Shown here: piece by piece, positions 1-64,000 of the stretch | Layout: every line of letters starts with the position of its first letter | How positions within the stretch are numbered: position 1 is the first letter of the stretch | NCBI GenBank assembly: GCA_029210875.1 | Contig: JARGFJ010000007.1 | Coordinates: 1-64,000, forward strand | Direction: 5' to 3' | DNA from: Gammaproteobacteria bacterium | GTDB taxonomy: Bacteria; Pseudomonadota; Gammaproteobacteria; Nitrosococcales; Methylophagaceae | DNA length: 64,000 nt | Made by a program: the position numbers and the translations under genes | Notes under the pieces: generated by a model | What the model saw: only the letters and a program-made list of their open reading frames with translations | Databases searched by the model: none | What the model was told of the DNA's origin: nothing

Positions 1-8
1 TCGCTGAT

Positions 9-434
9 TCACTTGGAAGTACAATCAACGATAATTTTCAGCAATTCAAACCTGCATTTTGAAGATGTTTGGGTATAGATAGCAATGATTTGTGCTTGAC
101 TCAGTTCGGTGATGATATTGCTGTCATGTAAAATAATACTGATACCATCGCGTGCAATGGTATGTGCGGTAAGGTCTGACTCAGCCGCTTTCAGATGTCT
201 GGAAACCATGCCAATATCAGCCATGCCGCTACGACTATCAACTACCCCTCGAGTAGAACCACCCGTCTGAACGTCGATTCGAATATCTGGGTTATTCGCT
301 TCAAACCGTTTGGCTATTTCCATCGCAACAGGCGCAACCGTACTTGAACCCGTCAGGTTCAATGTTTGTTGTTGTGCTTGCGCTATACCCGACAGACATA
401 ACAAACCTAAAAGACTGCTAGTAAACCACTTCAT
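9..434 (-). pseudogene. Truncated PstS-like phosphate-binding protein
   Basis: The N-terminus is a signal peptide (MKWFTSSLLGLLCLSGIAQA) followed by the phosphate-binding-protein signature LTGSSTVAPVA and the TGGSTRG loop. The match stops at residue ~122 (IIAIYT). A normal PstS continues with a G-K-x-x-N-W segment and runs to about 270 residues or more. Here the frame continues for about 20 unrelated residues and stops, and the other two frames do not restore the match, so a simple frameshift is unlikely. The ATG at 434 was chosen over upstream starts because AAGGA at the end of arsC precedes it and the signal peptide begins there. It is translationally linked to arsC (stop at 439). Phosphate-type binding proteins in ars operons are known. 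The rest of the gene may have been lost to an insertion or rearrangement near the window edge. Confidence 0.7.
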
Positions 435-438
435 TAAA

Positions 439-978
439 TTATCCTTCAAGTTTCTGTGGATACGCATAAGGTATCTCATCAACAAGGTTTATCATCACCT
501 GATGAAGTGTCTGCTTATCAGCCGCGATATCACTCTGTTTTAAGTATTCAATCCGGTTTTTCATTGCCTCAAAAACGGACTGGAAAGCCAGCGTTGCTGT
601 TTCTTCCTCTTTGTACGCCGCTGGATCTGGAAAGCGCCAGTGCACGTTCAAATACTCTCCAGAAAAAGCGGGACAAGGCTCATTGGCAGCGTTGTCACAC
701 ACCGTCACCACAAAATCCAGTTCAGGCGCATCAGATCCGGTGAAACTGTCCCAACTTTTGCTGAAATAATGGCCAATTGGCAAACCATTTTTTTGTAGTT
801 GGGCAATGGCAAAGGGGTTGACTTTGCCGGTAGGATAACTGCCTGCACTAAAAGCTCTGAACACGTCACCAGCCACTTCATTAAACAACGCTTCAGCCAT
901 AATGCTACGTGCCGAATTACCGGTACACAGTACCAACACATTCCATTTGGGTTGGTGAGAGGTTTGTGCTAACAACAT
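439..978 (-). CDS. arsC: Arsenate reductase, low-MW phosphatase fold (ArsC)
   Basis: A 179-residue cytosolic protein of the low-molecular-weight protein tyrosine phosphatase superfamily. It would reduce arsenate to arsenite. The nucleophile P-loop CTGNSARS (Cys18, Arg24) fits CX5R. Cys94 and Cys102 (VTVCDNAANEPC) correspond to the redox relay of thioredoxin-coupled ArsC, although their spacing is one residue wider than in the staphylococcal enzyme. Its ATG lies inside the last codons of arsM (10-bp overlap), so the two are co-translated. No ArsR regulator is adjacent. The N-terminus is about 11 residues longer than the catalytic core needs. A tyrosine phosphatase role is less likely given the arsM neighbour. 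Confidence 0.9.
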   Translation of the reverse strand: MLLAQTSHQPKWNVLVLCTGNSARSIMAEALFNEVAGDVFRAFSAGSYPTGKVNPFAIAQLQKNGLPIGHYFSKSWDSFTGSDAPELDFVVTVCDNAANEPCPAFSGEYLNVHWRFPDPAAYKEEETATLAFQSVFEAMKNRIEYLKQSDIAADKQTLHQVMINLVDEIPYAYPQKLEG

Positions 979-2006
979 GGTGTAGCCTCTGACTCTGTCG
1001 TTGTTTCAAACGGCAATGCCGTACCACAGCCCTCAAAAATGCCGTAATGCCGTGAAAAATCACCGATAAACTCAAAGTGCCCAGCAAAACGAGTGTCTTT
1101 GAGCATCTTCCAGGTATTGCCACAGACGGGGAACACCTTGCCGGTTTCTATGTAGTGATGTTTATCAAGAACAAAACGGTCTGGATGATTGTCAATAGTG
1201 CCTTTATAAATCACAGCCTGACCATAATCTTCACAGGCTGTTTCCAATTGATCCAGCTTGAATAAACGATACGTAGCGGAGAAAAATTGAATATTACCAA
1301 TACGCGGTAATAACGCTGTATCGGTAATATCAAGCGGGCGGTCTTCGACTAAACGTGGATCAGCAAACCCCGTCTGATGCGCCAGCCGTTCAAAATCTTT
1401 CCAATACAAAGCACCACCAAGACATTCGCCATATAAAACGGGATCATATTTGACAGCGTCAGGCACACGTCGATCTGAATAGACATCCGAAAAGTAAAAT
1501 TCCCCGCCCGGTTTGAGTAAATCGTAAATGCCTTGCATCACTGCTGACTTGTCCGGTGACAGGTTAATCACACAATTGGAAACGATGACATCAAAACTGC
1601 TGGGAGCCAGATCAAGCTCGGCTAAATTTTCGATATAACCTTTAATAAAGCGCACATTATCAAAACCAAATTGCTCGGCATGATAAGGCTGATATTGCTT
1701 GGCGATAGCGAGCTGTTCATCGGTCATATCAACACCAACTACTTCGCCTTCTGGTCCGACCAATTGTGACAGGGCATAGACATCACGCCCGGTGCCACAA
1801 CCTAAATCCAAAATTCGAGCACCTTTTAATTCTGCTGGACAGACCAGACCACAACCATAATAACGTACCAGCACTTCCTCATGAATATTATTGAGCAAGC
1901 GTTTTAACCATTCCGGTATGGCGCTAACATCACAACAGGCGCTGGTCCTGAGGTCTTCGGTACGGGTGAGTTGTTTGCCATAATATTCTTGAACCAGATC
2001 GTGCAT
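969..2006 (-). CDS. arsM: Arsenite S-adenosylmethionine methyltransferase
   Basis: A 345-residue class I methyltransferase that would methylate As(III). The SAM motif LDLGCGTG is at residues 66-73 and the acidic GVDM strand is near 91. Conserved ArsM cysteines are visible: Cys145 (SNCVINL) and Cys195 (GECLGG), exactly 50 apart as in characterised ArsM, plus Cys52/Cys56 upstream. There are also a Cys-Cys pair near residue 24 and a terminal Cys-Cys. The ORF can open at 2012, but GGAG directly abuts that ATG; the ATG at 2006 has proper spacing and was chosen. It is the first gene of arsM-arsC-pstS', with its promoter in the gap shared with the divergent DUF3179 gene. Confidence 0.9.
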   Translation of the reverse strand: MHDLVQEYYGKQLTRTEDLRTSACCDVSAIPEWLKRLLNNIHEEVLVRYYGCGLVCPAELKGARILDLGCGTGRDVYALSQLVGPEGEVVGVDMTDEQLAIAKQYQPYHAEQFGFDNVRFIKGYIENLAELDLAPSSFDVIVSNCVINLSPDKSAVMQGIYDLLKPGGEFYFSDVYSDRRVPDAVKYDPVLYGECLGGALYWKDFERLAHQTGFADPRLVEDRPLDITDTALLPRIGNIQFFSATYRLFKLDQLETACEDYGQAVIYKGTIDNHPDRFVLDKHHYIETGKVFPVCGNTWKMLKDTRFAGHFEFIGDFSRHYGIFEGCGTALPFETTTESEATPCC

Positions 2007-2254
2007 TAGCATCTCCTTTAATGTTTAGCATGAGTCTTAATAACACTAAAATTGTTACAGTTAAATCGCTCTTTTTTGATACTACTTTGCAAGCCCCTGA
2101 TCTGGTTAACTGTTCCAGCATCCCAGTGAATTTTAACTTGAGTAGCTAAATTGTATGGCATCGTATCGTAAGAGTGTAACAATACAAAAATTTAAACGTC
2201 AGATTGATAGCATGCCTTCTGTATAAATGAAGCACTAAACTAAGGAATTATCTG

Positions 2255-3280
2255 ATGTTTAAAATAAATCAGCCTGTCAGGATATATCTTTTCGCCCTGT
2301 TATTGTTACCCCTACTAACTAATGCAAAGGATCTACCAGTCAGCAATGAGTCCAGACTACTTTCTGACTCATATGAAGATTATCTGCTTGAAATGATGTC
2401 AGGTGGTCCTGGCAAGGACGGGATCCCCTCGGTAGATAAGCCTCAATTCTGGACTGTCCGAGAAGCAAACACGTTTTTGGATGACAAGGATATCGTGTTT
2501 GGTGTTTACCATAATGGCGTCGCCAAAGCTTATCCACAACGGATTATGGTCTGGCATGAGATCGTCAATGACACCGTTGGCGGCAAACCTTTGAGCATAA
2601 GCTATTGTCCGTTAACTGCTACAGCGATTGGTTTTGAACGCGGTTCAACAGAATTGGGGGTATCGGGCAACCTCATTAACAGCAACATGGTAATGTATGA
2701 TCGTGAAACCGACAGCCTGTGGCCACAAATTGCAGCAGTAGCAATCGATGGGGCTTATCAGGGCAAATCATTGGCAGAGCACCGAGTATTCTGGACGAGC
2801 TGGGCTCGATGGAAACAACGTCATCCCGATACACAGGTTTTATCAGATCAGACTGGACATATTCGTAATTATCAACGCGATCCCTACGGTGATTATAATC
2901 CGCTCAAAGGTTACTATCTTAAAAGCTCACCAACCATGTTTCCGGTTATGCACTCATCGAGTGGTCTGGCTCAGAAAAGCACCATACTTGGCTTTAGAAC
3001 AGCTAATAGCGCGGTGGCTGTAAAAATGCAAACCTTGCGAATAGATAAGGTTGTTCAAGTCACTCAAGATGATGTGGTCTATATCATAATTTACGATCAG
3101 GGACTGGATACCGGCTGGGTCTACCAATCCAACACAACACTGGATATCGATGTCAGTCAAATTCCTTTTGAAAAAACCGGCCCTAATGCCGAGGTATTAA
3201 ATAAGCTTCCGGCAATAAACGCATTCAAAGCCATGTGGTTTGCGTGGAAAGCCTATTACCCGAAAACACAGTTGTATTGA
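2255..3280 (+). CDS. DUF3179 domain secreted protein
   Basis: A 341-residue protein with a signal peptide (about residues 1-24, LLLLPLLTNA) and a DUF3179 domain. Typical family features are KAYPQRIMVWHEIVND, the ISYCPLTATAIGF segment with its conserved cysteine, GVSGNLINSNMVMYDR and SLWPQ. The biochemical role of DUF3179 is not established. The export signal points to the periplasm. A good AAGGAA ribosome site precedes the ATG. The next gene starts 7 bases after the stop, so the two form an operon. It is divergent from the arsM operon. Confidence 0.85.
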   Translation: MFKINQPVRIYLFALLLLPLLTNAKDLPVSNESRLLSDSYEDYLLEMMSGGPGKDGIPSVDKPQFWTVREANTFLDDKDIVFGVYHNGVAKAYPQRIMVWHEIVNDTVGGKPLSISYCPLTATAIGFERGSTELGVSGNLINSNMVMYDRETDSLWPQIAAVAIDGAYQGKSLAEHRVFWTSWARWKQRHPDTQVLSDQTGHIRNYQRDPYGDYNPLKGYYLKSSPTMFPVMHSSSGLAQKSTILGFRTANSAVAVKMQTLRIDKVVQVTQDDVVYIIIYDQGLDTGWVYQSNTTLDIDVSQIPFEKTGPNAEVLNKLPAINAFKAMWFAWKAYYPKTQLY

Positions 3281-3287
3281 TATCATT

Positions 3288-3800
3288 ATGTTATCAGTTA
3301 AAGCGACAGCCCGAACCATAGCCGTAAGTTATGCACTGCTTTATCTTTTTCTGATTGGCGATATTGATATCGGAGGCAGTAGCTGGCGCTGGATGATATT
3401 GCCCATTGATAGCATGCAACCCTTTTCACAACGTAGCTTACTGCATTTTGAAGCGGTCGCAATGGTTGAACTGGGATGGTTCACCGTATTACTTAGCCCG
3501 GTAAATACTATTATTGCATTGACGTTAGGTATGCTGCTTGCCCTGAATGTATATGGTGTCATATCAATGAGAACCCAAGCTTGTCAGCTATCAAAATCAA
3601 CTAGCAGTATGAGCGCTTTGCCAGCATTGCTCACCGGTGGTGCATGTTGTGCACCGAGTCTGTTTCTGGTACTCGGTATTCCCGGCCTGGGCGCACTGAT
3701 CGGCTACATAGGCTGGCTATTACCATTATCTGCATTATTATTACTAGTGAATCGATTCTGGCAACGGGCACAAGGTGCTCCTGCATGGCGAGATTTATAA
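3288..3800 (+). CDS. Small polytopic membrane protein with GGACCAP motif
   Basis: 170 residues with about four hydrophobic segments (near 9-25, 62-95, 125-140, 141-156). The most distinctive part is TGGACCAPSLFLVLG with adjacent Cys120-Cys121 just before a membrane helix. The arrangement recalls vicinal-cysteine motifs of MerT-like metal transporters, but overall similarity is not clear and no function is assigned. The start at ATG 3288 was preferred because the longer reading overlaps the DUF3179 gene with no supporting signal. It is likely co-transcribed with the DUF3179 gene. Confidence 0.7.
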   Translation: MLSVKATARTIAVSYALLYLFLIGDIDIGGSSWRWMILPIDSMQPFSQRSLLHFEAVAMVELGWFTVLLSPVNTIIALTLGMLLALNVYGVISMRTQACQLSKSTSSMSALPALLTGGACCAPSLFLVLGIPGLGALIGYIGWLLPLSALLLLVNRFWQRAQGAPAWRDL

Positions 3801-3831
3801 ACAATCAAACCCGATCTGGAGCTGCCTTGTC

Positions 3832-4641
3832 CTAAAATAGGATGGCAATAAACATCAGCACCACAATCATCATCAAAAATGCGACCATACCTCGATACCA
3901 AGGCTTAATAAAACCTAATTTTCCTGCTGTTTTAGACAACAACCAGATAGGTGGTGCGCCCCACATTAACTCCCGATAAGCACTTTTTCCAGCCTGATTT
4001 AATACTGAATGCATGTAACCCGCACCATGTAAAAACGGCATCACCATTTTTTGGCTGATCGTTTTTTGCTTAAGCTCGCCTTTTTTGACCTGCTCTAAAG
4101 CGTTTGTTATTGCTGATAAATCGCCACTCCACAACGATTGAAACAAGATCATTCCTTGGGAATCAACCATGTGCAAAGAATTAGGTAGCGTATCTAATGT
4201 TTTATGCAAACCACCTGATAAGTCATCAACAATGATTGCCTGCTTAATCTGATGTTGATCTCTAAATGCCCTGGCATAGTTATATTTGGTATCCATATCC
4301 TGCGCTTGTGGGAAATGATCACCGGGATGCGCCTCGCGAACGTAGACAAATGCCACAGAAAAAGCATCCTCAGTGGCATCAACAAGAGCAGTTAAATCGG
4401 CCAGACTGCTGATCGTCATTGGACAGGTAATGGACGCTGTGACCAATATTAACGGCTTACCTTGTGACAGCGCATTCAAACTTAAACGCTGCCCATCCAG
4501 CAATTGCACATCCCGTTGCATATCTATCTGCGTCGATATCATTGCTGCCTTGCTAAATCGCATATCTGAAAGCATGATTTTCAAATCAAAGTGTTCAAAC
4601 CTATACTCGCTATCGGTCTGTTTGGCTTCAGGATCAGTCAT
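3832..4641 (-). CDS. Deiodinase-like thioredoxin-fold protein
   Basis: 269 residues. Residues ~62-150 resemble the iodothyronine deiodinase-like (thioredoxin-fold) family: PLILVTASITCPMT, then VAFVYVREAHPGDHF, which matches the family's YIREAHPSD signature. Cys73 sits where deiodinases have selenocysteine. The C-terminus carries a membrane helix (MVAFLMMIVVLMFIAILF), so the domain is probably anchored by its tail. The ATG at 4641 overlaps the previous gene's stop by 8 bases (ATGACTGA), indicating coupled translation. A thiol redox role is inferred; the substrate is unknown. It probably shares TetR control with its partner at 4634-5191. Confidence 0.7.
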   Translation of the reverse strand: MTDPEAKQTDSEYRFEHFDLKIMLSDMRFSKAAMISTQIDMQRDVQLLDGQRLSLNALSQGKPLILVTASITCPMTISSLADLTALVDATEDAFSVAFVYVREAHPGDHFPQAQDMDTKYNYARAFRDQHQIKQAIIVDDLSGGLHKTLDTLPNSLHMVDSQGMILFQSLWSGDLSAITNALEQVKKGELKQKTISQKMVMPFLHGAGYMHSVLNQAGKSAYRELMWGAPPIWLLSKTAGKLGFIKPWYRGMVAFLMMIVVLMFIAILF

Positions 4642-5191
4642 GCCAAGCACGTTTAGCAAACATGTCATCCAGCTTAGTATGAAACAAATGATTTGTGTAA
4701 TTACTCATGGTTTTGACCGCAATCGCAGTAACAATATCTAGAATATGACGTTGTTCGTAACCCGCCTTCAAAAAACACTCGACATCAGCCTGGCTCGGTA
4801 AACCACGTTTTTCATGCATGACTTTAGTGAACACATTGAGCGCGGCAAACTTTTGGTCAGCTATTGGCTTATCATCTCGAATAGCATCGGTCACATCAGT
4901 GGGTACATCTGACATTTTATCGGCAATAAAACTATGTGCACCAACACAGTAGCCACAGCCATTGGCTCGACTTAAGGTCAAAAATACAACCTCCTGCTCT
5001 TGTGGCGAGAATGCAGAATGTGTACGAAATTGATCGTAACCATATAGGTAGCTTTCCAGCAAACCCGGTGCTGTCGCCATATTACGATACATATTAGGAA
5101 TAAAGCCTAAATTCTTTTTGGCGATCTTAAGTGTGGCATGGTTGTCATCTTCAACAGGCATCAAGTTGATTTTGTATTCTGCTTGCATCAT
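4634..5191 (-). CDS. Carboxymuconolactone decarboxylase/AhpD-like protein
   Basis: 185 residues of the AhpD/carboxymuconolactone decarboxylase superfamily, peroxidase-related branch. The redox motif C-x2-C-x3-H is complete: Cys79, Cys82 and His86 in NGCGYCVGAH. Family members with this motif reduce peroxides or act as disulfide relays; the exact substrate cannot be read here. Two tandem ATGs (5191 and 5188) follow AAGGAG; either may be used. It is the first gene of a two-gene operon with the deiodinase-like protein. Its promoter region carries a near-perfect palindrome matching one at the adjacent TetR gene. Confidence 0.85.
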   Translation of the reverse strand: MMQAEYKINLMPVEDDNHATLKIAKKNLGFIPNMYRNMATAPGLLESYLYGYDQFRTHSAFSPQEQEVVFLTLSRANGCGYCVGAHSFIADKMSDVPTDVTDAIRDDKPIADQKFAALNVFTKVMHEKRGLPSQADVECFLKAGYEQRHILDIVTAIAVKTMSNYTNHLFHTKLDDMFAKRAWHD

Positions 5192-5209
5192 TGTTTCTCC
5201 TTAATAGTT

Positions 5210-5227
5210 ATGAACCAATTGGTCCAT
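5210..5227. promoter_or_regulatory. Probable TetR operator 1
   Basis: ATGAACCAATTGGTCCAT is an 18-bp palindrome with a single mismatched pair. It lies between the TetR gene stop and the AhpD-like gene start. Seventeen of its 18 bases form perfect or near-perfect arms, and 16 of 18 positions match the site at 5836-5853. Its position just upstream of the ribosome site fits repression of the AhpD-like/deiodinase-like operon. TetR binding is inferred. Confidence 0.7.
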
Positions 5228-5241
5228 ATTTTGGTAAAAAA

Positions 5242-5826
5242 TTATTTCAGCGTGTTTAGCAACATAGCGGAAACACGTTTTAAACGATCCTGACTGGCAC
5301 CCGACTTAACCATTGTTCTCAAACCACTAATGCCAGAAACGATAAAATCGGCCATCGGATCAACATCAATCTCACAACAGATTTCACCATTCTGTTGTGC
5401 CTTGTTTAGCGCACGAGCAATAATCTTACGAATTTTGCCAAATCCCAGATCGACAGCTCCAGCAACGTGCGGATCCAGCCCTGCCAATTCATTTGCAGTA
5501 TTAACCAGTAAACAACCTTTTCTGTGAGCTGATCCTGCTTCTGCAATAACAGCGTCAAGCAAATCTTCAATAAATTGCAAACCTGATAGCTTAGATGATA
5601 ATTGTTGTTCCAGATCTGCGATTAAACGATCTTGATAGTGAACTAAGCAACTGGAAAATAATGTCGATTTATTACCAAAGCTTTGATAAAGACTGCTTTT
5701 CGATAAACCCGTACAGTTAAGTAGATCCTGCATTGAAGTCGACGCATAGCCATGTCGCCAAAATTGCAGCATCGCTGCATTTAACGACTTATCTTGATCA
5801 AATTGACGGGGTCTTCCTAGTGCCAT
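5242..5826 (-). CDS. TetR/AcrR family transcriptional regulator
   Basis: 194 residues. The N-terminal helix-turn-helix spans about residues 5-50 (GRPRQFDQDKSLNAAM, then TSMQDLLNCTGLSKSSLYQSF), followed by an alpha-helical ligand domain that ends with a TetR_C-type segment. The ATG at 5826 is used; the reading frame extends to a TTG at 5844, but that lies inside the putative operator. It is followed on the same strand by the AhpD-like/deiodinase-like operon. Matching palindromes upstream of itself and of that operon suggest autoregulation and local repression. The inducer is unknown; oxidants, quinones or electrophiles are guesses from the neighbours. Confidence 0.88.
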   Translation of the reverse strand: MALGRPRQFDQDKSLNAAMLQFWRHGYASTSMQDLLNCTGLSKSSLYQSFGNKSTLFSSCLVHYQDRLIADLEQQLSSKLSGLQFIEDLLDAVIAEAGSAHRKGCLLVNTANELAGLDPHVAGAVDLGFGKIRKIIARALNKAQQNGEICCEIDVDPMADFIVSGISGLRTMVKSGASQDRLKRVSAMLLNTLK

Positions 5827-5835
5827 AGGCTCATT

Positions 5836-5853
5836 ATGAACCAATCAGTCCAT
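5836..5853. promoter_or_regulatory. Probable TetR operator 2
   Basis: ATGAACCAATCAGTCCAT repeats the operator at 5210-5227 with two central changes. It lies 9 bases upstream of the chosen TetR start codon, consistent with autoregulation. Confidence 0.6.
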
Positions 5854-6248
5854 AAATGTATATAGTGAACTATAAATTCAGTTTTTTTGTTTAGAGCAAA
5901 ACCCATCAGATAAAACTCAACACTGATATGGTGCTAAGACTTTGATATAGCCGTGATCAATGAATTTGTAGATATTGCTAAAAACTTTTGTTTACCCTGA
6001 GAGATCGCGCTCATCTATCAGCTTGGTATTTTATTGACTGATCAGCTTCATGGCATTACGCAGATAACCAAGAAAAAAACAAGGAATTATAAACCCAGAA
6101 ACGGACTGCTTAGGTTCGATAGCGGCCTCTTTAATACCTATTATGATTGCAAGCGGCTAATAAAGTCTGTGCTACTCAAACTGGACAGTTGCTTGGATTG
6201 GTCATTTTACGGTTACCATCGTTTGATGTGTCCCGAAAAATTCACGAA
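5854..6248. other. Intergenic stretch without a convincing gene
   Basis: About 400 bases between the TetR gene and the rpoD/tRNA terminator. The only longer frame (6034-6288, plus strand) needs a TTG start, lacks a ribosome site, runs through the terminator hairpin and resembles nothing recognisable. The stretch may be decayed sequence. No RNA gene or repeat was recognised. Confidence 0.5.
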
Positions 6249-6285
6249 GAAAAAAAGAGGTCAGCAGTATAACATGCTAACCTCT
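6249..6285 (-). terminator. Rho-independent terminator after tRNA-Ile2
   Basis: On the minus strand GAGGTTAGCA and TGCTGACCTC form a 10-bp stem with one mismatch, followed by a run of seven T. It lies just downstream of the tRNA and would end the rpsU-dnaG-rpoD-tRNA transcript. Confidence 0.85.
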
Positions 6286-6294
6286 TGATTTATA

Positions 6295-6371
6295 TGGTGG
6301 GCCCACAGGGACTTGAACCCCGGACAAAGGGATTATGAGTCCCCTGCTCTAACCAACTGAGCTATAGGCCC
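6295..6371 (-). tRNA. tRNA-Ile2 (CAU anticodon, lysidine-type)
   Basis: A 77-base cloverleaf: acceptor GGGCCTA/TGGGCCC, D-arm AGCTCAGTTGGTTAGAGC, anticodon loop ACTCATAATC, T-loop TTCAAGT, and an encoded CCA end. The CAU anticodon could mean Met or Ile2. The GC-rich anticodon stem with ACTCATAATC resembles E. coli ileX, which also sits directly after rpoD, so Ile2 (C34 converted to lysidine by TilS) is preferred. It starts 10 bases after the rpoD stop and is probably cut out of the rpoD transcript. Confidence 0.85.
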
Positions 6372-6381
6372 GAAAAACGGT

Positions 6382-8187
6382 TTAGTTATCGCTATCTAAG
6401 AAGCTACGTAATTGATCTGAACGCGTTGGATGACGCAGTTTACGTAGTGCTTTTGCTTCAATCTGACGAATACGTTCACGGGTTACATCAAATTGTTTAC
6501 CCACTTCTTCCAAGGTGTGATCGGTGTTCATGTCGATACCAAAACGCATACGAAGTACTTTCGCTTCACGTTCGGTTAAGCCACTCAACATACCTTGAGT
6601 GGCTTCTCTTAAACCTTCGATCATCGCCGAGTCTTGTGGTGACATCACATTAATATCTTCCACAAAATCACCTAGGTGAGAGTCTTCGTCATCACCAATT
6701 GGTGTTTCCATTGAAATCGGTTCTTTTGAGATTTTAAGTACTTTACGTACTTTATCTTCTGGCATGTCAACACGTTCAGCTAGTTCTTCCGGTGTTGGTT
6801 CACGACCCATTTCTTGTAACATTTGACGCGCAATTCGATTCAGTTTATTGATTGTTTCAATCATGTGCACTGGGATACGAATTGTACGTGCCTGGTCTGC
6901 AATTGAGCGTGTGATTGCTTGTCTAATCCACCATGTTGCATAGGTAGAAAACTTATAACCACGTTGATATTCAAACTTATCAACTGCTTTCATCAAGCCG
7001 ATATTACCTTCCTGAATCAAGTCCAGAAACTGCAAACCGCGGTTAGTATATTTTTTTGCGATTGAGATCACAAGACGTAAATTCGCTTCGACCATTTCTT
7101 TTTTGGCACGACGCGCTTTTGCTTCGGCAATGGTCATTTGGCGACTAATTTCTTTGATTTCAGCGATTGACATGCCGCGATCTTCGGCCAACTCAGCCAT
7201 TTTAGTTTGTGCTTTTACAATTTCATCAAGGTGTTTTTTGATGGTTGATGAATAATGTTTTTTGGCACGTATGTGTTTGTTAGTCCATTCAATATTTACT
7301 TCATTGCCGGTGAATGAGTCGATAAAATCACGGCGGTTCATACGTGCTTCATCAACGACGATTTTGGCAATAAGACGCTCTTGTTTACGAATAATTTCAA
7401 CTGTTTCGGTCATCAAACTATTCAGATAGTTTAATGTTTTAGGCGTCAGTTTGAACTCCATGAATAAGTTACTTACTAATTCACGAGCAGCTGCGTAATC
7501 ATCACCGGTTGCGGTTTGTGCCGCAGCATTGGCGTCTTTCATCGCTTGGAAACGTGCACGTGCTTCTTCAGGATCAACACCTGCAGCCGATTCATCATCG
7601 TCATCATCATCGGCAACAACAACTGTAGAATCATCATCACTATCATCGTTTGCGCTTGTTTCGTCAGTTTCTTCTTCAGGTAATATGAAGCCTTTAATCA
7701 ACTCATTTAGACGAAGTTCACCCGCTTCTACAGCTTCTGTTTGTGCAAGAAACGCGTCGATACAAGGTTGATAGGTAGACAGCATGTATAGACTTTCACG
7801 AAGGCCCGCCTCGATCCGTTTCGCAATAACGATTTCACCTTCACGCGTCAGTAGTTCAACAGAACCCATTTCACGCATATACATACGTACTGGATCAGTT
7901 GTTCGACCGAATTCACCATCGGAACTTGCTAAAACAGCAGCGGCTTCATCAGCAGAGACATCATCATTGCTTGATGCTGCTTCTGCTAAACGCTCCATTT
8001 CATCGGTATCCATGCCATCTTCATGGACCATGATACCGAGGTCGCTGAACATACCGATAATGTCTTCAATTTGATCTGCATCAACCAAATCTTCAGGCAA
8101 GTGATCGTTTATCTCTCCGTAGGTCAAGTAACCGCGTTCTTTTCCTAGTGTGATAAGCGCTTTAATGCGTGACTGTTGATCTTTCAT
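6382..8187 (-). CDS. rpoD: RNA polymerase primary sigma factor sigma-70
   Basis: 601 residues with all regions in order. Region 1.1 is at the N-terminus ([25 protein letters not shown]). Region 1.2 contains [22 protein letters not shown] very acidic non-conserved stretch at about 178-205 has runs of Asp. Region 2 includes [24 protein letters not shown] and [13 protein letters not shown]. Region 4 has the helix-turn-helix near the end ([20 protein letters not shown]). GAGGT lies before the ATG. It is the third protein gene of the macromolecular synthesis operon, with an extra candidate promoter in the dnaG-rpoD gap, as in E. coli. Confidence 0.98.
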
Positions 8188-8231
8188 TCGACCTCTTTAA
8201 TTTTTGTGCGTGGACGCTAGCGTAACCGCAT

Positions 8232-8276
8232 ATTATAACGACAACCCTATAATAATGCACATATTTTTATGCGCAA
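8232..8276 (-). promoter_or_regulatory. Candidate internal promoter(s) for rpoD
   Basis: In the gap between dnaG and rpoD the minus strand shows TTGCGC (8271-8276), a 16-base spacer and TATTAT (8249-8254), plus a second perfect TATAAT at 8232-8237. Separate rpoD promoters downstream of dnaG are known in E. coli. Assignment is by eye. Confidence 0.5.
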
Positions 8277-8283
8277 CATACGC

Positions 8284-10011
8284 CTAAGATTGAATGTTAC
8301 GAATTTCAGCTCTTTCAATTTCTGTAAGCTGACTGAAAGGCTTATCCGTTAATATTCTTAATCGTTCCTCAATAGCGTCATGTTGTAGCTGTTGCATGAT
8401 TCCGATGAGCTCATGCTTCAATGCGTCTGCTGCTAAGGGCAAGGTTTGTTGCGCCAGTTTTTGTAAATGCGCTTCAGACTCACTACCTCGTGACCGTTCC
8501 AACAGCGCCGCAGTATTTAGATGGGGATTTTGTCGTAAGGTTTCAAGCATGTGTACTAATATTTTTATACCAGGCTTATCCAACGTTGCCACTTTGTCAA
8601 AACCACCAACAGCAGCATGTAATTCCGGATGTTGTAGAATGATTGTTATTGCCATTCTCACCGCTGAAAATCCGCCAGCTTGTTTTGTAGGAGAAGTAAA
8701 CTTCTTCGGTTTGTTTTCCGCTGGTTTTTCAATGTGTTTATTTAATATGGCAGTACTGGTTTTGGCTCTGTCAGCTAATTGCTGTTCTAGCATATCGCGA
8801 TAAACACCGGCCGGTATATGCCTTAGATAGGGCTTCGCCATTTCAATTAAACGTGCTCGTCCGTCCATTGAGGTTACATCAACCCGGCTTTCAAGTGTCG
8901 CAAAAAAGAAGTCTGAATAGTTTTGCGCATTGGCGACTCGTTGATTAAACGCTTCAGCCCCTTCGCTACGTACTATTGTGTCAGGATCTTCACCATCGGG
9001 TAAAAACATAAATTTTAATTGATGATTACCACCAAGTAATGGCAAGGCATTTTCAGCAGCTCGCCATGCCGCCTCACGACCAGCACGATCGCCATCAAAA
9101 CAAAAAACAACTTCCGGTGTGCTTCGTTGTAATAAACGTAAATGATCGGGCGTTGTTGCTGTTCCTAACGTTGCGACTGCATTAGTAATACCTTTTTCAG
9201 CTAGGGCAATCACATCCATATAGCCTTCAACGATGATAATGCGTTCCAGTTTACGATTTGCTTTTTTGGCTTGATATAAACCATAAAGCTCGTGACCTTT
9301 ATGAAATAGAGGCGTTTCAGGCGAATTTAAATATTTAGGTGTGCTGTCATCAAGTACGCGACCGCCAAACCCAATAACACGTCCCCGACGATCACGAATT
9401 GGAAACATAATACGTTTGCGAAAACGATCATATGTTCTGCCATTATCATTGCTACTTAGCAACCCTGCTTCATCCAGTTGTTTTCTATTTAAGTCACTGG
9501 TACCAAAGGTTTTAAGTACATTATCCCAGCCATCTGGCGCAACACCAATATCGTAGTGCTGTATGATTTGGTCTGATAAGCCACGTTGTTTTAGATAGGC
9601 TATGAACTCGCCTTTATTGGGGTTGTTTTGTAACTGATGAACGTAATATTGGCTGACTTTATCCAATACATCGTATAAGTTTTGTTGAGCCGGTGAGTTT
9701 GATGCAGTGTGGGTAGTGGGCACCGTCATCCCAACCAGATCAGCAAGCTCATGAATTGCTTCAGGAAAGCTCATTTGATCGTATTCCATCAAAAACCCGA
9801 CCGCAGTACCATGAGCGCCACAACCAAAACAGTGATAAAACTGCTTGTCAGGGCTTACCGTAAATGAAGGGGATTTTTCATTATGAAAAGGACAGCAGGC
9901 GCTAAGATTTTTCCCTGCTTTTTTTAATGGAACCCGCGCATCAATAACATCGACAATATCAACTCTGGTTAATAAATCATCAATGAACTGTGTAGGGATC
10001 TGACCGGCCAC
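8284..10011 (-). CDS. dnaG: DNA primase
   Basis: 575 residues. The N-terminal CHC2 zinc-binding domain shows CCPFHNEKSPSF and FYHCFGCGAHG (residues ~39-64). The central catalytic core has the TOPRIM domain (IIIVEGYMDVIAL, then FCFDGDRAGREAA). A C-terminal helicase-binding region follows. It makes RNA primers at the replication fork. It lies between yqeY and rpoD in the rpsU operon. Confidence 0.98.
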   Translation of the reverse strand: MAGQIPTQFIDDLLTRVDIVDVIDARVPLKKAGKNLSACCPFHNEKSPSFTVSPDKQFYHCFGCGAHGTAVGFLMEYDQMSFPEAIHELADLVGMTVPTTHTASNSPAQQNLYDVLDKVSQYYVHQLQNNPNKGEFIAYLKQRGLSDQIIQHYDIGVAPDGWDNVLKTFGTSDLNRKQLDEAGLLSSNDNGRTYDRFRKRIMFPIRDRRGRVIGFGGRVLDDSTPKYLNSPETPLFHKGHELYGLYQAKKANRKLERIIIVEGYMDVIALAEKGITNAVATLGTATTPDHLRLLQRSTPEVVFCFDGDRAGREAAWRAAENALPLLGGNHQLKFMFLPDGEDPDTIVRSEGAEAFNQRVANAQNYSDFFFATLESRVDVTSMDGRARLIEMAKPYLRHIPAGVYRDMLEQQLADRAKTSTAILNKHIEKPAENKPKKFTSPTKQAGGFSAVRMAITIILQHPELHAAVGGFDKVATLDKPGIKILVHMLETLRQNPHLNTAALLERSRGSESEAHLQKLAQQTLPLAADALKHELIGIMQQLQHDAIEERLRILTDKPFSQLTEIERAEIRNIQS

Positions 10012-10085
10012 GACTAAACGCCTATGACCGGTTTTGATAGTGTGTAATTAAGCTTGCCGATAGCCGGGCTTTGCAAGCTCATCAC

Positions 10086-10547
10086 TTATGCCGTAAGAGC
10101 AGCCTTAACAAGACCACTGACCGCACCCATATCAGCGCGACCTTGAAGTTTTGGTCGCAACAGATTCATGACTGCACCCATATCTTTGGGGCTAGAAGCA
10201 CCCGATTCGGCAATTGCCGCAGCTATCGCACCAGCAATTTCATCGTCAGTCATTGCCGTTGGCATAAACTCTTCAATAATTGCTAATTCTGCAATTTCAA
10301 TAGCAGCAAGATCATCACGACCTGCTTGTTCAAATTGGCTTAATGAATCGCGGCGTTGCTTACACATCTTGGTTAGAATGGTGATAATGCCATCATCATC
10401 AAGATCGTGTCTGTTATCAACTTCATATTGCTTAATTGCCGCCGATATTTGGCGCAAAGTAGCAAGACGCTCTTTTTCTTTAGCGCGCATAGCGGCTTTA
10501 ATGCTATCTTGGATAGTCAGCTTTAATGGGCTAGATTGTTGTGGCAT
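10086..10547 (-). CDS. yqeY: GatB/YqeY domain protein
   Basis: 153 residues, the usual size for YqeY. Typical features are LKLTIQDSIKAAMRAKEKERLATLRQ near the N-terminus and MTDDEIAGAIAAAI with SPKDMGAVMNLLRPKLQGRAD toward the end. It is related to the tRNA-binding tail domain of amidotransferase GatB; the stand-alone protein's role is not well defined. It sits between rpsU and dnaG, as in many gammaproteobacteria such as Pseudomonas. Confidence 0.93.
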   Translation of the reverse strand: MPQQSSPLKLTIQDSIKAAMRAKEKERLATLRQISAAIKQYEVDNRHDLDDDGIITILTKMCKQRRDSLSQFEQAGRDDLAAIEIAELAIIEEFMPTAMTDDEIAGAIAAAIAESGASSPKDMGAVMNLLRPKLQGRADMGAVSGLVKAALTA

Positions 10548-10563
10548 AAATACGTCTTAATTG

Positions 10564-10779
10564 TTAGTACATGCGGATGCGACGAGCGCTTTCGCGAGAT
10601 ACTTTCTTTTGGTGACGTTTAACTGCTGCAGCTGCAGCGCGTTTGCGTACTGTAGTTGGTTTTTCATAAGCTTCACGTGCACGTGCTTCTGCAACTGTGC
10701 CCGCTTTTTCACATGCGCGTTTGAAGCGACGTAAAGCGATATCAAACGGCTCGTTTTCTTTTAAACGTACTGATGGCAT
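10564..10779 (-). CDS. rpsU: 30S ribosomal protein bS21
   Basis: 71 residues, exactly the family length, beginning [21 protein letters not shown] with the basic tail [17 protein letters not shown]. The ATG at 10779 matches the universal MPSVRV/I start; the frame extends upstream without support. First gene of the rpsU-yqeY-dnaG-rpoD-tRNA operon. Confidence 0.98.
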
Positions 10780-10818
10780 TAATAAAATCCTAAACAAGTT
10801 TTTATGGGAAAGCCCCTA

Positions 10819-10846
10819 ATTGTACGAAAGTTATTACAAAAAGCAA
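10819..10846 (-). promoter_or_regulatory. Sigma-70 promoter for rpsU operon
   Basis: On the minus strand TTGCTT (10841-10846), 16 bases, then TACAAT (10819-10824), about 40 bases upstream of the rpsU start. This is a good sigma-70 match in the divergent gap with tsaD. Confidence 0.65.
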
Positions 10847-10917
10847 AGTGTTAGATCGCTTTTCTTTTAAAGAAGGCATAATATTCGCTCTATTGTTACT
10901 AAGAGACTGTTGGGCTT

Positions 10918-11925
10918 ATGCGTGTATTAGGTATCGAATCTTCCTGTGATGAAACAGGTATTGCTCTCTATGATACCGAAAAAGGGCTGCTTGCTCACGC
11001 CTTATATAGTCAAATTGAACTACATGCAGAATATGGCGGGGTTGTACCTGAACTTGCGTCCCGTGATCATATTCGTAAAGCGCTACCGCTGATCAATCAA
11101 GTGCTGAAACAAGCAAAACTCAAACGCAATGATATTGATGCCGTTGCTTATACCGCTGGTCCTGGTTTAGTAGGTGCATTATTAGTTGGGGCGGCAATTG
11201 GACGCAGTATCGCTTGGGCTTTAGATAAACCCGCGATTGCCATCAATCATATGGAAGGGCATTTGTTATCGCCCTTATTAGAAGAAAACCCACCGTCATT
11301 CCCGTTTGTATCTTTACTGGTGTCGGGCGGCCACACTTTATTAGTTGATGTGAAAGGTGTTGGACAATATGAGTTATTGGGCGAATCAATTGATGATGCC
11401 GTCGGTGAAGCATTTGATAAAACAGCAAAGATGTTAGGTTTAGGTTATCCAGGTGGACCGATATTAGCCAAGATTGCTGAACAAGGTACCCCAGATAAAT
11501 ATCAGTTTCCCCGTCCTATGACTAATCGACCTGGATTAGACTTTAGTTTTAGTGGGCTAAAAACATTTGCGATGAACACATGGCTTGCCAGCGAACAGTC
11601 GGAACAAGATCAAGCTGATATTGCCTTAGCCTTTCAAACTGCTGCCGTTGATACGTTGATTATCAAATGTAAGCGCGCTTTAAAACAAACACGACATAAA
11701 ACGATTGTTGTTGCCGGGGGCGTTAGTGCGAACACAGCATTAAGAAGCAGTCTTAATGCGCTTCCCAATATTAACGCTTATTTTCCTCGTCCAGAGTTTT
11801 GTAGCGACAATGGCGCGATGATTGCCTTTGCCGGAGCCATGCGCCAGTCTGCGCTTAACAAACAGGATAAGCCGAGCTTTGCTGCCAGACCGCGTTGGCC
11901 GCTTGACCAACTTAAACCAACTTAA
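10918..11925 (+). CDS. tsaD: tRNA N6-threonylcarbamoyladenosine transferase TsaD
   Basis: 335 residues of the Kae1/TsaD ASKHA-fold family. It transfers the threonylcarbamoyl group to A37 of ANN-decoding tRNAs with TsaB/TsaE. Diagnostic features are [19 protein letters not shown], the metal-binding H-x3-H pair in [39 protein letters not shown] and the C-terminal [10 protein letters not shown]. Divergent from rpsU, the usual gammaproteobacterial arrangement. Its last codons (QLKPT) and stop are made of the first two units of a 10-bp tandem repeat that continues beyond the gene. Confidence 0.98.
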
Positions 11926-11986
11926 ACCAACTTAAACCAACTTAAACCAACTTAAACCAACTTAAACCAACTTAAACCAGCTTAAA
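11907..11986. repeat. 10-bp tandem repeat across the tsaD 3' end
   Basis: Seven identical copies of CCAACTTAAA followed by one variant CCAGCTTAAA, with no spacers. The tsaD stop codon (11923-11925) lies in the second copy, so gain or loss of later copies would not change the protein. The repeat fills nearly all of the space to the stop of the convergent DUF2058 gene. It looks like slippage amplification of the last tsaD codons. Confidence 0.97.
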
Positions 11987-11995
11987 TAAGCTGTG

Positions 11996-12547
11996 TTACC
12001 AGATCAAATCATCCGGGATCTGATAATCGGCATAGCCATCATCAATATGTGATTCTTGCTCTTTGATTCTCACAACCCATTCAGGTAAACGCGCCTCTAC
12101 TTTTTCAGCTTCAGCATCAGGTATCAATACCTTCTTATTATCAATCAAGGCAATGGCTAACTGGCCTTTAGTCAGTTTTTCATGTTGTTCCGGTGTGACA
12201 TAGATCTTTTTGATCTTATTTTTCAGCGTAAATTGGTACGGCGTTTCAGCATCTTTCGGAATAGCAATGCTGTTTTGCTGAATGATCTGACGCACTTCTG
12301 CAAATAATGCTGTTCTGGCTAATTTGGCATCACGCTGTTTATTCAACTCTAAATCGCGCTGTTGCTTTTCGCGTCGAGCCTGTTCCAATTGCTGTTGTGC
12401 TGATAGTTGTGGTTCAACTTTCTGGCCAGATTTAACGGCTTGTCTAATTTGTTTATTATTTTTATGTTTTTGTTGCTGCGTTTTTTTTACTTTTTTCTTA
12501 TCAACAACGCCTAAACTTAATAATTGATCTTGTAATGACCCAGCCAT
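11996..12547 (-). CDS. DUF2058 family protein
   Basis: 183 residues of the DUF2058 (YaiL-like) family: MAGSLQDQLLSLGVVDKKKVKK at the start, a long charged Gln/Lys/Arg-rich helix (about 20-75, probably coiled coil), then the conserved C-terminal domain with PYQFTLKNKIKKIYVT and GQLAIALIDNKKVLIP. Cytosolic; function unknown. Convergent with tsaD, leaving only a few bases after the tandem repeat. Confidence 0.88.
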   Translation of the reverse strand: MAGSLQDQLLSLGVVDKKKVKKTQQQKHKNNKQIRQAVKSGQKVEPQLSAQQQLEQARREKQQRDLELNKQRDAKLARTALFAEVRQIIQQNSIAIPKDAETPYQFTLKNKIKKIYVTPEQHEKLTKGQLAIALIDNKKVLIPDAEAEKVEARLPEWVVRIKEQESHIDDGYADYQIPDDLIW

Positions 12548-12570
12548 AATTCTCTCGATTTTGTTTATTT

Positions 12571-12611
12571 AACCTAATGAATACTGGATAAGAGATAGTG
12601 CAAGACTATAT
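12571..12611 (+). repeat. Partial copy of dispersed repeat (one arm)
   Basis: This 41-base stretch (AACCTAATGAATACTGGATA, then AGAGATAGTGCAAGACTAT) is recognisably the same sequence as the reverse complement of the right half of the element at 56592-56696. Only one arm is present. It occupies the gap between the DUF2058 gene start and the plsY stop. Confidence 0.6.
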
Positions 12612-12613
12612 TT

Positions 12614-13210
12614 TCATTTACTCTTACTTTCTTCACCAGCCAATAAGCGCTTGATATTGCTATGATGACGCACAAGCAACATCGCAGCCATCACTAACAC
12701 TATCCAGCGTGCATCAGTGTTGTCAATTAACCACAGGCTATACACAGGGGTCAAACTAGCTGCCAAAATGGCTGATAATGATGAAATTCGAGTCCCAGCA
12801 AACACGACTAACCATGTGAGTAATGCCGCACCTGCTAACACCGGCGATAACGCTAAAAAGCCACCCAATGCAGTTGCTACACCTTTGCCACCTTTAAATC
12901 CAAAAAACAGTGGATACAGATGACCAAGAAATGCCGCAAACGCCGTTGCTGCAAGCCATGTCAGATCCAACTCTAATAATCTGGCTATCACGACTGGCAA
13001 TATGCCTTTTAACACATCAATGATTAATACAGTTGCAGCCAGCTTTTTACCTCCAAAACGCAATACATTGGTTGCGCCAGGGTTGCCAGAACCTTGTGAT
13101 CGCGGATCAGGCAAGCCTGCCAAACGGCAAAGAATAATGGCGCTCGATAATGAACCAATTAAATAAGCCCCAACAAGTACGGCTATTGGCAAAGCAATTG
13201 TTTCTAGCAT
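12614..13210 (-). CDS. plsY: Glycerol-3-phosphate acyltransferase PlsY
   Basis: 198 residues, inner-membrane protein with about five helices. It transfers acyl groups from acyl-phosphate to glycerol-3-phosphate. Family motifs are present: SGNPGATNVLRFGGKK, GHLYPLFFGFKGGKGVAT and the C-terminal VRHHSNIKRLLAGEE. The ATG at 13210 (MLETIALP) is preferred over a TTG four codons upstream. Divergent from folB. Confidence 0.95.
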   Translation of the reverse strand: MLETIALPIAVLVGAYLIGSLSSAIILCRLAGLPDPRSQGSGNPGATNVLRFGGKKLAATVLIIDVLKGILPVVIARLLELDLTWLAATAFAAFLGHLYPLFFGFKGGKGVATALGGFLALSPVLAGAALLTWLVVFAGTRISSLSAILAASLTPVYSLWLIDNTDARWIVLVMAAMLLVRHHSNIKRLLAGEESKSK

Positions 13211-13293
13211 GATATGATACAACCCAAGTTAGTCATGGCGACCATTATAGGGTTGTTGGCAGTTATTTCCACCTAATATTAGCGTAGACATTC

Positions 13294-13647
13294 ATGGACA
13301 AAATTTTTCTTACTGATCTAAAAATTGACACCATTATTGGTATTTATGAATGGGAACGTAATACGCTACAAACATTACGCTTTGATTTAGAGATAGATTG
13401 GGATATTCGTACTGCTGCGGCATCGGACGATATTGCTGATACTTTAGACTATGGTGCGATAGCAAATACCATCGTGACCTTTGTTGAGGCCAGCCGTTAC
13501 CAGTTAATTGAGACCCTAGCTGAAGATTTATGTGCGCTACTACTGCGTGACTATCCCATTCCTAAATTAACATTAACACTGACTAAACCCGTTGCGCTAC
13601 ATGGTCAAAATTTCGCCAAAATTGTTATTGAACGTAATAAAGCATGA
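13294..13647 (+). CDS. folB: Dihydroneopterin aldolase
   Basis: 117 residues, family length. The start DKIFLTDLKIDTIIGIYEWER has the conserved substrate-binding region, DTLDYGAIANTI follows, and the C-terminal KPVALHGQNFAKIVIER is typical. It makes 6-hydroxymethyl-dihydropterin for folate synthesis and overlaps folK by ATGA. Confidence 0.95.
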   Translation: MDKIFLTDLKIDTIIGIYEWERNTLQTLRFDLEIDWDIRTAAASDDIADTLDYGAIANTIVTFVEASRYQLIETLAEDLCALLLRDYPIPKLTLTLTKPVALHGQNFAKIVIERNKA

Positions 13648-14174
13648 TCACATCACAATCTGGTTACATTCTCGGTATTGGTAGCAATATCGAGCCGTAT
13701 AAAAACATTGCACTTATCATTACTGAACTGGTTAAGAAGTTTAAAACGATCCATCTCAGCCGGGTAGCACAGATCCCACCCATTGGCATCAATAGCAGTC
13801 GAGACTTTCTCAATTTAGTTGTATTTATTGAAACCGATTTGCCTGAAGCAGACCTTAAACAGCTGTGTAATCAAATCGAAACCGCACTAGGTCGCGATCG
13901 CAATGATCCAGATCGCAAGATGAAAGACCGACCGGCTGACTTAGATATTTTGGCAGCGACCCATTTTCCTGAAGATGCGACGCGCCCAGCCAATAGCATT
14001 ACTGATGAGTATTTTTTATACCCATTATTAGATGAACTAGCGTCATTTCTTACCAACGGAAACAACACCGTTTTACAAAAGGGTGAAAAAATAGAAGCGG
14101 GGCATTTAACGTTTGGACAAACGGCGACCACCATCAACAGGGATAGAAGCACCGGTAATGAACGGGTTATTTAA
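13644..14174 (+). CDS. folK: Hydroxymethyldihydropterin pyrophosphokinase
   Basis: 176 residues. HPPK features: YILGIGSNIEPYKN at the start, FLNLVVFIETDL, then RDRNDPDRKMKDRPADLDIL containing the R..DLDIL active-site segment. Catalyses pyrophosphoryl transfer from ATP to 6-hydroxymethyl-dihydropterin. Its start overlaps folB (ATGA). Its last ~69 bases overlap the 3' end of the convergent folM gene. Confidence 0.95.
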   Translation: MITSQSGYILGIGSNIEPYKNIALIITELVKKFKTIHLSRVAQIPPIGINSSRDFLNLVVFIETDLPEADLKQLCNQIETALGRDRNDPDRKMKDRPADLDILAATHFPEDATRPANSITDEYFLYPLLDELASFLTNGNNTVLQKGEKIEAGHLTFGQTATTINRDRSTGNERVI

Positions 14175-14828
14175 TAAACTTTTTATCGCAAGATAAACAG
14201 GTTCAGTACCACCTTCTTTTGCCAATAAAGTTTCATCCAACAGCTGTTGCCTCACTTCATCGGAGTGCTGCTCTGTAAACAGTACTGGCCCTGGAGCAAT
14301 GGCATTAACCTTAATATTAGGCGCATATTTCTTGGCAAGCACCAAGGTCATATTATGCAAACCTGCTTTTGTTGTGCCATAGATATCAAAGCGGGGAGTA
14401 GGGTTTTCTACATTAATATCGGTAATATTGATAATATCGGCAGGCATATCCTCCTTGCCCTTTAACATCGACTGCAAGGCTTGGTTAATCAGATAGGGCG
14501 CTTTCATGTGGATGGTATAAAACACATCATATTGCTCGGCCGCTTGTTGCAGCGATACAGCTGTCGGTTCAAAGGAAGAGGCATTGTGAATAAGAGCACG
14601 AAAGCTGCTTACCTTTGTCTTCAAATCATCAATAAAGGTCAAAATAGAGTCCGTATCAGCCAGATCTGCCTGCACCGTAGTAATACCCAAATCAGACAAA
14701 GCTTGGATCTCAGCAGTATGCGTACGATAATGGGCAACAACCTGCTGACCATCTTGATGCAAACGTTTGGCAATATGAAAGCCTATACGACGGCCAGCAC
14801 CAGTAACTAATATTGCATTTTCTAACAC
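14106..14828 (-). CDS. folM: Short-chain pteridine reductase, FolM-like
   Basis: 240 residues of the short-chain dehydrogenase/reductase family. The nucleotide motif is TGAGRRIG (the TGx3RxG form seen in pteridine reductases and FolM), there is an HNASSF loop, and the catalytic Y-x3-K is in IYGTTKAG. It ends VDGGRRLSKR. The GTG at 14828 is chosen as start because AGGAG is about 8 bases upstream; a TTG two codons earlier almost touches it. The folate neighbours support dihydromonapterin/dihydrofolate reductase activity. Another SDR substrate cannot be excluded. Confidence 0.85.
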   Translation of the reverse strand: MLENAILVTGAGRRIGFHIAKRLHQDGQQVVAHYRTHTAEIQALSDLGITTVQADLADTDSILTFIDDLKTKVSSFRALIHNASSFEPTAVSLQQAAEQYDVFYTIHMKAPYLINQALQSMLKGKEDMPADIINITDINVENPTPRFDIYGTTKAGLHNMTLVLAKKYAPNIKVNAIAPGPVLFTEQHSDEVRQQLLDETLLAKEGGTEPVYLAIKSLLNNPFITGASIPVDGGRRLSKR

Positions 14829-14840
14829 ACACAAACTCCT

Positions 14841-16013
14841 ATGACCGCTTCTTTTTCACTACCAATACCAGACAGCATCGCACAACAGCACAGTAATGAG
14901 CTAGTGGCACTGATCAAAAAACACATCGTTGATTCTGGTGGCAAGATCGATTTTGCTCATTATATGAATTTATGCCTGTACACACCCGGATTAGGCTATT
15001 ACTCTGCCGGCAGTCATAAACTAGGTCAGCAGGGTGACTTCACTACAGCACCCGAAATATCATCATTCTTTTCCCAAGCGTTGGCAAAACATATACAGGA
15101 TGTTTTTAAACAACTTAACACTGCAAACATATTAGAGTTTGGTGCCGGTACAGGCAAAATGGCGGTGGATATTTTACGTCAACTTGAACGTGATGATGCT
15201 TTACCACAAACTTACTTCATAATAGAAGCAAGTGCTGACTTACGTCAAAGACAAGAACAATTAATAACTCAAACTCTTCCTCACTTAGTTAATCGAGTAA
15301 TATGGTTAGATAATATACCGGATTCTTTCATTGGTGTAATACTCGCTAATGAAGTCTGTGATGCCATGCCGGTGCATTGTTTACACTTTAAAAATGATCG
15401 TATTCTTCAGCGTTATGTTGGCATCAATAACGATGATTTTGTCTGGTGTGATAATGATATCGATAATGTTCTGATTGCAGATCGCGCCGAATATATCCAA
15501 CCTCTAGTCGGGGGAAATGACTACATCACCGAAGTCAATTTAACCGCTGAAGCCTGGGTTGCCAGTTTGGCTGAACGGCTAATACAAGGTGCTATATTCA
15601 TTGTTGATTATGGCTACCCACAAACCGACTATTACCACCCTCAACGTAACACCGGCACGCTAATGTGTTATCACCAACATCAAGGTCATGACAACCCCTT
15701 CATCTTACAAGGTTTACAAGACATTACTGCTCATGTTGATTTTACGGCTTTAGCACAATCTGCTTTCGATAATGGATTAGATGTTGCAGGCTTTCAGGCA
15801 CAAGCCGATTTTTTGATCGCAGGCGATATAGCCTTTCTAATAGCTGAAAATAGCAGTGAAGCTGGCATTGAGTCGATCAAACTCGCTAATGAAATCAAAC
15901 AATTAACCTTACCTTCTGTCATGGGTGAAACATTTAAAGTACTCACATTAACCAAAAGTCTTGCGGACTTATTGCCTAGAGTGCAACTGGCGGATCGAAG
16001 ACACAGTCTTTAA
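14841..16013 (+). CDS. SAM-dependent methyltransferase, MidA/NDUFAF7 family
   Basis: 390 residues, DUF185 family (mitochondrial NDUFAF7 relatives, which methylate an arginine of complex I). Typical stretches are IDFAHYMNLCLYTPGLGYYS, GDFTTAPEISSFFSQALA, the SAM loop LEFGAGTGKMA (near residue 100), ANEVCDAMPVH and FIVDYGYP. The bacterial substrate is not known. Its ATG is 12 bases from the divergent folM start, so its promoter and ribosome site must lie inside folM; no clear Shine-Dalgarno is visible. Confidence 0.88.
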   Translation: MTASFSLPIPDSIAQQHSNELVALIKKHIVDSGGKIDFAHYMNLCLYTPGLGYYSAGSHKLGQQGDFTTAPEISSFFSQALAKHIQDVFKQLNTANILEFGAGTGKMAVDILRQLERDDALPQTYFIIEASADLRQRQEQLITQTLPHLVNRVIWLDNIPDSFIGVILANEVCDAMPVHCLHFKNDRILQRYVGINNDDFVWCDNDIDNVLIADRAEYIQPLVGGNDYITEVNLTAEAWVASLAERLIQGAIFIVDYGYPQTDYYHPQRNTGTLMCYHQHQGHDNPFILQGLQDITAHVDFTALAQSAFDNGLDVAGFQAQADFLIAGDIAFLIAENSSEAGIESIKLANEIKQLTLPSVMGETFKVLTLTKSLADLLPRVQLADRRHSL

Positions 16014-16021
16014 AACATAAA

Positions 16022-16047
16022 AAAGGGAGCCGAAGCTCCCTTTCTAT
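16022..16047. terminator. Bidirectional terminator
   Basis: AAAGGGAGC, loop CGAA, GCTCCCTTT, with T-rich flanks on both sides. It lies between the convergent methyltransferase gene and the lipoprotein gene and can serve both. Confidence 0.85.
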
Positions 16048-16065
16048 CAATTGCCTTGAGTCGTC

Positions 16066-16956
16066 TTATTGTTTTGCTTTTAACGCTTCAATTTCACGTT
16101 TTAAACGTTCGATTTCACCACTCATATCAAACAAGATTTCTTTCATATTACTGACATCGTGGTTTAAATTGCCAGTTTCTTGTTTGGTTTTAACGATATC
16201 TTCCAGTAATTCAGGACTAATATCGCCTTGATCGGCACTTTTACGATCTTTTACTGTTGCCAAAACAGTGGCGATATCAATCACCAACCAATCGGTACGT
16301 TCTTTGCCTGTTTCAGGATCTAAATAAAATGACTGACCTTTATCCAAGGCAACGGGTGTTGCAACGCCTGAATCAGCTTTACGTGTTCCCGGCAATAATG
16401 GGTTAATTCGTCGATCAATTGGCTGGTTTGTTCCTGGTATTTTCTCTTGGAAAACATCATGTATCAGCCCAAAGATAATATTTAAACGGCCACCACTAAT
16501 AAACACGCGACCAGAATTGGTTTTACGCTCTTTCGCTAATGCTGATGGATGAGTGCCAATAGAAACGAAAATAATATCTTCATTGCTATCAGCCTGGCTA
16601 AGTCCACTGGCAAGGGCAGCACTTAAAATCTGAAGTTCGCCAACTGAAAAAACAGGGTTTTCTTCTTTTTTTAGACCTAAACGTTCGTTCACAAACAAAG
16701 AACCTAGTACGGCACGCATGTCATCGGTACTAATCGCTGCTGGATGCTCATTAGCAATACCTGCCATATCACGATCAACAATCTTGGCATACTGCAAACC
16801 CGTTTCCCATAATGTACGACCTTCCTGCCCAAGCAAAACGTCTGTTTCGGTAGGCGCTTTATCTCGTTCAAATAAGCTACCACCACACGCGGTTAAGCCG
16901 GTCGTTAACACCAGGCCAACTCCGATAATGCCGCTATATTTAACTAACTGTCGCAT
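16066..16956 (-). CDS. Predicted lipoprotein of unknown function
   Basis: 296 residues. It has a lipoprotein signal peptide with lipobox LTAC (Cys24, followed by GGS, so outer-membrane sorting is plausible). The middle part has no recognised domain. The last ~45 residues (SNMKEILFDMSGEIERLKRE onward) predict a coiled coil. It starts 21 bases after the gpsA stop and probably belongs to the rhodanese-grxC-secB-gpsA operon. I do not recognise the family. Confidence 0.75.
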   Translation of the reverse strand: MRQLVKYSGIIGVGLVLTTGLTACGGSLFERDKAPTETDVLLGQEGRTLWETGLQYAKIVDRDMAGIANEHPAAISTDDMRAVLGSLFVNERLGLKKEENPVFSVGELQILSAALASGLSQADSNEDIIFVSIGTHPSALAKERKTNSGRVFISGGRLNIIFGLIHDVFQEKIPGTNQPIDRRINPLLPGTRKADSGVATPVALDKGQSFYLDPETGKERTDWLVIDIATVLATVKDRKSADQGDISPELLEDIVKTKQETGNLNHDVSNMKEILFDMSGEIERLKREIEALKAKQ

Positions 16957-16977
16957 ACATCTTCCTCTTAAAATAAT

Positions 16978-18012
16978 TCATTGTTGGTTCAGGAGGCCGC
17001 TTTCTGCCTTTTGTTCCCTGCAAAGTAACTCTTGTACGGATGTGTGTGGATCGTACCCTTCAAACAATATTTTGCATACTTGTTCGACGATCGGCATTTC
17101 AACCTGTGCTTGTTGCGCTCGTTTTAATACTTCTCTAGCGGCATACATACCTTCTACCGTTTTTCCAACCTCAGCAACCGCTTGTTCGACCGTTAAACCT
17201 CTGCCAATAGCCAGCCCAAGTTGTCTATTTCTACTTTGATCGTCAGTACAGGTTAAAATCAAGTCCCCAATGCCGGACAAACCAATCATCGTTTCTGATC
17301 GTGCACCTAAGCTTGCCGCCAAGCGTAATATTTCAGCCAGGCCCCGCGTGATCAATGCTGCACGTGCGTTGGCGCCATAACCTAAGCCATCAGCAATCCC
17401 AGCACTAATTGCCAATACATTTTTGACCGAACCACCAATCTGCACACCTAATACGTCATCGGTTGTATAAGCTCGTAAATTGGGACTATGTAATGCAGAA
17501 GCTAAGGCTTGTTTAAAACCGTCATCGATTGATGCCACCGTAATCGCGGTTGGAAGACCTTTTGCTACTTCAGCGGCAAATGAAGGCCCTGTGATAATCG
17601 CTAAGGGATGTGAGTCGCCCAAGATATCATGCGCTGTATCAAACAAAAAACGTCCGGTATCAGGCATTAAACCTTTTGTTGCCCAACTTAATGGCACATT
17701 TTCAGCAAGTAAGGGCTTCAGTGCTATCAAGGTTTCACTGAAAGCAATACTTGGTACAGATACCAACACATGTTTTGCCACAGACACGGCTTGCTCAAAA
17801 TCATCAGCAATAACTAAAGGCTCAGGAAATACAATGCCTGGCAAATAACGTTCGTTGCTACGTGATTGACGCATCGCAGCTAATTGTGACGCATCTCTGC
17901 CCCACAGGATAACTGGATGATCATTTCTGGCAATGGCAATGGCTAAAGCCGTTCCCCACGCACCGGCACCGACGACGGTAGTAGGGAACAATTGAACATC
18001 ATTTGCAGACAT
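16978..18012 (-). CDS. gpsA: Glycerol-3-phosphate dehydrogenase [NAD(P)+]
   Basis: 344 residues. Rossmann motif VVGAGAWGTALAIAIA at the N-terminus; GPSFAAEVAKGLPTAI; the substrate-binding region KNVLAISAGIADGLGYGANARAALITRGLAEI; and GLSGIGDLILTC. Produces sn-glycerol-3-phosphate for phospholipids. It lies directly after secB, the standard gammaproteobacterial order. Confidence 0.97.
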   Translation of the reverse strand: MSANDVQLFPTTVVGAGAWGTALAIAIARNDHPVILWGRDASQLAAMRQSRSNERYLPGIVFPEPLVIADDFEQAVSVAKHVLVSVPSIAFSETLIALKPLLAENVPLSWATKGLMPDTGRFLFDTAHDILGDSHPLAIITGPSFAAEVAKGLPTAITVASIDDGFKQALASALHSPNLRAYTTDDVLGVQIGGSVKNVLAISAGIADGLGYGANARAALITRGLAEILRLAASLGARSETMIGLSGIGDLILTCTDDQSRNRQLGLAIGRGLTVEQAVAEVGKTVEGMYAAREVLKRAQQAQVEMPIVEQVCKILFEGYDPHTSVQELLCREQKAESGLLNQQ

Positions 18013-18029
18013 ATCGGTTTAAATATCGA

Positions 18030-18509
18030 TTAGTGCGATGTTTGTTTTGCAGCAGCTTGTTGTTTCGCCTGTTCAATTTGATTCATATATAAGGCATCAA
18101 AATTAACTGGTGCTAACACTAATTGTGGGAAACCACCTTTTAACACGATATCTGAAATGACTTCACGCGCAAAAGGGAAGAGGGTGTTAGGGCAGTAGCT
18201 ACCAACTAAAGGTCCCATTTCCTGGTCGCTATAACCAGTTAACGAGAAAATACCTGCTTGTTTAACTTCAGCTAAAAATGCGATTTTTTCACCCACTTTT
18301 GCAGTTACTGTTACCGTTAATGTAATTTCGTGGTTGTCCTCATCAACACGGGTATATTCATTGCCAAGTTGTAAATCTAACTGCGGCTTCCATTCTTCAC
18401 GAAAAATTTCCGGTGTGCTTGGTGTTTCAAATGAAATATCTTTTGTATAAATTTTTTGAATAACAAAACGTGGTGTCTGTTGTTCCGTTGATGCATTTTC
18501 TTCAGCCAT
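18030..18509 (-). CDS. secB: Protein-export chaperone SecB
   Basis: 159 residues. SecB features include FVIQKIYTKDISFETPSTPEIF, AFLAEVKQAGIFSLTGYSDQE, GSYCPNTLFPFAREVISD and GGFPQLVLAPVNFDALY. It holds precursors unfolded and delivers them to SecA. Between grxC and gpsA. Confidence 0.98.
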   Translation of the reverse strand: MAEENASTEQQTPRFVIQKIYTKDISFETPSTPEIFREEWKPQLDLQLGNEYTRVDEDNHEITLTVTVTAKVGEKIAFLAEVKQAGIFSLTGYSDQEMGPLVGSYCPNTLFPFAREVISDIVLKGGFPQLVLAPVNFDALYMNQIEQAKQQAAAKQTSH

Positions 18510-18533
18510 GATGTTTCCTTAAATACTATTTGT

Positions 18534-18791
18534 TTATGATTGGGCCAGTAAGGCATCCAATCGCTTCGCTCTTTCTATTGCGACCAAGTCAGTGTAACCA
18601 CCGATAGCCTCATTATTAATAAAAATTTGTGGCACTGTACGTTGCCGACTTTTTGTCATCATTTCTTGCCGCTTGCCAGGGTCCAAATCAACTCTAATTT
18701 CGTCATAAGCCACCCCCTTACGATCAAGAAGTTGTTTTGCCATCGCACAATAAGGACAATGTGCGGAGGAATAGATTTCTACTTTTGCCAT
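18534..18791 (-). CDS. grxC: Glutaredoxin 3
   Basis: 85 residues with a dithiol active site CPYC (Cys12, Cys15), the cis-proline TVPQIFIN and the glutathione-binding GGYTDL. Cytosolic glutathione-dependent oxidoreductase. It starts 11 bases after the rhodanese gene. Confidence 0.96.
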   Translation of the reverse strand: MAKVEIYSSAHCPYCAMAKQLLDRKGVAYDEIRVDLDPGKRQEMMTKSRQRTVPQIFINNEAIGGYTDLVAIERAKRLDALLAQS

Positions 18792-18802
18792 GACAGCATT
18801 CC

Positions 18803-19222
18803 TTAACTAAACAAGGGTAATTTGGCTTCTTTCCAGGAATTCAGCCCGCCTGTTAAAACATAAACGTCGGTAAATCCAGCCTTTTTCAATTCTTTTGCAG
18901 CAGTTTTAGAACGTTGTCCATTTGCACAAACCAGAATTAGCGGTTGCTGCTTATCCTTAAATATCTCTGCTTTTTCAGACAATTGAGAACCTGGAATATG
19001 TTTGGAGTCAGCAATATGCTCTTTATCAAATTCTGATTGTTCTCTTACATCTAAAAATAAGCCATTGTTTTGATTGACCAACTTCACCGCATCTGTCACA
19101 CCAACTACCGCTATACCTGATAATTTACGATGCAATGAATCAGATAATACCAGCCAAGCCAACACAACAAACAGCGAGGACAAAACCCAATGGTTGAGAA
19201 TAAATTCCCCTATGTTTTCCAT
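18803..19222 (-). CDS. yibN: Membrane-anchored rhodanese-like protein
   Basis: 139 residues. One N-terminal membrane helix (about 12-28) is followed by a cytosolic rhodanese domain (LFLDVREQSEFDKEHI; active-site loop CANGQRS with Cys99). Likely a sulfurtransferase or persulfide carrier; the true substrate is unknown. The position upstream of grxC-secB-gpsA is conserved (E. coli yibN). A dithiol ArsR-type regulator gene lies directly upstream on the same strand. Confidence 0.9.
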   Translation of the reverse strand: MENIGEFILNHWVLSSLFVVLAWLVLSDSLHRKLSGIAVVGVTDAVKLVNQNNGLFLDVREQSEFDKEHIADSKHIPGSQLSEKAEIFKDKQQPLILVCANGQRSKTAAKELKKAGFTDVYVLTGGLNSWKEAKLPLFS

Positions 19223-19251
19223 ATAAAAACCCTTAATTCCAAGTTGTTAGA

Positions 19252-19635
19252 TTATAGTGCGTTTGAACAAAAAACGTCGCGCATCATCTCAACCAGGCGC
19301 AAAGTACGTTCATCATTAACACGATAAAAAATTCGGTTTGCATCACGACGAGACGCTAAAATAGCTTTATCTTTTAGCTTGGCAAGATGCTGTGATACGT
19401 TGCTTTGTGTTGTGCCAACACACTCAACAATATCCTGAACAGCCAATTCTTGTTCACCAATCGCGCATAATATTTTCAATCGTAGTGGATGTGACATTGC
19501 TTTTAGTGCAAATGCTGCTCGCTCTATATCGCCGTCATGCGCGATCAGGTCGTCGTTTTCAATTTCTGTCACAGGCTCCACCACATTTTTAGAGTGACTG
19601 CAATTGGTCACAAAAGCCCATATAATACACGCCAT
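19252..19635 (-). CDS. ArsR/SmtB-family regulator with SqrR/BigR-like cysteine pair
   Basis: 127 residues as read from the ATG at 19635; the true start may be further in, because conserved similarity begins near residue 36 (GDIERAAFALKAMSHPLRLKIL). The winged helix contains TTQSNVSQHLAKLKDKAIL and RIFYRV. Cysteines in this numbering are Cys57 (KILCAIG), Cys72 and Cys123 (VFCSN). The 66-residue spacing of Cys57 and Cys123 equals that of the sensing pair in the sulfide/persulfide-responsive repressors SqrR and BigR. No metal-site CVC motif is seen. With a rhodanese gene next door, persulfide sensing is a reasonable inference. Divergent from gpmI. Confidence 0.85.
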   Translation of the reverse strand: MACIIWAFVTNCSHSKNVVEPVTEIENDDLIAHDGDIERAAFALKAMSHPLRLKILCAIGEQELAVQDIVECVGTTQSNVSQHLAKLKDKAILASRRDANRIFYRVNDERTLRLVEMMRDVFCSNAL

Positions 19636-19710
19636 CTTGCATTGTTTGCATGTATTCCGTAGAACTTTACCTTATTAGTCATATTTTCTGAGATTTAAAG
19701 GACCTTTGTA

Positions 19711-21255
19711 ATGAGTCATGCACACCACCCTTTAGCACTAATCATTCTGGATGGTTGGGGATACAGTGAAAATCCTGAAAATAATGCTATTTATTCCGCA
19801 AAAACACCGGTTTGGGATAGCTTATGGCAGGATTATTCTCACACATTGATCGATGCTTCTGGCGCCGGTGTTGGCCTACCTAGTGATCAAATGGGTAATT
19901 CAGAGGTCGGTCATTTAAATATTGGTGCGGGCAGGGTGGTGTATCAAGAATTCACTCGAGTCAGCAAGGCCATTCAAACAGGTTCATTTTTCACAAATCA
20001 TATTTTGACCGAGGCTGTTGATGCAACATTAGACAATAACAATGCGGTGCATATCCTCGGTTTATTATCGCCAGGTGGTGTTCATAGCCATGAACAACAT
20101 ATCCAGGCCATGGTTGAGCTAGCAGTAAAACGTGGCGTAAAAAAAGTCTATGTTCATGCCTTTTTAGATGGTAGGGACACACCACCAAAGAGTGCACAAC
20201 ATTCGATTGACTTGATGGAAGACACATTTACAAAACTCGGTGGCGGTCAATTTGCATCAATGATAGGGCGTTTTTATGCCCTAGATCGTGACCAACGTTG
20301 GAACCGTGTTGCCAAAGCGTATAGCTTGATTACTGACGGTGAAGCCGAGTTTAAAGCCACATCTGCCACAAAAGCGCTTAAAATGGCCTATGATCGTGAT
20401 GAAACTGACGAGTTTGTCAAAGCCACGGCTATCACCAATGAAAACGGCTCAGCAATTACCGTTAGCGATGGTGATGCGGTTATTTTTATGAACTTTCGTT
20501 CTGATCGTGCTCGTGAATTAACAGAATGTTTTATCAAATCGGATTTTGATAGTTTTGAACGTAATAGAACCGTCAAACCAGGTAGTTTTGTTACCCTGAC
20601 AGAGTACAAAAAAGACTTTACAGCACCTATCGCTTTTCCATCTGAAAAGCTCAACAACGTGCTAGGAGATTATGTTTCTTCACTTGGTCTGCGCCAACTC
20701 CGTATTGCTGAAACTGAAAAATACGCCCATGTCACTTTCTTTTTTAATGGGGGACGCGATCTGCCTTTTGAGGGTGAAGATCGTATTTTAATTCCATCGC
20801 CTAATGTTGATACTTATGATCAGCAACCGAGTATGTCAGCTGCGGAAGTTGCCGATCAATTAGTTAAAGCGATTACCGCCAATAACTACGATATGATTAT
20901 CTGTAATTTTGCCAATGCTGATATGGTCGGTCATACCGGTAATTTTGATGCTGCCGTCAAGGCAATTGAAACTCTGGATAATTGCCTTGGCCGGGTTTGG
21001 TCTGCATTAAAAGAAGTTGGTGGTGAAATGATCGTCACTGCTGATCATGGTAATGCAGAGCTGATGTTAGATAAAGACACTGGCCAGGCCCACACAGCGC
21101 ATACCAGCAATTTAGTGCCTTTTATTTATGCTGGTCGTGATGCAAGTTGTAACGATAAAGGCACATTGTCCGATATTGCTCCAACCATGTTGAAATTAAT
21201 GGGCCTACCTATCCCATCAGAAATGGGGCAACACCTTTTGGTTAATTTAAAATAG
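19711..21255 (+). CDS. gpmI: 2,3-bisphosphoglycerate-independent phosphoglycerate mutase
   Basis: 514 residues. Alkaline-phosphatase-fold metalloenzyme interconverting 3- and 2-phosphoglycerate. Motifs are [11 protein letters not shown] (metal Asp14), [16 protein letters not shown] with the phosphorylated Ser64, [20 protein letters not shown] and the C-terminal metal site [11 protein letters not shown]. First gene of gpmI-envC-ctpA-yajL, a common gammaproteobacterial order. Confidence 0.97.
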
Positions 21256-21284
21256 CAGCTGCATTTGTTTAAGGTTTTTAGTTA

Positions 21285-22439
21285 ATGTACAAATCACTTT
21301 GTTTGGCTTTGTTAATGCTGGCTCCAAGCTTTGCTGGAGCAGAAGCAACTACGACCCAACGCTTGGAAAATGTACAGACTGAAATTAAATCATTATCGAA
21401 AGAATTGGGTGATACTAAAGCAAGCAAAAACGCACTCTATCAGCAACTCAAAACACAAAGCCAGGCGGCATCAAAACTAAAACGTGACTTATATAAACTC
21501 GATCAATCGATAAAAGAACAGGCAGAAAAAATTAAAATCCTGCAAACACAGTATGATCAACAACAACAAGCCCATTCTAAGCAGCTCAACGCCTTGAATA
21601 AACAGCTCAGAGCCGCATTTACTAATGCTCAACCCAACTATTTAAAAGTATTGTTAAACCAACACGATCCAGCAAAGCTTAGCCGTAGTAGCACTTATTT
21701 TCATTATTTTCACCAAGCCAGGCAGCAACAGTTAGCCAGCATAAATGAAACTCTTGTTACATTAAGCAGTCAACAACACGAGCTCAAAACGGCACAACAA
21801 GATCAACAAGAGTTATATAAACAACGCCAACATCAACAAACACAATTAGAACAAAAAAATCAGCAACGATTGATCACACTTAACCAGCTTGATCAAAAAC
21901 TCGACGCACAATCAACCAGAATCAGTGCGTTACGTGAAGAAGAACAATCGCTGCAAGCTGTTTTTAAATCATTGCAAGAAAAGCAAGAAAAAAAAACAAC
22001 GACACAGCTTATATCAACATCAAGCAAAGCACATCAGAACTTTGCCAGCTTGAAAGGTGCTTTGCCGTGGCCGATCAAAGGAAAAGTCACTGCACGCTAT
22101 GGCAGTGCACGAAATCTTGGTAAACTCACTTGGCAAGGCATTATGATTGATGCGCCTTCCGGCAAAGAAGTAAACGCAAGTGCTGCTGGTCAAGTTGTGT
22201 TTTCAGGTTGGTTAAGAGGTTTTGGTTTACTGATTATCGTTGACCACGGTGATAAATACATGTCGCTCTATGGCAACAATCAATCGCTACTTAAAGAAGT
22301 CGGTGATACTGTTGAAGCAGGTGAACTAATTGCGCTCAGTGGCGACAAAGGTATCAGGCAACACGCTGGTTTATATTTTGAAATAAGACACAAAGGAAGC
22401 CCAACCAATCCATCTCAATGGTTAGGTAAACAAAGTTAG
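21285..22439 (+). CDS. envC: Murein hydrolase activator EnvC
   Basis: 384 residues: signal peptide (about 1-20), a long Gln-rich coiled coil (about 22-225), and a C-terminal LytM/M23 domain (GIMIDAPSGKEVNASAAGQV to LYFEIRHKG). The zinc-binding H-x-G-x-D and H-x-H residues of active LytM enzymes are replaced (for example YFEIR), as in E. coli EnvC, which activates amidases at the septum rather than cutting itself. Periplasmic. It lies between gpmI and ctpA. Confidence 0.93.
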   Translation: MYKSLCLALLMLAPSFAGAEATTTQRLENVQTEIKSLSKELGDTKASKNALYQQLKTQSQAASKLKRDLYKLDQSIKEQAEKIKILQTQYDQQQQAHSKQLNALNKQLRAAFTNAQPNYLKVLLNQHDPAKLSRSSTYFHYFHQARQQQLASINETLVTLSSQQHELKTAQQDQQELYKQRQHQQTQLEQKNQQRLITLNQLDQKLDAQSTRISALREEEQSLQAVFKSLQEKQEKKTTTQLISTSSKAHQNFASLKGALPWPIKGKVTARYGSARNLGKLTWQGIMIDAPSGKEVNASAAGQVVFSGWLRGFGLLIIVDHGDKYMSLYGNNQSLLKEVGDTVEAGELIALSGDKGIRQHAGLYFEIRHKGSPTNPSQWLGKQS

Positions 22440-22459
22440 GCATTAACTAGGAATCATCT

Positions 22460-23773
22460 ATGAGTTTTTTTAAGCGAGATCTGAGTTTAATTATTGCAGG
22501 AGCAACATTGGGTGCGACCCTGGTTTTCGGCCAGATGGTTTTTGCCGATAAATCTGACATCAAACCAGATTTACCCCTTGATGAACTTCGTGCTTTTTCA
22601 GAAGTTTTTGGTCGTATCAAAAATAATTATGTTGAACCTGTTGAAGATAAAGTGTTACTTCAAAATGCCATTCGCGGCATGTTATCAGGACTCGATCCGC
22701 ATTCAACCTATCTCGATATCAATGATTTTAAAGATCTTCGAGAAGGTACTACCGGTGAGTTTGGTGGTTTAGGTATCGAAGTGACCATGGAAGATGGCTT
22801 TGTTAAAGTCGTATCGCCAATTGATGATACGCCAGCAGCAAAAGGTGGCGTTTTGGCTGGAGACCTGATTATCCGTTTAGATGACACCCCCGTTAAAGGT
22901 ATGACCTTGAGTGATGCTGTCGACATAATGCGAGGCGAACCTGGTAGTAAGCTATTACTAACCATTATCAGGGAAGGCGAAGATAAACCTTTAAAAATTG
23001 AATTGACGCGGGCCGTCATCAAAGTTAAAAGCGTTAAATCAAGATTACTCGAACCGAACTATGGTTATGTACGTATCAGTACATTTGCTTCACGCACTGG
23101 AGCCAGCCTGAAAGAGGCGATTTCATCGTTAAAAACAGAAAATAATGGTCCGTTAAAAGGCTTGGTGCTTGATCTGCGTAACAATCCTGGTGGTTTGTTA
23201 GATGCAGCGGTTGAAGTATCTGACACCTTTATCAAAAAAGGTCTAATCGTTTATACCGATGGTCGTGTTGCTGATTCCAAACAAAAATTTAGTGCAACGC
23301 CTGATGACTATCTTGATGGTGCGCCTATTGTCGTGTTAGTTAACGGTGGTTCTGCTTCAGCCTCTGAAATTGTTTCTGGGGCATTACAAGATCACCATCG
23401 TGCAATCATCCTTGGCACCAAAACCTTTGGTAAAGGTTCCGTCCAAACCGTTATGCCTTTAACTAATGAAACAGCGGTAAAAATGACGACGGCTCGTTAT
23501 TACACGCCTTCAGGTCGTTCAATTCAGGCAGAAGGTATTGTGCCAGACATTGAGGTGGGAGGACTTAGGGTAGCTGAATCGGAAAACAGTGAATTTACAC
23601 CGCTACGTGAAAAAGACTTATCAAAACACCTTATCAATGGTGATAGTTCAAATGAACAAAATGATGAGGCGGATAAACAAGAAAACGGGAAAGCATTAGC
23701 GTTAACTGACTATTCATTGTCTGAAGCGTTAAACTTATTAAAAGGCATAAACATTCTTAATCGTCAAAACTAG
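22460..23773 (+). CDS. ctpA: C-terminal processing protease (S41)
   Basis: 437 residues with an N-terminal signal or anchor (about 8-29), a PDZ domain (about 95-170, with GGLGIEVTMEDGFVKV), and an S41 peptidase core. The catalytic serine lies in GGSASASEIVSG (about residue 300) and the lysine in TFGKGSVQT (about 325). Periplasmic protease; its relation to EnvC-amidase control is suggested by gene order, not shown. Confidence 0.95.
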   Translation: MSFFKRDLSLIIAGATLGATLVFGQMVFADKSDIKPDLPLDELRAFSEVFGRIKNNYVEPVEDKVLLQNAIRGMLSGLDPHSTYLDINDFKDLREGTTGEFGGLGIEVTMEDGFVKVVSPIDDTPAAKGGVLAGDLIIRLDDTPVKGMTLSDAVDIMRGEPGSKLLLTIIREGEDKPLKIELTRAVIKVKSVKSRLLEPNYGYVRISTFASRTGASLKEAISSLKTENNGPLKGLVLDLRNNPGGLLDAAVEVSDTFIKKGLIVYTDGRVADSKQKFSATPDDYLDGAPIVVLVNGGSASASEIVSGALQDHHRAIILGTKTFGKGSVQTVMPLTNETAVKMTTARYYTPSGRSIQAEGIVPDIEVGGLRVAESENSEFTPLREKDLSKHLINGDSSNEQNDEADKQENGKALALTDYSLSEALNLLKGINILNRQN

Positions 23774-23785
23774 GATTTTAAGAAT

Positions 23786-24340
23786 ATGCCAACAGTATTA
23801 GTTCCACTTGCCGAAGGGTGTGAAGAGCTTGAGGCTGTTACAGTAATCGATTTGCTACGACGAGCAGGGATAACCGTTGTAGCAGCCAGCCTTGATGCTC
23901 AGATTGTATCCGCAAGTCGAGGTGTACGTCTTGTGGCAGATACAAGCTTGAGCGATGTTATTTACGATGATTTCGATATGATAGTGCTACCAGGGGGATT
24001 GCCTGGCAGCAGCAATCTGGATAAAGACTCTCATATCCATGCCATACTTAAACGTCTTGATCAGTCAGGTAATGCTATTGCAGCGATCTGTGCTGCACCT
24101 TTGGTGTTAGCTCATTGCGGCTTACTGGAGGGTAAACGTGCGACATGTTATCCCGGCGTGCTTTTACAAGAAGACTGGCCAAACATTAGATTGAGCAATG
24201 ATCCTGTTGTCATTGATGGTACTATTTTGACATCAAGGGGGCCTGGAACAGCAATGGAGTTCGCTCTTGCCATTATTGAGTACCTAACTGACACCCAAAC
24301 CCGAAATCAAGTTGAAGCGGGGCTTGTTCGTCCTGTTTAA
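23786..24340 (+). CDS. yajL: DJ-1/PfpI family protein, YajL-like
   Basis: 184 residues. The DJ-1 nucleophile elbow is AAICAAPLVLA (Cys102) with the conserved glutamate in GCEELE near residue 14. Family members are proposed chaperones or deglycases; the activity is debated. Starts 12 bases after ctpA. Confidence 0.9.
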   Translation: MPTVLVPLAEGCEELEAVTVIDLLRRAGITVVAASLDAQIVSASRGVRLVADTSLSDVIYDDFDMIVLPGGLPGSSNLDKDSHIHAILKRLDQSGNAIAAICAAPLVLAHCGLLEGKRATCYPGVLLQEDWPNIRLSNDPVVIDGTILTSRGPGTAMEFALAIIEYLTDTQTRNQVEAGLVRPV

Positions 24341-24361
24341 AGATAAACGCTGGAAATTATC

Positions 24362-25156
24362 ATGTCATCAATGAGCTTTACAGAATTATCAATTTTATTG
24401 ATAGAACCTTCGTATACACAACGAAAGATTATTCTGACGCACTTACAACAAGAAGGTGTTAAAACTATTGATGGCGTTGCGACGGCCGAAGAAGCGCTCG
24501 CATTCATAGAACACTATCCACCCGACCTGGTGATTAGCGCGATGTATTTGCCCGATGGTAATGCAAACGATTTGTTTAACAGCATTCGTAATAGTGATGA
24601 CAACATTAACTTTATGTTGATCTCAAGTGAGACTCATTTTGCAATACTCGATCCTATTCGTCAGGCGGGTGTTGTCGCAATTCTGCCAAAACCATTTGAT
24701 AACGCTGATCTAAATCGTGCATTACGTGCCACACTTGACTATATCGACCCAGAAGAACTAGAACTCTCCAGTTATGATGTAAATGAACTGCGTGTTTTGC
24801 TAGTTGATGATAGCCTAACAGCGCGTAATCACATTAAACGAGTGTTAAATAATCTTGGAATAACTGGCATTGAAACAGCACAAAATGGCAGTGAGGCAGT
24901 ACAAATTCTCGATCAAAATGATTTTGATCTTGTCATCACCGATCTCAATATGCCAGAAATGGATGGCCAGCAATTAGTTGAATATATACGCCAGGACTTG
25001 GGTAACACATTCCTGCCAATTCTCGTTGTAACCAGTGCAGGTGATGATCCCAGGTTCGATAATATTCAACAAGCCGGTGTTTCTGCCATTTGTGACAAGC
25101 CATTTGAGCCACAATCAATTAAAGAAGTACTCTATCGCATTATCGAAGGCGACTAA
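24362..25156 (+). CDS. Response regulator with two receiver domains, first one degenerate
   Basis: 264 residues made of two CheY-like receivers and no output domain. REC1 (about 9-127) lacks the phosphate site: the acidic pair is LIEPS and the phosphoacceptor position is Ala60 (LVISAMYLPDG), although Lys110 is kept. REC2 (about 143-262) is complete: Asp149/Asp150, Asp194 (ITDLNMPEMDG), Thr224 and Lys246 (CDKPF). No histidine kinase is nearby. It probably acts through protein contacts. It follows yajL by 21 bases and converges on metR. Confidence 0.88.
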   Translation: MSSMSFTELSILLIEPSYTQRKIILTHLQQEGVKTIDGVATAEEALAFIEHYPPDLVISAMYLPDGNANDLFNSIRNSDDNINFMLISSETHFAILDPIRQAGVVAILPKPFDNADLNRALRATLDYIDPEELELSSYDVNELRVLLVDDSLTARNHIKRVLNNLGITGIETAQNGSEAVQILDQNDFDLVITDLNMPEMDGQQLVEYIRQDLGNTFLPILVVTSAGDDPRFDNIQQAGVSAICDKPFEPQSIKEVLYRIIEGD

Positions 25157-25170
25157 GCGATATCAACTAA

Positions 25171-26049
25171 TTAACGCTGCTTGCCCATAGCCACGAATGT
25201 TTTTATATAATCAATATTGATATCGGTTTGACGCATTGCCGCAAATAAGGTTTTGCTAAGACCTTGCTTGCCAAGCTGAACACTTGCAACTGGTAATGTG
25301 CTGCAATACTCCTCTGCTAACCAATTTGGCAATACCGTCAAACCACGATTTAAACTAACCATTTGCACCATAATATCGAGTGATTCAATTGTCCTGGTTT
25401 TCGGAGTCACGCCTGCCGGTAATAAAAACTGTGTAAACACATCCAGTCGCTCATGCGCAACCGGGAAAGTTAATAACAACTCACTGATTAAATCGTGTGC
25501 AACAATGAATTTTTGATCTGCTAAAGCATGGGATTCAGCAACTAATAAAACCAGCTCATAATTGAACAAAGGCTCATAAACCAACCCCGTCTTTTTAATC
25601 ACATCCGGTGTCACCAATAGATCAACATGATGATTTAATAATCCTTCCAGACCTGAAAATTGAAATTTGTTAATAACATCAACATCAACATCGGGCATTG
25701 CCGTCAAAAATTCCGCCAATATAGTTTTTAGCCACTCATAACAAGGATGGCATTCGACACCTAGCCGTAAAACGCCTTGTCGCCCTTCACCATAGGCCCT
25801 TAAGGTTTTTTCTGTTTGCTCCAATACCGGCAATAACTGTCGCGCTATTTGTAATAGTAGTTCGCCCGCCTGGGTTAGTCGTAATTGTCTACCATCTCGC
25901 TGCCATAATGTGACTTCCAGCTTTTGCTCTAAGTATCGCATTTGATGAGACAACGCTGGTTGTGTCAGAAACAAGGCATTTGCTGCCGCAGTTAAGGTAC
26001 CGTTCTCAGCCAGGGCAAGCATGATTCTAAGATGTGTGCGCTCAATCAT
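25171..26049 (-). CDS. metR: LysR-type regulator MetR
   Basis: 292 residues. N-terminal winged helix (GTLTAAANALFLTQPALSHQMRYLEQKLEVTLW), then the LysR effector domain with the MetR-like ECHPCYEWL. It is divergent from metE, the classical arrangement in which MetR with homocysteine activates metE. Confidence 0.95.
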   Translation of the reverse strand: MIERTHLRIMLALAENGTLTAAANALFLTQPALSHQMRYLEQKLEVTLWQRDGRQLRLTQAGELLLQIARQLLPVLEQTEKTLRAYGEGRQGVLRLGVECHPCYEWLKTILAEFLTAMPDVDVDVINKFQFSGLEGLLNHHVDLLVTPDVIKKTGLVYEPLFNYELVLLVAESHALADQKFIVAHDLISELLLTFPVAHERLDVFTQFLLPAGVTPKTRTIESLDIMVQMVSLNRGLTVLPNWLAEEYCSTLPVASVQLGKQGLSKTLFAAMRQTDINIDYIKTFVAMGKQR

Positions 26050-26052
26050 ATA

Positions 26053-26065
26053 TGAATTAATTTTA
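26053..26065. promoter_or_regulatory. Candidate MetR half-matched site
   Basis: TGAATTAATTTTA in the metR-metE gap fits the known MetR consensus TGAA-N5-TTCA at seven of eight fixed positions. Only one copy was found, so support is weak. Confidence 0.3.
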
Positions 26066-26146
26066 TAGATTTGTTAAAAAACATCATTATTACTCATGTA
26101 TAACCTTCTCTACAATAGCGTGTTTTATCGGTACAAGGACAATACA

Positions 26147-28432
26147 ATGATTAAAACGCATAACTTAGGCTTCCCGCGAATAGGGAAAAACAGAGAACTG
26201 AAATTTGCCTTGGAAAGCTATTGGCGATCTGAAATTTCACAACAAAAACTGTTTAACATTGGCCAATCTCTGCGAGAACAACACTGGCAGTTACAACAGG
26301 GCTTAGACTTTCAACCGGTTGGGGATTTTTCTTTTTACGATCATGTGTTAGACACCAGTATTCTGGTTGGTAATGAACCAGGTCGGGTCAACCCTGATGC
26401 TAATACGCTGGATCGCCTGTTTCAAATCGCTCGTGGTCAATCCCAGCAAAACAGTACAACATGCGAACATCATTGTGCTGCTGGCGAAATGACCAAATGG
26501 TTTGATACCAATTATCACTATATCGTGCCAGAAATTGATAATCAGACTCGCTTCGCGTTACATGCTGACAATTTACTTAACCAAGTCCGTGAAGCCAAGG
26601 CATTAAATCATAATGTCAAACCGGTTATTGTTGGCCCTGTCACCTATCTATGGCTAGCCAAAACCAAGGATGAAACTAACAAACTCAGTCTACTTGATGA
26701 TCTGGTTGTGGTGTATGAACAGCTCTTAATCCGTTTAGCTGATGAAGGGGTAGAGTGGGTACAAATTGATGAGCCTATTCTTGTCACAGAACTCGATCCG
26801 TCGTGGCAACATGCTCTGAAACAAGCCTATTTTTCTCTGCACAAAACACCTGTAAAACTGTTGTTAACAACGTATTTTGGTCAATTAAAAGATAATCTAT
26901 TACTTGCATGTGAATTACCTGTTGACGGTCTGCATATTGATGCTATCACTGGTTTTGACGAAATAACCAAGGTGGTTGATTGGTTATCGCCACTTAAAGT
27001 TTTATCGTTAGGCATTATCAATGGCCGTAATATTTGGAAAACCGACCTCAACACAACACTAGACTGGCTAGAACCTATCGCTACACGCCTAAAAGACCGG
27101 CTTTGGTTAGCACCATCCTGCTCATTACTCCATGTGCCCGTAGATCTGACAAATGAAGATTGTCTCGATAAGGAAATAAAATCCTGGTTGGCATTTGCAG
27201 TTCAAAAAATTGAAGAATTAAGCGTGATTGCTCATGCTCTCAATTATGGTCGTTCATCAGTAGCATCACAATTACAACACAATGCTGACGCCATAACCTC
27301 ACGCCAGCATTCTGATCGGGTACACAATCCTGTTGTTAAAACTCGTAGCGCTGAAATAAGCAATGTCATGTCACAACGACAAAGCGACTATAAACACCGT
27401 GCTTTAACTCAAAAACAGCGGTTTAAACTACCACTGTTTCCGACCACAACCATAGGATCGTTTCCTCAAACCAATACAATTCGTCAGGCCAGGAAACACT
27501 ATAAAAATGGCCAGCTTAATCATTCAGACTATGAACAATTCATCAAATCAGAAATCAAACACACCATTGATGTTCAGGAAGAAATTGGTTTGGACGTGCT
27601 GGTACATGGTGAAGCTGAACGCAATGATATGGTGGAATATTTTGGCCAACAACTTGATGGTTATGCTTTTACTGAGTTTGGCTGGGTTCAGTCTTATGGA
27701 TCGCGTTGTGTCAAACCACCCATCATTTATGGTGATATTTCACGCCCAAACCCGATGACGGTAGCATGGGCTTGTTATGCCCAGTCACTCAGCAAAAAGC
27801 CTGTTAAAGGCATGTTGACTGGACCTGTCACCATGTTGAACTGGTCGTTTGTTCGTGATGATCAACCACGGTCACACACCTGTTTACAGCTTGCCCTGGC
27901 AATACGTGATGAAGTGCTTGATCTGGAGCAGGCCGGTATATCCATCATACAAATCGATGAAGCCGCGTTGCGTGAAGGTTTACCTTTGCGTCAATCACAA
28001 TGGCAACAGTATCTTGACTGGGCGGTCACCAGCTTTAAGATAAGTGCTAATGGCGTGTCGGATAGCACGCAAATTCACACCCATATGTGCTATTCCGAGT
28101 TTAACGATATTATTGACGCCATCGCTAACATGGATGCAGATGTCATCACTATTGAAACATCACGCTCAGATATGGAGCTACTAGATGTATTTAATGAGTT
28201 TAATTATCCCAATGATATTGGCCCTGGCGTGTATGACATTCACTCACCTAACATTCCAAGCGTCGAGCAAATTGTGTCACTGATGACGCTGGCAGCTGAG
28301 CGCATTGATATCGAAAAGTTATGGTTAAACCCAGATTGTGGATTAAAAACACGGGGATGGGACGAGGTTACGCCAGCTTTAAAGGCGCTTGTTTCAGCCA
28401 GCCATAGCCTGCGTAAAACCCTGACACAATAG
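26147..28432 (+). CDS. metE: Cobalamin-independent methionine synthase
   Basis: 761 residues. The start [23 protein letters not shown] is the family N-terminus and AAGGA precedes this ATG, so the longer upstream reading is rejected. N-terminal half with PVTYLWLAK; catalytic half with [54 protein letters not shown] and the zinc ligands in HTHMCYSEF and NPDCGLKTR. Transfers methyl from 5-methyl-tetrahydropteroyl-polyglutamate to homocysteine. Confidence 0.98.
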
Positions 28433-28442
28433 CGGGTAGATG

Positions 28443-28483
28443 AGTGCATCTGATCCTGATTCGGATCGGATGCACTTATTTTT
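28443..28483. terminator. Terminator after metE
   Basis: AGTGCATC...GATCC and GGATC...GATGCACT form a long, nearly perfect stem with a short loop, followed by TTATTTTT. It lies between metE and the convergent furan-phosphate synthase gene and could serve both. Confidence 0.8.
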
Positions 28484-28503
28484 CATGATCTGTAAAACTA
28501 GTG

Positions 28504-29193
28504 TTAATCTGGCAATGAGTGCATGGCGTTGCTAATCGTTTCGACCCGATTTAATTCTATCTGAGCCGTTCTATGTCTGGCTTCACACAATGCGCTTCTA
28601 AAACCAAGATAGTCTGCAGCTAAAGGCTTGAGCGTAGCAATATCCTCATGGCGTAATGCACCCGCTAAACCACATAACAAACCTTGCTCTTGTATCGTAT
28701 TGACAAACGTTTGCAACTTTAAGCGATCCCAGTGATCCAATAAATGCTGTCCATTTTTAAGCGCGGTATCAACCATCACCCCTTGAAAACCGACTGTTTT
28801 CAGAACAGGCCATATTGCTTTAGCTACTGGTTTATCAGCAAATAATACGGCAATAACAGGTGTTTTTAGTTTATGAAGCGTATCCGCTAAAGCTGCAAGA
28901 CAATGCTGCAAATTGGCAGCGGGAAACAGGCCAATTTTGACAAAATCCACACCACTACTCGCCATCTCTATTATCGCTGGCTTTATTACATTCACCTCCA
29001 TGGCTAAATCGCCAATGGTGGCACTGGTTTGACAACGTTTCGCTACAAAGCTGACAATATCGGCAACCTCGGCCACTGTTAAAGCCCCTAAAGCCCCTCT
29101 GGAAGGATCTTTCATATCTAAAATATCGGGGAATACAGGCTCTAATAACTTTGCTTCTTGTAGAGACTTTATACTGGCAAGCCATTTAGTCAT
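28504..29193 (-). CDS. mfnB: (5-formylfuran-3-yl)methyl phosphate synthase (MfnB-like)
   Basis: 229 residues of the DUF556/MfnB TIM-barrel family. In methanogens MfnB condenses two glyceraldehyde-3-phosphate molecules to the furan precursor of methanofuran. Family signs are ILDMKDPSRGALGAL (with the Schiff-base lysine region), SATIGDLAMEV, VDFVKIGLF and LCGLAGALRHEDI. It overlaps the DUF447 gene by 8 bases (ATGACTAA). Methylotrophs with Fhc are known to carry it for a methanofuran-like cofactor. Confidence 0.9.
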   Translation of the reverse strand: MTKWLASIKSLQEAKLLEPVFPDILDMKDPSRGALGALTVAEVADIVSFVAKRCQTSATIGDLAMEVNVIKPAIIEMASSGVDFVKIGLFPAANLQHCLAALADTLHKLKTPVIAVLFADKPVAKAIWPVLKTVGFQGVMVDTALKNGQHLLDHWDRLKLQTFVNTIQEQGLLCGLAGALRHEDIATLKPLAADYLGFRSALCEARHRTAQIELNRVETISNAMHSLPD

Positions 29194-29770
29194 GCTTTAA
29201 CTCAATTCCTGCTTCATCAATCTTATTGATCAACCAGCCCCATGCCTCACGTTCGCACGGACCAGCCGTTTTTTCAATTGCTATCATTAAATACGCCATT
29301 TCCTGTTGAATTTTTTCGACCGGTAACATATGCAGACGACTAACTAAAACAGCAGCATCAATCACGGCACTTTGGGCGCGATTAAACCCTCTAAAAGGCC
29401 GATGATTAACATCACAAATAACACGGCCATAAAAACAGGCTCGAGGATCATCATCCTCGAAAGAGGTAATCTCTAACTCGGTATGGGCTAAAGCCTGCTC
29501 TAAATAAAAACCTTCAATTTGTTGACAAGGCAGGGTGGGCCAGTCACGTCGCCCAGTTAGTGATCCTGCAAAGATACGTACATCATCGGTATAGTTGATA
29601 GTACATTGTCGATGGCGCTTTAAATTTTCGTAGGTGGATGAAGGTTTAAAAGGCTTAATAACGAAGTAACCATTTACTTCGGAAATACCCATCGGCGCAG
29701 AATGAGGCTTACCATCATCCGATAATGTCGTCACAATAACTTCATGAATTTTACTTTCAAGCAGTGCCAC
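29186..29770 (-). CDS. DUF447 family protein of the H4MPT gene set
   Basis: 194 residues of the DUF447 family, a split-barrel flavin-binding-like fold found in methanogens and H4MPT methylotrophs. The N-terminus (IHEVIVTTLSDDGKPHSAPMG) looks like an FMN-binding split barrel. A GTG start at 29770 is inferred; it overlaps the upstream gene by 14 bases and follows an AGGA. Biochemical function is not established. Cofactor biosynthesis is inferred from neighbours on both sides. Confidence 0.8.
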   Translation of the reverse strand: MALLESKIHEVIVTTLSDDGKPHSAPMGISEVNGYFVIKPFKPSSTYENLKRHRQCTINYTDDVRIFAGSLTGRRDWPTLPCQQIEGFYLEQALAHTELEITSFEDDDPRACFYGRVICDVNHRPFRGFNRAQSAVIDAAVLVSRLHMLPVEKIQQEMAYLMIAIEKTAGPCEREAWGWLINKIDEAGIELKHD

Positions 29771-31166
29771 ATTTTTTTCCTGTTGTTAGTGTTGTGCCCT
29801 CAGCGGTTTGCTGGGTCAGGTCTTCTGGCTCTGAATCCACAGCACAACCCCATTTGAGTTCTTCATCCTGGTTATAACGCTTGCCTAATTGCCAAGCAAT
29901 TTGTGCTCGCGCCAACTCCGCACCTAAATAAAATGCATGGCCAGTATCACCGTCTAATTTAAGCTGTGGATAGAATGCAAAAGGATCACTTTCCTGCATT
30001 AAACCATCACGATTGAACATAAAGATACCTTGCTCTGCAACTTTAATGCGAAAGTTGGGATCTTTGATATTCTCAGCTAATGCAGCGATATCTTCGGCAC
30101 TATCAGGAAATGGTCTACGTTCATGTGCAACCAACAAATCAGCACTGAAATCTCGTGGCAAAGCACTGTCTTCACGTGCAGCATACATCATTCTTCGTGC
30201 TACATTTGCTTCTTTTATTGCCATCCGAGCGTGAGGACTCACTTCCGTTGCAAGCACGTTATTTATATTAAGTTCAGAAATTATTCCAAACAAAATCGCA
30301 TTAATGCCGCTGGTATCTGCATCCGTTAATTCTGTCAGATTACCCACGCCCATCATGATCGCGGCATCAGGATATTGTCGCCGCAGTTCATGATAACGAA
30401 CTATCGAACTGGTTAAACCAAAATGGATTGGATCTAAAATTGGATCTGCAATCCATGGTCGATTTATTTTATCCATTAATTCCATCGCTCGTTCGAGCGA
30501 GGCTAATGAACCCATTTCAGCAGGTACTAAAATGGGAACAGCATCTGTTTCTTCTGCTAAACGGTAGGTTTTTTCGGTCAAACTTAATAAATAGTCAGCG
30601 CCCGCTTTACCGGCACGCTTCAAATCACCTCGCTCCAAAGAATCGACACTGACTTTAAAACCTGACTCATGCAATGCAACAATTGCATCTTCAAGATGAG
30701 GGAACACTTGTTGGGGCAGGCAGCCAATATCGATTACATCTGCACCTGATTGTCTATAGTAATTTGCCCTATCTAAAATGCCAGCAATATCACGTTCGGG
30801 CGCATCAACTATTTCGGCAAAGATATTAACGTCGTAACGACTTAAATCACTGGCTTTACGTGTTTGACCAAAATATATCGGCAAATCTTTTACTTCATCT
30901 GGGCCGCGAATCACTGGTACTCCAAGCTGTTTACTTAAGGCATCCAAATCACCTCGGCATCGGCCTGGCACAATAATTTGATCGCTATCAGCAATTATTT
31001 CTGGCGTTAGCCGCCGCGCAATCATTTTATCTGTCATTAACGCAGCAACCGAAAGACCAAGCTGATGAACGCGAAAATCAAAAGGCAATGTTGTCATTTG
31101 TTTCAACACCTTATGCAAGCTCGGCTCGGCTAGCTTACCAGTGAGAAATAAGACTTTCTTTACCAT
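29757..31166 (-). CDS. Dihydropteroate synthase-like protein of H4MPT biosynthesis
   Basis: 469 residues of the dihydropteroate-synthase-like family shared by methanogens and H4MPT-using methylotrophs. Its central TIM-barrel region contains ADVIDIGCLP and KVSVDSLERGDL, in place of the D-I/V-G-G and S-x-D-T elements of FolP, and PWIADPILDPIHFG. It likely contributes to building the methanopterin arylamine part; the precise step is not proven. The C-terminal ~110 residues end in a Thr/Lys-rich tail. The flavoprotein gene ends 5 bases upstream. Confidence 0.82.
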   Translation of the reverse strand: MVKKVLFLTGKLAEPSLHKVLKQMTTLPFDFRVHQLGLSVAALMTDKMIARRLTPEIIADSDQIIVPGRCRGDLDALSKQLGVPVIRGPDEVKDLPIYFGQTRKASDLSRYDVNIFAEIVDAPERDIAGILDRANYYRQSGADVIDIGCLPQQVFPHLEDAIVALHESGFKVSVDSLERGDLKRAGKAGADYLLSLTEKTYRLAEETDAVPILVPAEMGSLASLERAMELMDKINRPWIADPILDPIHFGLTSSIVRYHELRRQYPDAAIMMGVGNLTELTDADTSGINAILFGIISELNINNVLATEVSPHARMAIKEANVARRMMYAAREDSALPRDFSADLLVAHERRPFPDSAEDIAALAENIKDPNFRIKVAEQGIFMFNRDGLMQESDPFAFYPQLKLDGDTGHAFYLGAELARAQIAWQLGKRYNQDEELKWGCAVDSEPEDLTQQTAEGTTLTTGKKCGTA

Positions 31167-31171
31167 ATTAA

Positions 31172-31717
31172 CTAACTTATTTCTGCTAAACGCGTGCGCA
31201 ATGCGGCTACTAATTTATTTGGGTTTTCAACCACGGTCGTTGCTTCATAGGATCGTAGCTTATGGGTATGCGCTAAATCTATTTCTCTAGGCCAGACTTT
31301 AACAATACGATCTGGGGCAGGTGTATCCATTTCAGGCTCGGTATCACACGCTAACACTATACTTGGGATCCGACATTTTCCAGCTTGGGCATAGACATTA
31401 GTAACGAGCGTATCGGATAAACCTAATACCATCTTGGCTACAGTATTGGACGTGGCAGGAGCCACAACCAGCGTGTGATAATCACCACGATAAAACAGGC
31501 CAACAGGAGGAGAGCTGGCCGCCCGATCACGATACACTCTACCCGATGTTATCGCTTTAGGATCATGACCGTACATCCTTATTACTTCTTCGCCAGCCTG
31601 GCTATAAAACAAGTCAACATCATCTAAACCCCGAATGATTTCTATACATTCTTCCAGGTAATGTCCTGAGCCTGTCACCGCCCACGCTAACCTGGGTTTT
31701 TCTGGTCGTGCTTGCAT
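31172..31717 (-). CDS. Flavoprotein, dihydromethanopterin reductase-like (DmrB family)
   Basis: 181 residues of the flavoprotein (HFCD/archaeoflavoprotein) family: LAWAVTGSGHYLEECIEII, LVVAPATSNTVAKMVLGLSDTLVTN and IPSIVLACDTEPEMDTP. The same fold serves as DmrB, which reduces dihydromethanopterin in Burkholderia and archaea. The H4MPT neighbours support that role, but a different pterin or furan step is possible. First gene of the four-gene operon; divergent from the NDH-2 gene. Confidence 0.8.
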   Translation of the reverse strand: MQARPEKPRLAWAVTGSGHYLEECIEIIRGLDDVDLFYSQAGEEVIRMYGHDPKAITSGRVYRDRAASSPPVGLFYRGDYHTLVVAPATSNTVAKMVLGLSDTLVTNVYAQAGKCRIPSIVLACDTEPEMDTPAPDRIVKVWPREIDLAHTHKLRSYEATTVVENPNKLVAALRTRLAEIS

Positions 31718-31855
31718 TTGAAAACCTTAATTTATCGATTAGACTGATAAATTCTGCCAGACTATCACGATTGAGTAAAAATTAAGATAGTTTTAATAAA
31801 GGGTTATACGATAGAATTACCCCACGAATTACACGTTTACTGGAGCTAAATCACA

Positions 31856-33181
31856 ATGACTAAAACGGAAGATCACATACCTAACATTGTAGTAGTCGGA
31901 GGCGGTGCAGGCGGCTTAGAACTGGTTACTAAGTTAGGCAAAAAACTGGGTAAAAAAGGCAAAGCATCAATCACGCTTGTTGATAGTTCTCACACCCATA
32001 TCTGGAAGCCTCTTCTTCATGAAGTTGCGGCAGGCACCCTTGATTCACATGAAGATGAAATCGAATATCTTAGTCAAGCACTATGTAGCGGCTTTCGTTT
32101 TCGTCTAGGTAAAATGGACGGACTGGATCGTGACAATAAATGCATCACGGTAGCACCAACCTATAATGATGCAGGTGAAGAAATTATTCCTCGTCGTAAA
32201 TTTGATTATGATTATTTGGTCATCGCTATTGGCAGTGTCAGTCATGATTTTGGTATCAAAGGAGTCGAACAACATTGTTTATTTTTAGATACCACTTCAC
32301 AAGCTGAAAATTTCCAATCGCAATTATTAGAAAGCTATTTGCGCGCACATACCCAAGGCAAACCTCTTGATAAAGGTCAGCTTGATATTGCTATTGTTGG
32401 CGCGGGTGCTACAGGTGTTGAATTAAGCGCACAATTACACGAAGTTTCTCATCTATTAACCGCTTATGGTCTTGATGAAATCAAGCCTACTGACGTTAAA
32501 ATCAGCATTATTGAAGCAGCATCTCGTGTTTTACCTGGCCTGCCCGAAAACTTGTCATCTGCAACAGAAACCGAGTTGGCAAAATTAGGCGTTTCCGTTC
32601 TAACAAATGAGCGTGTCGTTGAAGTCACGGATTCTGAAATAAAAACAGAAAGTGGTAAAGTTATTCCTGCCGCAATCAGGGTTTGGGCTGCAGGCATTAA
32701 AGCACCTGACTTCCTTAAAAATATTGCTGGTCTTGAAACCAACTGGATGAATCAATTAGTTGTTCATCAAACGCTACAAACGACGCTTGATGATGCTATT
32801 TATGCTATTGGTGATTGCGCTGCCTGCAAATGGGTAGGACAAGACCAAAACGTGCCACCACGGGCGCAGGCAGCCCATCAAATGGCAACTCATGTGTTTA
32901 AGTCCATCACGTTAAGACTTGCAGGCAAAACAGAGCTACCAGAATATCATTACCATGACTATGGCTCGCTGGTATCGCTTGGCCGCTATAGCACTGTTGG
33001 TAATATGATGGGGAATCTCAGTAAAGGTAGCCTGATGATAGAAGGCTTTATGGCGAGAATTATGTATCTGTCACTTTATAAAATGCATCAAGTGGCATTA
33101 TTTGGCTTATTCCGTGTTGGCATGTTATCGCTATCTCACTTATTCCGTAGAAGCGTGCACCCTAAAATCAAACTTCACTAA
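31856..33181 (+). CDS. ndh: Type II NADH dehydrogenase (NDH-2)
   Basis: 441 residues with two dinucleotide folds: FAD motif IVVVGGGAGGLELVTKLGK at the N-terminus and NADH motif IAIVGAGATGVELSAQL near residue 180. YAIGDCAA binds FAD. The C-terminus is hydrophobic and basic, fitting peripheral membrane attachment. Transfers electrons from NADH to quinone without pumping protons. Confidence 0.93.
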   Translation: MTKTEDHIPNIVVVGGGAGGLELVTKLGKKLGKKGKASITLVDSSHTHIWKPLLHEVAAGTLDSHEDEIEYLSQALCSGFRFRLGKMDGLDRDNKCITVAPTYNDAGEEIIPRRKFDYDYLVIAIGSVSHDFGIKGVEQHCLFLDTTSQAENFQSQLLESYLRAHTQGKPLDKGQLDIAIVGAGATGVELSAQLHEVSHLLTAYGLDEIKPTDVKISIIEAASRVLPGLPENLSSATETELAKLGVSVLTNERVVEVTDSEIKTESGKVIPAAIRVWAAGIKAPDFLKNIAGLETNWMNQLVVHQTLQTTLDDAIYAIGDCAACKWVGQDQNVPPRAQAAHQMATHVFKSITLRLAGKTELPEYHYHDYGSLVSLGRYSTVGNMMGNLSKGSLMIEGFMARIMYLSLYKMHQVALFGLFRVGMLSLSHLFRRSVHPKIKLH

Positions 33182-33210
33182 TTGCATCCCACTTCCTTTC
33201 TACAACAATA

Positions 33211-33239
33211 AAAAAGCCCGTATCTCTACGGGCTTTTTT
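33211..33239. terminator. Bidirectional terminator
   Basis: AAAAAGCCCGTA, short loop, TACGGGCTTTTT: a perfect 12-bp stem with A and T flanks, between the convergent NDH-2 and cytochrome b561 genes. Confidence 0.92.
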
Positions 33240-33262
33240 ATACAACAATGAATTATTGATTT

Positions 33263-33814
33263 TTACTTTCCCAGAGACATTCGCTCTGAAATACCGGTTC
33301 CAGCTAAGCCATGCTTAACTGCAGCCGCTATATGTATAATTATTAAGCCAATCAAGCAAAACGCAAAAAATTCGTGTGCCGCTGTGAACACCTCTCTCAT
33401 GCTGTCATCAGCCACTGCAAGTCGCGGTAACACAATCCCCCAAAACTTGGTGTCATATTCGCTATACATCGACTGCAAATAGCCAGTTACAGGCATGGCC
33501 ACCATTACCATATAAAACAGTGTATGAACGGCTCCAGCAGCCTTCTGCTGCCATTTTGGAACTATATCTGGTAGTGCAGGGGCTTTATGCGTTAAACGCC
33601 AGATCAAACGCAATACAATCAATCCAGCTAACGTTAGTCCAATCGATTTATGTAGAAGAAAATAGAAAGCTCGCACACTTTCAACACCAGGTGGAAGTTC
33701 TGACTGTTTTGGCAGCTCTATCATAAACAGCCCAAGACCGATCATTGCAAAGATCATTAAGGCTATCAGCCAGTGTAATATGATCTGAACACGATCATAT
33801 CTCGCATTATTCAT
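33263..33814 (-). CDS. Cytochrome b561
   Basis: 183 residues, four membrane helices. Heme-ligand candidates are His14 (ILHWLIA), His54 (LLHKSIG), the AVHTLFY histidine and those near the C-terminus (AAHEFFAF, IIHIAAAVKHG). Family members pass electrons from quinol, or act on superoxide as CybB does. Follows gyrB on the same strand, separated by a probable terminator. Confidence 0.9.
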   Translation of the reverse strand: MNNARYDRVQIILHWLIALMIFAMIGLGLFMIELPKQSELPPGVESVRAFYFLLHKSIGLTLAGLIVLRLIWRLTHKAPALPDIVPKWQQKAAGAVHTLFYMVMVAMPVTGYLQSMYSEYDTKFWGIVLPRLAVADDSMREVFTAAHEFFAFCLIGLIIIHIAAAVKHGLAGTGISERMSLGK

Positions 33815-33840
33815 TTGTTATCTCCATACACTTTTAAATA

Positions 33841-33876
33841 AAAACAAAGGCCATAATTTTCAAAACTTATGACCTT
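33841..33876 (-). terminator. Probable gyrB terminator
   Basis: On the minus strand AAGGTCATAAGTTTTGAAAA and TTATGGCCTT pair into a stem with two mismatches, followed by TTTGTTTTTATTT. Confidence 0.6.
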
Positions 33877-33903
33877 CGTAACTTGGAATAATTCCACTTG
33901 CGA

Positions 33904-36324
<2,421 letters not shown>

Positions 36325-36416
36325 TTATCCATTAAATAACAGGATGATTTGCATAAACAAGTCATTTTACTCTTTATACTAGTCAGTTGATAGCACCATA
36401 ACACTTTCGGTGTTAT

Positions 36417-37502
36417 CTACTCGACCAATTGTCCATGTTTCACGTGAAACACTTTATGTGCAATTTCTTTTATTCGTTCAGATAATGAAAAATCTGTTGT
36501 TGTTATGAAACATTGGGCCGGTGATCGAGATAGCTCTTTCAGTACCAATAATTGATGATGAACATCTAGTTCAGAACTCAGATCATCAATAAGTAAAAGC
36601 GAGCTACTTTTATCTGAACCACCACCAGCCTTATTAGTAATATTTGTTTGCGCCAAGGATAACGCTATAAAATACAGCTTCTGTTGACCCCTTGATAATA
36701 TTTCGGCTGGGTCGCCATCGTTTATTTTTATTATCCAATCGGCAGCATGACTACCACATTTGGTGTACAGCAATTGTTTGTCACGTTCTAAACTGTCAAT
36801 CAGTGCCTGTTGAAGCGATGAAGCTTTTGTCCAGCCATTTTTATATTTTGTTGTGAACTCTGACCCTTTTAGTTCAGGGCACAACCTGGTAAACACATTT
36901 GTAAACTCTTGTAACAACTGTGCTAAATAACTGACGCGATAATTGGTAATCGTTTCGCCATGTAATGCATATTGATGATCCCACAGTCTAATCTCATCAT
37001 TATTCTTACGCTGTCGCAAAGCTGAATTACGTTGTTGAACAATTTTTTTATAGGATTGCCAATGATAATTAAACTGATGTTCCACGTGAAACAGCCCCCA
37101 ATCAAGTAGCTGACGACGATAACGAGGGCCTTGCTCAAATATGTGATGACAGTTAGCCGGAATAAATTGCAAGGGAAGATGTGTCACAAGTTCAGACAAC
37201 TTATTAACCGGCGCGCTATTTAATCGGATTTTCAATCCGGAAGACAAGGAGTACTCAAGTCCAATCGGAATATCGTTCGGCATTTTTGCAAGAACAAGAC
37301 TGCGTTGCTGACTAAATTGAACAACATTTTTTAAAGCGCGCGTACGAAAAGAACGGCCCAAAGCAAGTAGATGAATCGCTTCGAGCAGTGTTGTTTTACC
37401 AGATCCATTATCACCAATAATTAAATTGATTCCACAGGAGGGGATAAAATTTAGCTCAGTTATATTTCTCAGATTAGAAATACTGAGTTGTGTAAGCACC
37501 AA
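36417..37502 (-). CDS. recF: DNA replication and repair protein RecF
   Basis: 361 residues, ABC/SMC-type ATPase: SISNLRNITELNF, Walker A GDNGSGKTTLLEAIH, signature LSRGQQKLYFIALSL, Walker B LLLIDDLSSELD. Loads RecA on gaps. The start is a TTG (37502) or GTG (37499); GGAA upstream fits the TTG better. Two perfect parS-type palindromes lie within the gene, encoding FHVKH and FHVEH. The next gene upstream is a rubredoxin reductase, not dnaN. Confidence 0.96.
   Translation of the reverse strand: MVLTQLSISNLRNITELNFIPSCGINLIIGDNGSGKTTLLEAIHLLALGRSFRTRALKNVVQFSQQRSLVLAKMPNDIPIGLEYSLSSGLKIRLNSAPVNKLSELVTHLPLQFIPANCHHIFEQGPRYRRQLLDWGLFHVEHQFNYHWQSYKKIVQQRNSALRQRKNNDEIRLWDHQYALHGETITNYRVSYLAQLLQEFTNVFTRLCPELKGSEFTTKYKNGWTKASSLQQALIDSLERDKQLLYTKCGSHAADWIIKINDGDPAEILSRGQQKLYFIALSLAQTNITNKAGGGSDKSSSLLLIDDLSSELDVHHQLLVLKELSRSPAQCFITTTDFSLSERIKEIAHKVFHVKHGQLVE
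36436..36451. other. parS-like centromere site 1 (inside recF)
   Basis: TGTTTCACGTGAAACA is a perfect 16-bp palindrome and a known form of the bacterial ParB-binding site parS. It lies in the last codons of recF. ParB binding is inferred from sequence identity with the established consensus. Confidence 0.85.
37078..37093. other. parS-like centromere site 2 (inside recF)
   Basis: TGTTCCACGTGAAACA is identical to the classical Bacillus subtilis parS consensus. It lies within recF, 642 bases from the first site. Two such 16-mers in one gene are very unlikely by chance. Confidence 0.88.
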
Positions 37503-37571
37503 ATTAGATTTCCGTAAAAATTAGAGTTTGTTTATCGTTCTAACTGCTCACTCTACTAGATTTATATGGTT

Positions 37572-38738
37572 CTATACAGGTATTGAGCTCAATAAATCAG
37601 GTAGCATCTTAATATAAACTTGCTTTTGGCTAATCATGTCACCACTTAATACAAACCCTAGCAAAACACCATTTTCATCAAAAAATAAACCTTTTATACC
37701 ACTACCTGTTTTGTTATGTTCAAGCTGGCATGAGCCTTCAACATTTATTGGAGGCGGACAGATAATCAATGGATAGCTGGGAGTTTTTACTGCAACGGGC
37801 ATTGCAGGATAGTTAACTATCATTGGTGCACCTGTTAATGTTTGTGCAAGCGCTTTCGCTGCCAACAGTGTAGGAGCAATATACATTAAATGATGACCCG
37901 ACACTTCGGCACAATCACCAATAGCATAAATATTAGGATCTGATGTTTGCAGATACCTGTCAGTAACAATACCTCTGTTAATAACTAATGCTGCTGATTG
38001 TGCTAATTTAATATTTGCTTTTAACCCGACAGCCGACACGACAAGATCGGCAACAACGGACTCGCCCGATCCAAGCCGTACGTCATACTGATCATTAACA
38101 GAATTAATCGCTGTTGCCGTAGTGCCTAAATGCCAATTTACACCAATATTGGTTAATGCTTGCTGTAATTCGATAGCGATTTGTCTTGGCAATAATGAAT
38201 TCATCGGCACTTCACTTGGGCCTATGACTGAAACTGCAATACCAACGTTGCCAAGGTCATTTGCAAATTCACATCCAATTAAGCCCGAACCAATAATTGC
38301 AACATGTTTTGCTGTTGCAAGTTTGCTTCTAAATGCGGTGTAATCATTCAAATTATTCACCGAAAGTGCAGCGTCAGCAGCATCACCTTCAAGCTTGAGA
38401 CGTACTGGCTCTGCACCAACAGCTAATACTAATTTGTTATATTTAATCGCCTCACCTGAAGCTAAAATAAGGCTTTTATTTTGACGATCAATTTTAACAA
38501 CCGTTTGTTCTGTCATAATGGTTGCTGACAGCGTTTCAGCCATTTTCCCAGCATCCGACATAGCTACTTGGTCGGCTGTTTTTCCTTTTGTTAATGCATT
38601 CGATAACATTGGTTTAGGGTAGTTACGACCATCGTCACTGGATATCATAATTAAAGCCTGCTCTGTATCAAGCTTTCTAAACTCTCTGGCCAGAGTGTAA
38701 CCGGCAACACCTGTACCTATGATAATAATGGGATCCAT
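37572..38738 (-). CDS. Rubredoxin-NAD(+) reductase
   Basis: 388 residues, FAD/NAD-dependent reductase of the AlkT/RubB type: FAD motif IIIIGTGVAGYTLAREFRK, NAD motif VAIIGSGLIGCEFANDLG near residue 145, YAIGDCAEVSG near 275. It would pass electrons from NADH to the rubredoxin encoded just upstream. A hairpin separates the two genes, so reductase expression may be lower. Confidence 0.9.
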   Translation of the reverse strand: MDPIIIIGTGVAGYTLAREFRKLDTEQALIMISSDDGRNYPKPMLSNALTKGKTADQVAMSDAGKMAETLSATIMTEQTVVKIDRQNKSLILASGEAIKYNKLVLAVGAEPVRLKLEGDAADAALSVNNLNDYTAFRSKLATAKHVAIIGSGLIGCEFANDLGNVGIAVSVIGPSEVPMNSLLPRQIAIELQQALTNIGVNWHLGTTATAINSVNDQYDVRLGSGESVVADLVVSAVGLKANIKLAQSAALVINRGIVTDRYLQTSDPNIYAIGDCAEVSGHHLMYIAPTLLAAKALAQTLTGAPMIVNYPAMPVAVKTPSYPLIICPPPINVEGSCQLEHNKTGSGIKGLFFDENGVLLGFVLSGDMISQKQVYIKMLPDLLSSIPV

Positions 38739-38766
38739 TTATGTATTCCTAAAACCAATAAAAGAT

Positions 38767-38798
38767 AGAGAGGGGAGCGTCTGTCTTTTCCCCTCTCT
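38767..38798 (-). terminator. Intra-operon terminator or attenuator
   Basis: AGAGAGGGGA and TCCCCTCTCT form a perfect 10-bp stem with a 12-base loop, followed on the minus strand by TATCTTTTATT. It sits between the rubredoxin stop and the reductase start. Partial termination there would give more rubredoxin than reductase. Confidence 0.7.
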
Positions 38799-38808
38799 AA
38801 TCATAGTG

Positions 38809-38973
38809 CTAGATTTCAACCATTTCGAAATCATCTTTGCCAACACCACATTCTGGGCATTCCCAATCATCGGGTATATCATCCCAGCTTGTGCCTGGTG
38901 CAATACCTTCTTCTGGCAAACCTTTCGCTTCGTCGTAAATAAAACCACAAACAACACATTGCCACTGTCTCAT
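38809..38973 (-). CDS. Rubredoxin
   Basis: 54 residues, the classic rubredoxin size. Two C-x2-C knuckles bind the single iron: CVVCG (Cys6, Cys9) and CPECG (Cys39, Cys42). It also has FIYDEAKG and the acidic [20 protein letters not shown]. One-electron carrier between the reductase and rubrerythrin encoded on either side. Confidence 0.96.
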
Positions 38974-38999
38974 TTTTTAATCTCCTATTTAGTATCTAA

Positions 39000-39476
39000 C
39001 TATAATTTCTGTGCATCTAATGCATCTTGATAATGCTGTGCATGACGCTGCTCAACTTTTGCCAATGCAGCAAATCGTTTTTCTGCGGTCGCCAATACTT
39101 TAGCAAACATTTGTGCATGCTCTCTAGATTCTTCTATTTGTTCATCCATTTCAGAAACAGCAGCTGCATTTCTTTCTTCTAAAGCGGTGTTTCTAAACTC
39201 AGGATACATTTCTGTATATTCATAAGTTTCACCATCAATAGCAAGCTGAAGCATCTTTTCAACTGTTAAGGTTGATGGCGGAAATAATAGTTCAAGATGC
39301 CCAAACGCATGCGCAGTTTCTTGTTCAGCTGTTTTTTCAAATACTGCAGCAATATCATCCGCACCAAGCGCACGACATTGTTTTGCAAAATACAAATACT
39401 TTCGATTTGCCATTGCTTCGCCTGCAAATGCAGCTTCTAAGTTTTTTAGTGTTTTTGATTCATTGTCCATTATCAT
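39000..39476 (-). CDS. Rubrerythrin-type ferritin-like protein (no rubredoxin tail)
   Basis: 158 residues. Diiron four-helix bundle with ligand motifs AAFAGEAMANRKYLYFA (Glu20), EKTAEQETAHAFGH, and NTALEERNAAAVSEM / EQIEESREHA. The usual C-terminal rubredoxin domain is missing, and a free rubredoxin gene follows, which would supply electrons. Expected to reduce hydrogen peroxide in the cytosol. GGAGGG lies 11 bases before the first of two ATGs. Divergent from oxyR. Confidence 0.9.
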   Translation of the reverse strand: MIMDNESKTLKNLEAAFAGEAMANRKYLYFAKQCRALGADDIAAVFEKTAEQETAHAFGHLELLFPPSTLTVEKMLQLAIDGETYEYTEMYPEFRNTALEERNAAAVSEMDEQIEESREHAQMFAKVLATAEKRFAALAKVEQRHAQHYQDALDAQKL

Positions 39477-39610
39477 GATTTTTTAAACCCTCCAACAAGA
39501 TAAATAATAATGCGTTGTCCTGTTTTATTCAGGATTGGAAATAAGTCTACGTTGTGTGCTATTTTAGATCCAACTGATTATTTAGCTTATTACAAGTGGA
39601 ATTTCCGATT

Positions 39611-40513
39611 ATGAATTTACCAACGTTACGTCAACTGCATTATTTAACGACTTTAGTTGAGGTTAATCATTTTGGACAAGCTGCTGAGCGCTGCTTTGTT
39701 ACCCAGTCAACCTTAAGTGCCGGTATTCAGGATTTAGAAACAATATTAGGCACATCGCTGTTTGAACGAACTAATCGTAAGGTTATGCCTACAGCCTTGG
39801 GTCTGGAAATAGCGAGTAGGGCGCAACATATATTATCGCTATCTGCTGATCTGGTCGATCTGGCCCAGTCTGAGCGTAATCCTCTGGTGGGCCGAATACG
39901 GATAGGGGTGATCCCTAGTATCAGTCCCTTTTTGTTACCAAAAGTATTGCCCACTATACGTAGTACATTGCCTGAACTTGAAGTTGTATTGATAGAAGAT
40001 CAATCTGAACGCCTATTATCCAGTTTACGTAGTGGCGAAATTGATTTGGCGATTTTGGCATTTCCATTTGATATTGGTGATTTAAACAAACAGCTTTTTG
40101 CCGAGGAGGAATTTTGGGTCGCCTTACCCAAAAAACATCCTCTTGCTAAAAAAAAGCAGCTCACTCCAACCGACTTACCTTTAGATGATCTTTTATTGCT
40201 GTCAGAAGGCCATTGTATGCGTGAACATGCACTCAGCGCCTGTAAACTGCCTAGTACTAGCCATCGTATGAGTATGCAGGGCACAAGCTTATATACTTTG
40301 ATTGAAATGGTCGCAGGGAGCTTAGGTATTACATTAATTCCTGAAATGGCAATAAATTCAGATATGGTCAAACATGCTGATATCAGTGTTCGACCGCTGA
40401 TCACTCAAGGCAATAAGCCTATGCGTTCATTGGGTTTGGTCTGGCGCCCCAGTTATCGTAGAGTTAGTACCTTAAAAGAGTTAGCTCAACTTTTCTCAAA
40501 AATTCTTAGTTAA
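39611..40513 (+). CDS. oxyR: Hydrogen-peroxide sensor OxyR
   Basis: 300 residues, LysR family. Winged helix at 5-60 (QLHYLTTLVEVNHFGQAAERCFVTQSTLSAGI is close to OxyR). The redox pair is Cys202 and Cys211 in GHCMREHALSAC, the C-x8-C spacing of OxyR. ATG 39611 is chosen; the frame extends to a GTG without support. It is divergent from rubrerythrin-rubredoxin-reductase, which it probably controls. Confidence 0.93.
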   Translation: MNLPTLRQLHYLTTLVEVNHFGQAAERCFVTQSTLSAGIQDLETILGTSLFERTNRKVMPTALGLEIASRAQHILSLSADLVDLAQSERNPLVGRIRIGVIPSISPFLLPKVLPTIRSTLPELEVVLIEDQSERLLSSLRSGEIDLAILAFPFDIGDLNKQLFAEEEFWVALPKKHPLAKKKQLTPTDLPLDDLLLLSEGHCMREHALSACKLPSTSHRMSMQGTSLYTLIEMVAGSLGITLIPEMAINSDMVKHADISVRPLITQGNKPMRSLGLVWRPSYRRVSTLKELAQLFSKILS

Positions 40514-40524
40514 CTTGAGCTCCC

Positions 40525-40734
40525 TACGTTGGGGTTCAACCCGACAAGCCCGATGTTGGACTGAAGTCCAACCCACGCTAAGGATCTCTGTAGGTCTGGC
40601 TTCAGCCCGACAAGCGGAAAATATTTGTAGGTTGGGTTTCAACCCAACAAGATAAATAAATGTGGGTCGGGTTTATGACCATGGATGGTCGGAATGCTGA
40701 AAATGCAGGAGCGATTTTCGGTCAACCCGACAAT
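40525..40734. repeat. Cluster of REP-like palindromic repeats
   Basis: At least five related imperfect palindromes of the form GTAGGTYGGGYTTCARCCCR followed by ACAAG: 40525-40547, 40554-40573, 40590-40614, 40626-40651, and a split pair 40661-40680 / 40720-40734. The units differ by compensating changes that keep the stem. They fill the space between convergent oxyR and the SCO-like gene. No transposase is adjacent. Confidence 0.8.
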
Positions 40735-40772
40735 CTGACGTTTTTATCCCGAGTTGAGGTTAGTTACGTTTT

Positions 40773-41423
40773 TTATTCAGACTTTGCATAAAATAATCTG
40801 ATTTTTGAAAATAACATAGTGATTTTAGTTGCGTCATAAGGCGGTCTAAATGTTGCATAGACACGCCCTTTTGGATCAACAATAAAAATATGATGCTCTT
40901 GCTCTATTAGATAGCTATCGTCGGAATAATCCGTTTTAAGAAACAGCGCAATGAATGTTTTTGCTAGTTGTTCAATAGTAGTCTCATCCGCTGTTGCTAC
41001 CGGCACAGAGACATTCTGTCTGTTTAAAAACTGAGTTAACTCGGTTATTGATTCGTCCTGTTGATCTAAACCAATAACTAACAACTGAATGTGATTACTT
41101 GCAAAGGCATTGTGTAATTTTGATAAGGTCTCCAGTGAAGACTGACACTGCGGCAAACAATGTAGATGGCTAAAATAAACAAAAGACCATTTATTCTCAA
41201 ACCAGCTATAAGTTAAGGTTAATTTATTAGCCGTTTCTAAAGAAAAATTACTTATTTGTCGGGGTGGAGACTCAAGGTATGGCTGTAAATCCTGTGGAAT
41301 TTGTCGCTGATCATCATAAAGCAAAGGCAATCTGTTCATCCATAAAACCAACAAAAATCCCACAATCATAAGATAAGTAAACAAAAAACACTTAGAATTA
41401 AAGCCTTTACAACGTTGGGCCAT
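40773..41423 (-). CDS. SCO1/SenC-like thioredoxin-fold protein
   Basis: 216 residues. One N-terminal membrane helix (about 13-29) is followed by a periplasmic SCO domain. The copper/redox motif C-x3-C is Cys89 and Cys93 (HLHCLPQC). A histidine before IFIVDPKG matches the third ligand. SCO proteins deliver copper to cytochrome oxidase or act as thiol reductases; which applies here is open. ATG 41423 is preferred because AAGGA lies 8 bases upstream. Divergent from murJ. Confidence 0.82.
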   Translation of the reverse strand: MAQRCKGFNSKCFLFTYLMIVGFLLVLWMNRLPLLYDDQRQIPQDLQPYLESPPRQISNFSLETANKLTLTYSWFENKWSFVYFSHLHCLPQCQSSLETLSKLHNAFASNHIQLLVIGLDQQDESITELTQFLNRQNVSVPVATADETTIEQLAKTFIALFLKTDYSDDSYLIEQEHHIFIVDPKGRVYATFRPPYDATKITMLFSKIRLFYAKSE

Positions 41424-41483
41424 ACAGCAGTCCTTCAAAAGTATAAAATTGCTGTCAATATTATCATTAACACGAGTACGCGG

Positions 41484-43034
41484 ATGAGTGAGAAACTATT
41501 CAAGTCAACAGCAATTGTTAGCATGATGACCTTTATCTCTCGAATTTTAGGCTTTGTACGCGATATTGTCATTGCTCGCATGTTTGGTGCCGGCCTTGGC
41601 GCTGATGTCTTTTTTGTGGCATTTAAAATCCCTAACTTTTTACGTCGCTTGTTTGCGGAAGGTGCTTTCTCCCAAGCATTTATCCCGGTATTAGCTGAAT
41701 ATAAGCGCAGCGGTCAAAACGATTTACGACTATTAATCGCCAATACCAGTGGCACACTGGCAACCATCCTGTTTGCGATCACGCTGATAGGGGTAATAGC
41801 TGCGCCATTATTAATTATGATTTTTGCACCTGGTTTTATTGATAATCCTGAAAAAGTAACCTTAGCCACTGATTTATTGCGCATTACCTTTCCCTACCTG
41901 TTTTTTATCTCTTTAACCGCACTGGCTGGCGCGATTTTAAATAGTTTTGGTCAATTTGCGATCCCATCCTTTACCCCGGTCTTTCTTAATCTATCACTTA
42001 TTTCTGCTGCCCTATGGTTATCACCACAACTTGATCAACCTGTAACAGCACTGGCCTGGGGCGTATTTATTGGCGGATTGGTTCAGCTTATTTTTCAAAT
42101 TCCGTTTTTATTAAAATTAAATTTGTTACCTAAACCCCGTTGGGGCTGGCATCAAAGTGGGGTACAAAAAATTCTCAAATTGATGATCCCTGCTATGTTT
42201 GGAGTTTCCGTGGCTCAAATAAACTTACTGTTAGACACCTTGTTAGCATCGTTTTTAGTTACTGGCAGCATTTCATGGCTGTATTATTCAGACCGCTTGG
42301 TTGAGTTTCCACTTGGAATAGTCGGCATCGCCTTATCAACGGTCATTCTGCCTAGCTTATCTCATAAACATGCTTCCGCCTCTAAACAAGCGTTTTCACA
42401 TACCATCGATTGGGCGCTACGCTGGGTATTTATTATTGGTACACCCGCTGCAATCGGCTTAATTTTTCTGGCAGAACCGTTATTAACAACCTTATTTCAA
42501 TATGGTGAATTCACTTCAACAGATACTCATAAAGCATCATTAAGTCTTATGGCATACGGATTAGGCTTATTGCCATTTATCTTTATTAAAGTATTGGCAC
42601 CGGGCTATTTCGCTCGCCAAGACACTAAAACGCCGGTCAAGATAGGCATCATCGCGATGGTCACTAATATGGTTTTAAATATTATCTTGATGATGCAACT
42701 TGCTCATGTCGGTCTTGCTCTGGCCACATCACTCTCTGCTGCACTTAATGCTGGTTTATTGTACTTCGGTCTTAGAAAGTTAGGCGTATATCAACCTGTC
42801 GCTGGCTGGGGTTTGTTTATTCTAAAACTGCTTATTCCTAACGGTAGTTTACTCTTAGTTTTGTATTGGCTAACACCCGCCAGCAGCGACTGGTTTAACT
42901 GGGGCGCATGGCATCGTATATGGATGCTAACAGGACTTATTGTTGCAGCTATTCTCGTCTATTTTGTGGCACTCTATGCTGTCGGCATTACGATTAAAAG
43001 TTTATTAAAGCCTAATACAGACACTATTTCTTAA
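41484..43034 (+). CDS. murJ: Lipid II flippase MurJ
   Basis: 516 residues, about 14 membrane helices. It starts MSEKLFKSTAIVSMMTFISRILGFVRD, and FGAGLGADVFFVAFKIPNFLRRLFAEGAFSQAFIPV is the MurJ hallmark with its essential arginines. WLYYSDRLVEFPLGIVGIALSTVILP is also typical. Flips lipid-linked peptidoglycan precursor to the periplasm. The reading frame extends 23 codons upstream, but similarity begins at this ATG. Confidence 0.96.
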   Translation: MSEKLFKSTAIVSMMTFISRILGFVRDIVIARMFGAGLGADVFFVAFKIPNFLRRLFAEGAFSQAFIPVLAEYKRSGQNDLRLLIANTSGTLATILFAITLIGVIAAPLLIMIFAPGFIDNPEKVTLATDLLRITFPYLFFISLTALAGAILNSFGQFAIPSFTPVFLNLSLISAALWLSPQLDQPVTALAWGVFIGGLVQLIFQIPFLLKLNLLPKPRWGWHQSGVQKILKLMIPAMFGVSVAQINLLLDTLLASFLVTGSISWLYYSDRLVEFPLGIVGIALSTVILPSLSHKHASASKQAFSHTIDWALRWVFIIGTPAAIGLIFLAEPLLTTLFQYGEFTSTDTHKASLSLMAYGLGLLPFIFIKVLAPGYFARQDTKTPVKIGIIAMVTNMVLNIILMMQLAHVGLALATSLSAALNAGLLYFGLRKLGVYQPVAGWGLFILKLLIPNGSLLLVLYWLTPASSDWFNWGAWHRIWMLTGLIVAAILVYFVALYAVGITIKSLLKPNTDTIS

Positions 43035-43052
43035 GCTTCTTCGTAAACGTCA

Positions 43053-43081
43053 AACAAAAAAAGGCCCTCAAATGAGGGCCT
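43053..43081. terminator. Terminator between murJ and ompW
   Basis: AGGCCCTC, loop AAAT, GAGGGCCT, preceded on the plus strand by an A-run (43056-43062) that becomes the T-run for the minus-strand ompW transcript. Confidence 0.85.
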
Positions 43082-43108
43082 AAGTGGACTTTCTCTATTT
43101 TATTCAGA

Positions 43109-43792
43109 TTAGAAACGACGGCCAACCCCAATACCGAATACAAATGGGTCGATATCAGCATCAATTCTAGCTGATGTGGCACCACCGAGAATGTTAGAGA
43201 ATTTTGCAGTTGTATCAATTTGAATATATTTCACATCCGCATTGAAGAACCAATCATCATTGATTGCAATATCAACACCCGCTTGAGCAGCCAAACCCCA
43301 AGAATCTTCTAACTTAACACTACCGCCAGCAGGTCTTAAAACACTACCATCTACTTCTTCACTGAAGAAATGAGTGTAGTTAATACCTGCACCGACATAG
43401 GGACGAATATTAGAGTTTGGAGCAAAGTGATATTGTAAAGTCAAAGTAGGTGGCAAAACTTTAGTTTCAATTACATCACCTAAACTTGTAGCAACAGCGC
43501 CTTTCTCACCAGTAACGGTATGCTCAGAATAACCTAAAATTAATTCAACACCCCAGTTTGGAGTGATCATATAAGTGATGTCTAATTCAGGAATGGTGTC
43601 ATTATCGACTTTCACACCAGGACCAGTATCTCCGCCATTTACAAACAGGCTACCACTGTCATCATTTGGGTTGATATAAGCAATACGACCACGCACTAAC
43701 CAATCACCCGCTTCATACGCCATTGCTGGAGCAGCGATAGCTGATAATCCTGTTGCAGCTAATAATGCTACTGCTAATTTTGTTGCTTTCAT
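43109..43792 (-). CDS. ompW: Outer membrane protein OmpW
   Basis: 227 residues with a signal peptide (1-25, ending PAMA). Eight-stranded beta-barrel family: YEAGDWLVRGRIAYINPND at the mature start, the conserved PPTLTLQYHFAP, GINYTHFF, and a C-terminal phenylalanine for barrel insertion. Two FNR-type boxes lie upstream, and an FNR gene is next. Confidence 0.93.
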   Translation of the reverse strand: MKATKLAVALLAATGLSAIAAPAMAYEAGDWLVRGRIAYINPNDDSGSLFVNGGDTGPGVKVDNDTIPELDITYMITPNWGVELILGYSEHTVTGEKGAVATSLGDVIETKVLPPTLTLQYHFAPNSNIRPYVGAGINYTHFFSEEVDGSVLRPAGGSVKLEDSWGLAAQAGVDIAINDDWFFNADVKYIQIDTTAKFSNILGGATSARIDADIDPFVFGIGVGRRF

Positions 43793-43879
43793 TTGTTTCT
43801 CCTTGAGAATTACACTTTAATTTGGATATTCTTTACTTGGATATTGGAAACGATCATACGGTGGTGGCAGATTATTTCC

Positions 43880-43893
43880 ATGATCTATATCAA
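43880..43893. promoter_or_regulatory. FNR box 1 upstream of ompW
   Basis: ATGATCTATATCAA matches the FNR/ANR consensus TTGAT-N4-ATCAA at nine of ten positions. Centre about 95 bases upstream of the ompW ATG. Confidence 0.7.
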
Positions 43894-43901
43894 AATATCT
43901 G

Positions 43902-43915
43902 ATGATCTATATCAA
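43902..43915. promoter_or_regulatory. FNR box 2 upstream of ompW
   Basis: A second identical ATGATCTATATCAA, 22 bases from the first, about two helical turns, so both dimers would lie on the same DNA face. Confidence 0.7.
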
Positions 43916-44002
43916 AATATTTATTATGAATTTTAGACATTAACCTTATTTATGCAAGGTTATCAAGGAAACTTGAGATAATTTCTAGCTTTTTGTAGTT
44001 AT

Positions 44003-44752
44003 TTAACCACACATGGCATTGATTGCAGTCGTATTTCGCAATGAAATTGCTTTGCCATTAATTACAATTAAACCGTCTTCCTGAAAGCGCGACATAACTC
44101 GACTGACTGTTTCAACCGCTAAACCAAGGTGATTAGCGATATCACTGCGTGACATTGTAAGTTGAAACTCTGTTGCAGAAAATCCACGATCCTGGAATCG
44201 TTTTGATAATGATAATAAGAATGTTGCTATTTTTTCATCAGCAGTCTTTTTGCCCAGCAATAGCATTAAGTTTTTATCTGAAGATAATTCTTTACTCAAC
44301 CGGGTTAACAGTTGAATTTGCAGTTGTGGCATTTTCTTGCCAATTTCTTGCAAATTTTCAAACGGTAATTCACAAACTGAGCTGGTTTCCAAGGCTTTGG
44401 CATTTGATTGATACGATTGCTGATGGATCGCATCCAAACCAATAAATTCACCGGGAAAATAAAATCCCGTTACTTGTTCACGCCCATTTACAGCTGAAAT
44501 TGTGGTTTTGAATGAACCTGATCGCACAACATATAAGGATTTAAATTCATTGTCTGTTGAGAACAGTGTATGCGCGCGTTTGTAACTTTGACTGCGTTTG
44601 ATAATGGTATCAAGTTGAGCAAGATCACTGTTTTGAAGGCCTAATGGCAGGCAAAGGCGAAATAGAGAACAATCTTGGCAGGCAACGCGATGCTCAGGCT
44701 CTATCTTTGCTAGATCGTTAAATAGCGGCATTACATTAACTAATTCAGCCAT
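44003..44752 (-). CDS. fnr: Oxygen-sensing FNR/ANR-type regulator
   Basis: 249 residues, CRP/FNR family. The iron-sulfur cysteines are Cys25, Cys28, Cys34 (CQDCSLFRLC) and Cys127 (SSVCELPF), the FNR spacing. Cyclic-nucleotide-like domain to about 150, dimer helix, then helix-turn-helix MSRSDIANHLGLAVETVSRVMSRF with the E-xx-S-R recognition residues typical for TTGAT sites. Divergent from hisB; ompW with two boxes is the next gene downstream. Confidence 0.95.
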   Translation of the reverse strand: MAELVNVMPLFNDLAKIEPEHRVACQDCSLFRLCLPLGLQNSDLAQLDTIIKRSQSYKRAHTLFSTDNEFKSLYVVRSGSFKTTISAVNGREQVTGFYFPGEFIGLDAIHQQSYQSNAKALETSSVCELPFENLQEIGKKMPQLQIQLLTRLSKELSSDKNLMLLLGKKTADEKIATFLLSLSKRFQDRGFSATEFQLTMSRSDIANHLGLAVETVSRVMSRFQEDGLIVINGKAISLRNTTAINAMCG

Positions 44753-44851
44753 CTGATATCCAATTCTGTCGATAAGAGATTATGATACCCCTTCAAACCG
44801 CTCTCTGAAACAGTTATTATGCGGTTTTATATTATGAAATCAGGAAATATG

Positions 44852-45445
44852 ATGAGTTCTCGTACTGCCACGGTTACGCGAAACACGCTTGAAACACAAA
44901 TTGAGGTTAGTATTAACCTTGATGGTAAAGGCCAATTTGATGCAGAAACAGGGGTGCCGTTTCTTGATCATATGATGGAGCAAATTGCCCGTCACGGTCT
45001 TTTTGATATTTCCGTCAATGCTAAAGGTGATCTACAGATTGATGCCCATCACACGGTTGAAGATATTGGCATCACTCTGGGCCAGGCATTCAAGCAAGCA
45101 CTAGGCACTAAAAAAGGTGTGATTCGTTATGGCCATTGTTATGTGCCTTTAGATGAAGCATTATCCCGTGTTGTATTGGATTTATCTGGACGTCCCGGAC
45201 TAGAGTTTGCGGTTACATTCACGCGCGATAAAATTGGCGAATTTGATGTCGATTTATTTTATGAGTTCTTCCAGGGTTTTGTTAATCACGCTGGAGTTAC
45301 ATTACACGTAGACTCAATCAAAGGTCGTAATGCACACCATATTGCCGAAACGATGTTCAAAGCGTTTGGCCGCGCTTTACGTATGGCGGTTACATTAGAT
45401 GAACGTGCGCTTGAACAGTTACCTTCAACCAAAGGTGCGCTTTAG
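44852..45445 (+). CDS. hisB: Imidazoleglycerol-phosphate dehydratase
   Basis: 197 residues, the monofunctional family length. Metal-binding motifs are [37 protein letters not shown] and [22 protein letters not shown] 44852 is chosen because AGGAA lies 7 bases upstream and [12 protein letters not shown] is the normal N-terminus. First gene of the his-hinT-tat series. Confidence 0.96.
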
Positions 45446-45511
45446 TTTTTATCGTATCTGGTAACTTTATTACGTAAAATAGTATTTTGAATTAAAACTG
45501 ATGGAAATTTT

Positions 45512-46156
45512 ATGCGTCACATAGCGGTGATCGATTATGGCATGGGTAATTTACGATCCGTGTCGAAAGCGTTGGAAACCGTATCGAATGGTATTTCTGT
45601 CGAAGTAACAGTTGATCCTGCTCGTATTTTAGCCGCCAGCCATGTTGTATTTCCTGGCGTTGGTGCTATCCGCGACTGCATTGCTGAGCTAGTGCGACTA
45701 AACCTGGATGATGTCATTCGTCACGTTATTGCAAACGGCACACCTTTTCTTGGAATATGCCTTGGCATGCAAGCATTATTAACACATAGTGAAGAAAATT
45801 CCGGTATAGATTGTCTTGATATTTTTGCTGGCAATGTTCGTCATTTTGATCTCTCAACCGATGAACATGGTGAGCACTTAAAAGTGCCTCACATGGGTTG
45901 GAATCAAGTTCATCAAACTGTACCGCATCCTTTATGGAAGGATATTGATCAAGATAGTCGTTTTTACTTTGTCCATAGCTATTATGTTGATCCAAAAGAG
46001 CATACTGTAATAGCAGCAAGCTCACATTACCCTAAAACCTTTACCTGCGCTATTCATAAGGATAATGTGTTTGCAGTACAGTTTCACCCGGAAAAAAGCC
46101 AGCATGCTGGTTTAAAATTACTTGAAAACTTTATCGCGTGGGATGGCCACGCCTAA
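45512..46156 (+). CDS. hisH: Imidazole glycerol phosphate synthase, glutaminase subunit
   Basis: 214 residues, class I glutamine amidotransferase. Catalytic Cys in PFLGICLGMQ (about residue 83), histidine and glutamate in VQFHPEKSQ near the end; AVIDYGMGNLRSV at the start. Supplies ammonia to HisF. Confidence 0.97.
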   Translation: MRHIAVIDYGMGNLRSVSKALETVSNGISVEVTVDPARILAASHVVFPGVGAIRDCIAELVRLNLDDVIRHVIANGTPFLGICLGMQALLTHSEENSGIDCLDIFAGNVRHFDLSTDEHGEHLKVPHMGWNQVHQTVPHPLWKDIDQDSRFYFVHSYYVDPKEHTVIAASSHYPKTFTCAIHKDNVFAVQFHPEKSQHAGLKLLENFIAWDGHA

Positions 46157-46186
46157 GCTAACTTTGCATTAAATGGAGAAATCTTT

Positions 46187-46936
46187 ATGTTGTTAATCCC
46201 TGCCATTGATCTAAAAGAAGGTCACTGTGTTCGTTTGCGTCAGGGACGCATGGAAGATAATACGGTTTTCTCAGAAGATCCACTTGCGATAGCAACCAAG
46301 TGGGTTGAGGCGGGTGCCAAACGTCTACATATGGTTGATCTGGACGGCGCTTTTGCCGGTAACCCGGTCAATGCCGATGTTGTTCATCAAATCTGTAAAG
46401 CGTTTCCTAACCTTGATGTTCAAATTGGTGGCGGCATACGTGATGAAGATACGATTCAAGCCTATTTAGATGCGGGTGCCCGTTACGTCATCATCGGTAC
46501 TAAAGCCGTTAATGCACCACATTTTATTGGCGATGTCTGTGCTGAGTTTCCAGGCCACATTATTGTCGGTTTAGATGCAAAAGACGGCAAAGTAGCTATC
46601 GATGGTTGGTCAAAATTGTCAAATCATGACGTTACAGATATCGCTAAACATTTTGAACAAGATGGTGTTGAAGCCATTATTTATACTGACATTAACCGTG
46701 ATGGCATGATGCAAGGCGTTAATCTTGAAGCGACCCGCGATCTGGCACGTGCGATCAATATTCCTGTAATCGCATCAGGTGGTGTCACTGATTTAAATGA
46801 TGTTAAGGCGCTTTGTCACTACGAAAGTGAAGGTGTTATGGGCGCGATTGTTGGCAGAGCCATTTATGAAGGCACGATCGATCTGGCCGAAGCTCAAGCT
46901 TTAGCAGATCGTCTTAATCCACCGCTTAAATACTAA
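46187..46936 (+). CDS. hisA: Phosphoribosyl-formimino-AICAR ribotide isomerase
   Basis: 249 residues, TIM barrel. [18 protein letters not shown] holds the catalytic Asp8; [15 protein letters not shown] and [13 protein letters not shown] are phosphate-binding halves. Isomerises ProFAR to PRFAR. Between hisH and hisF. Confidence 0.97.
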
Positions 46937-46946
46937 TGGAATTATC

Positions 46947-47720
46947 ATGGGCCTAGCCAAACGCATTATTCCTTGTCTTGATGTTGATGATGGTCGTGTT
47001 GTCAAAGGCGTACAGTTTGTTGATATTCGCGATGCCGGTGATCCTATCGAGGTAGCCAAACGCTACGATCAACAAGGTGCAGATGAGATCACCTTTCTTG
47101 ATATAACGGCAACACATCATGATCGAGACACCATGGTTCATGTTGTAGAAGCCGTTGCCAGTCAGGTATTTATACCTCTAACGGTTGGTGGCGGTATTCG
47201 TACCGTCGATGATATTCGAACAATGTTAAATGCCGGCGCAGATAAAGTAGGGATCAACTCCGCAGCAGTTAAAAATCCAGAATTTGTAAAACAAGCCGCA
47301 GAAAAATTCGGCTCGCAATGTATTGTTGTTGCAATTGATGCAAAACGAGTCTCAGCCGATGGTGAACCTAATAAATGGGAAATATTCACTCATGGCGGTC
47401 GCACTAGTACTGGAATTGATGCCATTGAGTGGGCGAAGAAAATGGTCGCTTATGGCGCCGGTGAAATACTGCTGACTAGTATGGATCGTGATGGCACTAA
47501 ATCTGGCTTTGATCTTGAGCTGACACGCGCAGTAAGTGATGCCGTTGCTGTTCCTGTAATTGCATCCGGTGGTGTTGGTGAATTACAAGATCTGACAGAT
47601 GGTGTAAAACTGGGTCGAGCAGATGCTGTGCTTGCCGCCAGCATTTTCCATTTTGGCCAACATACTGTGCAAGAAGCCAAGCAACAAATGGCAAGCCAGG
47701 GTATAGAGGTTAGACTTTAA
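46947..47720 (+). CDS. hisF: Imidazole glycerol phosphate synthase, cyclase subunit
   Basis: 257 residues, TIM barrel. [19 protein letters not shown] with catalytic Asp11; [18 protein letters not shown] with the second catalytic Asp; [13 protein letters not shown]. Forms IGP and AICAR with HisH. hisI begins at the very next base after the stop. Confidence 0.97.
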
Positions 47721-48101
47721 ATGAACTGGTTAGATCAAGTGAAGTGGAATGAGCAGGGGCTTATACCTGTTATTACACAAGAACATAACAGTAAGCAAGT
47801 ACTCACATTAGCATGGATGAATAAAGAGTCATTGCAACTGACGGCAGATACAGGTCATGCCGTCTATTGGTCTCGTTCTCGCCAAAAGTTGTGGCATAAG
47901 GGTGAGCAGTCTGGCAACCAACAATTGATTAAATCCATCCGTTTAGATTGTGATAATGATGCTATCTTGCTAGAAGTTGAACAATCAGGTGGTATTGCAT
48001 GCCATACTGGTCGCCATCATTGTTTTTATAACAAGCTGGAAAATGGTCAATGGCAAATTACCGAATCAGTACTTAAAGACCCTAAAGAGATTTATAAATG
48101 A
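47721..48101 (+). CDS. hisI: Phosphoribosyl-AMP cyclohydrolase
   Basis: 126 residues, stand-alone HisI. Features: [52 protein letters not shown] and the zinc cysteines in [11 protein letters not shown]. As in Pseudomonas, hisE is a separate gene. Overlaps hisE by four bases. Confidence 0.95.
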
Positions 48102-48415
48102 GCGATATTCTAAACAAATTAGCACAAGTACTCGAAGCACGTAAACAAGCGGATAAAGATAGCTCTTATGTCGCCAGTTTATATCATGCTGGTACCGATA
48201 AAATCCTCAAAAAATTAGGTGAAGAAGCGACTGAAACCGTGATCGCAGGCAAGGGTGGTGTTCGCGAAGAAATTATCTATGAAACTGCCGATCTTTGGTT
48301 TCACAGTTTAGTATTGTTAGCCCATAACAACATTAGTCCACAAGAGATTCTGGATGAACTTGATCGTCGATTTGGGTTGTCTGGGATTGATGAAAAAGCC
48401 AGTAGGAGCAAATAA
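48098..48415 (+). CDS. hisE: Phosphoribosyl-ATP pyrophosphatase
   Basis: 105 residues, MazG-like helical fold: [41 protein letters not shown] (metal glutamates) and [14 protein letters not shown]. Second step of histidine synthesis. It shares one base with the next gene (TAATG). Confidence 0.95.
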
Positions 48416-48753
48416 TGACCGATTGTATCTTTTGCAAAATCATTGCGGGTGAAATTCCATCTTCCAACGTATATGAGGATGACAAAATCTTTGCGTTCAA
48501 AGACATCAACCCTAAAGCATCGGTACATGTATTAGTTATTCCCAAACGTCATATCGACAGCCTTGATCACCTTGATCAGAGCCAACAGGATTTAATGGGG
48601 TATATGACTTTGAAACTGCCCGAAATCGCTCGAAGCCAAGGCCTGAATAACGGTTTCAGAACAATTATCAATACTGGTCCCGATGGCGGCCAAGAAGTTG
48701 GGCATTTACATTTTCATATCCTCGGCGGCAGTAAGATGCCTGGGTTTAATTAG
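48415..48753 (+). CDS. hinT: HIT-family nucleotide phosphoramidase HinT
   Basis: 112 residues. CIFCKIIAGEIPSSNVYEDD at the start with paired cysteines, and the histidine triad HLHFHILGG near the end. Hydrolyses nucleoside phosphoramidates such as AMP-lysine. Frequently found between hisE and tatA. Confidence 0.94.
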   Translation: MTDCIFCKIIAGEIPSSNVYEDDKIFAFKDINPKASVHVLVIPKRHIDSLDHLDQSQQDLMGYMTLKLPEIARSQGLNNGFRTIINTGPDGGQEVGHLHFHILGGSKMPGFN

Positions 48754-48762
48754 GAGCATATT

Positions 48763-49002
48763 ATGGGTTTAGGCGGAATTAGTATTTGGCAATTACTTAT
48801 TGTTTTAGTCATTGTCATCTTATTGTTTGGAACTAAGAAACTACGCTCTTTAGGTGGTGACCTAGGCAGTGCAATCAAAAACTTCAAACAATCTGTACGT
48901 GAAGGTGAAGATAGCGTTAAAGATGACGATGCTGCAATAAATCATGATCAAACTGCTTCTAATCAACACGCCTCTGAAAAAGACAAACACTCGAACAACT
49001 AA
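48763..49002 (+). CDS. tatA: Twin-arginine translocase subunit TatA
   Basis: 79 residues. One membrane helix ([22 protein letters not shown]), the FGTKKLR hinge, an amphipathic helix ([19 protein letters not shown]) and a charged tail. TAGGAG lies 7 bases before the ATG. Forms the translocation pore with TatBC. Confidence 0.95.
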
Positions 49003-49004
49003 AT

Positions 49005-49283
49005 ATGTTTGATATCGGTTTTTGGGAATTATTACTGATTGCCGTTGTTGCCTTAGTTGTTGTTGGGCCAGAGCGCTTACCTAAACTGATTCGTGTAACA
49101 GGAATGTGGGTTGGTCGCGCCAACACATCATTACAATCAATCCGAAATGATATTAGTCGAGAATTACGTGCCGAAGAACTCAAGCAGGCGCTGAATAAAA
49201 CAATTGATGTATCAGATATAGATAAAACCATCTCAGAAAACAACATGCAAAAATCCGATAAGGACAGCAATGGAAACGGATAA
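49005..49283 (+). CDS. tatB: Twin-arginine translocase subunit TatB
   Basis: 92 residues. Begins MFDIGFWELLLIAVVALVVVGPERLPKLIR, with the conserved glutamate in the helix and the VxGPxRLP hinge typical of TatB. Two bases after tatA; overlaps tatC by 14 bases. Confidence 0.95.
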   Translation: MFDIGFWELLLIAVVALVVVGPERLPKLIRVTGMWVGRANTSLQSIRNDISRELRAEELKQALNKTIDVSDIDKTISENNMQKSDKDSNGNG

Positions 49284-50010
49284 TCAACAACCATTGATTT
49301 CGCACTTGATTGAGTTACGAGACCGTTTATTGCGAGGCATCGTTGCTGTACTCATTATTGCAGCCTGTTTATTACCCTTTTCTAATGACTTATATCATTT
49401 CTTAGCAGAACCTTTATTACGGCATTTACCTGAGTCAAGCACAATGATTGCTACCGAAGTAGCGTCGCCGTTTTTAACGCCTTTCAAGCTCACATTAAGC
49501 GTTGCCATCATGCTTGCGATTCCAGTATTACTCTATCAACTCTGGGCATTTATTGCTCCAGGTTTATATGACAATGAACGCAAAATGGTGTTTCCATTAT
49601 TGCTTGCAAGTACGTTATTGTTCTTCTTAGGTATTGTGTTTGCTTACTTTGTGGTGTTTCCACTTGTTTTTGGCTTTTTAACACAAGCCGCACCTGAAGG
49701 CGTGGCTGTGATGACTGATATCAGCAGTTATCTCGACTTTGTTTTGAAATTATTTTTTGCTTTTGGGTTGGCATTTGAAGTACCTATAGCAACATTATTA
49801 TTAATCTGGACCGGCATTTCGTCTGTTAAAAGCTTAACAGAGAAACGTCCATACATTATTGTTGGCGCATTTGTTATTGGTATGTTGTTAACACCACCCG
49901 ATATCATTTCACAAACCTTGTTAGCTTTGCCGGTTTGGCTATTATTTGAGAGTGGTTTACTGTGTGCTCGTTTTTTACCTAAAAAATCCAGCGAACAAGA
50001 TGATGGTTAA
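49270..50010 (+). CDS. tatC: Twin-arginine translocase subunit TatC
   Basis: 246 residues, six membrane helices. PLISHLIELRDRLLRG is the signal-peptide-binding N-terminus with its glutamate; YQLWAFIAPGLYDNERK and the proline-rich periplasmic loops follow. Recognises twin-arginine signals. Last gene of the his-hinT-tat series. Confidence 0.96.
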   Translation: METDNQQPLISHLIELRDRLLRGIVAVLIIAACLLPFSNDLYHFLAEPLLRHLPESSTMIATEVASPFLTPFKLTLSVAIMLAIPVLLYQLWAFIAPGLYDNERKMVFPLLLASTLLFFLGIVFAYFVVFPLVFGFLTQAAPEGVAVMTDISSYLDFVLKLFFAFGLAFEVPIATLLLIWTGISSVKSLTEKRPYIIVGAFVIGMLLTPPDIISQTLLALPVWLLFESGLLCARFLPKKSSEQDDG

Positions 50011-50022
50011 CTCACATTTGAA

Positions 50023-50367
50023 CTAAGTGCCATATCGCATACGAGTACCATGCTCTAGAGACAGTAAAATTTCTTCCGCCCTAATATTGTTCGGGAAATA
50101 ACAGCCAGATATTTTGGCAGCATGAATACTTGCACCTTCGAGATTATCACAATCTGAAAAATCGACGCCGCGTAAATCTGCTTGACGAAAATAACTGTTC
50201 GAAAAATCAAGTCCTGTGGTAACAATGCCCTGTAAATTCAAGTGCCTAAAGTCACATCCTGTTAGATCCGATTTTTCCCCAGCTTCAATGCGCTGATTAA
50301 ATTCAGCCACTTTTCCATCTCGCAATAAACGGTAAAGTGGATCATCTGAAATGCGAGGTGCCGCCAT
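50023..50367 (-). CDS. Short pentapeptide-repeat protein
   Basis: 114 residues. Pentapeptide A(D/N)LxX repeats cover about residues 36-95 (TGCDFRHLNLQGI, TGLDFSNSYFRQADLRGVDFSDCDNLEGASIHAAKISGCYF), predicting a short right-handed beta helix. The N-terminal ~30 residues look helical. AAGGAT before the ATG. It follows the 82-residue gene by 11 bases. Function unknown. Confidence 0.85.
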   Translation of the reverse strand: MAAPRISDDPLYRLLRDGKVAEFNQRIEAGEKSDLTGCDFRHLNLQGIVTTGLDFSNSYFRQADLRGVDFSDCDNLEGASIHAAKISGCYFPNNIRAEEILLSLEHGTRMRYGT

Positions 50368-50378
50368 TCAATTTATCC

Positions 50379-50627
50379 TTATGCTGTGATATCAATTGTT
50401 CCACCAGGATTATTGAGATTAAATCCTGATTGTTGCGCCTCTGTAGATTCATTAACTACATTAACATTACTAAGTGCTGTTGATTCTTGTTCACTTGCAG
50501 ATACTGTGTTTTGAGTTTCATTGCTAGATTGTGCCTGGGTTTGACGCCCTGTAAGCTCAGCTTCCTGAGATAAAGGATTTGTTAGTGTTGGTTGACCGCT
50601 GAATGGTGCAATTCCAGGAATTTCCAT
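50379..50627 (-). CDS. Small Ser/Gln/Asn-rich protein of unknown function
   Basis: 82 residues, polar and probably disordered (long S/T/Q/N/E region 15-65), ending GFNLNNPGGTIDITA. No signal peptide or membrane helix. A strong AAGGAG lies about 7 bases before the ATG, which supports a real gene. Co-oriented with the pentapeptide gene. I do not recognise it. Confidence 0.65.
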   Translation of the reverse strand: MEIPGIAPFSGQPTLTNPLSQEAELTGRQTQAQSSNETQNTVSASEQESTALSNVNVVNESTEAQQSGFNLNNPGGTIDITA

Positions 50628-50699
50628 AACATACTCCTTAATTATTTAGGATTCAGACAGTTAGATTACAACTTCTGGCTATTGAAGTAAATTGGTTAA

Positions 50700-51551
50700 C
50701 TATGAATCATGTCGTTTTGTGACACTATTAACATTTTCGATTAATAGCTGCTCAATACGTTCCAATTGTAACTCCATTTGTTCAGCATGCTGTTTTAACC
50801 AATGAACCTCAGCTGCTTCACCTTCACCTTGATCGCGCTGATACTGCTCTTGTTCTTTTTGCATGACATCAAGAATAACGCCAATCATCATATTAAGAAA
50901 AACAAAGGCTGTTAAAAAGATAAAACTAAGATAAAAAATCCAACTCAGAGGAAACACCGTCATAGTCTCATACATGACATCAGTCCAATCTTCGAACGTC
51001 GCAACTCGAAATAAAGTTAACATCGAAATTGAAATATTACCCCACAATTCATTGTTGATATGTTCAAACATAAAACTACCAATGGCAGCATAGATATAAA
51101 AAATAATAAACATCAGTAAGACAACATACCCCATTGTGGGCAACGCTTTTAATAATGCATTAATTAATAAACGTAATTCAGGTATTAATGATATTAATCG
51201 TAACACCCTGAATATACGTAATAATCGAGCCAGTAATACCGTGTCATTGCCTTCTAACGGTAATAAACTGGCTACAACAATTATAAAATCAAATACATTC
51301 CAGCCTTTTTTAAAGAAATCTAAAAATCTCGGCTCTGAAGATAACCGGATTAAAATTTCAAATAGAAAAAAAGCCGTAATAAAGTTATCAGACCATCTGA
51401 TGATTAGATTTGCCGTTGAACCGACATCATAGGTTTTTGCACCGGTTAACAGTGCTGATAACACGATAATTGTGATGACAAAAAGTTCAAATAATTTGTT
51501 TTGATGTAATTTAAATAAGACATGTTTAATTTGTGATGTTTTTGTTGTCAT
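50700..51551 (-). CDS. Voltage-gated cation channel, BacNav family
   Basis: 283 residues, a single six-helix channel subunit that would form a tetramer. The voltage sensor S4 carries Arg109, Arg112, Arg115 and Arg118 at every third position (ARLLRIFRVLRL). The pore helix and filter are TFEDWTD (185-191); S6 is FLTAFVFLNMMIGVILDVM. A C-terminal coiled coil (about 228-275) is typical. The filter is more acidic than the Na-selective TLESWSM type, so calcium permeability is possible. Confidence 0.9.
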   Translation of the reverse strand: MTTKTSQIKHVLFKLHQNKLFELFVITIIVLSALLTGAKTYDVGSTANLIIRWSDNFITAFFLFEILIRLSSEPRFLDFFKKGWNVFDFIIVVASLLPLEGNDTVLLARLLRIFRVLRLISLIPELRLLINALLKALPTMGYVVLLMFIIFYIYAAIGSFMFEHINNELWGNISISMLTLFRVATFEDWTDVMYETMTVFPLSWIFYLSFIFLTAFVFLNMMIGVILDVMQKEQEQYQRDQGEGEAAEVHWLKQHAEQMELQLERIEQLLIENVNSVTKRHDS

Positions 51552-51680
51552 AGCAGTTTACTCGGACAATTAATTTTAAAATCGTCGCACAATAGCAGAC
51601 CATCAATAAAAGCTATAGATATTTTAGTTAAAAAGAGTAGGATTAAAGACGTTTATAACAACGAATATAGAGATGAAAAT

Positions 51681-51914
51681 ATGACAATAAAACAAGAATT
51701 AGTAGACGAAATCGAGATCTTGCTTCGATATAACCTTGAAACAACACAAGAGGGAATTAAGGTACATCACACTGCGCGTGAGGGTTTGATCTCTGCGGTC
51801 AAACGTCTTCATAAAAAAGGTTTGGTTGATAGTGAAGATGGTGGTTATTTAACTGATCTTGGTCATGAAGCGGCAGAACATACTCAAGCAGCACTTCGTA
51901 TTCTTAGCATATAA
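51681..51914 (+). CDS. TIGR02647-family small protein
   Basis: 77 residues matching the TIGR02647 conserved gammaproteobacterial family: ELVDEIEILLRYNLETTQEGIKVHH, then RLHKKGLVDSEDGGYLTDLGHEAAEH. The second half resembles a winged helix, and some relatives are labelled DNA-binding; function unknown. Lone gene converging on folA. Confidence 0.85.
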   Translation: MTIKQELVDEIEILLRYNLETTQEGIKVHHTAREGLISAVKRLHKKGLVDSEDGGYLTDLGHEAAEHTQAALRILSI

Positions 51915-51930
51915 AATCTACTTACTTTAG

Positions 51931-52419
51931 TTAACAGCGATCATAAATAATAAAACTGAATGGAAATTCGTTTTTATCATCAGCAGGATGATCTTCACGA
52001 TTCAATTGTTGCCAATCAGATTTTTGCCAATCTGGAAACCAGGTATCACCCTCTTCCAGATTGGCATGAACTTGGGTCAGGTAAAGCCTATCAGCTAAAG
52101 GCAAAAACTGTTGGTAAAGTGAAGCCCCGCCCATAATCATCGCTTCTTCAGCATCACCACAGGCTTTAAGTGCATCTTCAATGGTGTGCACAACAATGCA
52201 ACCATCAACAGCATAGTCTTTATTTTTCGTCACAATAATATTAGTTCTACCAGGCAATGGGCGGCCTATCGATTCATGGGTATTTCTACCCATAATAATA
52301 GGTTTACCCATCGTTACTCGGCGAAAATTCTGCAAGTCAGCTGATAACTTCCAAGGAAGATCATTATTCTTACCAATCAAACTTTGTTGATCCATTGCAA
52401 CTATTATCGCGATTTTCAT
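51931..52419 (-). CDS. folA: Dihydrofolate reductase
   Basis: 162 residues. IIVAMDQQSLIGKNNDLPWKLSADLQNFRRVTMGKPIIMGRNTHESIGRPLPGR has the substrate Asp and Met-20-type loop, and MIMGGASLYQQFLPLADRLYLT binds NADPH. Regenerates tetrahydrofolate. Divergent from the Na/Pi cotransporter. Confidence 0.97.
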   Translation of the reverse strand: MKIAIIVAMDQQSLIGKNNDLPWKLSADLQNFRRVTMGKPIIMGRNTHESIGRPLPGRTNIIVTKNKDYAVDGCIVVHTIEDALKACGDAEEAMIMGGASLYQQFLPLADRLYLTQVHANLEEGDTWFPDWQKSDWQQLNREDHPADDKNEFPFSFIIYDRC

Positions 52420-52522
52420 AAAAATTAAACCTTAACAAAACATTCAACCTGCATGATACCAGCTCCTAAAATATCAGGTATTATCAGCCTAAAAATCTAT
52501 TTTAAATTTACAAAGGGTGTTC

Positions 52523-54169
52523 ATGTCTGTTTTTGCAATGATCAGTGCAGGTATTGGCGGTTTAGGCTTATTTTTATTAGGTATGTGGTTAATGTCTGAT
52601 GGCTTGAGAATGGCTGCTGGTGATGCACTTAATCATTTTTTACATCATTGGACGAAAACCCGACTTCGCGGTTTAGGTGTTGGTATATTCCTGACATCAT
52701 TAATTCAATCATCAGGTGCTGTTACGGTTGCGACTATTGGGTTTACCAATGCTGGTTTATTGAGTTTACGACGCGCAATCTGGATTATTTTTGGCAGCAA
52801 TATAGGTACCACAACAACCGGCTGGTTAGTCACTTTAATTGGGTTTAATTTCAAAATAAGTGCTTTTGCACTTCCAATAATTGGTATTGGCATGGTGTTA
52901 AAGCTAGTAAAATCAGAATCTTGTACAGGTTCGCTTGGGCAAGCCATGGTCGGGTTTGGTATTTTATTTATGGGTATCGATGTACTTAAAGATACCTTCT
53001 CACTATTAGGTGAACACGTCTCTTTCGATGGTGTAGGACAAGATGGATTAATTAACATCCTGTTATACGTCGGTTTCGGCTTTCTAATAACCGTCTTAAT
53101 GCAATCATCAAGCGTAACCTTGGCAATCACGCTGACGGCGTTAGCAGGCGGTATTATGACCTTATTACCCGCTGCTGCAATTGCCATTGGAGGTAACCTG
53201 GGTAGTACAACTACGGCTATTTTCTCATCCTTTGGTACAAATGCTGTCGCAAAGCGTGTTGTTGCCAGCCATGTTATTTTTAATGTTATTACAGCAATAG
53301 TTTCTTTAATTCTAATAACACCGTTACTATCAGGCATCATTTTTGTTCAGTCATTATGGGATGCTACTGGCTCCACAACAACAACGCTTGCCTTATTTCA
53401 TACGGTATTTAATGTGTTGGGTGTATTACTAATGTGGCCATTTGCAGATACATTAGTATCATGGCTAAAAAATCGTTTTAAAACAAAAGATGAAGATCTG
53501 GCCAAACCAATGTATCTGGATAAACATTCATTATCGGTGCCGTCATTGGCATTACACGCCTTAAAAAAAGAGTTAAAACGGGTAGCTGACTACGCTCTGG
53601 AAATGGCAAAAGAGTGTATCAATTTTGAATCATCTTCAAATAAATTCGCCACTAAAGATAAAGTAATAGAAAGCTTAAATCTTGCTATTGGTGACTATAC
53701 AAGCAAACTTTACAAACAGAATTTAACTGAAGATATTTCTGAAAAATTACCTAGCATATTACGTGTATCACAATACTATGATGCTATTTCAGAATTATCG
53801 GTAATGGTTAACGCTGGCAAAAAGCAAATTGCAACCTCCCTCAATCCAGCTATTGAAGAACAATTAAATGTATTTTATAAACACAGTGTAAGCTTGCTTG
53901 AGAATGCAAGTATTGATACAGCTATCGCTAAACAAGTGTTAAATAAACAACTGGAAGAACTTGAAAAAGAGTATCAATCACTAAAATCCTTGCTATTAAG
54001 ACGAGGTGCAGAAGGTCAGTTATCAATTGCTAAAATGGATAAAACCATGACCTCAATTAGCCAAATCAGACGAATTTCGCAGCAAGCATTCAAAGCATAT
54101 GTTTATTACGAAACACTTAAAACGCTCGAAAAATATAATGACAATGATGAGATCATAACTGAGGTATAA
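52523..54169 (+). CDS. Na/Pi cotransporter family protein (YjbB/NptA type)
   Basis: 548 residues. Two inverted membrane repeats with the QSS motifs (SLIQSSGAVTVA and VLMQSSSVTLAI) and the GSNIGTTTT / GGNLGSTTTA partners, followed by a C-terminal PhoU-like helical domain (about 345-545). Likely exports or imports phosphate with sodium. ATG 52523 is chosen over the GTG two codons upstream because of the spacing to AAAGGG. Confidence 0.9.
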   Translation: MSVFAMISAGIGGLGLFLLGMWLMSDGLRMAAGDALNHFLHHWTKTRLRGLGVGIFLTSLIQSSGAVTVATIGFTNAGLLSLRRAIWIIFGSNIGTTTTGWLVTLIGFNFKISAFALPIIGIGMVLKLVKSESCTGSLGQAMVGFGILFMGIDVLKDTFSLLGEHVSFDGVGQDGLINILLYVGFGFLITVLMQSSSVTLAITLTALAGGIMTLLPAAAIAIGGNLGSTTTAIFSSFGTNAVAKRVVASHVIFNVITAIVSLILITPLLSGIIFVQSLWDATGSTTTTLALFHTVFNVLGVLLMWPFADTLVSWLKNRFKTKDEDLAKPMYLDKHSLSVPSLALHALKKELKRVADYALEMAKECINFESSSNKFATKDKVIESLNLAIGDYTSKLYKQNLTEDISEKLPSILRVSQYYDAISELSVMVNAGKKQIATSLNPAIEEQLNVFYKHSVSLLENASIDTAIAKQVLNKQLEELEKEYQSLKSLLLRRGAEGQLSIAKMDKTMTSISQIRRISQQAFKAYVYYETLKTLEKYNDNDEIITEV

Positions 54170-54384
54170 CAGACTTATAAAAAGGATCATAAGTTGTGGA
54201 TAACTTTAGCTGTGGATAACTATCAACTTTATCCACAAGAGATCCGCCTGATCAGCTTAAACTTATCAACACCAAAGATCAGCTTTAACATGATGAAAAA
54301 TATAAATATATAAATCTTATACAGTTACACACAGGCAATAATCATCAACATCTTTTATCTTTTAAATACTTCTAATTATTATTA
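54170..54384. other. DnaA-box cluster, candidate replication origin
   Basis: Three perfect 9-mer DnaA boxes lie within 43 bases: TGTGGATAA at 54195-54203 and 54211-54219, and TTATCCACA at 54229-54237. A near match TTATCAACA is at 54263-54271 and a weaker TTACACACA at 54325-54333. Four GATC sites fall between 54185 and 54280. GATCAGCTTAAAC and GATCAGCTTTAAC form a direct repeat (54250, 54277). The rest to 54384 is strongly AT-rich, as an unwinding region would be. It could instead be a DnaA-titrating or DnaA-regulated promoter for priA. Confidence 0.6.
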
Positions 54385-56559
54385 ATGATCACACTTTTAG
54401 AAATTGCTGTCCCTTGTCCATTAAGACAAACCTTCGATTATCTTGCTGATCCTGTAATAAAAAATTGGCAAACAGGGATGAGAGTAGAAGTACCTTTTGG
54501 ATCACGGCAACTCATCGGAATTGTTGTTAATATAAAAACAGCAACAGATAACGACACACAAAAATTAAAACAGATAACACAGTGCATTGATGCTACAGTT
54601 ATCATTCCATCTGACTTACTTGAATTAACCGTTTGGATTAGTGATTATTACCATCACCCCATTGGGGATTGTTTTCAAGCTGTGTTACCAAAACGATTAC
54701 GTCTCGGTGATCCCGCTGATATTCAACAAGAATCCTATTGGGTATTTAAACAAGATCAGGAATTAAAATTAGGTAAAAAACAGCAACAAATTATCGATTT
54801 ACTTAAAATCCATCCTGACGGTCTCCGTCAATCTGATATCTATCATCAACTAGGACAATGTCGATCATCGTTGTTAACACTGCAACAGAAATACACAATA
54901 GAAGAAGAGTTTCGATTTAAGAAGCCGTACCAAATTGCTCGTTCCGAACCATTTCAACTCAATTCAGAACAGCAGTTCGTAGTAGAAACAGTATCGAAAA
55001 CTGACACTACATTTTCACCCTTTTTACTTGATGGGATTACCGGCAGTGGTAAAACAGAAGTTTATATTGAACTTGCTCGAAAATGCATCGAAAGCAACAA
55101 ACAGGTGTTGGTGTTAATTCCAGAAATTGGTTTAACCAGTCAGTTTGTACAACGATTTAAACAACGACTTGCCGCAACAATTGTTATATTAAATTCATCG
55201 ATCTCAGATGGTGAAAGAAAACAAGCGTGGTTATTAGCACAACAAGGTTTAGCCGACATCGTCATTGGAACACGATCGGCTGTTTTTACACCTTTACCTC
55301 GACTTGGTTTAATTATCATTGATGAAGAACATGATAGCTCGTATAAACAGCAAGATGGTTTACGTTACCATGCTCGAAATGTGGCCTTAATAAGAGCCCA
55401 ACGTGCTTCACTTCCGATCGTAATGGGCAGTGCAACACCCTCTTTAGAAAGTCTATACAACGTAGAACAACAACGATATCAACTGCTAACCTTAAGTCAG
55501 CGAGCAACTGGGGCAAGTCTTCCCAAAATAACATTGGTTGATAGTGGTGGGCCAAAAGCGGATAACGCTCTTTCAAGTATTTTGTATCATGCAATTGATA
55601 AAGAAATTAAAGCCGGCAATCAAGTATTACTTTTTATAAATCGTCGCGGTTTTGCACCTGTTTTAATGTGTCATGATTGTGGTTGGCAAGCAAAATGTAC
55701 CTATTGCGATGCCAAAATGATTGTACATCAACGACGCAATCTTCTTTGTTGCCATCATTGTGGTGCAATGCAGCGTCTTGTTGATGAATGTCCTGATTGC
55801 GCTAACACAGAACTTAATACCTATGGCGCTGGTACCGAACAAATAGAACAAAATTTACAAATGTTTTTCCGAAACACACCCGTGTTACGCATCGATCGGG
55901 ATAGTACCCAACGCATTAATGCATTTAGTGATTTAATTGAAGATATCAATAAAGGTGAAGCAAGGATTTTGGTTGGCACTCAGATGTTGGCTAAAGGCCA
56001 TGATTTTCATGATGTGACTTTGGTTGGTGTGTTAGATGCTGATCAAGGTTTGTTTAGTGCGGACTTTAGAGCAACTGAAAGCCTGGCTCAATTAATTGTG
56101 CAAGTAACTGGTAGGGCTGGTCGTGGCGAAAAAACGGGAGAGGTGATTATTCAAACATCCCAACCGCAACATCCTTTTTGGAAAGATTTACTAAAACATG
56201 GTTATAGCTATACCGCTAAAAAATTATTACAAGAACGGCAAGATTTAATGATGCCGCCAGCAGGTTCATTATGTATTATTCGAGCCGAAGATAAACAACA
56301 GGAAATGGCAATGACATTGCTTAATGCTATGTTGGCGCTTTTTAATCAAAACAAACATGCAGAAGTCATGGTATTTGGTCCAGTTCCTGCCATTATGGAA
56401 AAAAGGGCAGGACGATATCGAGCTCAATTATTATTATCAAGCCAACATAGAAAGCCAATTCATCAGTTGCTCGATCGAACAATAAAGCAGATTTCGGCAT
56501 TAAAATTAGCTCGAAAAGTACGTTGGTCTATCGATGTTGATCCTATCGATTTAATGTAA
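54385..56559 (+). CDS. priA: Primosomal protein N' (replication restart helicase)
   Basis: 724 residues. N-terminal 3'-end-binding domain (AVPCPLRQTFDYL), helicase core with Walker A GITGSGKTEVY (about 216-226), DEEH box (about 313-316), zinc cysteines from about 429 (CHDCGWQAKCTYCDAKM and CCHHCGAMQRLVDECPDC), and helicase motifs ending GRAGRGEKTGEVIIQT. Restarts stalled forks. Its upstream gap holds the DnaA-box cluster. Confidence 0.97.
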   Translation: MITLLEIAVPCPLRQTFDYLADPVIKNWQTGMRVEVPFGSRQLIGIVVNIKTATDNDTQKLKQITQCIDATVIIPSDLLELTVWISDYYHHPIGDCFQAVLPKRLRLGDPADIQQESYWVFKQDQELKLGKKQQQIIDLLKIHPDGLRQSDIYHQLGQCRSSLLTLQQKYTIEEEFRFKKPYQIARSEPFQLNSEQQFVVETVSKTDTTFSPFLLDGITGSGKTEVYIELARKCIESNKQVLVLIPEIGLTSQFVQRFKQRLAATIVILNSSISDGERKQAWLLAQQGLADIVIGTRSAVFTPLPRLGLIIIDEEHDSSYKQQDGLRYHARNVALIRAQRASLPIVMGSATPSLESLYNVEQQRYQLLTLSQRATGASLPKITLVDSGGPKADNALSSILYHAIDKEIKAGNQVLLFINRRGFAPVLMCHDCGWQAKCTYCDAKMIVHQRRNLLCCHHCGAMQRLVDECPDCANTELNTYGAGTEQIEQNLQMFFRNTPVLRIDRDSTQRINAFSDLIEDINKGEARILVGTQMLAKGHDFHDVTLVGVLDADQGLFSADFRATESLAQLIVQVTGRAGRGEKTGEVIIQTSQPQHPFWKDLLKHGYSYTAKKLLQERQDLMMPPAGSLCIIRAEDKQQEMAMTLLNAMLALFNQNKHAEVMVFGPVPAIMEKRAGRYRAQLLLSSQHRKPIHQLLDRTIKQISALKLARKVRWSIDVDPIDLM

Positions 56560-56591
56560 ATTCATGTTTATTTTAGTAACGTTTAGTAATC

Positions 56592-56696
56592 AACCTGAAT
56601 ACTGGATAAGAAACACCACTAGAGCTACTGAGTTTAACAGTCTGATTACATAAGGGAAATAGAGTCCTGCACTATACCTTATCTAGGATTCAGGTT
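56592..56696. mobile_element. MITE-like element with 19-bp inverted ends
   Basis: The left end AACCTGAATACTGGATAAG (56592-56610) and the right end CTTATCTAGGATTCAGGTT (56678-56696) are inverted repeats matching at 16 of 19 positions. AATC directly flanks both ends and may be a target duplication. The 105-base element has no reading frame. A related one-arm copy is at 12571-12611. It lies between priA and argS. Confidence 0.65.
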
Positions 56697-56754
56697 AATC
56701 AAAATCAAAATCAATCAAATCAATGATGTGATCAATAGCCTATGATCGGTTAAA

Positions 56755-58551
56755 ATGCTGGCATTAACTCCATTGTCAGGTTTTTCAACATTGAAAGCAC
56801 AGCTTATAAAACTGCTTGAACAGGCATTAGCATATTTAATTTCATCTGGTGCTTTGCCACAAATTGATCTGCCAGAAATACAGCTTGACCGCACTAAAGA
56901 TAAGTCTCATGGTGATTTTGCCTGCAATATTGCTATGGTTCTGGCTCGCCCTAGCAAAATGAATCCTCGTCAAATCGCCACACTTTTGGTTGATGCAATT
57001 GGACAAGTCGATTTTATTAGCAAGGTTGACATTGCTGGACCCGGCTTTATTAACTTTACGATGAGTGCAGATTCAGTACTGCAAATTGTTAAGGATGTAT
57101 TAGTTGCTGGTGATCAATTTGGTCGGAGCGAACTAGGTAAAGGTCAATCTGTTCAAGTTGAATTTGTATCAGCAAATCCAACCGGACCATTACATGTTGG
57201 TCATGGCCGTGGTGCTGCGTATGGTTCTGTTGTCAGTAGTTTGTTGATGGCAGCTGGTTTCGATGTTCACCGTGAATATTATGTGAATGATGCTGGCCGT
57301 CAGATGGATATTTTGGCAACCAGTGTCTGGTTACGTTATTTGTCAGCGTGTGGTGAACATTTCACTTTCCCAAGTAATGGTTATCAAGGTGACTACGTTA
57401 AAGATATCGCCAATGAACTTAAAGACCTTTATGGTGAACAATTTCGTCACAATGCGAAAGAAATCTTTAGTGGCATTCCTGAAGATGAACCAGAAGGTGG
57501 CGATAAAGAAATGCATATCGATGCATTAACTAATAAAGCCAAAGCATTATTAGGAGCTGAAGATTATCGAATTGTGTTTGATAAAGGTTTAAATGCAATT
57601 AAAAACGATATTCGTGATGACTTGGCTGAATTTGGTACTGAATTTGATGAATGGTTCTCTGAACGATCCTTAGTTGAATCAGGTGTTGTTGATAAAGCAA
57701 TCGAACAATTAAAAGCAGCCGAAGTCTTATATCAAGACAAAGGTGCTTGGTGGTTTAGAACAACCGATTATGGTGATGAAAAAGATCGTGTTGTTATTCG
57801 TGATAATGGCCAAGCGACTTATTTTGCATCAGATATCGCTTATCACTTAAATAAATACCAACGTGGCTTTGATCAAATTATTGATATTTGGGGTGCCGAT
57901 CATCATGGTTATATCCCACGTGTTAAAGCATCGATTGAAGCAACCAAGCAGGATGTCAGCAAGTTAAACGTATTATTGGTGCAGTTTGCGGTGTTATATC
58001 GTGGCACTGAAAAAGTCGGTATGTCGACCCGTAGTGGTGAGTTTGTAACCTTACGTCAATTGCGTGATGAAGTTGGTAAAGATGCCGCTCGTTTCTTTTA
58101 TGTGTTACGCAGTGCTGATCAACATATGGATTTTGATCTTGAACTAGCCAAATCACAAAGTAGTGATAATCCTGTTTATTATGTTCAGTATGCCCATGCC
58201 CGCGTATGCAGCGTGTTTAGACAGTTAGCTGAACGTGGCCTTAGCTGGGATCAACAACACGGTGAACAGCAACTGGCGCGCTTAACGCAGCAACACGAAA
58301 CAGACTTGTTAACAGCATTAGCACGTTATCCAGAAGTTTTAGAGTCAGCAGCGTTAAATCACACCCCGCATATTTTGGCGCATTATTTAATGGATTTAGC
58401 CCGTGATTTCCATACGTACTACAACGCGCATCACTTTATTGTTGATGATGTTGATTTAAGTCAGGCGCGTTTAACCTTGATTTCAGCCATTAGACAAGTT
58501 ATTGCTAATGGCTTAACCGTGATGGGTGTATCTGCACCGGAGACTATGTAA
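56755..58551 (+). CDS. argS: Arginyl-tRNA synthetase
   Basis: 598 residues, class I synthetase. HIGH motif as [12 protein letters not shown] (about 143-154), KMSKS-like loop GMSTRSGEF (about 420), the N-terminal Add-1 domain with [10 protein letters not shown], and the C-terminal DALR-type anticodon domain with [18 protein letters not shown]. The SPOR gene starts immediately after the stop. Confidence 0.97.
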
Positions 58552-59100
58552 GTGGCATCGCGCAATAATTACCAAAAACAACAAAAATCACTGCCATGGG
58601 GGCCTATGATCCTCAGTTTTGTTGTGGGCGCGTTTATTATGTTTTTAATACATTTAAATGATAATGTGCCGGTTGATACCGCTTCATCCGATAAAAAAGA
58701 CAAAAAAATAGAAAAAACAATCAAGCCGACCTTTGATTTTTATACCTTGTTACCTGAGATGGAAACGGTTGTAACCAATCCGAAACAGGCACAACCGGAA
58801 GTGGTTACCTCGCCACCTGAAAAATCATCACCTGATAATTCAACAGAAAAACTTGAAAAAGTCAGTTATATGTTGCAAGTTGGCTCTTTTAGAAAGTTAT
58901 CTGATGCTGATGGTTTTAAAGCAAAATTGGCATTTTTAGGGTTAGAATCAAAAGTTCAAACAGTGACTATTGATAATAAAGACACCTGGCATCGGGTTCA
59001 AATTGGGCCTATTTCGGGCCGTGATAAAGCGGATGCATTGCAAAAAAAATTAAAAGAAAACAGTATTGATTCACTGTTAATGCGTGCTAAACATAGTTAA
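58552..59100 (+). CDS. SPOR-domain cell-division-type membrane protein
   Basis: 182 residues: short basic cytosolic start, one membrane helix (about 17-33, GPMILSFVVGAFIMFLIHL), a Pro/Lys-rich linker, and a C-terminal SPOR domain (about 103-180: YMLQVGSFRKLSDADGFKAK, WHRVQIGPISGRDKADALQ) that binds denuded septal glycan. Topology resembles FtsN. The start is a GTG directly after argS, so translation is coupled. Confidence 0.9.
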   Translation: MASRNNYQKQQKSLPWGPMILSFVVGAFIMFLIHLNDNVPVDTASSDKKDKKIEKTIKPTFDFYTLLPEMETVVTNPKQAQPEVVTSPPEKSSPDNSTEKLEKVSYMLQVGSFRKLSDADGFKAKLAFLGLESKVQTVTIDNKDTWHRVQIGPISGRDKADALQKKLKENSIDSLLMRAKHS

Positions 59101-59132
59101 ATAACAATTCTTGATAACAGAGGCTAAACACT

Positions 59133-59510
59133 ATGTCTGAACAAACAGAAAAAACATATTCTGAACAAGAGATAGCCCAAAAATTAGCAGATGAATTGCC
59201 TCATTGGTTTTTTGAAAATGGCTGGATCCGCCGAAAATATAAAACCAGTGGCTGGAAAGGCACGTTAATGGTGGTGAATACGGTCGGACATCTAGCGGAA
59301 GCCGCGTGGCATCATCCTGATTTAACCGTGTCTTATGCGTTTGTCGTTGTTAAATTAACAACGCATAGTGCCAAAGGCATTACCGATAAAGATTTTGAAT
59401 TAGCTAAAAAAATTGAAGCGGTCGTGCAGTGGCAGCCGGCCTTACAACAAGGCTGTGCACTTGAAGGCACACCTTCTGATCCACGTTTTAAGTACATTAA
59501 GTACGATTAA
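59133..59510 (+). CDS. Pterin-4a-carbinolamine dehydratase-like protein
   Basis: 125 residues of the PCD/DCoH family. The catalytic histidines are present in AAWHHPDLTVSYAFV and KLTTHSAKGITDKDFELA. No aromatic amino acid hydroxylase is next to it; it precedes fhcB by 10 bases. A role on methanopterin or in the Fhc operon is inferred; the classical tetrahydrobiopterin recycling role is less likely here. Confidence 0.85.
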   Translation: MSEQTEKTYSEQEIAQKLADELPHWFFENGWIRRKYKTSGWKGTLMVVNTVGHLAEAAWHHPDLTVSYAFVVVKLTTHSAKGITDKDFELAKKIEAVVQWQPALQQGCALEGTPSDPRFKYIKYD

Positions 59511-59520
59511 AGGTACCAAG

Positions 59521-60795
59521 ATGACAGAAATGACCGAACCAGGTATTTGGCAAGAGGTGCCAAGCCCTTTTTGTGGGATTGCTTCTGATGATCTCGTGAT
59601 AAAAGTTGATGGTAATGATGTCACTATTTTAGAAAATGGTGATGATATTACCAAAGCAGGCTTTGAAACAGCCATTACCGATCTGTCTCCCAGATTTAAC
59701 GGTAGAGATGTGTCATTAGATGAGGCTGTATCTCATGCTGCACAGTTAATTCGTGATGCAAAACAACCTGTTATTGGCGGTTTAGCAACAGACTTAAACG
59801 GTTGTCGCGCAGCCATGGCGTTAGCAGATAAAAGTCGTGCTACAGTTGATAATATGGATTCAACAGCGACCTTCCGTAATTTGTTGGTATTGCAAGATAC
59901 CGGTTGGATGACAACAACATTAACCGAAGTTCGTAATCGCGTTGATGTATTGTTAGTGGTTGGAACTGATATTGAATCTGATTTCCCCCGTTTTTATGAA
60001 CGTATGGTGTGGAATAAAGAAAGTATGTTTAACCAAGATATCGAATCACGCCAAGTGATTTATCTTGGTAAAACACCGTCAGGTGACGCTTCAACTTCAC
60101 CAAAAGGCAAAAAAGCTCAGGTGTTAGCGTGTGACGATGCTGATCTGCCAGAAGTATTATCCGTATTAAGAGCCTTGATTAAAGGCAAACTGATTCAGGC
60201 AAAACAAGTGGGTGGACTTGCTGTATCTGACTTAGAGGCTTTAGCTGAAACATTAAAACAAGCAAAATATTCAGTAGTGACCTGGTCAGCGGGTAATCTT
60301 GATTTTGATCATGCTGAAACCAGTGTGCAAATGATCTGTGAATTAGTTAAAGATCTTAATTTAAAAACACGTTCAAGTGGTTTGCCTTTAGGTGGCCGTG
60401 ATGGTGCGATGACTGCGAATCAAGTTTCGGCATGGCAATCAGGTTATCCAATGCGTACCAATTTTAGTCGGGGTTTCCCCGATTACGATCCTTATCTTTC
60501 TGATAGCAACCGTATGTTGGTTAATGGTGAAGTTGATACCTTGGTTTGGGTGTCGAGTTTTAATGTACAACGCACACCACCACAATCTTTGGCTAAAACG
60601 ATTGTGATTGGTCGCTCAGGTATGACGTTTGAACAAGAACCTGAGGTATTTATTCCGGTTGGTGTACCAGGTATTGATCATGTCGGTCGTACTTTCCGCT
60701 TAGATAGTGTGGTTTCAATACCTTTAAGAAAATTACGCGACAGTGGTTTACCTAGTACACATGATGTACTAACTGCTATCGAAAACGCCTTATAA
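59521..60795 (+). CDS. fhcB: Formyltransferase/hydrolase complex subunit FhcB
   Basis: 424 residues, related to formylmethanofuran dehydrogenase subunit B. Features: SPFCGIASDDL at the start, PVIGGLATDLNGCRAAMALADKSRATVDNMDS, and RSSGLPLGGRDGAMTANQVSAWQSGYPMR. The first segment keeps one cysteine where the methanogen subunit has an iron-sulfur cysteine cluster, fitting the known loss of redox function in Fhc. ATG 59521 with AAAGG upstream is chosen over a reading that overlaps the previous gene. Confidence 0.93.
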   Translation: MTEMTEPGIWQEVPSPFCGIASDDLVIKVDGNDVTILENGDDITKAGFETAITDLSPRFNGRDVSLDEAVSHAAQLIRDAKQPVIGGLATDLNGCRAAMALADKSRATVDNMDSTATFRNLLVLQDTGWMTTTLTEVRNRVDVLLVVGTDIESDFPRFYERMVWNKESMFNQDIESRQVIYLGKTPSGDASTSPKGKKAQVLACDDADLPEVLSVLRALIKGKLIQAKQVGGLAVSDLEALAETLKQAKYSVVTWSAGNLDFDHAETSVQMICELVKDLNLKTRSSGLPLGGRDGAMTANQVSAWQSGYPMRTNFSRGFPDYDPYLSDSNRMLVNGEVDTLVWVSSFNVQRTPPQSLAKTIVIGRSGMTFEQEPEVFIPVGVPGIDHVGRTFRLDSVVSIPLRKLRDSGLPSTHDVLTAIENAL

Positions 60796-60811
60796 GAAAC
60801 GGATAACGATT

Positions 60812-62485
60812 ATGTTAATGAAACTTACAGGTGGCAAAATCTACGATCCTGCCCATGGGATTGATGGTGAAGTCCGTGATATCTATGTACGAGATGGTCG
60901 TATTGTTGAACGACCTACCGATGTCAAATTTGATCAAGAGATTGATGTTCGTGGCAAAGTAGTGATGGCGGGTGCGATTGATATGCACACCCATATCGGT
61001 GGCGGCAAAGTCAATATTGCGCGCACCATGTTGCCAGAAGATCACGCAGCCGATGTGGTTGCCAGAACAGAATTAATGCGCTCTGGCTGTGGTCATGCTG
61101 CACCAAGCACTTTAACTGCCGGTTATCGCTATGCTGAAATGGGTTATACCGCAGGGTTTGAACCCGCTATTTTGCCGATTAATGCACGTCAAGCCCATAT
61201 GGAAATGCATGACACACCGATCATCGATAAGGGTGGTTATGTCATGTTGGGTAGTGATGATTTCCTACTACGGATGATGGCGGCAAATAATGATCAAGAA
61301 GCCATTAACAACTACGTGGCTTGGACAATGAATCACAGTCATGCTATCGGGGTTAAAGTCGTTAATCCGGGCGGTATCAATGCCTTTAAATTTAATCAAC
61401 GTAAGTTAGATTTAGATGAGAAAAACCACTATTACGGGGTAACGCCTCGCGAAATTTTATTGCGATTAGCAAGAGCCGTTAAAGAATTAGGTGTACCACA
61501 TCCACTGCATGTGCATGGTTGTAACTTGGGTGTGCCAGGTAATCTAGATACCACCATTAACACAATGGAAGGGATTGAAGGTCTGCCAATGCACATGACC
61601 CATATCCAGTTCCATAGTTATGGTACTGAGGGTGACTTTAAGTTCTCATCAGGTTCAGCTCAAATTGCTGAACAGATTAACAAACACAAAAATATCACAG
61701 TCGATGTGGGTCAGATTTTGTTTGGTCAAACCGTGACTGCATCGGGTGATAATATGCGTCAACATGCAGCACACCCTCATGCCCATCCAAATAAATGGGT
61801 GTGTATGGATATCGAATGTGATGCAGGCTGTGGTGTATTGCCATTCAAATACAAAGATCAAAGTTATGTAAATGCGTTGCAATGGATGATTGGTCTTGAA
61901 ACCTTCTTAATGGTTGATGACCCATGGCGTGTATTCTTAACAACCGATCATCCAAATGGCGCACCGTTTACCAGTTATCCACATTTGATCAAGTTGTTAA
62001 TGGATAAAACTTTCCGTAACGATGTGTTATCACAATTGCATCCAGAAGCACAAAAGGCCAGCCATTTAGCATCACTCGATCGTGAATATACCTTGTATGA
62101 AATTGCGATCATGACCCGTGCCGGTGCGGCGAAATTAGTTGGTTTGGCGGATCGTGGTCACCTAGGTGTGGGTGGTGCAGCGGATATTACGGTTTATACC
62201 GATAATCCTGATCGTGAAAAAATGTTCACCACACCAGACTATGTGTTTAAAGATGGCAACATGGTGGTTAAAGATGGGCATTTGATTGATGTGACCTGGG
62301 GAACAACCCATGTTGTTAAACCAAACTATGACATCAGCATCGAAAAACAATTAAAACCGTATTTTGACCGTTACCACACTCAAAAAATGGGCAACTTCAA
62401 AATTAGTGATGATGAAATTAGTGATGATGGACGAGGTAGTATTACAGTGCAGCCGTTACTACTGGGGGCAAAATATGATTATTAA
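60812..62485 (+). CDS. fhcA: Formyltransferase/hydrolase complex subunit FhcA
   Basis: 557 residues, amidohydrolase fold related to FwdA/FmdA. Metal-site histidines are in IDMHTHIGGG, HPLHVHGCNLG, MHMTHIQFHSYG and the aspartate in FLTTDHPNG. It hydrolyses the formyl group to formate in the complex. Overlaps fhcD by 11 bases. GGAT lies 7 bases before the ATG. Confidence 0.96.
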   Translation: MLMKLTGGKIYDPAHGIDGEVRDIYVRDGRIVERPTDVKFDQEIDVRGKVVMAGAIDMHTHIGGGKVNIARTMLPEDHAADVVARTELMRSGCGHAAPSTLTAGYRYAEMGYTAGFEPAILPINARQAHMEMHDTPIIDKGGYVMLGSDDFLLRMMAANNDQEAINNYVAWTMNHSHAIGVKVVNPGGINAFKFNQRKLDLDEKNHYYGVTPREILLRLARAVKELGVPHPLHVHGCNLGVPGNLDTTINTMEGIEGLPMHMTHIQFHSYGTEGDFKFSSGSAQIAEQINKHKNITVDVGQILFGQTVTASGDNMRQHAAHPHAHPNKWVCMDIECDAGCGVLPFKYKDQSYVNALQWMIGLETFLMVDDPWRVFLTTDHPNGAPFTSYPHLIKLLMDKTFRNDVLSQLHPEAQKASHLASLDREYTLYEIAIMTRAGAAKLVGLADRGHLGVGGAADITVYTDNPDREKMFTTPDYVFKDGNMVVKDGHLIDVTWGTTHVVKPNYDISIEKQLKPYFDRYHTQKMGNFKISDDEISDDGRGSITVQPLLLGAKYDY

Positions 62486-63371
62486 TGGCGTAACAATTGA
62501 TCCTACCTTTGCTGAAGCGTTTCCGATGAAAGGTACCCGAATCATTATTACGGCACACAATGCTAAATGGGCAATGATTTCTGCACAAGCCTTTACCGGT
62601 TTTGCAACATCCGTTATTGCCTGTGGTTGCGAAGCGGGTATTGAACGTGAGCTTGATCCTTCAGAAACCCCTGATGGTCGTCATGGTGTGGCTGTACTGA
62701 TTTTCGCGATGGGCGGAAAAGGCCTGGCAAAACAAGTTGAAACGCGCGCTGGGCAGTGTGTTTTAACGTCACCTACATCCGCTTTGTTTTCAGGAATTGA
62801 CGGCGAAATAGAAATGGCATTAGGCCAAAACCTACGCTTCTTTGGTGATGGTTTCCAAATTTCTAAAATGATCGATGGTAAACGTTATTGGCGTATTCCG
62901 GTAATGGATGGTGAATTCTTGACCCAAGAAAAAACCGGTGTTGTTAGCTCGGTCGGTGGTGGTAACTTCTTAGTGTTAGCCGAATCACAAGCCCAAGCCT
63001 TGGCCGCCTGTGAAGCTGCAATTGAACAAATGAGAAAAATTCCAAACGTGATCATGCCGTTCCCAGGTGGTGTTGTTCGCTCAGGTTCAAAAGTCGGCTC
63101 TAAATATAAAGCATTGAATGCTTCGACCAATGATGCATTTTGCCCAACCTTAAAAGGCCAAACTAACAGTGATTTATCACCCGAAGTTGAATCAGTGATG
63201 GAAATCGTTATTGATGGTTTAAGCAAGGAAGATATTGATAAAGCGATGCGGGTTGGTATTCAAGCTGTCTGTGACTTAGGCGCTGAAAATGGTATTCGTC
63301 GCATCAGTGCAGGTAACTATGGCGGTAAATTAGGGCCATTCCACTTCCATTTGCAGGAGATCATGGCATGA
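62475..63371 (+). CDS. fhcD: Formylmethanofuran:H4MPT formyltransferase subunit FhcD
   Basis: 298 residues, Ftr family. Begins MIINGVTIDPTFAEAFPMKGTR; TAHNAKWAMISAQAFTGFATSVIACGCEAGIE and FPGGVVRSGSKVGSKYKALNASTNDAFCPTL are typical. Transfers the formyl group between formyl-H4MPT and the methanofuran analogue. The reading frame opens 37 codons earlier, but Ftr homology starts at this ATG inside the fhcA tail. Confidence 0.96.
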   Translation: MIINGVTIDPTFAEAFPMKGTRIIITAHNAKWAMISAQAFTGFATSVIACGCEAGIERELDPSETPDGRHGVAVLIFAMGGKGLAKQVETRAGQCVLTSPTSALFSGIDGEIEMALGQNLRFFGDGFQISKMIDGKRYWRIPVMDGEFLTQEKTGVVSSVGGGNFLVLAESQAQALAACEAAIEQMRKIPNVIMPFPGGVVRSGSKVGSKYKALNASTNDAFCPTLKGQTNSDLSPEVESVMEIVIDGLSKEDIDKAMRVGIQAVCDLGAENGIRRISAGNYGGKLGPFHFHLQEIMA

Positions 63372-64000
63372 GTGCATTAACATTCACACTTAAAACTGCA
63401 CCTGCGCTTGTACAACGTATAGATTGTTCAGCGTTAACATCAGATGCGCTTGCTGAAAAATCACTAAAAGATATTGCCGAGATTGAATTACAAACAGGTA
63501 ATACAACCGTTCGAGCTGATAGCGTGTTTGATATTAGCGGTGACGATGTTAATAACATTGTATTTGTCAACAGCAGTGACAAACTTGATTTTGTTGGTCA
63601 CAGCATGACGACCGGTAAAATCACGGTTGAAGGCAATGTTGGTGCCTATACTGGCATTTTTATGGATGGTGGCAACATTGAGGTTAATGGTGATACCGGT
63701 ATTTATACCGCCTGTGAAATGAAATCTGGTCAAATCAAAATCAATGGTAATACTGGAGATTTTGTCGGTGGAGCACGTCCGGGTCGTAAAAACGGTATGA
63801 CAGGCGGAACCGTTATTATCACAGGTAACTCGGGTGATCGTACTGGTGATCATATGCGTCGCGGTATGATCTTAATTGAAGGCAATGCAGGTGATTACTG
63901 TGCTGCTCGCATGGTATCAGGCACAATTGCGGTATTAGGTGATACGGGTGCTCATTTAGCTTACGCCATGAAACGTGGTACCGTTTTGCTAACTCAAACA
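63368..64000 (+). CDS. fhcC: Formyltransferase/hydrolase complex subunit FhcC (partial)
   Basis: 211 codons are seen and the frame is open at the window edge; family proteins are about 270 residues, so most is present. The C-terminal part is a parallel beta-helix of G-x-x-x-G repeats shared with FmdC/FwdC and the glutamate synthase C domain (KITVEGNVGAYTGIFMDGG, GGARPGRKNGMTGGTVIITG, HMRRGMILIEGNAGDYCAARM). ATGA overlap with fhcD. Confidence 0.95.
   Translation, partial: MSALTFTLKTAPALVQRIDCSALTSDALAEKSLKDIAEIELQTGNTTVRADSVFDISGDDVNNIVFVNSSDKLDFVGHSMTTGKITVEGNVGAYTGIFMDGGNIEVNGDTGIYTACEMKSGQIKINGNTGDFVGGARPGRKNGMTGGTVIITGNSGDRTGDHMRRGMILIEGNAGDYCAARMVSGTIAVLGDTGAHLAYAMKRGTVLLTQT

Follow-up and report, generated by a model that had tools for sequence, protein, structure and literature searches.

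The Spo0J/parS system of Bacillus subtilis uses the same 16-bp parS consensus as the sites described below, mostly at origin-proximal positions and at more sites than the genome considered here carries, and we know of no B. subtilis parS that is hosted by recF. The system of Vibrio cholerae chromosome I is, like the present one, a gammaproteobacterial chromosomal ParABS, but its parS1 sites lie at +63, +66 and +69 kb from oriC (PMC5098823), positions unlike the recF arrangement found here. In Pseudomonas aeruginosa, parS1 and parS2, the sites closest to oriC, lie within recF (PMC3909081, PMC5521831), and for segregation any one of parS1-4 is both required and enough (PMC4368675). Given this precedent, the parS-in-recF arrangement is itself already known, and what extends beyond it is that both sites occupy the same two codon positions in most of the genes sampled across the class, with a probable imprint on the RecF protein. 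A literature search, in the portions of text that it reached, found no account of such conservation throughout the class or of its mark on RecF (the comparative parS survey of Livny et al. 2007, which may report part of this, was outside its scope), and found nothing relevant on codon-level selection on parS.

The window is the whole 64,000-nucleotide stretch of DNA analysed, from a gammaproteobacterium of the Methylophagaceae, and the features on which the argument depends are as follows.

33904 to 36321, minus strand: gyrB, downstream of recF; the recF-gyrB order is as in E. coli and in the relative G034.
36417 to 37502, minus strand: recF, host gene of sites A and B; 361 amino acids, TTG start, TIGR00611 match with E 1.3e-94.
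36436 to 36451, no strand assigned: parS site A, TGTTTCACGTGAAACA, a perfect palindrome encoding VFHVKH (RecF codons 351-356).
37078 to 37093, no strand assigned: parS site B, TGTTCCACGTGAAACA (coding strand TGTTTCACGTGGAACA), encoding LFHVEH (RecF codons 137-142).
54195 to 54237, no strand assigned: three perfect DnaA boxes (TTATCCACA, at 54195, 54211 and 54229) upstream of priA; probable oriC.

Elsewhere in the window (28504-31717 and 59413-63371), genes resembling tetrahydromethanopterin-linked C1 enzymes (formyltransferase/hydrolase complex-like) were recognised by eye from their translations, which suggests a methylotroph.

An earlier note on this DNA had placed two perfect parS 16-mers inside recF, and their coordinates, host gene and peptides were confirmed. 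Both are 16-bp near-palindromes matching the consensus TGTTNCACGTGNAACA of chromosomal ParABS systems, so that "perfect" stands for the consensus; as palindromes, it stands for site A but not for site B, which has one asymmetry (C at position 5, A at position 12). With one further codon the encoded peptides are VFHVKHG (A, codons 351-357) and LFHVEHQ (B, codons 137-143). A search of the whole 2.44-Mb draft genome found these two as the only exact matches, both in recF, excluding an even spread over the chromosome, and a genome-wide control with the reversed pattern gave no zero-mismatch match. When two mismatches were allowed there were 7/8 matches compared to 5/3 for the reversed pattern, and so only exact matches are informative. 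This near-control level is all that speaks for a 16-bp palindrome arising by chance, an explanation that we regard as extremely improbable, given that the sites are unique in the genome, that two fall in one gene and that they recur at the same codons class-wide (see below), a recurrence that already refutes it.

A parB gene, on whose presence the centromere reading of the earlier note depended, was found within a parA-parB operon (gidA-gidB-parA-parB, followed by atp genes, on contig C40). The predicted recognition helix of its product, GRSRAAVSN, aligns with those of other gammaproteobacterial ParB proteins and keeps the residues aligned with the Caulobacter ParB parS contacts G170, S172, R173 and N178, with R in place of K171 (contacts from PMC7383237). 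The genome is a draft of 93 contigs in which parAB and dnaA are on contigs other than that bearing the parS sites; dnaA-dnaN is on contig C34, where the next gene is convergent and is not recF, showing that the recF-gyrB of the window is separated from dnaN.

The DnaA-box cluster beside priA is the probable oriC. The nearer parS site is 17.1 kb from it, bearing out the roughly 17 kb given earlier, and both sites are within 18 kb. Along the 71.9-kb contig the cumulative GC skew is lowest at about 42-44 kb, near the two sites, and dips again at 54 kb. This layout is repeated in the near-closed relative G034, where a three-box DnaA cluster upstream of priA (362793-362835) lies at the skew switch (sign change between about 360 and 375 kb) and the recF parS sites lie at 375.1 and 375.7 kb, all within about 15 kb, while parB (292 kb, about 80 kb away) and dnaA (149.5 kb, about 225 kb away) are distant, so that the recF parS sites are origin-proximal. 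The distance from recF in the relatives G019, G034 and G035 is about 114-225 kb for dnaA and about 80-95 kb for parB. In this family the origin cluster of other bacteria is split, and its parS-bearing recF-gyrB part adjoins the probable origin.

The locus thus resembles that of P. aeruginosa, at the level of the gene, in having two parS sites in recF near oriC, the 16-bp consensus and a gid-linked parAB operon. P. aeruginosa differs in having ten putative parS sites, including the intergenic parS3/4, compared to only two exact sites here, and in keeping a dnaA-dnaN-recF-gyrB operon, whereas here dnaA-dnaN and parAB are elsewhere and the probable oriC is beside priA.

In an alignment of recF codons from 50 relatives, with RecF identity down to about 31%, the two sites hold the same codon positions, mostly as exact or near-exact matches, and share the motif xFHV[EK]x at codons 137-142 and 351-356. 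A class-level sample, in which recF was found with TIGR00611, yielded 131 intact gammaproteobacterial genes, of which 117 carry at least one site with no more than one mismatch, 89 carry two such sites and 91 carry at least one exact site, the counts not being independent as the sampled species are related. Mismatches fall most often on the final base of the first site, where there is then a Pro codon. The remaining 14 of 131 lack a site with one mismatch or fewer, and most of those genomes have ParB. Probably, then, the presence of one or two parS sites at these codons of recF dates back to the early history of the Gammaproteobacteria. The suggestion of the earlier note that both sites had been accommodated in coding sequence (as FHVKH and FHVEH) holds and can be put more strongly: on these alignments the accommodation appears to be old and common to most of the sampled families.

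Such recurrence could also be expected if RecF itself required the FHV[EK]H peptides and parS were a by-product of conserved residues and codon usage. The peptides are indeed kept in RecF proteins that are about 31-40% identical, and LFHVEH is easily spelled as a near-parS (one exact site arose in 4% of synonymous-codon shuffles of the window recF). However, shuffles that preserved each gene's protein and codon usage produced on average 9.7 exact sites (never more than 17) where 130 were observed, and in none of 5000 shuffles did the window recF acquire two exact sites. When synonymous-codon bias was ranked over 167 RecF columns, the seven highest (z 8.2 to 13.3) were all parS codons, from the two sites together, compared to z 0.2 for the control, the conserved histidine of GPHRAD. 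The V or L ahead of the motif always has an NTG codon (125/125 and 65/65), and amino-acid swaps track what parS tolerates (E/K at the free base, H/Q by CAN, V/L/M), such that the E to K charge reversal is common at the free base while silent changes of CAC GTG are almost absent. One genome (G133) has, at the recF 3' end, a perfect parS that is read in a different frame (CSTWNIA), another (G155) has one at a shifted codon (AEVFHVKHG), and the RecF of Enterobacteriaceae mostly has CFHNE and MF[TSN]VEKG at these positions instead.

Sites were also kept where recF is gone. In five genomes that lack recF and belong to different families (G037, G089, G146, G156 and G169) gyrB directly follows dnaN, and the 99-262 bp dnaN-gyrB spacer contains one or two parS sites and no recognisable RecF remnant; their position suggests that they are leftovers of recF-borne sites. 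Together with the codon shuffles, the biased columns and the parS-tolerant variation, this points to selection acting on the DNA at the parS codons. Retention of parS in place without RecF is the result that counts as refuting a requirement by the RecF protein, which we consider very unlikely. With parS long resident at the same codons, selection for ParB binding would fix those codons and largely dictate the two FHV[EK] peptides, so that part of the RecF protein was probably shaped by a signal for sorting chromosomes. Two further genomes showed other arrangements: the recF-less G125 (L223/L231; C1 140083-141212) has parS in gidA and gidB and not in the dnaN-gyrB spacer, and G127 (L217; C1:2583-3900) has a recF pseudogene with several stops, a best parS-like remnant with two mismatches, and a ParB match.

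A ParB match was found in almost all sampled genomes, and the sites were compared with its presence. No parS was found in the recF of 80 Enterobacteriaceae, in which the best match anywhere in the 4-kb loci had at least two mismatches, and five of these genomes gave no, weak or far weaker ParB profile matches than the chromosomal ParB of other lineages, a comparison that covers one clade only. Enterobacteriaceae and Pasteurellaceae are described in the literature as being without chromosomal par genes (PMC3909081, PMC4368675). G265 had neither a ParB match nor a recF parS site; G182, with no ParB match, had sites with 3 and 2 mismatches, compared to 1 and 0 in its ParB-bearing congener G065; and the family f43, whose sole ParB is divergent and has a different recognition helix, had no recF site. 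There were exceptions in both directions, as recF is without a site in some ParB-bearing genomes (of which G086 and G162 have an exact site elsewhere) and the metagenome-assembled genome G144 keeps a perfect site with no detected ParB, possibly owing to an assembly gap. Apart from G144, lineages without canonical ParB (Enterobacteriaceae and others) lack recF parS sites.

In a few genomes both recF sites depart from the CACGTG core (G118, L201; G187, L167; G043, L095; G068, L212; G202, L345), for example to CATATG twice in G118 and to CACATG twice in G202. Joint loss of the core (G118, G187, G043 and G068) was seen at both sites in 4 cases, at one or the other in 1 and 1, and at neither in 90 (Fisher p 7e-6, uncorrected for relatedness). 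This may hint at an altered ParB specificity; no clear matching switch was seen in the recognition helix of the G118 ParB.

A further parS-like 16-mer, TGTTGCACGTGAAACA, occurs in gltB of at least 10 genus members (L018, L020, L023, L025, L026, L028 and L032-L035), in G011 about 12.6 kb from parB. It could be a third site or a coincidence, and we leave it unproven because it has one mismatch in the source genome (G000:C4:48543; L077 position 5544), falls within the gene of a strongly conserved enzyme and carries G as its fifth base.

From the sequence of the sites, their uniqueness, the parAB operon, origin proximity, conservation, silent-site constraint, the sites in recF-less genomes and their absence where canonical ParB is lacking, we conclude that sites A and B are very probably functional origin-proximal parS centromeres of a chromosomal ParABS system, hosted by recF, as the earlier note had proposed. 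By analogy with P. aeruginosa and with ParABS systems in general, ParB in the source organism would load at each recF parS site and spread over neighbouring DNA as a CTP-dependent clamp. The resulting ParB-DNA complex would then be carried by ParA, which would separate the newly replicated origins. ParB bound at these sites might instead chiefly regulate recF-gyrB expression or load SMC-like condensins. In line with this, excess ParB in P. aeruginosa lowers expression of the genes from recF (PA0003) to PA0015, but loss of ParB or of parS1-4 altered expression only near the intergenic parS3/4 and not near the recF sites (both from PMC5521831), and P. aeruginosa segregation needs, and is satisfied by, one origin-proximal parS (PMC4368675). 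The two recF sites are moreover the only exact ones in the source genome, and sites occur where recF has been lost, and so a chiefly regulatory or condensin-loading role seems to us a slight prospect.

Taking the centromere reading to the class as a whole, it is likely that, in the majority of Gammaproteobacteria whose ParB is canonical, part of the centromere resides at two fixed codon positions of recF, and that ParB-DNA recognition, not RecF function, explains the two conserved FHV[EK] peptides, helps to hold recF-gyrB by the origin and outlives recF where that gene is lost. If so, a segregation signal dictates part of a protein sequence across a bacterial class, and those conserved RecF residues should therefore not be read as functional in repair. 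It would also give one reason for recF staying beside the origin, make the FHV[EK] peptides a simple sequence marker of whether a functional ParB is present or has been lost, and yield predictions that are testable in laboratory strains of Pseudomonas.
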